From: an uncultured bacterium
GTDB taxonomy: Bacteria; Myxococcota_A; Polyangia; Polyangiales; Houyiibacteriaceae
Assembly: GCA_937984275.1 (NCBI GenBank)
Contig: CALJYC010000248.1
Coordinates: 1-32,379 of the forward strand
DNA length: 32,379 nt
Reading direction: 5' to 3'
The translations under genes and the position numbers were made by a program. Of the stretch, positions 1 through 32,379 are shown piece by piece. How positions within the stretch are numbered: position 1 is the first letter of the stretch; each line of letters starts with the position of its first letter. The notes under the pieces were generated by a model. It did not search any database. It was not told the origin of the DNA and was given only the letters and a program-made list of their open reading frames with translations.

Positions 1-63
1 GCGACCGAGACCCAAGAGGACGCTGCTCCCGCTGAGGCCCAAGAGGACGCCCCTGCCGAGTAG
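1..63 (+). CDS. C-terminal fragment of an unknown protein with an acidic Ala/Glu/Gln/Pro-rich tail (…ATETQEDAAPAEAQEDAPAE*)
   Basis: Frame 1 is open from the window edge to TAG at 61-63. It contains a 13-bp direct repeat cccaagaggacgc (11-23 and 38-50, period 27 bp = 9 codons). Confidence 0.5.
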   Translation, partial: ATETQEDAAPAEAQEDAPAE

Positions 64-100
64 TCACCACTAGCGCCGGGCATGGCGCACTCACAGCGCG

Positions 101-130
101 GCGGGTTCCAGACTCTGGTCTGGGGCCCGC
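101..130. terminator. Hairpin between convergent genes, probable transcription terminator
   Basis: gcgggttccagac-tctg-gtctggggcccgc: 13-bp stem (two G·U wobbles) with a 4-nt loop, located between the + gene ending at 63 and the - gene ending at 151. Confidence 0.6.
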
Positions 131-150
131 TTCGCGTTTAACCGGTTGGC

Positions 151-3100
151 CTAACTCGCAATGCGTAATGGCCAGTGCTGGTCTTCGACACCGAGGCTCA
201 AGTTAGCGAGGAACTGGCGGGCCTGGCGAATCGTAATCCGGTCGTGCGGGTCGCGCCGGAGGCAATGGGCGATCAATGTGCCGAGCTCTCGCGTCTCTGG
301 GCACTCGAGCAGTGCTCGCACCGCGTCCGGGTCGCCGTCGTGCGTGATGTGCTGCGTGATCATCGCGGCTTCACCGTTGCCGTCGAACAATGTCTTCCCG
401 GTGTAGGCTTCGAAGATCAAGCAGCCGAATGCATAGACGTCTGCGGGAATGGCTCGAGCGATGTCTCCGCCCCCCCAAATCTCGGGCGCTCCGTAGTTCG
501 CCGTGCCGCACCCAGGCCGCAAATGTCGACCTGCAAGCCCAAAGTCGACGAGCACGGGCTGAGGTGGTTGACCCACGCCGGTGATGGCGTTCGCGTTGCA
601 CACGATGATGTTGGACGGCTTGACGTCGAGGTGACCGACGCCGGCGTGGTGCATCGCGTCGAGGCCGGCGCCTACGCCGAGAAGCAGGTCCCTTGCGCGT
701 CCGAGTGAGAGGTCGCCCATCTCGAGCATTCGCTCGAGGCTTGGCCCTTCGACCAGTTCCATGACCAAGATCGGCTTGGGACGTGCGCCCGCATCGAACG
801 TGACGAAGCGAGCGATGTTCGGATGCTCCGGAAGAGCGAGGAGCGCGCCCGCTTCCTCGCGAAACAGACGCAGGAACTCCTCCTCGGAGAGCGTGCGCGC
901 GGCCGCGGCGGAGTAGTCAGGCACCTTCAATGCAAAGAGCGGGGCTGACTCATCCTGCCTTTCTTCCACGCGGCGCGCGACGAAGACGGAGCCGACTGCA
1001 CCGGTCCCGACCGTTCGCACGAGATAGAACCCGCCGACGATTCGACTTGGCGGCGCCCACGCAGGCAAGGGCGCATCGGCCTCGAGCTCCATCGGCGCGA
1101 TACTCGGTGCCCGCCTAGGGCCGTCGAGGGGAAGCGAGCACAGGTGCTGGAGCAACGTTCGTGTGAGCTCTGCAAACGCCCCGGGTAGATCGCGGTCGAC
1201 CGCCTCGACCGCACTCGCAAACGCTTGATCGATTTCGGAGACCGACGTGCGGAGGGCGCGCTCGACCTCCAGTCCGATGGCCCAAATCGCGGCCGCCGAT
1301 GCGGGAGACTCATCGCCGATGGAAGCGCCCAATCGCCTCCGAGATCCACTGACGAGTTGGGCCAAGCTCGCCACGCCTCGCTCGAGGGTGGCCAGTGGCG
1401 TGCCCGAAGAGCGCTCGGCGACTTCGGTGAGTGAGCTCGAAGCGCCCACCGAACGGAGCCCGCGCGCGAGAAGCGACAGGGCCTGGCGGAACGCTTCGAT
1501 CCGAGCAGATCGCGCAACGGGAAGTTCGTTGCCGATCGCCTTCAGCGCGTCGGACGCAGCCACCAATCCATGGCCGTCTCGCTGCGCGGTTCGGGTCGCT
1601 TGCTGAAGCTTCGCGTACGCCCGCAGTGCGCATTCGATCTCGGGCACCATCGACGCCTCGGCCATCGTTTTCAGATCGTCGAGGTGGGATACATGTCTCG
1701 CGGCAGCGATCACGATGTCGGAGACGTCCGTGATCTCCTCTCGCACGAGGGCGTCGCAGGTGCGGGCGGTGGCAGCGCACAGTGTGCGACGGAGCGAGCT
1801 CTTGGGATCGTGCCGGACTCGATTGAGGAGGACCCGCTGCGTCAGCAACCGACGTTGGCGGACCAGTTCCTTCCGTGAGTCGACATGCGGCCCGTCCGCA
1901 TCGACGAGATGCAGCATGGTCCGAAGCTGGCGGAGGCGTGTCGTGAATTGGGGAACCTGGCTCCCTTCCGGCAGCGGGTCGCCCTCTCGAATCACGAGCC
2001 AATTGGTGACCTGTTGAAAAAGATCTCCGAGCCGTTCGTCGTGCGCGCTCTGCGCGTCGTCGTCCTCGCCGACCAGCAACAGGTCGTTCACGGACGACGT
2101 CTCGAAGAGCGCCGAATCCAGATCGCGAAGCGCGAGAAATGCCGAAACGTCGGTGTCGGGGTCGCCCTGTACAGGACGCTCTAGAAGCTTGGCTTTGCGA
2201 GCTGCCGCCTCGAGGATCGGCCGGGCTTCGCGCGCTGCTTCATACGCTCCTTCGTTCGCGAACGTTTCGAGCGCGTCGGATATCATGTCGCGAAGCGCGG
2301 GTTCGCTCCGCGCTCGAGCTCCGTGGAGCTCCCCGGCCAGGGCCTTCATGAGAGCAGTGCGCCCAACATCTTCGCCGCCTCCCTGTGCGATCGCTTTTCG
2401 CAGATGGGCCTCCGCCGTCCTCGCGGCTTGTTCCGCAAAGCCGGGCCGGATTCGTTCGCGCCGCAGCTCGACCAGCGCCTCTGCCGTGTCCATGCCGCCG
2501 ACGCGCATCAGTTGCTCGAGCAAAGACTCGACGGCAGCCGGGTGGCTTTCGGCCGCGCGCGGGAGCCCGGCGATCATCGCCGCGGCGATGCCGTGGTCCT
2601 GCTGAAACACGACCGAATCCAGCAGCTCACGGCACGCTCGGAGTCCTTCTTCAGGTTCGACCGCGATACTTGCCGCAAGCGATGCCGCCGCGCGCCGCCA
2701 CTCCGTGACGGTGAACTCGGGGTCGAGGTGCCGCTGCATCTCTTGCCGGAAGACCGGCATCGACGAGGCGAGCAGGCCCCGTGCAGACGCCACGTGCCGC
2801 CAAACCAACGTTTCGCGGTCTGCCAACAGCCGGTCCCACGCCTCTCGGACGGCTTCTGTGCAAAAGACCCGGACGCCGGCGTCGTCACCCTCCGCAGCAC
2901 GCCGGGCTGCTTCACGGGCCGCGCGTTCCAGCAACCGGGCAGCCAAGCGGCGGGACGGAAGGGAACCGGTCGCCGGTGAGCGAAGCCACTCGCGGCTCGA
3001 GTCTTGTCGGGAGATCAACGCCAGTGCGAGCGCGTCGACGTTGTTGACCGTGCCGATCGGCAAGCTCAGCGCGAGCGCGACGCGGGCTCGCATCGACCGG

Positions 3101-3573
3101 CCGCTCAGTGCGCGTTGCGATCCGAGGGCGAGCTGGGTGGCGACGGAGACAAACGTTGCCGCATCGCCTTTCCGAAGACGTTGAAGCACCATCCGCCCGA
3201 GCTGGCGTTTGACCGGGCTCGAGGGAAGTGCGGCAGCGACCTCGTACAGCGCTGCCGCGGCCGCCGGTCCGGATAGCCAGTCGAGCTTCTCGACGAAGCC
3301 ACCTTCGACGGCGACCTCCAAGCTCCGCAGAAGTGCATCGGGATCGAGCCCTTCGAGCGGGACCGGCCGTCGCTCGTCCACGACCGCGCGCGCGAGGGTC
3401 GCCATACCCTGACGCCATGCGGCCTCCCGCTGCTCGGAGGAGGTCAGTCGGTGCAAGACCGTAAGGCCTTCGAGCCGTTCCCGAGTGGCAGCACGCATCC
3501 TTTCAGATTCTAGCCTGCCGATCGCCTCTCCGAAAGCGCGGTTGACAAGGATGCGCCAAACCTCTAGCCCCAA
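151..3573 (-). CDS. Large protein with C-terminal Ser/Thr protein kinase domain and ~800-aa helix-rich N-terminal region
   Basis: C-terminal motifs GTGAVGSVF (G-loop), FALKVP (VAIK Lys), HLDVKPSN (catalytic loop), VDFGLAG (DFG), GAPEIW (APE). The ORF start at 3573 is TTG; ATG at 3498 is an alternative start. Confidence 0.9.
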   Translation of the reverse strand: MGLEVWRILVNRAFGEAIGRLESERMRAATRERLEGLTVLHRLTSSEQREAAWRQGMATLARAVVDERRPVPLEGLDPDALLRSLEVAVEGGFVEKLDWLSGPAAAAALYEVAAALPSSPVKRQLGRMVLQRLRKGDAATFVSVATQLALGSQRALSGRSMRARVALALSLPIGTVNNVDALALALISRQDSSREWLRSPATGSLPSRRLAARLLERAAREAARRAAEGDDAGVRVFCTEAVREAWDRLLADRETLVWRHVASARGLLASSMPVFRQEMQRHLDPEFTVTEWRRAAASLAASIAVEPEEGLRACRELLDSVVFQQDHGIAAAMIAGLPRAAESHPAAVESLLEQLMRVGGMDTAEALVELRRERIRPGFAEQAARTAEAHLRKAIAQGGGEDVGRTALMKALAGELHGARARSEPALRDMISDALETFANEGAYEAAREARPILEAAARKAKLLERPVQGDPDTDVSAFLALRDLDSALFETSSVNDLLLVGEDDDAQSAHDERLGDLFQQVTNWLVIREGDPLPEGSQVPQFTTRLRQLRTMLHLVDADGPHVDSRKELVRQRRLLTQRVLLNRVRHDPKSSLRRTLCAATARTCDALVREEITDVSDIVIAAARHVSHLDDLKTMAEASMVPEIECALRAYAKLQQATRTAQRDGHGLVAASDALKAIGNELPVARSARIEAFRQALSLLARGLRSVGASSSLTEVAERSSGTPLATLERGVASLAQLVSGSRRRLGASIGDESPASAAAIWAIGLEVERALRTSVSEIDQAFASAVEAVDRDLPGAFAELTRTLLQHLCSLPLDGPRRAPSIAPMELEADAPLPAWAPPSRIVGGFYLVRTVGTGAVGSVFVARRVEERQDESAPLFALKVPDYSAAAARTLSEEEFLRLFREEAGALLALPEHPNIARFVTFDAGARPKPILVMELVEGPSLERMLEMGDLSLGRARDLLLGVGAGLDAMHHAGVGHLDVKPSNIIVCNANAITGVGQPPQPVLVDFGLAGRHLRPGCGTANYGAPEIWGGGDIARAIPADVYAFGCLIFEAYTGKTLFDGNGEAAMITQHITHDGDPDAVRALLECPETRELGTLIAHCLRRDPHDRITIRQARQFLANLSLGVEDQHWPLRIAS

Positions 3574-3578
3574 GTGGC

Positions 3579-4346
3579 GTGCTCCAACTTTCCTTCGAGT
3601 TTGCCGGCCAATCGCCGACGATCGCGGAGCGCGGCGTTTCCGAGCGTCGCGAGGATGATCTGGATCGCGCCTACGCCCGTGCCTCCAGCTGGAGCCGCGC
3701 TCTGGCGGAGCGCTTGGGGCAGCCTATCCGCCTCGTCGTGACCGACAATCGAAGCACCATGTTGGCGGCCCGACCCAAAGGAGGGCGGCTCGAGGTTCGC
3801 CTCCACCACATGTTCCTCACCGCCGACGAGAACATCCTCGACGCCGTGGGGGACTACTTGACCGACAGCGATAGCCGGGCGGCCGGCGTCATCGACCGCT
3901 TTGTGGAACAGAATCGCGCCCGCTTCGTCGCCGCTGGGCCCCCCCAAGAGGCGCTGCGCTCCGAGGGGCGCCATCATGACCTGCGAGCGATCGCGGACGA
4001 CTTGGCGCGGCGGCATTTCGGCGGCGAGGTCGATGTCCGCATCACCTGGGGCAAGCGGGTTCAACCGAAGCGCCGACAGCGCTCTCTGCAGCTGGGGACA
4101 TATCTGCCCGAAGAGCACTTGATTCGGATTCATCCAGCGCTCGACCAGTCTTGGGTGCCAGGCTTCTTCGTCGAGGCCGTGGTGTTCCACGAGATGCTGC
4201 ACCACGACATGCCGGCAGTCGTGCAGAACGGCCGCCGCCACTACCATACCCGCGCGTTTCGAACGCGGGAGCGGAGCTTCGAATACCACTCCGCGGCACA
4301 GCAATGGCAAAAAGAGAACCTATGGCGCTTGTTGCGAGGCCAGTGA
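3579..4346 (+). CDS. SprT-like zinc metallopeptidase family protein
   Basis: 255 aa, GTG start, with zincin motif VVFHEMLHHDMP (HExxH). Confidence 0.75.
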   Translation: MLQLSFEFAGQSPTIAERGVSERREDDLDRAYARASSWSRALAERLGQPIRLVVTDNRSTMLAARPKGGRLEVRLHHMFLTADENILDAVGDYLTDSDSRAAGVIDRFVEQNRARFVAAGPPQEALRSEGRHHDLRAIADDLARRHFGGEVDVRITWGKRVQPKRRQRSLQLGTYLPEEHLIRIHPALDQSWVPGFFVEAVVFHEMLHHDMPAVVQNGRRHYHTRAFRTRERSFEYHSAAQQWQKENLWRLLRGQ

Positions 4347-4364
4347 CTCGCCCCCCGTAAACCG

Positions 4365-5306
4365 ATGGCACGACGACGTAAAATCCGGTCTTCGATTTCG
4401 ATCCCGATCACCCTGGGCGCGATCACGGTTCTATTGAGCATAGCGCTTCTGATCGGCTGGTCATTCCTGCTCGGCCAGAAGATCACCCGCTCCGTGGACA
4501 TTGCGGGCGACGTCTGGCTCCTGGTGCTGGGCGCCTTGTCGTTCGTCCTGATCATCGTCGTGTTGGTGTTGTTTGTGATTTCGCTCGCTCGCGGAATCAT
4601 CGAAGTGCGCAAACAAGACACCTTCATCGATTCCGTTACCCACGAGCTCAAGAGTCCGCTCGCGTCACTGCAGTTATGCTTGGAGACGCTCGGGAGGGAA
4701 GGTCTCGAAGACGAGGCACGCAAGAAGCTGCGCCGGATGATGTTCGAAGACGTCGACCGTTTACGCGCATTCATCGACGACGTACTCGAAGCCAATCGTC
4801 TATCCTATGCAAGACCGGGCATGCAAAACCTCAGCGACGTGCCACTCTCGCAGTTCACCGAGCAGTGCGCAGAAGCCGTTCGCGCTCGGCACAAGCTCGA
4901 GTCCAACGAGGTGTTCGTCGACGTGGACCCGGACCTGGTCGTGACGACCGATCGCGCGGCACTCGAGATCGTGGTGAAGAACCTGATCGATAACGCGGCC
5001 AAGTACTCCGGGCGTCCGGCCCGAATCGAAGTCGTGGCGCGCAGGGAGTCGGACAAGAAGGTGCGCTTCGACGTGAGCGACAACGGGATCGGGATCGATC
5101 GGAAGAATCTGAAGCGGATTTTTCAGCGCTTCTATCGCGTGGAGGACCAAGAGGTTCGCCAGCGTCGCGGCACGGGTCTCGGGCTTTTCGTCGTCTCGGC
5201 GCTGGTGAAGCAGCTCGGCGGTAGCGTGCAAGCGCTTTCCGGTGGGCGAGGGCAGGGCACTACGATGCGCGTCGAGCTCCCTCTGGCCCATGCGGTGAGC
5301 GGATGA
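4365..5306 (+). CDS. Sensor histidine kinase with two TM helices and a very short extracytoplasmic loop
   Basis: HisKA H-box DSVTHELKSPLASL; HATPase N-box NLIDNAAKYSG, DNGIGID, GTGLGLFVV. Two N-terminal hydrophobic segments. Confidence 0.93.
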   Translation: MARRRKIRSSISIPITLGAITVLLSIALLIGWSFLLGQKITRSVDIAGDVWLLVLGALSFVLIIVVLVLFVISLARGIIEVRKQDTFIDSVTHELKSPLASLQLCLETLGREGLEDEARKKLRRMMFEDVDRLRAFIDDVLEANRLSYARPGMQNLSDVPLSQFTEQCAEAVRARHKLESNEVFVDVDPDLVVTTDRAALEIVVKNLIDNAAKYSGRPARIEVVARRESDKKVRFDVSDNGIGIDRKNLKRIFQRFYRVEDQEVRQRRGTGLGLFVVSALVKQLGGSVQALSGGRGQGTTMRVELPLAHAVSG

Positions 5307-6019
5307 TGGCTGACAACGATGCCCAGAGGCTCTTGATCGTGGAGGATGAAGATCATCTCGCCGCCGGTCTCAAGCTGAATCTCGAGCTCGAAGGCTATCG
5401 CGTCGACGTTGCCGCGAATGCCAAGGAGGCAGGCCAGCGCTTGCTCGACCCAAGCGGCTATGACGCGATCGTGTTGGACGTCATGTTACCCGACGTCAAC
5501 GGCTTCGATCTCTGCAAGAAGTTCCGAGAGGCTGGCAACTTCGTACCGGTCATCATGCTGACCGCGCGCTCATCGCCCGAAGACCGCGTGCTCGGACTCG
5601 AAGCAGGCGCCGATGACTACATGGTCAAGCCGTTCGAGCTCGGAGAGCTGCTTGCCAGGGTGCGTTCGGTGCTGCGGCGCCAGCGATGGGAGCAAGTCTC
5701 CGGCAACAGCGTCAAGGCCACCACGCTGTCGTTCGGCGAGGCCCAGATCAACTTCGACACCCACGAGGTCACGGTGTCAGGGGAAGAGGTCCAGCTCACC
5801 CAGCTAGAGCTCGATCTCCTACGCTATTTCGCCGAGAACGCCGGCCGCGTCCTGAGCCGGACCGAGCTTCTCGAACGAGTTTGGAAGCTCCGCAATTACG
5901 GCAACACCCGCACGGTCGACAACTTCATCTCCCGACTCCGCCGCCGCTTCGAAGCAGATCCAAGCTCCCCCACTCACATCCTCTCCGTCCGGGGCGCCGG
6001 CTACAAGTTCATCGCTTAG
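5303..6019 (+). CDS. OmpR/PhoB-family response regulator
   Basis: Receiver domain (LIVEDEDHLAAGL, VLDVMLPDVNGFDL, MLTARSSPEDRVLGLEAGADDYMVKPF) plus winged-helix DNA-binding domain (TRTVDNFISRLRRRFE…VRGAGYKFIA). Overlaps the kinase gene by 4 bp (ATGA). Confidence 0.95.
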   Translation: MMADNDAQRLLIVEDEDHLAAGLKLNLELEGYRVDVAANAKEAGQRLLDPSGYDAIVLDVMLPDVNGFDLCKKFREAGNFVPVIMLTARSSPEDRVLGLEAGADDYMVKPFELGELLARVRSVLRRQRWEQVSGNSVKATTLSFGEAQINFDTHEVTVSGEEVQLTQLELDLLRYFAENAGRVLSRTELLERVWKLRNYGNTRTVDNFISRLRRRFEADPSSPTHILSVRGAGYKFIA

Positions 6020-6025
6020 CCAGAC

Positions 6026-6046
6026 AAAAGGGGTCTGACCCCTTTT
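6026..6046. terminator. Perfect palindrome AAAAGGGG-TCTGA-CCCCTTTT followed by CGCCCTTTTT, terminator-like or dispersed palindromic repeat
   Basis: 21-nt palindrome (AAAAGGGGTC/GACCCCTTTT) immediately after the response regulator stop, with a downstream T-run at 6051-6055. Confidence 0.7.
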
Positions 6047-6124
6047 CGCCCTTTTTACATAACTATGACAAACGGGGGGTGAACGGTGACGGTGGTCTGG
6101 GGGTGGGTAGGATAGCCTCGGGGC

Positions 6125-7033
6125 ATGGAACCGACGGTTTTCGAGGCCCAACGGCAACCCAGCTCCTCCAATCGATTAGAACAGTGGCGCAGAGCCTGGA
6201 TCTTCGTGCTCTCCCATCTTGCGGTGCTCGGAGCGTTCTGGTCTGGGGTGACTTGGCAGGCGGTCGTGCTGTGCTTCGCGCTCTTGTTCGTGCGCTTGTG
6301 GGGTGTTACCGCGGGCTACCATCGCTACTTCTCTCACCGAACTTACAAGACCAGCCGCGCGTTCCAGTTTTTCCTCGCCGTGCTCGCGCAAAGCAGCTCG
6401 CAAAAGGGCGTGCTCTGGTGGGCCGCGCACCACCGCGTGCACCACAAGCGCTCCGACCAACCGGGGGACGTTCATTCGCCGATCCAGAACAGCTTTGCCT
6501 ACGCGCACGTTGGTTGGATCTTCGATGACACCGAGGACACGCGTTGGGACAAGATTCGCGACTTTGCAAAGTATCCGGAGCTTCGTTGGCTCAACAAGTA
6601 CTGGGCCGTCCCTCCGGCGGCCCTCGCCACCGCGTGCTTCCTGATCGCCGGTTGGCCCGGTCTGTTCATTGGGTTCTTTGGGAGCACCGTGCTGCTCTGG
6701 CACAACACGTTCCTGATCAACTCGCTCACCCACGTGTGGGGCTCGAAGCGATTCGACGCCAAGGACGAGAGCCGCAACAACATGCTGACGGCGCTGCTGA
6801 CCCTCGGGGAGGGCTGGCACAACAACCACCACTACTACCAGTCCTCGTGCCGCCAGGGCTTCTACTGGTGGGAGGTCGATGTGACGTATTACACGCTCAA
6901 GATGTTGAGCTGGGTCGGTGTGGTGTGGGACATCCGCGAGGTCCCAGAACGCGTCCTCGAAGAGGGACGTCGCCGCGACAGGGCCCTGTCGACGACCGGG
7001 ACGATCCGACCTGCGGTCCGGGCGAGAAACTAA
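6125..7033 (+). CDS. Acyl-CoA/fatty acid desaturase (delta-9 type)
   Basis: Membrane desaturase His boxes: GYHRYFSHRTYK, HHRVHHKRSD, NNHHYYQ; multiple hydrophobic segments. Confidence 0.93.
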   Translation: MEPTVFEAQRQPSSSNRLEQWRRAWIFVLSHLAVLGAFWSGVTWQAVVLCFALLFVRLWGVTAGYHRYFSHRTYKTSRAFQFFLAVLAQSSSQKGVLWWAAHHRVHHKRSDQPGDVHSPIQNSFAYAHVGWIFDDTEDTRWDKIRDFAKYPELRWLNKYWAVPPAALATACFLIAGWPGLFIGFFGSTVLLWHNTFLINSLTHVWGSKRFDAKDESRNNMLTALLTLGEGWHNNHHYYQSSCRQGFYWWEVDVTYYTLKMLSWVGVVWDIREVPERVLEEGRRRDRALSTTGTIRPAVRARN

Positions 7034-7309
7034 GTCTGGAGGCCTAGGGCGAAGCGCGCTTTTCGCGGAGCTTCAAGAGGCCGAGCTACAGCCACCAACG
7101 TAGGATGTGCGCCCACCAGGGAGCAGGTCTCTCTTCAGGTTGCCAATTCCGTTCGCTGGTCTGCATTAGGGCCTCCGTAGGGCGGTGACGAACCCCGGTG
7201 GCGTGATTATACAGAGATTAGGCTCGTTTCGAAATTGTTTCGTGCTTTCCGTAAGCATTGAAAATCACAGGCTAATTCTCTAAGATTTCCGTTTCCTAGG
7301 AGTTCTACC

Positions 7310-8722
7310 ATGCCTGAATTACGCGTAGTTTCGACCCCCTCGGGAGATGTTGACTCGCCGGCGCCGGCGTTGGTAGGCGCCCTTCGAGCCTATTTCGAAA
7401 CAGGGGCAACAAAACCGCTCTCGTGGCGCCTTTCTCAGCTGGATGCGCTCGAGCACTTCCTCAAGGAGCGCGAGCAAGACATCCTCGACGCGCTTCGAGC
7501 TGACCTCGGCAAGCCGGCCGCGGAGGCGTTTGGCGCAGAGATCGGCCTCACCCTCTCGGAGATCCGACTCACTCGCAAGAAGCTCGCCTCGTGGATGAAG
7601 CCAGAGCGCGTCCGGACCTCGCTCCTTGCGATGCCGGGACGCAGCTACATTTACAGAGAGCCCCTCGGTGTAACGCTCATCATCGCGCCGTGGAACTATC
7701 CCTTCCAGCTCGTCGTGCTGCCTCTCATCGGCGCGATCGCGGCAGGCAATTGCGCTGTGGTCAAGCCCTCTGAGATCTCTTCGAATGTCTCAGCGTTGAT
7801 CGCGAAGTGGCTTCCCAAGTACCTCGATAGGAGAGCCGTTCAGGTGGTGGAAGGCGGCGTGCCGGAGACGACCGCGTTGTTGCGAGAGAAGTGGGACTAC
7901 ATTTTGTACACCGGCAACGGCACAGTGGGCCGCATCGTCATGGAAGCGGCGGCCAAGCATCTCACACCTGTCACCCTCGAGCTCGGTGGCAAGAGCCCGT
8001 GCATCGTCGACGAGAGCGCCGACTTGGATGTGGCTGCCAAGCGAATCGTGTATGGGAAATTCTTCAACGCCGGCCAGACTTGCGTCGCTCCGGACTACGT
8101 GTTGGTCCACGACCACGTCCACGACGCGCTGATCAATCGGATGGTCTCGATGATTCGCGAGTTCTATGGCGACGACCCCAAGCAGAGCCCCGACTTCGCT
8201 CGCATCGTCAACGAACGGCATCACGCCCGTTTGACCCGTTTGCTCGGCAACACGGATGTCGTCACCGGCGGCGAAACCGATGTGTCCGACCGCTACATCG
8301 CGCCGACCATCTTGAAGAACGTCAAAGAAGACGACGCCGTGATGCAGGAGGAAATCTTCGGGCCGATTTTGCCGGTGATTTCGGTTTCGAGTGTCGAGTC
8401 GGCCATCGGGTTCGTCAACCGACACGAAAAGCCACTAGCGCTCTACGTGTTTGCGGGTGATGAGGCCGCGCAAGACCGTGTCCTCTCGGGCACCAGTGCG
8501 GGAGGGACGGTGCTCAACCACGTGTGGCTGCACCTTAGTGTGCCCGAGCTGCCGTTTGGCGGCGTGGGCGAGAGCGGGATGGGCGCCTATCACGGCCGCC
8601 AGTCATTCGAGACGTTCTCGCACCGGCGCTCGGTGTTGAAGAAGCCGACGCTCCCAGATCCCCCGATTCTGTTTCCGCCGTACTCCGCGCGGAAGCTGCA
8701 TTGGCTCAAGAAGCTGTTCTAG
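7310..8722 (+). CDS. Aldehyde dehydrogenase family protein (ALDH3-like)
   Basis: 470 aa; APWNYPFQLVVLPLIGAIAAGN, VTLELGGKSPCIV, KFFNAGQTCVAPDYVLV (catalytic Cys), EEIFGPILPVI. Upstream GGAG ribosome-binding site. Confidence 0.95.
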   Translation: MPELRVVSTPSGDVDSPAPALVGALRAYFETGATKPLSWRLSQLDALEHFLKEREQDILDALRADLGKPAAEAFGAEIGLTLSEIRLTRKKLASWMKPERVRTSLLAMPGRSYIYREPLGVTLIIAPWNYPFQLVVLPLIGAIAAGNCAVVKPSEISSNVSALIAKWLPKYLDRRAVQVVEGGVPETTALLREKWDYILYTGNGTVGRIVMEAAAKHLTPVTLELGGKSPCIVDESADLDVAAKRIVYGKFFNAGQTCVAPDYVLVHDHVHDALINRMVSMIREFYGDDPKQSPDFARIVNERHHARLTRLLGNTDVVTGGETDVSDRYIAPTILKNVKEDDAVMQEEIFGPILPVISVSSVESAIGFVNRHEKPLALYVFAGDEAAQDRVLSGTSAGGTVLNHVWLHLSVPELPFGGVGESGMGAYHGRQSFETFSHRRSVLKKPTLPDPPILFPPYSARKLHWLKKLF

Positions 8723-9384
8723 GGCGCGCCCACGTAAAGCACGCGGCCTTCACCCTCGAGATGGCGCTTGAAATAGTAGGGGATCCGCAAGAGGTCTCGC
8801 CGGATTGCGGGGCGGATGATCGACACGAAGACACCGTCGCCGATGTCGACCAGTGCGCCGAACGAGACGAGCGTTCGACCTCCTTTGAACGGCCGGACCC
8901 GCATGAAGCCCCAGCCTGCGCGGATGTCGTGCTCCTGCGAGTGATCGACGCGGAACACTATCGAACGGCGATCCGGCTCGAGCGTCGTCTGGAATACGTA
9001 CCGAACGTCGATGGGGCCCCATTGCTGACGCATGGCCAAGTCCGCTTCGTTCCCGGCCTGATGTTTGATGTCGCTTTGCGTCGCAAGAGGGATGAAGGCC
9101 TTGTATCTCGGCAGGTCCGCCAGGGCCTGCCATGCGAGGTCGACCGGCACGTCGATGATCTGCCAGCTCTGCCCGCCGATCAGCTTGAGTGAGCCTCGCT
9201 GTTCGTTTTTCTGCTTCACGACCAGCTCGCCCGCCATGAGCAGCTTCTTGTCCTCATCGGTGAGCGGTTCGTTGCTCGAAAAAGATCGGGAGGGAGCCGC
9301 AAACATGACGGCACAGACCAAGGCCAGAATGGTGGTCAAAATTGACCAACGGCTGCGATCTTGTCTATGTCTGACGTGGCTCAT
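8719..9384 (-). CDS. SRPBCC/polyketide cyclase-like protein with N-terminal signal or TM segment
   Basis: ORF 8719..9477, with likely start at ATG (complement of 9382-9384): MSHVRHRQDRSRWSILTTILALVCAVMFAAPS…. Body resembles START/SRPBCC proteins (WQIIDVPVDLAWQALADLPRYKAFIP). Confidence 0.7.
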   Translation of the reverse strand: MSHVRHRQDRSRWSILTTILALVCAVMFAAPSRSFSSNEPLTDEDKKLLMAGELVVKQKNEQRGSLKLIGGQSWQIIDVPVDLAWQALADLPRYKAFIPLATQSDIKHQAGNEADLAMRQQWGPIDVRYVFQTTLEPDRRSIVFRVDHSQEHDIRAGWGFMRVRPFKGGRTLVSFGALVDIGDGVFVSIIRPAIRRDLLRIPYYFKRHLEGEGRVLYVGAP

Positions 9385-11098
9385 GCGTGCGTTCCTCGTG
9401 GTTCTGATGGTTGCCGGTGGTCTCGCGGCCGCGACTGCGAGAGCTATTCCCACTGACGATGCTGCCCCGACGGTCATTCAGAATATTTCCTTGAATATTA
9501 CATCGGGCGCTGCGGCGGAGGTAGCCGGCGCAGGCGGGGACAGTCGCCTCCCCGCGTGGACGTCGATTTTGCCGCCACTTCTCGCGATTGCCCTCGCGTT
9601 GCTGTTTCGTCACGTCTTGCTTGCGTTGGTCCTAGGGGTATGGCTCGGCGCGTTCTTGATTACGGGGCTGTCACCGTTGGCTTCGTTCGCGCGCTTACTC
9701 GACACCTACATCGTCAACGCGATCGCCGATCGGGGGCACGCGTCGATTCTGGTGTTCAGCTTGTTGCTCGGCGGGATGCTCGGGTTGATGACGCAAAGTG
9801 GTGGTGCGAAAGGCCTCGCGTCTTGGGTGAGCACCGACGCAACGAGTCGTCGACGCGGACAGCTCACGACATGGTTCCTCGGGCTGCTCGTCTTCTTCGA
9901 TGACTACGCCAACTCGCTGCTGGTCGGTTCATCGATGCGGCCGGTGACGGACCGTCTTCGTATCAGCCGGGAGAAGCTCGCGTTCCTCGTGGACGCCACC
10001 GCAGCGCCCGTGGCGAGCCTGGCACTGATCTCCTCTTGGATTGGCGTAGAGGTCGGCTACATCGGAGATCAGTTCACGCACCTCGGTATCGAACGGGACG
10101 CGTACCTGACGTTTATCGAGACGATTCCTTTTCGGTTCTATCCGATTCTCATGCTGGTCTTCGTGGCGTGGCTCGCGTTCCGCGGACGCGATTTTGGGCC
10201 GATGCTCCGCGCGGAGCGGCGTGCGCTCGAAGAAGGGCTTGTCTCGCGGCCCGGCTCCCAGCCCGCTTCGGACTTCCACGAAGAGTCGGTCCCGGCGGAG
10301 GTGCCGGGCCGCCCCATGAATGCCTTGGTTCCGGTTGTCGTGGTCGTCGTCGTTGCTGCGTTGGGGATCTACGTCGACGGGCGGCTCAAGGTGCTGTCTG
10401 CGGGAATGGAGCCATCGCTTCGCGCGATCGTGGGCGAGGCGAGCTCGAGCGCTGCGATCCTGTGGGCAACGGGAGCGGGCTGCCTCGCGGCCTTGGCCCT
10501 CTCGGTGGGGAGTGGCGCGTTGTCGTTCGGTAAATCGATCGACGCCTGGATGTCCGGCATGCGCTCGATGCTTTTCGCTGCGGTGATCCTCGTCTTGGCC
10601 TGGTCTCTCGGCGCCGTGTGTCGCGATCTCGACACCGCGGGATTTCTGATTGGGGCGGTGGGCGACTGGATCGCACCGGCTTGGATTCCCGCAACGGTCT
10701 TCGTCATGGCGGCGTTGGTCAGTTTCGCAACCGGTACGTCCTGGGGCACCATGGCGATCCTGTTTCCACTGGTCGTCCCGCTCGCGCATCAGATCGCGCC
10801 CGGGAACGAGACGATCCTATTGGGCACGGTGTCGTCGATATTGGCGGGGTCGGTCTGGGGCGATCACTGCTCGCCAATCTCCGACACGACCGTCCTCAGC
10901 TCGATGGCTACCAGTTGTGATCACATGGATCACGTCCGAACACAGTTGCCGTACGCGCTTCTCATTGGTGGCGTCAGCTTGCTTTGCGCGGAGCTCCCCG
11001 TCGCTGCCGGCTGGTACGGTCCGTGGGCGGGGTTGCTGGTCGGTGCGTGCGTGATGATTGGCGCGTTCGAGCTACTTAGCCGGCCGGTACGACGGTAG
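9383..11098 (+). CDS. NhaC-family Na+/H+ antiporter with N-terminal signal-peptide-like extension
   Basis: Likely start ATG 9383 inside the longer ORF 9065..11098. Polytopic, with SILVFSLLLGGMLGLMTQSGGAKGLA, FFDDYANSLLVGSSMRPVTD, GTSWGTMAILFPLVVPLAH, SVWGDHCSPISDTTVLSS. Confidence 0.85.
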   Translation: MRAFLVVLMVAGGLAAATARAIPTDDAAPTVIQNISLNITSGAAAEVAGAGGDSRLPAWTSILPPLLAIALALLFRHVLLALVLGVWLGAFLITGLSPLASFARLLDTYIVNAIADRGHASILVFSLLLGGMLGLMTQSGGAKGLASWVSTDATSRRRGQLTTWFLGLLVFFDDYANSLLVGSSMRPVTDRLRISREKLAFLVDATAAPVASLALISSWIGVEVGYIGDQFTHLGIERDAYLTFIETIPFRFYPILMLVFVAWLAFRGRDFGPMLRAERRALEEGLVSRPGSQPASDFHEESVPAEVPGRPMNALVPVVVVVVVAALGIYVDGRLKVLSAGMEPSLRAIVGEASSSAAILWATGAGCLAALALSVGSGALSFGKSIDAWMSGMRSMLFAAVILVLAWSLGAVCRDLDTAGFLIGAVGDWIAPAWIPATVFVMAALVSFATGTSWGTMAILFPLVVPLAHQIAPGNETILLGTVSSILAGSVWGDHCSPISDTTVLSSMATSCDHMDHVRTQLPYALLIGGVSLLCAELPVAAGWYGPWAGLLVGACVMIGAFELLSRPVRR

Positions 11099-12601
11099 CT
11101 GTTCTGCAATGATTTCGCCGGACACGAGCTGGTCCCGAAGCCGACGCTTGAGCGTCTTCCCGCTGGCGCCTTGGGGAAGGGCTTCGACGAACGCGTAGCG
11201 CCGCGGGACTTTGTAAGGAGCCAGTCGTTCTCTCGCCCACTCGTCGAGCTCTTTCGCTGTGACGTTGGAGTCTCGAACGACCACCGCGACGATCTCTTCA
11301 CCATAGTAATCATCGGGCTGTCCGACGACTGCAACGCCGTGAGCCGCGGGGTGATGAAGAAGGACGTCTTCGATTTCCGAGGGGTAGATGCTGGCACCGC
11401 CGCGCAGAATCAGATCCTTGCTACGATCGACGATCGTGAGCCGACCCTCGTCATCGAGAAAACCGATGTCGCCGGTATGCAGCCAGTCTCCGCGCATGAC
11501 GTGGGCTGTAGCGAGCTTGTCGTCGAGGTACCCTGCCATGACGTTCTGTCCGCGAACCAGCACTTCCCCGTGCACACCAAGTGGCAGCTCTTCGCCGAAG
11601 TCATCCGCAATGCGCAGCGTGACGCCACCAACCGGTTTGCCTGACGAGCCGCGAACGGCGACGTCTGGGGGCGCGTTGATCGTCGTCAGGTTCGCTTCCG
11701 TGAGTCCGTATCCTTGACGGACCGGAGCCCCCAAGCGCTTCTCCGCTCGCAGCCTGACGTCTTCGAGCAGTGGTGCGCCTGCGCTCAAGCACCATCGCAG
11801 GGCGGGCGGGATCGGTTTGCCCTGCTGGTTGGCCCAGGCGACGAACATTGTGGGCACGGCCGGGAGCCAGGTGATCCGATGCGTCGTGCAGAGCTCCAGA
11901 GTCCGCGTCGGCGAAAACTTGGGGACGAAGACCGTGCGTGCGCCTGCAAAGAAGGGCGCGAGCAAGGTCGTGCGAATGCCGTAAGAGTGCGTGAGAGGGA
12001 GGGTGCCGAGGACCCGATCGTCTTCGGTGAGGCCCAGGGTCTGCTCCACGAGCGCTTTGGTATGCGCGCCCAGCGATTCGTGCGTAATACAGACTCCTTT
12101 GGCAGCTCCCGTCGTCCCCGAAGTGTAGAGAAGCATCGCAACCGAATCGGGCGCAGCACCCCACGGAGGTGCCTCCCCCGAGTTGCTCGCGATCGCCTCT
12201 TCGACCTGCAGAACTTTGGCGCGCGTTCCTGCCCGCACGCTGCTTTCGTGCGCGATCTCGGAACGGTCGACGTCCGCGAGAAGCGCTTTGCATCCCGCAT
12301 GTTTCAGCCGGAATGCGATTTCGTGAGCCGTCGACATCACGGGGATCGGAAGCGTGGTACATCCCGCATAGACGGTCCCGAACCAAGCGGCGACGAAGTC
12401 GAGCCCGTTCGCTGTGCAAATCGCAACGCGGTCGCCGGGGCCTAGGCCCAGTGCGAGCAGATGCGCCGCGACACGAGACGCTTGGCGATCGAGCTCTCGG
12501 TAACTGAGAGCGAGATTACCGCGTCCGGAGTCGACGAGGGCGGTGCGTTCCGGGTCTCGCTGCGCCCAGCGATGCAGAAAGCTCCCGACGTTCGCATTCA
12601 T
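11072..12601 (-). CDS. AMP-dependent synthetase/ligase (acyl-CoA ligase family)
   Basis: AMP-binding motif LLYTSGTTGAAKGVCITH; GYGLTEANLT; WLHTGDIGFLDDEGRLTIVDRSKDLI; C-terminal PRRYAFVEALPQGASGKTLKRRLR. Likely ATG start at 12601. Confidence 0.95.
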   Translation of the reverse strand: MNANVGSFLHRWAQRDPERTALVDSGRGNLALSYRELDRQASRVAAHLLALGLGPGDRVAICTANGLDFVAAWFGTVYAGCTTLPIPVMSTAHEIAFRLKHAGCKALLADVDRSEIAHESSVRAGTRAKVLQVEEAIASNSGEAPPWGAAPDSVAMLLYTSGTTGAAKGVCITHESLGAHTKALVEQTLGLTEDDRVLGTLPLTHSYGIRTTLLAPFFAGARTVFVPKFSPTRTLELCTTHRITWLPAVPTMFVAWANQQGKPIPPALRWCLSAGAPLLEDVRLRAEKRLGAPVRQGYGLTEANLTTINAPPDVAVRGSSGKPVGGVTLRIADDFGEELPLGVHGEVLVRGQNVMAGYLDDKLATAHVMRGDWLHTGDIGFLDDEGRLTIVDRSKDLILRGGASIYPSEIEDVLLHHPAAHGVAVVGQPDDYYGEEIVAVVVRDSNVTAKELDEWARERLAPYKVPRRYAFVEALPQGASGKTLKRRLRDQLVSGEIIAEQLPSYRPAK

Positions 12602-12665
12602 GACCGGGAACCTAGCACGCGAGGCTGGCCTGGACGGCCGCTCCGAGCGCGTTACGCTTCGTCTC

Positions 12666-13652
12666 ATGCCCAACGCAAGAGCGATTTGCATTCGTGAGCC
12701 CGGCGGACCAGAGGTGCTCGAGCTCGGCGAGATCGAGCTGCCAAACCCCGGGCCGTCGCAGGTCATGGTCGAGGTAGCAGCGGCCGGACTCAACCGCGCG
12801 GATTGCCTGCAGCGCCGTGGCTTCTATCCGGCGCCCCCTGGCGTGCCTGCAGATGTTCCCGGCCTCGAGTTTGCCGGTGTGATCGAGTCGATTGGTGAGT
12901 CCGTCAGCGGGTGGAATCCAGGTGACCGCGTGATGGGCATCGTGGGTGGCGGCTCCATGGCAACCCGCGTAGTGACCGAGAGCGCCGAGCTGATGCGGGT
13001 TCCGAAGAACCTCTCGCTAGAAGAGGCCGCGGCCGTTCCGGAGGTGTTCCTGACGGCGTACGACGCGATCGTGTTGCAAGGCGGGCTGCAGGCGGGCCAG
13101 ACGGTTCTCCTTCACGCGGTCGCGAGCGGCGTGGGCACGGCCGGAATTCAGCTAGCGTCCGCGGTCGGCGCGACCTCGATCGGCACGTCGCGCACGGCCG
13201 ACAAGCTCGCGCGATGCGCCGAGCTTGGTTTGACCCACGCCGTCCACGTCGCGGACGGCAACTTCGCAGACGGGGTCATGGCAGCGGCGCCCAAAGGCGT
13301 CGATGTCATCCTCGACACGATTGGCGCAGCGTACCTCGCACAAAACGTCAAGGTGATCGGCAAGAAGGGCCGCATCATCGTGATCGGTTTGATGGGCGGC
13401 GTGAAAGCCGAGCTCGCCCTCGGCGCAATGCTGGCAAAACGAGCGTCGATCCACGGATCCGTCCTCCGAAGCCGATCCGCCGCGGAGAAAGCCGAGCTGA
13501 CCAGATCGTTCACGCAAGAGATGCTTGGACGCTTCGCCACCGGCGAGCTCAAGCCGATCATCGACGACGTGCTACCGATGACCGACGTCCAACCCGCCCA
13601 CCAACGAATGGACGCCAACCAAACATTCGGCAAACTAGTCCTTCACTGGTAA
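12666..13652 (+). CDS. NAD(P)H-quinone oxidoreductase, zinc-independent MDR superfamily (PIG3/TP53I3-like)
   Basis: MPNARAICIREPGGPEVLELGEIELP, GLNRADCLQRRGFYPAPPG, GLEFAGVIESIG, VASGVGTAGIQLA. ATG at 12666 within the longer ORF. Confidence 0.93.
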   Translation: MPNARAICIREPGGPEVLELGEIELPNPGPSQVMVEVAAAGLNRADCLQRRGFYPAPPGVPADVPGLEFAGVIESIGESVSGWNPGDRVMGIVGGGSMATRVVTESAELMRVPKNLSLEEAAAVPEVFLTAYDAIVLQGGLQAGQTVLLHAVASGVGTAGIQLASAVGATSIGTSRTADKLARCAELGLTHAVHVADGNFADGVMAAAPKGVDVILDTIGAAYLAQNVKVIGKKGRIIVIGLMGGVKAELALGAMLAKRASIHGSVLRSRSAAEKAELTRSFTQEMLGRFATGELKPIIDDVLPMTDVQPAHQRMDANQTFGKLVLHW

Positions 13653-13686
13653 CCACCGGGGCACGGGGGAACACGACACGGTGCGG

Positions 13687-13831
13687 GAACTGCAATACCG
13701 GAGAACGGCGCGCGACGGGCGTGCTCGCGATCGGGCGCCCCGTCGCCACGGCTCCCCAAGTCCACATACGACTAGGCGCCGGCCCAATCACTGTGCTGCC
13801 CATCGCGAGCCGTTCTCCGGTGATCTAGTTC
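13687..13831. repeat. 145-bp imperfect inverted repeat between convergent genes
   Basis: Perfect 13-bp core arms ACCGGAGAACGGC (13697-13709) and GCCGTTCTCCGGT (13809-13821). Flanking GAACT…AGTTC (13687-13691/13827-13831) and inner partial pairing (CGCGA, GGGC blocks). A second local stem CGACGGG…CCCGTCG lies inside the left half. Confidence 0.75.
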
Positions 13832-13836
13832 TTCGC

Positions 13837-14676
13837 TCAGAGCTTGAGGGCGCGTTTGACGTAGTTTGGTAGGGCGAAGACGGCTTGGTGGAGGTCTTCG
13901 TTGTAGGCCTTCGAGCCTTCGACGATGGCTTGTTGGCGTTCTGGATCCGGGCGTAGCGGTTCGCCGGTGTTGGAGCACCACGTCCAGCTCCAGGTTCCAG
14001 TGCCGTAGAGGGGCACGGGGCCCAGGTAGGGGTGGACCTCGGAGAACAGGTTGCGGAGCTTGTGCTGGATTTCGACGAAGATGTCCATCATCAGGAGGGG
14101 CGACTCGCTTTGCAACGCCATGACGCCGTCGTCGGCGAGCATTCGCTTGCACCCCGCGTAGAAGCTTTCGTCGAAGAGCACTGCGCCTGGGCCGACCGGG
14201 TCGGTCCCGTCGAGCAGGATGACGTCGTACTGGGCGTCGGTGCTCTCCTTCACGTACTCGATACCGTCGACGAAGCGGACGTCGAGGCGTGGGTCGTCCC
14301 ATGCGGTTCCAATGCCGGGAAGGTACTGCTTCGAGGCATCGACTACCATCTCATCGATCTCGATCATCACGCATTGCTTCACATCGGGGTGTCGAAGAAC
14401 CTCGCGGACGGTTCCACCGTCGCCGCCACCAATGACGAGGACGCGCTCGATGCTCGGAGCGGTTGTCAGCGCAGGTTGGGCGAGCATCTCGTGATAGAGG
14501 AACTCGTCGTACTCACTCGTCATGAAGACGTTGTCGATGATCAAAACCCGGCCGAAACCGACCGTGTCGATCACCTCGATCTTCTGGTACGGGCTCTGCG
14601 CGGAAAATAGGGTTTCCTTGGAGAGGAGGCCGAGCCGTGTGTGGTCGTGAAAGGTTTCGTCGTACCAAAGGCCCAT
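13837..14676 (-). CDS. speE: Spermidine synthase (polyamine aminopropyltransferase)
   Basis: MGLWYDETFHDHTRLGLLSKETLFSAQSPYQKIEVIDT, EFLYHEML, VLVIGGGDGGTVREVLRHP, VILLDGTDPVGPGAVLF. Confidence 0.95.
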   Translation of the reverse strand: MGLWYDETFHDHTRLGLLSKETLFSAQSPYQKIEVIDTVGFGRVLIIDNVFMTSEYDEFLYHEMLAQPALTTAPSIERVLVIGGGDGGTVREVLRHPDVKQCVMIEIDEMVVDASKQYLPGIGTAWDDPRLDVRFVDGIEYVKESTDAQYDVILLDGTDPVGPGAVLFDESFYAGCKRMLADDGVMALQSESPLLMMDIFVEIQHKLRNLFSEVHPYLGPVPLYGTGTWSWTWCSNTGEPLRPDPERQQAIVEGSKAYNEDLHQAVFALPNYVKRALKL

Positions 14677-14686
14677 GAGCTGTTCT

Positions 14687-15469
14687 CTAAATGCCTAACT
14701 GGAGTTGTTGGTCGCGCGCGGGGTCGAGCTCGAGGGGCTGATGTTGCTGTGCCAAGAGGAGCTCGGTGCCTTGGTGGCCGAGCGCGGCTTCCGCCGAGTT
14801 CCGCGCCAGCCGAGGGGAGTTATTGGTTTCGGAAAGGTGCATCAGCACGACGCGCTTGGGGGCGTGTGCCATCCCGGCCAACAAGTCGCCGGCTTGGCCG
14901 TTCGACAGGTGACCGAGCGATCCGCCCACGCGCCGCTTCAACATCTCGGGATAAGGGCCCGCCTCGAGCATGTCGGGGTCGTGGTTGCTCTCCAGCAAGA
15001 GCGTTTCGCATTCACCCAAGAAGCGGGTCAACCCTTTCGGAACATGCCCGAGATCCGTTGCCAGGCCAACTGTGGTCACTTTCGTTTCGAACCGCAGCGC
15101 GACCTGAGGCGCGTCGTGCGGCAAAGCATGCGAGTGGATCGCGATGTCGCCGACCATAAAGCGACGGCCCACGGTGAAGGGCTCGGCTTCCACCGACGTG
15201 CGCAGTCGGATCGACTGCAGCGTTGCTTCGCTGGCACGAACTGGACAGCCCAGACGCCTCGCATAAGTAGACGCGTGGGCCGCATGGTCGGTGTGGCTGT
15301 GCGTCACAATCACGGCTGACACGTCTTTCGGAGCTCCCCGGCCGATCGCCGCAAACCGCTGAACGAGCTTGCGGTGTGACAGCCCCGCATCGACTAAGAC
15401 GCTGGTTGTCCTGGACTCCAAAAGAAGCGCGTTCCCTTCGCTCCCGCTTCCCAGGATCGTTACCCGCAC
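14687..15469 (-). CDS. MBL-fold metallo-hydrolase (YycJ/WalJ-like)
   Basis: VRVTILGSGSEGNALLLES, VDAGLSHRKL, VIVTHSHTDHAAH, LLLESNHDPDML, LSNGQAGDLL. Probable GTG start at 15469 within ORF 14687..15520. Confidence 0.9.
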   Translation of the reverse strand: MRVTILGSGSEGNALLLESRTTSVLVDAGLSHRKLVQRFAAIGRGAPKDVSAVIVTHSHTDHAAHASTYARRLGCPVRASEATLQSIRLRTSVEAEPFTVGRRFMVGDIAIHSHALPHDAPQVALRFETKVTTVGLATDLGHVPKGLTRFLGECETLLLESNHDPDMLEAGPYPEMLKRRVGGSLGHLSNGQAGDLLAGMAHAPKRVVLMHLSETNNSPRLARNSAEAALGHQGTELLLAQQHQPLELDPARDQQLQLGI

Positions 15470-15549
15470 GAGAAACCTAGAGCACAGCTGCGATTGCTTG
15501 GCAAGACTCTTGGCTTGCAACTCTGGGTTTTAGGCGCGAGAGTCCGGCC

Positions 15550-16593
15550 GTGGTCGATACGGACTTGGAATACGACAGTGTTCTCTTGGTGTCCTTCGGG
15601 GGGCCAGAGCAACGTGCGGACGTCATGCCATTCCTCGAGAACGTGGTTCGAGGGAAGAACATCCCTCCGGACCGCCTCAAGGACGTCGCGGGGCACTACA
15701 ATCACTTCGAAGGCAAGAGTCCGCTCAACGACCAGAACCGGGCATTGATTGCAGCCCTCGAAGAAGAGCTTCGCAGCAGCGAGATCGACCTGCCGGTGTA
15801 TTGGGGGAATCGCAATTGGAATCCGTTCATCTTGGAGGCGCTTCGCGAGATGCGCGATGACGGGAAGAAGCGGGCCCTCGCATTCGTGACCTCGGCGTAC
15901 AGCAGCTACAGCGGGTGTCGGCAATACCTAGAGAACATCGAGAAGGCACGCGAGGAGCTCGGCGAAGGCGCGCCCGCCGTCGACAAGTTGCGGGCGTTCT
16001 ACAATCACCCGGGGTTCATCGAAGCCAACGTCGACCACCTGCTCGCCGCCCTCGCAACCTTACCCAAAGAGCGACGTGAGTGCGCCCGCGTTGCGTTCAC
16101 CGGGCACAGCATTCCGGTCGCGATGGCCGAGACCTGCGACTACGCCGAGCAGATCGAGGAGACCGCTCGCTTGGTTGCGGAGGGAGCCCGCCACGAGCGC
16201 TGGCAACTGGCCTATCAGAGCCGCAGTGGAGCGCCGCACGTACCTTGGCTCGGCCCTGACATCCTCGAGCACCTCGATGCGCTCTCGCAGATCAACGTGA
16301 AAGACGTGGTGGTCGCGCCGATCGGGTTCTTGTCGGACAACATGGAAGTGATCTGGGACCTCGACCACGAGGCCCGGGACTACGCTGGCGGGCTCGGTAT
16401 TACCCTGACCCGGGCACCCACCGTGGGAACGCACCCCGCGTTCGTTTCGATGATTCGCGAGCTCATCGAGGAGCGCCTTGGCAGGGTTGCCGTGCGCCAA
16501 GCGCTGGGCAAGCGCGGCCCGTTCCGCGACGAATGCCCGCCCGATTGCTGCCAGTATCAGCCACGCGTATCGCGGCCGCCTGAGCCCGCTTGA
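15550..16593 (+). CDS. hemH: Ferrochelatase (possibly coproporphyrin-type) with Cys-rich C-terminus
   Basis: VLLVSFGGPEQRADVMPFLENV, YWGNRNWNPFI, TSAYSSYSGCRQYLENI, ARVAFTGHSIPVAMA, PIGFLSDNMEVIWDLDHEA; C-terminal CPPDCC. Confidence 0.92.
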   Translation: MVDTDLEYDSVLLVSFGGPEQRADVMPFLENVVRGKNIPPDRLKDVAGHYNHFEGKSPLNDQNRALIAALEEELRSSEIDLPVYWGNRNWNPFILEALREMRDDGKKRALAFVTSAYSSYSGCRQYLENIEKAREELGEGAPAVDKLRAFYNHPGFIEANVDHLLAALATLPKERRECARVAFTGHSIPVAMAETCDYAEQIEETARLVAEGARHERWQLAYQSRSGAPHVPWLGPDILEHLDALSQINVKDVVVAPIGFLSDNMEVIWDLDHEARDYAGGLGITLTRAPTVGTHPAFVSMIRELIEERLGRVAVRQALGKRGPFRDECPPDCCQYQPRVSRPPEPA

Positions 16594-16603
16594 GTGGCGC
16601 TGA

Positions 16604-17398
16604 CTATTCCGGGTCTTTGAAGGACGGCGCGCGCTTCATCATGTTGGCCTGCACCGCCTCGGTCTGGTTGGGGCTGCCGAGCAGCGTGACCTGAAGCGCG
16701 GTTTCGAACTTGAGCGCATCGGCGCGCGACATGCCAGGAGCATCTTTGAGGAGCGCTTTGCCCGCGCGGATGGCGTGCGGGGACTTGGTCGCGATCAGCT
16801 TGGCGGTGTCGAGCGCGTCGGCGAGCGGATCTTCAGAGACCTTGGTGGCGAGCCCGAGCCTTGCGGCTTCGGTGCCAGAGACGATGCGCCCCGTGAACGT
16901 CAGCTCTTTCGCGACGTCGAGCGGAACCAGTTGCAACATCGTCTGTGTGATGCTCATGTCCGGAATCAATCCCCACTTGATCTCCATGACCGAAAACTGT
17001 GAATCGGCGGTGACGTAGCGGAGGTCAGCGCCTAGGGCGATCTGCAGGCCGCCTCCAAAGGCAAAGCCATGGACCGCGGCGATGACCGGAACCGGCACTT
17101 CTTGCCAAATCCACCCTGCACGCTGTGCCATGTTGGCCGGGCTCTCTTCGTTCCGCGAGAGCAGCTTCTGCATCAGCTCGGGTGATCCGAGGAATGAGCC
17201 GAAATCGAGCCCGGCGCAGAAGGCTTTGCCTTCCCCGTGCAGTACGACCGCACGGACGCTCTTGTCCGCGATGATTCGCTTCCCCATGCGGATGAGCCCG
17301 TCGAACATCTCTGCGTCGAGGGCATTGCGCTTTTCAGGGCGCGACATGCGAACGGTGGCGACGTGGTTGTCGATGGTGAGCTGGACTCGTTCGGACAT
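16604..17398 (-). CDS. Enoyl-CoA hydratase/isomerase (crotonase) family protein
   Basis: MSRPEKRNALDAEMFDGL, GEGKAFCAGLDFGSF, AAVHGFAFGGGLQIALGADLRYVT. Confidence 0.93.
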   Translation of the reverse strand: MSERVQLTIDNHVATVRMSRPEKRNALDAEMFDGLIRMGKRIIADKSVRAVVLHGEGKAFCAGLDFGSFLGSPELMQKLLSRNEESPANMAQRAGWIWQEVPVPVIAAVHGFAFGGGLQIALGADLRYVTADSQFSVMEIKWGLIPDMSITQTMLQLVPLDVAKELTFTGRIVSGTEAARLGLATKVSEDPLADALDTAKLIATKSPHAIRAGKALLKDAPGMSRADALKFETALQVTLLGSPNQTEAVQANMMKRAPSFKDPE

Positions 17399-17407
17399 AC
17401 GGACTCC

Positions 17408-18262
17408 CTAGGTGAAGACGACGGTCTTGTTGTCGTAGACGAGGATTCGGTCGTCAAGGTGCCAACGTACGGCGCGCGCCAACACGACCTTCTCCAGGTC
17501 GCGTCCCTTGCGCACGAGGTCCTGCACCGAGTCGCGGTGTGAGCAGCGGACGACGTCCTGCTCGATGATCGGGCCTTCGTCCAAGTCCGCAGTGGCGTAG
17601 TGAGCAGTCGCGCCGATCAGCTTGACCCCTCGTTCGAATGCCCGGTGATAGGGCTTGCTGCCCATGAATGCGGGAAGGAACGAATGGTGGATGTTGATGA
17701 CCTGACCCTCATAACGGTTCAGGAAATCGTCGGTGAGAATCTGCATGTACCGGGCGAGCACGACCAGGTCGACGTCCGCCGCCCCGAGCAGCTCGAGGAT
17801 TCTGTCCTCTTGCGCGCGTTTCGTCCCACTGGTGATTGACAAGTGATGGAATGGGACGCCGAACTGCTTCGCCACCGGCTCGAGGTCCGGGTGGTTGCTG
17901 ATGATCATCGGGATCTCAGTCGACAGCTCGCCCGCGCGCTGCCGCAACAGCAAGTCGTACAAACAGTGATCGTACTTCGAAACGAAGATCGCAGTCTTGC
18001 CGCGATGGAGGCCATTGGCGATGCGCCAATTCATCGAGAAGCGTGTGGCAACCTCGGATATCGCTGTCTCGAGGCTCGTGCGGTCGGTGTGAAGCTCGGA
18101 GAGATCGAACTTGATGCGTTGGAAGAACTGCCCCGCAACGGGATCAGTGTGCTGGTCGGCATCGAGGATGTTGGCCCCGTGCCCATAGAGAACTTGCGCC
18201 AGCGCAGCGACGAGGCCTTTGCGATCGGGGCAGCAGACGAGCAGGGTTGCGGTTTGTTCCAC
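17408..18262 (-). CDS. purU: Formyltetrahydrofolate deformylase
   Basis: N-terminal ACT domain (CCPDRKGLVAALAQVLYGHGANILDADQHTDPVAGQFFQRI) and formyltransferase-fold domain (INIHHSFLPAFMGSKPYHRAFERGVKLIGATAHYATADLDEGPIIEQDV). Confidence 0.95.
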   Translation of the reverse strand: MEQTATLLVCCPDRKGLVAALAQVLYGHGANILDADQHTDPVAGQFFQRIKFDLSELHTDRTSLETAISEVATRFSMNWRIANGLHRGKTAIFVSKYDHCLYDLLLRQRAGELSTEIPMIISNHPDLEPVAKQFGVPFHHLSITSGTKRAQEDRILELLGAADVDLVVLARYMQILTDDFLNRYEGQVINIHHSFLPAFMGSKPYHRAFERGVKLIGATAHYATADLDEGPIIEQDVVRCSHRDSVQDLVRKGRDLEKVVLARAVRWHLDDRILVYDNKTVVFT

Positions 18263-18310
18263 AACCGTGTGTTTAGCTGTTGAGCGAGCGATCGGCCAGC
18301 GCCCGTCCCG

Positions 18311-19549
18311 CTACCTGCTCAGGCGCTCCATGGCGTCGCCGAAGATGTAAACGAGCTGCAACACGCCGGCGACGGTGCCGAGCACGGCCCCGGCGGCGAT
18401 CAACTTCCACTCATCCTGCTGGAACGCCGGTCGCAGCACCCCTTCGTAGCTTTCGCGGTCGAGGGCTTTCATGCGGCGTTCAAGCTCCCCTTGGAGGTCG
18501 ACCGACTCGCCGGCGAACGTGTGAAAGAATCCACCGGGCTTCGGCCATTCGGTCTTGATTCGTTCGAGGAGCTCGGTCCGCAGGGCAGGGCGCTTCTCTT
18601 CCGGTAAGACCAGCTTGGCCATCGGATGCGCCTCGTACTTCCCGATCAGGTCGCTGATGCGATGCTCGACGATCTGGTTCATCCGCGTCGCGCCATCGCC
18701 CTCCATGACCGTGGTCACGATGTTGTCCGCGTTCAGCACACGGGTGGCGACCGTCCGGCCGAACGCCTCGGCCACTTCGTTCTGACGCTTGTGAAATAGG
18801 CCCTGCACGGTCATCGGGCCGATCTTCACGGGTTCACGCGGAGCGAACACTAGCTTGATCGCGATCCAGTTGGTCAGATACCCGACGAAGAACCCCGCTG
18901 CCGGAAGGATCCAAGCCACGGGATAGAGGACCCAGATGATCATCTGGAACACCCCGAACAGGAAGCCGAAATAGAGGCCCGAGCGCTCGATGAACTTGAA
19001 TTCCTTGCGGCCGACTTCGTAGAACATCTCACCCATGAGCGCTTTGTGGCGTTCCATGGCTTCGAGGACCGTCTTCTCGATGTCCATGATGTTGTCGATG
19101 TCATCCGCCATGTCCATGGCGATCGCGCGTGAGACCTCGATCACCTCCGCGCGCACGTGCTCCCGCACTTTGCTCTGCATGAACTCGCCCGCGTTGTCCC
19201 ACATCGCTTTGGCGTGCTTGTTGGCGACCTCGTCGATCACCTGCTCCGTGACGTCGTCGATGACGACGCCGAGCTTTCCAGCGAACGAGTCAGCATTGAA
19301 CGTTTGGTCGAAGAGCTGCCGCAGGGACAATAGCTTCTGCGTGATCAGCGCGTTCGAAATCTTGGCAAGCCGCAGGGCGTTAGCCGGAATCACGCCTTGC
19401 CATCCGAGATATGGCGGAATGCCGATGAACTCGACCGGATGAAACATCATCTTGATGGCGACGACATTCGTGAACCAACCAACCAGCGCGCTGATCAGCG
19501 GGATCAGCAGGACGATCCAGTTGTCTTGAATGCGAGTCAGTAGTTCCAT
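18311..19549 (-). CDS. DUF445 family membrane protein
   Basis: 412 aa with repeated GW-TN-AIK motif (LVGWFTNVVAIKMMFHPVEFIGI and FVGYLTNWIAIKLVFAPREPVKIG), typical of DUF445. Confidence 0.85.
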   Translation of the reverse strand: MELLTRIQDNWIVLLIPLISALVGWFTNVVAIKMMFHPVEFIGIPPYLGWQGVIPANALRLAKISNALITQKLLSLRQLFDQTFNADSFAGKLGVVIDDVTEQVIDEVANKHAKAMWDNAGEFMQSKVREHVRAEVIEVSRAIAMDMADDIDNIMDIEKTVLEAMERHKALMGEMFYEVGRKEFKFIERSGLYFGFLFGVFQMIIWVLYPVAWILPAAGFFVGYLTNWIAIKLVFAPREPVKIGPMTVQGLFHKRQNEVAEAFGRTVATRVLNADNIVTTVMEGDGATRMNQIVEHRISDLIGKYEAHPMAKLVLPEEKRPALRTELLERIKTEWPKPGGFFHTFAGESVDLQGELERRMKALDRESYEGVLRPAFQQDEWKLIAAGAVLGTVAGVLQLVYIFGDAMERLSR

Positions 19550-19575
19550 CGACGTTGGCGTTCAGCCGGGGGACC

Positions 19576-20106
19576 TCAGGGGGAGTAGAGGTGCATCCAA
19601 TAGAGCAGAAGGGTGATTGTCTTGGCGTCCTCGATGTGCCCGTCCTTGAGCATGTCTCGCACCTGCCACTGTGGAATCGGGAACACTTCGATTTCCTCGT
19701 CGTCGTCGAGCGCCTGTGAGGTCTGCTCTAGGTCTGTGGCGAGGAACCCGTACATGCGTTCATTCAGGATGCCCGGAGAGGCGAAGAACTCGGTTAGGGG
19801 AGCAAGCGATCCCGCCCGATAGCCCGTCTCTTCCTCGACCTCCCGCGCTGCGCACGTCTCTGGCGCCTCGCCGGCTTCGAGCGTTCCGGCTGGAAGCTCC
19901 CACAGCACCTTGCCCACCGTCCGGCGCACGTTACGGATCAGTACCACCCGGCCGTCGTCCATGAGCGGTAAGATCACAGCCGCGCCGGGGTGCTCGATCA
20001 CATCCCGAACGATTTCCCCGCCATCTGGACCGTCGAATCTCAAGCGAGCGACCCGAAAGAGCTCGGTGGTGAGGAGCAGCTCGCGTGATTTCATGGCGCG
20101 CATCAT
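19576..20106 (-). CDS. NUDIX hydrolase (ADP-ribose pyrophosphatase-like)
   Basis: NUDIX box GTLEAGEAPETCAAREVEEETGYRAG. Start probably ATG 20106 or 20094 within ORF 19576..20376. Confidence 0.92.
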   Translation of the reverse strand: MMRAMKSRELLLTTELFRVARLRFDGPDGGEIVRDVIEHPGAAVILPLMDDGRVVLIRNVRRTVGKVLWELPAGTLEAGEAPETCAAREVEEETGYRAGSLAPLTEFFASPGILNERMYGFLATDLEQTSQALDDDEEIEVFPIPQWQVRDMLKDGHIEDAKTITLLLYWMHLYSP

Positions 20107-20171
20107 GGCCGACTTTTGTTGGTGTTTCACGTCAATTTGACTCGATCGGGCGGGATCGCCATTGTGGGGGC

Positions 20172-21590
20172 GTGCGGCTGGGGAAACTATGGGGCTCGCC
20201 GTTGGCGATCGTGCTGGTTGGGGTAGTGCTGGCAACCATCTGGACGCTTGGCTACGGCGCTTCTGCGACATCTGCCGACGCCTCGCCCAATACGCCCGCG
20301 GCGATCGATGAAAGCGGGGTGCTCGAAGCAGTCCGCGCGGGGCAGCGCATGGGGCCGAAGCTTCTGCAGCCGCCACCCAACGATGAGCTCGGCCTCGACA
20401 TCGCGATCGAAGATCGCGACGGCAAGTCGATGGAAGCGTTGCATCGAGCCCTGGCGCGCGCTGCGGCCGGTGAAGGGCAGGCCCGCCTGGCGTTCTACGG
20501 CGCGTCGCACGTCGCGAGCGACCTGTTCACCGGGCACATTCGCCGGGAGCTGCAGACGCGCTACGGCGATGCCGGTCACGGATTTCTAGTTCCCGTGCAT
20601 CCGTGGCGCACCTACCGGCACCGCGACATCAACATCGAGAGCGATGGGGACCGTTGGGAGACGCAGCGCATTCGCGTGGGTGACTCGGAAGTCGAGCGCG
20701 TCGGCCTCGCCGGAATTGCAATGATGAGCCAGCGGCAGGGGTCCTTCGGCGCCGTGTACACCGCGGAGAACGGCGAGTACGGCCGAACCGCAGGCTTCTT
20801 CGATTTGTACTACATGAAGCACCCCCGCGGCGGCGACATGGACGTCTTGATCGACGGGCGGAAGGCGCGCCGCATTTCCACGCGCGCGGCCAAGATTTCG
20901 ACCGGATACGCCACATTCCGCGTGCCTGACGCCCCCCACCGCTTTGAGATTCGCACGCTGAGCAAGCGCCCCGTCTGGGTGTTTGGCCTTGCGGTCGAGC
21001 GGGACCAACCCGGCGTAGTCGTCGATACGCTTGGAATCAACGGCTCGCGCGTCCGGTATCAGCTTCTCTGGGACGATGAGGTGTACCGCGAACACCTTCG
21101 TAGGCGGCAGCCCGATTTGGTCGTGCTGGCTTACGGCACAAACGAAAGCGGTGACGAATCGCCGCTCGAAGACTACGAGCGTGATCTTCGCGCTGTGGTC
21201 AACCGCATGCGGGACACGGTTCCCGAAGCCTCTTGCCTCTTGATCGGTCCTTCCGATCGGCCGATGCAAGTCGAAGAGCGGGTGTTTGAAGACCGGAGCC
21301 GAACTGCCCGTTTGATCGAGGTGCAGCATCGGGTGGCCCTCGAGCACGGTTGCGGGTTTTTCGATCTGGTGGCGTTCCAAGGTGGCGCGCTCTCGATGCT
21401 GCAATGGGCCGCGAACGATCCCGCGTACGCATCGCAAGATCACATCCACTATACTCGCGTCGGGTATCAGCGCCTGGGCGAGGTGTTGCTGTCGGCGCTG
21501 CTCGAAGGGATGCCAGAGCCAGGCGACCCCGATCCCGCCTCGGTCGAGGTCGACGACGCGGGTGCCGTGGAAGACTTGCCCGAGAGGTAG
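20172..21590 (+). CDS. Membrane-anchored SGNH/GDSL-family protein (paralog A)
   Basis: Probable GTG start 20172 followed by TM anchor RLGKLWGSPLAIVLVGVVLATIWTLGYG. Block I FYGASHVASD, block III-like AYGTNES, block V DHIHYTRVGYQRLG. Confidence 0.8.
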   Translation: MRLGKLWGSPLAIVLVGVVLATIWTLGYGASATSADASPNTPAAIDESGVLEAVRAGQRMGPKLLQPPPNDELGLDIAIEDRDGKSMEALHRALARAAAGEGQARLAFYGASHVASDLFTGHIRRELQTRYGDAGHGFLVPVHPWRTYRHRDINIESDGDRWETQRIRVGDSEVERVGLAGIAMMSQRQGSFGAVYTAENGEYGRTAGFFDLYYMKHPRGGDMDVLIDGRKARRISTRAAKISTGYATFRVPDAPHRFEIRTLSKRPVWVFGLAVERDQPGVVVDTLGINGSRVRYQLLWDDEVYREHLRRRQPDLVVLAYGTNESGDESPLEDYERDLRAVVNRMRDTVPEASCLLIGPSDRPMQVEERVFEDRSRTARLIEVQHRVALEHGCGFFDLVAFQGGALSMLQWAANDPAYASQDHIHYTRVGYQRLGEVLLSALLEGMPEPGDPDPASVEVDDAGAVEDLPER

Positions 21591-23074
21591 TCGGCGAAGC
21601 CCGCCAGGAGGGCTTTGTAGAACATGTTGCCGATGATCTCGTAGCCGGCAGGCGTGGCGTGCCGGAAGTCGCCCATCGCGAGCCGGGGCTGTGCCTTGTA
21701 CCAGCGTCGCATGGCATCTAGTCCGCCCATCGCCTGCCAGGTGTCGTAGAAGGCACACCCGGAATCGAGGGCAGCGCGCCGTTGGGCGGCCACGATCAAG
21801 GGAATCGTCGGCAAGCTGCGGATACGTCCGCGGTGACGTCGGGCCTGATCGAGGGGCGCGAACACGAGGCACCCCAGATCCTCGCGCCCCTGGCGCATGC
21901 GACGCAGCACCTGCAGATAGTCCTCGTAGAACGCCTCTTCGGTTCGGTCGTCGCTTGCTTCATTGCCGCCGAATCCAAGGACGATCAGGTTCACGCCGCG
22001 CTGCTCGAGCTGCGACTTGATGTGTGACTCGTCGAAGTTGAGCAAGCGATTGGCACGTGCGCCAACCAGGCCGAGTGAGTCGTACACCACGCCGGGGCCC
22101 TCTCGCTCGATCACCACGCCGTAGAAGTTGACCGGTCCGCCTCTTGCGTAGTGAAACTCGAGCAGGTGCGGCCCGTCGGGCGCCTCGATTGAATACACAG
22201 CATCGCCGAGAGCCTTGGCTTTGGTCGACACGATCTCGCGCGCCCCTTTGTCGAGTCGCACGGAAAACTTTCCGCCTCGCGGCTGCTCTTCATAGTAGAT
22301 GTCGAATCGGGACGCTCGGGTGCCGACGTCACCCCGTTTGGCCGTGCCGACGCGGGCCCAGGCGCCTTGCTGCGCTCTCGACTGCACGCCCCCATACCCA
22401 TAGCGGCCGTTGCGATCCTGTCGGCGCACGACCTCGCGAACATCCCAGTCCTCGGGATTGGAAGACTGCCGAACGCCGCGGTGCTTGTACGGGATGTACC
22501 CTTTGGCGGCGAGGACAAACCCATGGCCGGCGTCTCCGAAACGCGCTTGCAGATTTTCTCGCATGGTCGACGTGATTAGATCGGTCGCAATGCTCGAGTC
22601 GCCGTAGTGCCCTACGCGCGTGATGGCGCCCTTTTCGGCCCGCGCCGTCTTTTCGAGCGCCTCGTAGAACGCGCGCATCCCCCGGCCGCTGGGGTCTTCG
22701 ATGTAGACCGAGATGCCAGCGTACTCCGTCGGGTCGATGTTCGGGCGGTCGTCTGGCTCGATCGGGGGCGCCACAACGGGCTTCGCACCGAGGTTCGCCG
22801 CCACGGTTTCGCCCACTGTTTCGGCCAGACGCTCCGCACCAGCTTCTGTGCTGGTCGATCCCCGGTACGATCCACCGTGACCCGCGAACGCGGGGATCTC
22901 GCCCCATTGCTTGAAGAGCCGCACGATTGGGAAGTCTTCCTCCCCCGGAATCCAAGGGCGCAGCTCCTCCATCGGTGGAATCACATACGTCAGCGCGCAC
23001 GCCGCGAACATGAACACGGTCACCGTGGTCAGGTGCTGCAAGGGCGTGAGCTGGTTGTAGATTCGTTTGAGCAT
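21467..23074 (-). CDS. Membrane-anchored SGNH/GDSL-family protein (paralog B)
   Basis: N-terminal TM (LTTVTVFMFAACALTYVI); block I HYGDSSIATD, block III-like GFGGNEA, block V GDFRHATPAGYEIIG. Aligns with paralog A at many segments, e.g. FGDAGHGF/YGDAGHGF, FDIYYEEQPRGG/FDLYYMKHPRGG. Confidence 0.82.
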   Translation of the reverse strand: MLKRIYNQLTPLQHLTTVTVFMFAACALTYVIPPMEELRPWIPGEEDFPIVRLFKQWGEIPAFAGHGGSYRGSTSTEAGAERLAETVGETVAANLGAKPVVAPPIEPDDRPNIDPTEYAGISVYIEDPSGRGMRAFYEALEKTARAEKGAITRVGHYGDSSIATDLITSTMRENLQARFGDAGHGFVLAAKGYIPYKHRGVRQSSNPEDWDVREVVRRQDRNGRYGYGGVQSRAQQGAWARVGTAKRGDVGTRASRFDIYYEEQPRGGKFSVRLDKGAREIVSTKAKALGDAVYSIEAPDGPHLLEFHYARGGPVNFYGVVIEREGPGVVYDSLGLVGARANRLLNFDESHIKSQLEQRGVNLIVLGFGGNEASDDRTEEAFYEDYLQVLRRMRQGREDLGCLVFAPLDQARRHRGRIRSLPTIPLIVAAQRRAALDSGCAFYDTWQAMGGLDAMRRWYKAQPRLAMGDFRHATPAGYEIIGNMFYKALLAGFADYLSGKSSTAPASSTSTEAGSGSPGSGIPSSSADSNTSPRR

Positions 23075-24501
23075 CAGAACTGGAAGTAGATGTAAGGAAC
23101 GACTTCACTGGTGGCGACGACGCTCAGGACGAAACCGAGCACTGCGAGGGTGACGCCCTGCACGGGAGCGGGCATCGATTTGAATCCGAGCTCGATCGAC
23201 TCGAACCAACGCTTGGGCGTGTAGTGGGCGGCGAAGGTGAGGAGCAGCATCGCCCATACGCCGAGTGAAATCTGGGCAATGGAGAACGTGCCGGAGCCGA
23301 GCCTGGTCGTGACGTCAGCCGCGTTTTGAAGGCTGGTCGCCCGGAACAAGATTCTCGAGAACACGACAAACTGCAGCGCCCAAAAGACTTTGAAGGCGTG
23401 TACTTTCCAGGTGTCGACCGTGTCAGCGGTGCGGCCCGATCGGCGATAGAAGAAGCGATGGATCACCCTCGCCATCGATTGGAGGATCGCGTAGAACACG
23501 AACGTCCACGATGCGCCGTGCCAGATGCCGATGAGGAACATCGTGAGCCACAGGTTCCAATAGGCGCGGATCGGGCCGACGCGCGAGCCGCCTAACGGGA
23601 AATAGAGGTAGTCGCGGAGCCACGTGGACAAGGTCATGTGCCAGCGGCGCCAAAACTCCGCTGGGCTCGCCGACTGATACGGCCGGTCGAAGTTCTCGGG
23701 GAGCTCGAGGCCCATGAGCTTGGCCGAGCCCCGTGCGACGTCGGTGTACCCGGAGAAGTCGCAGTAGATCTGCATCGTGAAGCCGTAGAGCGCGATGACG
23801 ACCTCAGCGGCGCTGTAGAGCTCCGGCTGATCGAACACCCGGTCGACGAGGTTGACCGAGAGGTAGTCGGCGATGACGACCTTCTTCACCATGCCGGTCG
23901 CGACGAGGAAGAGGCCCTGAGTAACCTGTTCGTCGCGAAGGGTAATCTTTCGCTGGAGCTGCGGAAGGAGCTGGGAGGCTCGGACAATCGGGCCCGCGAC
24001 CAGCTGCGGGAAGTAAGTGACGAAGAACGCGAACTGGAAGAAATTGCGGGTCGGTTCGAGCTTCCGACGGTAGATGTCGATCGTGTAGCTGAGCGTCTGG
24101 AACGTATAAAAAGAGATGCCGACCGGCAGGAGCACGTCGAGGAACGGCGGGCTCGCGATCTCGATGCCGAAGAACAGCCCCAGGACATCCGCCGTCGCTT
24201 GCGACGCGAAGTTGAAGTACTTGAAGAGGCCGAGGAGCCCCAAGTTGGACACCAGGCTTACCATCAGCCAGCGCTTGCGGGCCTTGGGACGGTCGGTGGC
24301 GTGGATTCGGAGGCCGACGACATAGTCGACGAGCGTCGACCCGAGAATCAAGACGATGTAGGCGGGGTGCCACGCCATGTAGAACAGGCACGACGCCACG
24401 AAGACGAAGATGATCCTCAGCTGGGCATGGCGCGCCAACAGCCAGAATCCTGCGATCGCGATGCCCAGGAACAGAATGTAGTCGAGGCTGTTGAAGAGCA
24501 C
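23074..24501 (-). CDS. MBOAT family O-acyltransferase (AlgI-like)
   Basis: LPVGISFYTFQTLSYTIDIYRRKLEPTRNFFQFAFFVTYFPQLVAGPIVRASQLLPQL and FLIGIWHGASWTFVFYAILQS (MBOAT His motif). Stop overlaps the start of paralog B by 1 nt (TGATG). Confidence 0.95.
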   Translation of the reverse strand: MLFNSLDYILFLGIAIAGFWLLARHAQLRIIFVFVASCLFYMAWHPAYIVLILGSTLVDYVVGLRIHATDRPKARKRWLMVSLVSNLGLLGLFKYFNFASQATADVLGLFFGIEIASPPFLDVLLPVGISFYTFQTLSYTIDIYRRKLEPTRNFFQFAFFVTYFPQLVAGPIVRASQLLPQLQRKITLRDEQVTQGLFLVATGMVKKVVIADYLSVNLVDRVFDQPELYSAAEVVIALYGFTMQIYCDFSGYTDVARGSAKLMGLELPENFDRPYQSASPAEFWRRWHMTLSTWLRDYLYFPLGGSRVGPIRAYWNLWLTMFLIGIWHGASWTFVFYAILQSMARVIHRFFYRRSGRTADTVDTWKVHAFKVFWALQFVVFSRILFRATSLQNAADVTTRLGSGTFSIAQISLGVWAMLLLTFAAHYTPKRWFESIELGFKSMPAPVQGVTLAVLGFVLSVVATSEVVPYIYFQF

Positions 24502-24612
24502 TGGTCCCCTTACCCAGTGTGAACGCGCCGGGTTTTAGCCGCAGGTGGCCCTGCACGCTAGTTGCTTGACCGCGGGCCTGCTTAGACCAAGCATCTGCGG
24601 CCGGAGGTCTCG

Positions 24613-25377
24613 ATGAAGATAGCGGGTTCAGTAGCGATGGTGACGGGTGGAGCTTCTGGGCTGGGCGAGGCCACGGTGCGCCAGCTAGTGAGTCAAGGGG
24701 GCCGGGTGGTCATCGTCGACCTCAATGGGGAACGCGGGATGGCACTTGCTGCCGAGCTCGGTGACGCCGCGACGTTCGCTCAGGCTGACGTGAGCAATGC
24801 CGAGGAGGTCCAAGCTGCGGTCGAGCGGGCGGCGTCGATGGGCACACTTCGGGCCGCAATCAACTGCGCCGGCATCGGCATGGGCATGCGGACAATCGGC
24901 AAAGACGGCACGCCCCACGATCTCGGGGTGTTTCAGAAGATCATCTCGGTCAACCTCATCGGGACGTTCAACATCCTCAGGCTCGCCGCCTCGGCCATGG
25001 CCAAGAACGAGCCCGAGGACGGCGAACGTGGCGTCGTGGTCAATACCGCTTCGGTCGCGGCGTTTGACGGTCAAATCGGACAGGTCGCGTACTCGGCTTC
25101 CAAGGGCGGCATCGTCGGGATGACTCTCCCGGCTGCGCGCGACCTTTCCAAGGCGCAGATTCGCGTGGTGACGATCGCGCCAGGCACCTTCGACACGCCG
25201 TTGCTCGGCATGCTCCCCGAGGAGATCCGCACCGCGCTCGCTGCTACGATCCCGCACCCGAGCCGGCTCGGGCGCCCGCAGGAGTGTGGCGCGCTTGCCT
25301 GTCACATCGTCGAGAACAGCTACCTCAACGGCGAGGTCATTAGGCTCGACGGCGCCATTCGTATGGCGCCGCGCTAG
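24613..25377 (+). CDS. SDR family oxidoreductase, 3-hydroxyacyl-CoA dehydrogenase type-2-like
   Basis: [73 protein letters not shown]. Confidence 0.93.
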
Positions 25378-25379
25378 AT

Positions 25380-26729
25380 TTGTCGCACCTCGCCACATTG
25401 AGCGTGCCTCCCGTGCGACGGCGCCGGATCTTCGGCCTCGCGCTTCCGATCATAGGCGGCATGCTTTCGCAGAACGTACTCAACCTCGTCGATACGGCGA
25501 TGGTTGGCACGCTGGGCGACGCCGCTCTGGCGGGTGTCGGCCTTGGCGGTTTTGCGAATTTCCTGTTCTCTGCCTTCATTTTGGGCCTTTCCGCAGGTGT
25601 CCAGGCGATGGCGGCGCGGCGGGTCGGCGAAGGGCGTCTCAGCGAAACGGCGATTCCGCTCAACGGCGGCTTGCTACTCGCGCTGATCATCGCGGTCCCT
25701 TGGTCCGCGATCTTGATCACGCTCGCACCCGAGTACTTCCCAGTACTCACGAGCGATGCTGCGGTCGTCGAGCAAGGGGTGCCCTATCTTCGGGCGCGTC
25801 TGTTCGCGATGTTCGCGATGGGGATGAACTTTGCATTTCGCGGATATTGGAACGCGGTCGACAAGTCGATCCTCTACATGCGCACCCTCATCTCGATGCA
25901 TGCGATCAACATTTTTCTCAACTGGGTGCTGATCTTTGGCAACCTCGGAGCGCCAGCGCTCGGCGCCACCGGTGCCGGCGTTGCTTCGGCCATTGCCACC
26001 GTGTTTGGGACCGCGTCGTACTTTTTACTTGGGCGCGGCTACGCGCGCGATGCCGGGTTTCTCCACGGGCTTCCAAACCGAGAGACCATGTCGACGATCA
26101 TTCGGCTCGCAGCGCCGGCTGGTCTTCAGCAGTTCTTCTTTGCGGCCGGGATGACGGTTTTCCTCATGCTCGTAGCCCGTATGGGAACTCCGGAGCTTGC
26201 GGCGACCAAGGTGATCATCGACTTGATCCTCGTTGGCATCTTGCCCGGGATCGGCTTCGGGCTGGCGGCCGCGTCGCTCGCGGGTCAGGCGCTCGGCCGT
26301 GGCGACCCGGACGACGCGAAGCAATGGGGATGGGATGTCACCAAGATGGCGGTCTTGGTCGTGGGAGCGCTCAGCATTCCCGCGGTGTTGGTGCCCGGGT
26401 GGATCCTCAGCGGCTTCATTCACGAGCCGTCGACGCTCGCGCTCGCCGAGAACCCTCTTCGGCTCGTAGCCGCGTTTCTATTCTTCGATGCCGTCGGCAT
26501 GGTCCTGATGAACGCCCTGATGGGGGCCGGTGATGTCAAGCGGGTGATGGTCATCGCCACCGGTTTTCAGTGGCTGATTTTCCTACCGCTCGTGTACCTG
26601 TTCGGCCCACTCATGGGTCTAGGGCTCGTGGTGGTGTTTGCCGTTCAGGTGATCTACCGCGGGTTTCAGTCGCTCACCTTCGCCCTCATGTGGAAGCAGG
26701 GGCGCTGGCAGTCGATCGAGCTTCACTGA
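25380..26729 (+). CDS. MATE family efflux transporter
   Basis: 449 aa polytopic, FGLALPIIGGMLSQNVLNLVDTAMVGTLGDAALAGVGLG. ORF starts at TTG 25380, 3 nt after the SDR stop; an internal GTG may be the true start. Confidence 0.92.
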   Translation: MSHLATLSVPPVRRRRIFGLALPIIGGMLSQNVLNLVDTAMVGTLGDAALAGVGLGGFANFLFSAFILGLSAGVQAMAARRVGEGRLSETAIPLNGGLLLALIIAVPWSAILITLAPEYFPVLTSDAAVVEQGVPYLRARLFAMFAMGMNFAFRGYWNAVDKSILYMRTLISMHAINIFLNWVLIFGNLGAPALGATGAGVASAIATVFGTASYFLLGRGYARDAGFLHGLPNRETMSTIIRLAAPAGLQQFFFAAGMTVFLMLVARMGTPELAATKVIIDLILVGILPGIGFGLAAASLAGQALGRGDPDDAKQWGWDVTKMAVLVVGALSIPAVLVPGWILSGFIHEPSTLALAENPLRLVAAFLFFDAVGMVLMNALMGAGDVKRVMVIATGFQWLIFLPLVYLFGPLMGLGLVVVFAVQVIYRGFQSLTFALMWKQGRWQSIELH

Positions 26730-27130
26730 CGGTTTCGGTGACGTGTTCGCAGCTCCTCGACGCTGTCTTCCCAGTTCTGGCCATCGAAGGTCGACAACGT
26801 GAAGTCCAACAGGTCGACTCCGTCCAAGCAGCGCAGGTTAACGTCGACTTGTTCCGGGTGAGACCGGGGCCTGTAGTACGAGTGGATCCCGCAGTGGCTG
26901 CAGAAATGATGCTTCGCGGTGTGCGTTCCAAACGTGTACGTCGTGATCGCGTCGGCGCCATGGAGGAGCTTAAAGTCGCTCTCAGGCACGATGAGGTGCA
27001 AGAAGCCCTTCTTCGCGCATACGCTGCAGTTGCACTCGATCGCCTCGTGCGAGCGCACCATGACCCGATACCGAACTGCGCCGCAGTGACACCCTCCTTC
27101 GAGGATTTCGGGCGCGGCGTCGGTCGTCAT
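26723..27130 (-). CDS. GFA/CENP-V domain protein (glutathione-dependent formaldehyde-activating enzyme family)
   Basis: Zinc-binding Cys pattern GGCHCGAVRYRV, CNCSVCAKKGFLHL, HHFCSHCGIHSYYRPRSHP. Confidence 0.88.
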   Translation of the reverse strand: MTTDAAPEILEGGCHCGAVRYRVMVRSHEAIECNCSVCAKKGFLHLIVPESDFKLLHGADAITTYTFGTHTAKHHFCSHCGIHSYYRPRSHPEQVDVNLRCLDGVDLLDFTLSTFDGQNWEDSVEELRTRHRNRQ

Positions 27131-27495
27131 TCCACCGGCTCGCCAGTCGACCGGTCGAGCGTCATCCAGGGTGTACCCGCGATCTGGACTTCAATAAGCT
27201 CTTCGGTAACCGACAGCACAGGCTTGCTTGCCACAGCGCCGAGCTCGGCGCGCCACAGTTCCTTGCCCGAGCCGACGTCCTTGGCGACCACGAGGCCCGG
27301 GTCGCCTGACTGCGCTTCGTAGAGGACGCCTTCGCTCAACACCGCGGCGCTGAGCTCTTCGCCCCCAGCATCCTGCACTGCGCGATTGCTCTTCTCGAGC
27401 TGCACGGCGCCAAACCACGCGATCAAGGCGGCCACGAGAACCAAGCCGAGCAGAACGGCAACGACGCGCTTCCCAGACTTGCCCTCTTCAGTCAC
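27127..27495 (-). CDS. Small membrane-anchored protein with a single PQQ-like beta-propeller blade motif
   Basis: N-terminal TM (VVAVLLGLVLVAALIAWFGAV), then VAKDVGSGKELWRAELGAVASKPVLS (A-x-D-x-x-(T/S)Gk-x-x-W pattern). Overlaps GFA by 4 bp. Confidence 0.6.
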   Translation of the reverse strand: MTEEGKSGKRVVAVLLGLVLVAALIAWFGAVQLEKSNRAVQDAGGEELSAAVLSEGVLYEAQSGDPGLVVAKDVGSGKELWRAELGAVASKPVLSVTEELIEVQIAGTPWMTLDRSTGEPVE

Positions 27496-27526
27496 GCTGA
27501 TTTCTTAGCACGTCCGCGGCCAGCGC

Positions 27527-28075
27527 CTAGCGGCGCCACATCTCCCACAGCGGCACGACACTCATCACGGCGTAACTGACGAGCAGTAGCACGCCTGACA
27601 GCGCGTAACTCGCCACTGCGCCCGCGCAGCCATGTGCGACGAGCCACGGCGCCGCGATGTGGAGCAATGTTCCGAACGAGCCTACGGAGATCCACACTGC
27701 TTTCACGTTCTTGCGGGATCGCGAGAGCACGTACATGTGGCTGAGGATCAGCAGGTACACCGGCATCGAGAACAGGTGAAAGTGGGTGACTTCGAGCAGC
27801 TTCCTCCGCGGCATGGGCTCGAACGCGGCGAGATCTTCGCCGTCGGGCGGCAGCACCAACGTGGGGCCCCCCACCGCCTCTTCCTCTTCCGCAGGTGCCG
27901 TCTCACCTCTGTAGTATGCATCGGCGCCGCTCAGGTCGAGCCCGACCATGTCGTGGGTGAGCCACAGCGTGAGCGCCAACCCCCCGAGCGTGAAGAGGAG
28001 AAACACCGTGTACACGGCGCGTGCGCCCAAGGGTAGGGCGCGCAGCCTGCCGGAGGGTCGAGTGAAGTCTTGCAT
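27527..28075 (-). CDS. Four-TM His-rich membrane protein (candidate heme b-binding)
   Basis: 182 aa with four hydrophobic segments and clustered membrane-proximal His: WLTHDM, EVTHFHLFSMPVYLLILSHMYVLS, FGTLLHIAAPWLVAHG. Lies 8 bp downstream of the FMN-binding gene. Confidence 0.65.
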   Translation of the reverse strand: MQDFTRPSGRLRALPLGARAVYTVFLLFTLGGLALTLWLTHDMVGLDLSGADAYYRGETAPAEEEEAVGGPTLVLPPDGEDLAAFEPMPRRKLLEVTHFHLFSMPVYLLILSHMYVLSRSRKNVKAVWISVGSFGTLLHIAAPWLVAHGCAGAVASYALSGVLLLVSYAVMSVVPLWEMWRR

Positions 28076-28083
28076 GGCTCGAG

Positions 28084-28644
28084 CTAGGACGAGGTGAGCA
28101 CAGTGTCATGCAACAGCAGCGTCGCGCGCTTCACGGCTTTGGCCATCGCGCGTGCGGAAAGCGTTGCACCGGAGATCACGTCGATGTCGTGTCCGGGCTT
28201 GAAGCCACTGGCGGCTTCCTTCCCGACGAACTGTTTACGGAACCGCTTGGAACGAATGCCTTCGCCGTAGGGCTCGCGATATGCGACCACTTCGACCCGC
28301 GTCACGCGGCCATCGCAATCGAAGAACGTGGCGAAGTCGATGTACTCGTGCTGACCGATCTCACGGTCGAATAGGGCGTAGCCATCGACGTGCTCTGCCG
28401 AGCGCGCGACGTAAAAGATGTACTCCGACTTCTCGAGCTTCTGGCCGAGCTGTCGTTCGATTCCCTCGCGACGATCCGCTGAAAGCCGGATGCGCTGGAA
28501 ATCCACCAGCTCCGATTGCTGGAACTGCTCCGCGAGGAGACCACGGACGCTGTAATAGACCTGTGCGTGACCGCTTGCGGCCAACCCGGAGGTGACGACC
28601 GAGACGGCGAGCAGAAGGGCAGCTCTATTGAAAACGCCTTTCAT
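28084..28644 (-). CDS. Secreted FMN-binding domain protein
   Basis: ATG 28644 begins MKGVFNRAALLLAVSVVTSGLAASGHAQ (signal peptide). C-terminal DVISGATLSARAM matches the SGAT flavinylation-type motif of FMN-binding domains. Confidence 0.8.
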   Translation of the reverse strand: MKGVFNRAALLLAVSVVTSGLAASGHAQVYYSVRGLLAEQFQQSELVDFQRIRLSADRREGIERQLGQKLEKSEYIFYVARSAEHVDGYALFDREIGQHEYIDFATFFDCDGRVTRVEVVAYREPYGEGIRSKRFRKQFVGKEAASGFKPGHDIDVISGATLSARAMAKAVKRATLLLHDTVLTSS

Positions 28645-28696
28645 CTTCGTTTTCAACGATAAGGGCAGCGCAGAGGCGCTGCAAGCGGAAATTACG

Positions 28697-28709
28697 CGCA
28701 AAATTTGCG
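28697..28709. promoter_or_regulatory. Palindrome CGCAAA-A-TTTGCG, candidate operator in a divergent promoter region
   Basis: Perfect 6+1+6 palindrome between the divergent starts at 28644 (-) and 28743/28773 (+). Confidence 0.4.
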
Positions 28710-28742
28710 GAATTAGGGCCTGAGGCTCCCCGCCGGACCCCA

Positions 28743-29372
28743 ATGGGTGCAATATGCCCGAACGCAAGAGCCATGGTCCGGTCACTCCATCATTTGCCGT
28801 CTCGATCGTTTCCCTGGGGACTCGCCCTCGCGCTGTTGCTGTCCGCGCAAACCGCATATGCGGACGCTCCCGCCGACACTGAGGCGCCCGAGCTCATGGT
28901 CGACCTCTTCTCGAGCACGCGGATCTATCCGAATGCCGACGCGGCACTAATGGGATTCGCGATGGGTGCCCTGTGGCGACCAACCGACAAATGCCTCCAC
29001 ATAGCCGGCGAAGGGTTTGCCCGATTCGGCAGCCGAACCTCGGGTGCGGGTGAGGAGCTCAAGATGCGAACGGCCGGCGGCGCACTGGGCGCGCTTTGGG
29101 GCAACGGCGATGCCGACCGTTGGTTTGGCGCAGGGGCGATGTTGGACATGGGTTGGGCCCGGGTCGGTCCGCGCGACGACTTCGCGCTCAGCGCCTACTT
29201 GCGAGCGCTTCTCTATTGGCGGCTTCGCAAAGAGTTCTGGGTCGGCCTGGATGCGCGTGCTGGCCACGTGATCATTCCGGTTACCGTCGAAGCGATTGGC
29301 ATCAAGGGCCCGATGATCGGGCTTGGCGTGGGATTGATGTGGGGCGACGACGGCGGGTATGGCTCGCCCTGA
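28743..29372 (+). CDS. Hypothetical secreted/outer-membrane-like protein
   Basis: Signal peptide FPWGLALALLLSAQTAYADAP and alternating Gly/aromatic segments (AAGGALGALWGNG-like, MIGLGVGLMWGDD). Alternative ATG at 28773. Confidence 0.6.
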   Translation: MGAICPNARAMVRSLHHLPSRSFPWGLALALLLSAQTAYADAPADTEAPELMVDLFSSTRIYPNADAALMGFAMGALWRPTDKCLHIAGEGFARFGSRTSGAGEELKMRTAGGALGALWGNGDADRWFGAGAMLDMGWARVGPRDDFALSAYLRALLYWRLRKEFWVGLDARAGHVIIPVTVEAIGIKGPMIGLGVGLMWGDDGGYGSP

Positions 29373-30204
29373 CCGGGTCCACTTCGTCCTGCTTGTGTGG
29401 CTGACGCTGGCGACAGGCTGTTCGGGCGTGCTCCAGAACATCGGGGCACGGTGGGCAACCCACAAAATCTCCGCGGTGTTCGATCTCGATGAAGCCCAGC
29501 AGATGGCTACGCGAGCGGCAGTCGACCGTGCGATCGTGAGCGCGCCAGAAGTATTGGGTCCGCGGCTCGACCTTTTGGTTGCGACGGTCGATCGCGCGCT
29601 GTCCAAAGGCTTGAACGAGGAGAACATGCTCGTCATCGAGCGGCAGGTCGACATTCTCATGGACAAGGCGGTCGGTTGGATCGTCGATGAGGCCGCTCCG
29701 ATCTTGGCGACCCTGCGCGACGAGCAGATCGACCATGCCCAGCGCGAGCTCGACGAACGCCTTCAGGAGACACGCGACGAGCTCAACGCGCCCGAGGATG
29801 AACGGCTCCGGAATCGGCAAGAGAAGTTCGTCGACGCGATCGAGAAGTGGACGGGTCGATTGAGCGATGCGCAAGAGGCAGCGATCCGTGCCTACGTGGC
29901 CACCATGCCCGACGAAGCGGCGGACCGGCTCAGGGCGGACGAACAGCGCCTCGCGGACATCGCAGACGGGCTGCGCCGGCACCCCGGTCCGCCCGCGACT
30001 CGAGATCTCTTGTGGAACGCGTGGAAGCAGCGTGAAGACTGGGGTCCGGGCACGCGCTCCGCCGAAGCCCGGCGAGCCGACGGTCGCAAGACTCTCCTTT
30101 TCGTGTACGAGCTTCTCGATGCCAAACAGAGAGATCACATGAGCGAACGTCTTCATGAGATGCACGAGACGGTGAAGCGCTTGCTCGGGACGGCGGGAGA
30201 GTAG
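29359..30204 (+). CDS. Helix-rich lipoprotein, DUF6279-like
   Basis: Lipobox LATGCSG; charged helical body ending LLDAKQRDHMSERLHEMHETVKRLL. Overlaps the preceding gene by 14 bp. Confidence 0.6.
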   Translation: MARPDRVHFVLLVWLTLATGCSGVLQNIGARWATHKISAVFDLDEAQQMATRAAVDRAIVSAPEVLGPRLDLLVATVDRALSKGLNEENMLVIERQVDILMDKAVGWIVDEAAPILATLRDEQIDHAQRELDERLQETRDELNAPEDERLRNRQEKFVDAIEKWTGRLSDAQEAAIRAYVATMPDEAADRLRADEQRLADIADGLRRHPGPPATRDLLWNAWKQREDWGPGTRSAEARRADGRKTLLFVYELLDAKQRDHMSERLHEMHETVKRLLGTAGE

Positions 30205-30206
30205 CG

Positions 30207-30851
30207 ATGTCGGAAAGTCCCGGCCGTCCTGTTCCCCGCACCTACACGCTGCCCGAGCTCTTCGGGGACCTGAAGTCGCTTGTGCCGCGCTTGTCGTCCC
30301 TATGGTCGATCTGGGTTGGCGGGCGCCTGCCTCGGGCGTTGCGGGAGCGGGTCGTCGTCTCGGTTGCGCAAGTCAACGTCTGCCGAATGTGCGAGCACGC
30401 GCACACTCGCATGGCCCGCGAAGCCGGCGTTTCGGATGCGGAGCTGGCTGCGCTCGAGAACATGGACGAGCACGCGTTTGACAGGCGAACGTGGCTCGCG
30501 GTCGCGCACGCCCGGGAGCGCACCAAGGCCGATTTTGCTCCCGTCGCCGACGATGAATCGCAGAGTGCTCTCGTCGAAGTGCTGGGAGCGCAAGCTTATC
30601 GCGACGTGGAAGATGTTGCCCGTGTGATGACGGTGGCCAACCGGATCGCCAACACGCTCAACGCCCTGCCTGATCGTCGGCGCGGCAATCCCGTCCCCGG
30701 AAGCCGGCTCTTCGACGAGCTCCTCATCAACTTCATGTTCTTGCCAGGCGCGTGGTTGGGCACGTTGGTGGCGGCAGTGCGACAGCGAAAATCGCCTTTC
30801 GCAGTGTGGCGCCAAGCCCGTGGCACCCAGAGCCGTAGCGATTCGGGCTGA
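30207..30851 (+). CDS. Carboxymuconolactone decarboxylase (AhpD-like) family protein
   Basis: Redox motif VNVCRMCEHAHTRMAREAGVSDAEL (CxxCxxxH) following VVVSVAQ; starts 3 nt after the lipoprotein stop. Confidence 0.75.
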   Translation: MSESPGRPVPRTYTLPELFGDLKSLVPRLSSLWSIWVGGRLPRALRERVVVSVAQVNVCRMCEHAHTRMAREAGVSDAELAALENMDEHAFDRRTWLAVAHARERTKADFAPVADDESQSALVEVLGAQAYRDVEDVARVMTVANRIANTLNALPDRRRGNPVPGSRLFDELLINFMFLPGAWLGTLVAAVRQRKSPFAVWRQARGTQSRSDSG

Positions 30852-30922
30852 GCGGCGTACGGATCCACATGGGACACCTGAAGGCCGTCACGTTGGCCAA
30901 GATCTCGAGCAACTGAATGTCA

Positions 30923-30949
30923 CTTGAATACTTCAGCGTGTGATTCAAG
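30923..30949. terminator. Inverted repeat CTTGAAT-N13-ATTCAAG between convergent genes, possible terminator
   Basis: 7-bp perfect arms at 30923-30929 and 30943-30949, between CMD (+) and the - strand ORF. Confidence 0.3.
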
Positions 30950-30962
30950 ACGGCGAGTCGGT

Positions 30963-31307
30963 CTAATACTCCACCTCGAGCTCCGGGTGACTTTGCGGGA
31001 TGCCCACTCGAAACCAAATGAACGGGAAGAGTGGGTTTGGCAGCCAGTACATCCAACCCAGGTTGCGAAAGCGTTCGCCTGTTGCCAACAACAAGTCCAT
31101 CCAGACATACAAGAACTTATAGACACAGAGGCCGGGAATGAAGTTCACCTTGAACCCATCGGTCCGGAGGAACTTGCGTCGGATGTAGAAGTTGCCCTCG
31201 AACGGCATGATGTTCCATCCGACAGGGCCTTCCGCCAGTGGCGTCCCCGTTGGGCGGTGTGAGATGCGAACCCACCGGCGGGCTTTTGTTGTCACCGAGT
31301 TAGCCAC
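30963..31307 (-). CDS. Small protein, possibly DUF427-like
   Basis: Pattern EGNFYIRRKFL…GLCVYKFLYVWMDLLLATGERFRNLGWMYWLPNPLFPF resembles the order of DUF427 conserved blocks (EGN-Y-R, C-YK, W-Y-P). A competing + strand ORF exists. Confidence 0.45.
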   Translation of the reverse strand: MANSVTTKARRWVRISHRPTGTPLAEGPVGWNIMPFEGNFYIRRKFLRTDGFKVNFIPGLCVYKFLYVWMDLLLATGERFRNLGWMYWLPNPLFPFIWFRVGIPQSHPELEVEY

Positions 31308-31312
31308 TGATC

Positions 31313-31324
31313 GCGTATATACGC
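31313..31324. promoter_or_regulatory. 12-bp perfect palindrome GCGTATATACGC upstream of yceI-like gene, candidate operator
   Basis: Self-complementary 12-mer in the 118-bp divergent intergenic region (31307 to 31425). Confidence 0.35.
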
Positions 31325-31424
31325 ATCGACACGAAGATGTTACGGGCCGGGTGGCTTCAGGACATCAGTGAAACATCTGGCCCCATGGCGCGTACCGAAG
31401 GCCATGTACGAAAGGAAACTGTCC

Positions 31425-32009
31425 ATGAAGCATGTGGTTCGCAATGCGCTCTTAGCGGCGCTCGGAGTTCTATTTGTCAGCTCGACAGCATTCGCTGCGT
31501 TCTCGCCACTCAAGCTGGATCGCATTCATAGCAAGGTGAGCTTCACGGCTGCCACGGTGATCTTCGATGTAGACGGCGAGTTCGGGGAGTTCGATGTCCA
31601 GATCGACGGCGATCCGAGCAAGCCCGAAACCGTCAAAGTCGAGGCCAATATCGATGTGGCGTCGATCAACACGCAGAACGGCAAGCGAGACGACCATCTC
31701 AAGAGCCCGGACTTCTTCGATGCAGCCAAGTACCCGAAGATCAGATTCACATCGATCGGCGTGAAGGCGAAAGGAAGTCAGCTGACCGTGAAGGGCAACC
31801 TGACCATGCATGGCAAGACGAAGTTGGTCAGCATTCCGTTCAAGGTCGCCAAGGGTAAGAACGGCGCCGGCATGGATGTGACGACCTACAAAGCGAAGCT
31901 CACGATCGACCGGCAGGACTTCGGCATCGGCACCGACAGCATCGCCGCCAAGATCAGCCTCGAAGACGAGGTCCAGATCGAGCTGCTGGTCGTCACGTTC
32001 CAAAAATAG
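31425..32009 (+). CDS. YceI family periplasmic protein
   Basis: ATG 31425 preceded by AGGAAA; signal peptide MKHVVRNALLAALGVLFVSSTAFA; FSPLKLDRIHSKVSFTA, DDHLKSPDFFDAAKYPKIRFTS, VKGNLTMHGKTK. Confidence 0.95.
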   Translation: MKHVVRNALLAALGVLFVSSTAFAAFSPLKLDRIHSKVSFTAATVIFDVDGEFGEFDVQIDGDPSKPETVKVEANIDVASINTQNGKRDDHLKSPDFFDAAKYPKIRFTSIGVKAKGSQLTVKGNLTMHGKTKLVSIPFKVAKGKNGAGMDVTTYKAKLTIDRQDFGIGTDSIAAKISLEDEVQIELLVVTFQK

Positions 32010-32105
32010 CGCTCGCACGAACCGCGGTTGGTTTTCCGCCGTTCTTCTATTGCCCACGCCTCGCTCCTTCGCGCTAGAGTAGGGCGAAGATGCGGGGTGT
32101 GATCC

Positions 32106-32379
32106 GTGGGCCACGACAAATTTGATCCTGAGCGCGACCGGCAAGTCCGTCGAGTCATCGTGATCGAAGGGCTCGCCAACGTGGCGGTGCTCGCCCTGAA
32201 GCTCGTCGTCGGTGTGTCGACCGGCTCGCTCGCGGTCTTCGGTGACGCGCTTCACTCGCTGAGTGACGTCGCCAACAATGCGGTGGCTTGGTTTGTGGTC
32301 CGGATCTCGTCGCAGCCGCCCGACCGTGACCATCCGTACGGCCACAGAAAATTCGAAACCTTGGCCGTGTTCGTGCTCG
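32106..32379 (+). CDS. Cation diffusion facilitator (CDF) transporter, N-terminal part, truncated by window end
   Basis: My translation from GTG 32106: GHDKFDPERDRQVRRVIVIEGLANVAVLALKLVVGVSTGSLAVFGDALHSLSDVANNAVAWFVVRISSQPPDRDHPYGHRKFETLAVFVL. It carries the CDF metal-site motif and HPYGH, and is absent from the ORF track because it runs off the end. Confidence 0.9.
   Translation, partial: MGHDKFDPERDRQVRRVIVIEGLANVAVLALKLVVGVSTGSLAVFGDALHSLSDVANNAVAWFVVRISSQPPDRDHPYGHRKFETLAVFVL

Follow-up and report, generated by a model that had tools for sequence, protein, structure and literature searches.

The window analysed here, a 32,379-nucleotide stretch of a 3.49 Mb draft myxobacterial genome (G000), contains a four-gene operon that raises two questions: which of its genes belong together, and where would a predicted exported FMN-binding protein encoded beside a small membrane protein send its electrons? 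The original prediction, made from the letters alone, described the operon as a compact extracytoplasmic flavin electron-transfer unit that does not match the Nqr, Rnf or NosR layouts. That description stands: the key histidines of the membrane protein are conserved, its gene co-occurs with the FMN-binding gene, ApbE is encoded in the genome and the Nqr operon is a separate one. The context supplied with it was incomplete, and missed iron regulation, iron uptake and a conserved outer-membrane porin.

How ferric iron is reduced outside the inner membrane is understood for few Gram-negative systems. Here, we describe a comparative analysis of the operon and propose, with a probability of about 0.6, that its FMN and four-TM genes encode a Fur-controlled flavin electron-transfer module for iron assimilation, which would deliver electrons from the membrane to Fe(III) in the periplasm so that the iron can be taken up. 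The locus offers a concrete three-part candidate (porin, flavoprotein and four-TM protein) that carries a regulatory signature and occurs in the nitrite-oxidising Nitrospira among other lineages, and allows a function to be proposed for a membrane family that has no Pfam entry.

Results

A conserved gene pair within a four-gene operon

The operon and the site at its head comprise the following features.

28628 to 28644: Fur-box-like 17-bp palindrome ATGAAAGGCGTTTTCAA (minus strand), overlapping the FMN start codon; 3 mismatches to WTGAAAATNATTTTCAW
28084 to 28644, minus strand: P0001, predicted exported FMN_bind protein of 186 aa (PF04205, E=1e-9), predicted ApbE substrate at Thr161 (SGAT)
27527 to 28075, minus strand: P0002, four-TM membrane protein of 182 aa with invariant H98, H100 and H113; no Pfam or NCBIfam family
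27127 to 27495, minus strand: P0003, single-TM protein of 122 aa, weakly PQQ-like over one stretch (PQQ_2, E=0.0018, below cut-off), a genus-restricted passenger
26723 to 27130, minus strand: P0004, GFA-domain protein of 135 aa (PF04828, E=5e-16), present in part of the genus and outside the conserved unit

The gene gaps computed from these coordinates are 8, 31 and -4 bp, and a codon-usage gene caller returned the same four genes, flanked on either side by plus-strand genes, in agreement with the predicted layout. The identities proposed for the first and fourth products were borne out by the family matches listed, the SGAT motif was located at residues 158-161 of P0001, and AlphaFold gave four long helices for P0002, which had been called a four-TM protein. 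The third gene had been called PQQ-like; it does have a weak PQQ_2 match, but one that lies below the family cut-off.

The operon had also been taken as a single unit, and of this only the first half survived. In a tblastn comparison of 24 related loci, homologues of P0001 and P0002 stand side by side wherever the contig permits. Homologues of P0003 were found in same-genus loci only, and P0004 recurs at full length in 3 other same-genus loci and as a fragment in 1 more. With the PQQ-like and GFA genes so restricted, a conserved unit of four genes was rejected. In one close relative (L026, 7638-7793) the GFA gene is down to a 54-residue match, a sign of the decay of this fourth gene.

That the four-TM family would co-occur with FMN-binding proteins, a check proposed with the original prediction, was confirmed on a larger scale. 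The family was confirmed in 282 stretches of GTDB, the best 80 of which were used as loci (L050-L068 among them duplicate genomes already represented in L026-L044). The FMN gene lies directly upstream of the four-TM gene in 70 of these 80 loci. It lies elsewhere within about 5 kb or less in 6, five of which have intervening genes, including the porin described below, between the two, and one of which has the FMN gene downstream. It is frameshifted in 1 locus and missing from 3, and in two of the latter the four-TM gene is near a contig end. Across the class, 49 of 318 genomes have the four-TM gene; 47 of the 49 have a strong FMN match, the remaining two being at contig ends, and 2 genomes have an FMN match without a four-TM gene (Fisher p=3e-51, a value that overstates independence, the genomes being related). 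The family ranges over the Myxococcota, the Nitrospirota and one Nitrospinota MAG, the co-occurrence in Nitrospirota being based on the GTDB loci. The FMN and four-TM genes are therefore a conserved pair in myxobacteria and Nitrospira.

Plasmid-borne copies were looked for, and none were found. One apparent fusion of the FMN and four-TM genes (L029/L054) proved to be a frameshifted contig; the FMN gene of this genome, G017, is split over two reading frames (about 1565-2183), reflecting either an assembly error or a recent pseudogene.

P0001 is a predicted substrate of ApbE

The predicted model of P0001 (pLDDT 87) matches the structures of RnfG and NqrC, and its N-terminus is hydrophobic and followed by an AxA-like site, as judged by sequence. 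ApbE-flavinylated proteins are recognised by an FMN_bind domain together with an (S/T)GA(T/S) acceptor site, and P0001 has both, the domain scoring above its cut-off. Among 75 homologues, acceptor position 161 is occupied by Thr in 69 and by Ser in 6, and G159 and A160 are present in all 75. Covalent FMN on P0001 is likely.

The genome was predicted to encode ApbE, and it does so (PF02424, E=9.5e-75; lipoprotein-like N-terminus), as do all 23 genomes with the four-TM gene among the relatives. ApbE co-occurrence was nevertheless rejected as proof, because it discriminates weakly (p=0.014). Nor does the presence of ApbE single out P0001, because the Nqr complex of G000 has its own NqrC with an SGAT site; ApbE in this genome is likely to have at least two substrates. 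The Na+-NQR operon lies on another contig (L151, G000:C58, 4254-10116), where NqrA-F were identified by reading.

P0001 shares with RnfG and NqrC the FMN_bind fold, a domain predicted to be exported and the S-G-A-T/S motif, but it scores far under the RnfG cut-offs, and no other Rnf or Nqr subunits were found in the neighbourhoods examined. Membership of an Nqr or Rnf complex was rejected on these differences and on the separate Nqr operon.

P0002 carries three invariant histidines in one helix

The AlphaFold helices of P0002 span residues 16-44, 90-116, 122-147 and 153-180. Basic residues occur at both termini and in the loop joining TM2 to TM3, and this distribution, read from the sequence, suggests a cytoplasmic position for the two ends. 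Conservation of its histidines had been named as a point on which the prediction could fail. Those of the THFH and SHM motifs (H98, H100 and H113, all in TM2) are invariant in 78 of 78 homologues. The histidine of the LLH motif (H139, in TM3) is conserved in 43 of the 78 and is replaced by Asp in the other 35, which are the Nitrospira-type members. In all of these 35, residue 41, at the outer end of TM1, is a histidine, and each member of the family has at least one of the two. Because TM3 runs antiparallel to TM2, H139 is expected near the depth of H98 and H100. The exchange between these two clades would fit H139 or H41 acting as alternative second ligands of one putative heme near the periplasmic face. 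The H100-H113 (i+13) and H98-H113 (i+15) spacings resemble those of di-heme b cytochromes. A heme in P0002 is plausible.

Relatives of known structure or family were sought with little return. A fold search of the PDB with the P0002 model gave no significant match, matches to mPGES-1 being rejected (E>0.4), and a weak cytochrome b561 match appeared in 1 of the 78 four-TM members. None of the 78 matched the PepSY, MsrQ, NapH, DsbD or DUF4405 Pfam families at values up to E=1.

A conserved outer-membrane porin accompanies the pair

Clustering of neighbouring genes revealed one outer-membrane beta-barrel family, with a median length of 476 aa, in 57 loci from both phyla. This porin is the third conserved partner of the pair, and its gene is mostly positioned before the FMN gene or between the FMN and four-TM genes. 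The Nitrospira members match PF07396, and the myxobacterial members scanned match no family or give sub-threshold barrel matches only. In most species of the window's genus the porin gene sits elsewhere, unlinked to the pair, and still co-occurs with it: within the bacterial family a clear porin match was found in 12 of 15 genomes with the four-TM gene versus 0 of 19 without it, the latter having at most weak 30% matches. The porin of G000 is represented by a 40-residue fragment at a contig edge only. In the Nitrospira MAG at L092 (2766-10516), the porin and a small lipoprotein occur in two tandem copies upstream of the pair.

A Fur-box-like site marks the FMN gene in myxobacteria

The recurrence of similar sequences at the starts of FMN and porin genes pointed to a palindrome in the DNA. 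Rodionov et al. (2004; PMC545781) had predicted a Fur box of this 17-bp consensus, WTGAAAATNATTTTCAW, ahead of the feoAB and fur genes of delta-proteobacteria. The site listed above is the only one in the window at up to 3 mismatches, where 0.12 would be expected. A box with up to 4 mismatches was found at 36 of 41 myxobacterial FMN genes versus 18 of 488 other genes, and the 15 closest non-FMN box genes include 6 porin genes, 3 divergent genes on a common site and 1 feoA on a common site. A chance contribution from the ATGAAA start sequence was considered as the source of the box and found insufficient: 17-mers bearing ATGAAA have up to 4 mismatches in 24 of 24 cases near FMN starts versus 13 of 103 elsewhere.

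In 11 whole genomes there are 1 to 7 box sites each at up to 2 mismatches, versus 0 or 1 for the reversed pattern. The sites examined include ones at a fur gene followed by a cytochrome c-FTR1 permease, at another FTR1 gene, at imelysin and porin genes and about 320 bp upstream of a ferritin gene; several others lie at genes of no evident iron role. In one genome feoAB is divergent to the FMN gene over a perfect box, and in L069 the FMN gene is divergent from genes for a di-heme oxidoreductase (DHOR), imelysin and a porin. The promoter motif of the FMN gene is thus one that also marks known iron genes, the property by which members of a Fur regulon are recognised, and from these sequences the FMN/four-TM pair appears to be switched on under iron scarcity.

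A FUR-family protein is encoded in G000, and several genomes encode two. The Fur regulon of G000 may be small or differently marked, because the single other relaxed box match in this genome is not at a recognised iron gene. This other site, at about 1075 of L174 (G000:C132), overlaps the start of a gene that was identified by reading as sulfide:quinone oxidoreductase-like. Within the window, a divergent gene (28773-29372, plus strand) may use the same Fur-box-like site, which lies 145 bp from its start; the gene encodes a small protein, probably an outer-membrane beta-barrel, that is conserved in the genus (cluster c20).

Iron genes surround the pair in Nitrospira

The Nitrospira loci run in the order solute-binding protein, permease, TOBE-domain ATPase, ExbB, ExbD, TonB-like protein, ApbE (divergent), porin, small lipoprotein, FMN and four-TM gene, with ferritin-like genes further on in many of them. 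The divergent ApbE gene stands beside the operon in most Nitrospira loci with enough sequence. Judged by family architecture, the ABC transporter would be of the ferric type. At the Nitrospira FMN gene no box of the myxobacterial type was found. In 24 of 29 Nitrospira loci the site that best matches the E. coli Fur box, out of the whole locus, precedes the porin gene; nearly all of these have one sequence and so represent few independent events.

Discussion

A proposed route from membrane electrons to ferric iron

The pair probably reduces ferric iron outside the inner membrane, enabling its uptake. We propose that P0002, seated in the inner membrane with both ends cytoplasmic, would be supplied with electrons by the quinol pool or by a donor in the cytosol and carry them, perhaps via a heme b on the invariant histidines, to FMN that ApbE would have attached covalently to Thr161 of P0001. 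P0001 would then reduce Fe(III) or Fe(III) chelates entering by the partner outer-membrane porin, and inner-membrane iron transporters (Feo, FTR1 or ABC) would use the reduced iron. Several observations weigh against this reading. The box of the window has 3 mismatches to the consensus, the other relaxed match in G000 is away from any recognised iron gene, and several box sites elsewhere are at genes of no evident iron role. The ApbE of G000 is also needed for Nqr, and its presence discriminates little. For the putative heme, the exchange of H139 for Asp in Nitrospira makes the second axial ligand uncertain, and the PDB gave no significant fold match.

A more specific version, which we hold tentatively and at somewhat less than even odds, makes the four-TM family a small membrane cytochrome b or quinol dehydrogenase of a new class. 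In myxobacteria and in nitrite-oxidising Nitrospira it would combine with the flavinylated protein of the periplasm and a porin dedicated to the system into a trans-envelope assimilatory ferric reductase. Its heme would have as ligands the TM2 histidines and either H139 or H41, or would sit between the two copies of TM2 in a homodimer. FezC has been modelled with heme sites formed as a homodimer (PMC11334425).

The best-surviving alternative, which we regard as unlikely, holds that the pair is an iron-sparing carrier. Under iron limitation it would take over from a periplasmic carrier rich in iron (a c-type cytochrome, for example) in respiration or in redox repair of the envelope, and iron would be the signal rather than the substrate. 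The regulatory evidence fits this equally well, and the replacement of ferredoxin by flavodoxin under Fur, discussed in PMC545781, is an analogous case; the porin and the neighbouring transporter genes (feoAB, ABC and ExbBD), however, point to uptake. We think it improbable that the regulator is another FUR-family protein (Zur or PerR) or an unrelated factor and that the module serves another metal or a stress response. The second FUR-family protein of several genomes and the box sites at genes without an evident iron function would agree with such a regulator, but PMC545781 describes the consensus as a Fur box preceding feoAB and fur. The box also lies at fur/FTR1, imelysin, feoAB and ferritin genes, and the Nitrospira loci are independently rich in iron genes. 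Least probable of all is the opposite direction, in which Fe(II) or some other donor in the periplasm would feed electrons into the membrane, for example so that FTR1 or an Fbp-type binding protein receives Fe(III). FTR1 systems couple Fe(II) oxidation to transport and cytochrome c-FTR1 permeases are also marked by box sites, but the covalent FMN of NqrC/RnfG-type domains is low in redox potential, which favours donation to Fe(III), and FeoAB, an Fe(II) importer, is on a common promoter with the FMN gene in one genome.

Relation to known flavinylated systems

Electron transfer to ferric iron by the pair would have precedents. PMC8238504 connects flavinylated systems with iron reduction and uptake, and PepSY-like flavinylation clusters with iron reduction and Fur. 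The PepSY-like, MsrQ-like, NapH-like and DsbD partners described there are, like P0002, inner-membrane proteins encoded with an ApbE substrate. The four-TM family differs from them in having no match to their families in any of its 78 members, and in its four helices and three invariant histidines within one helix. DUF4405/FezC cytochromes, known from flavinylation and iron-storage contexts (PMC11334425), are likewise small histidine-containing membrane proteins; the four-TM members do not match DUF4405, and their histidine pattern differs. P19-associated iron uptake (PMC8238504) also places an FMN_bind protein inside an iron-uptake gene cluster, but its membrane component differs, and none of the neighbourhoods examined had a recognisable P19 gene.

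The four-TM protein is a new membrane partner within known flavinylated extracytosolic electron transfer. Its family lies outside the types described in the flavinylation surveys PMC8238504 and PMC11334425, and neither it nor the three-part Fur-boxed arrangement was found in the passages of them searched or in literature searches. The psp genes of Geobacter and Desulfuromonas encode Fur-regulated hypothetical porins that are weakly similar to PF07396 and lie behind the same Fur box (PMC545781). The partner porin resembles them in its Fur box and PF07396 similarity, a likeness by description, but FMN/four-TM neighbours are not reported for psp in that study.

The predicted flavin acceptor itself varies in nature: SGAS replaces SGAT in the FMN proteins of the Sorangium group (L045-L047, L084 and L086), which provides a natural test of serine as a flavin acceptor.
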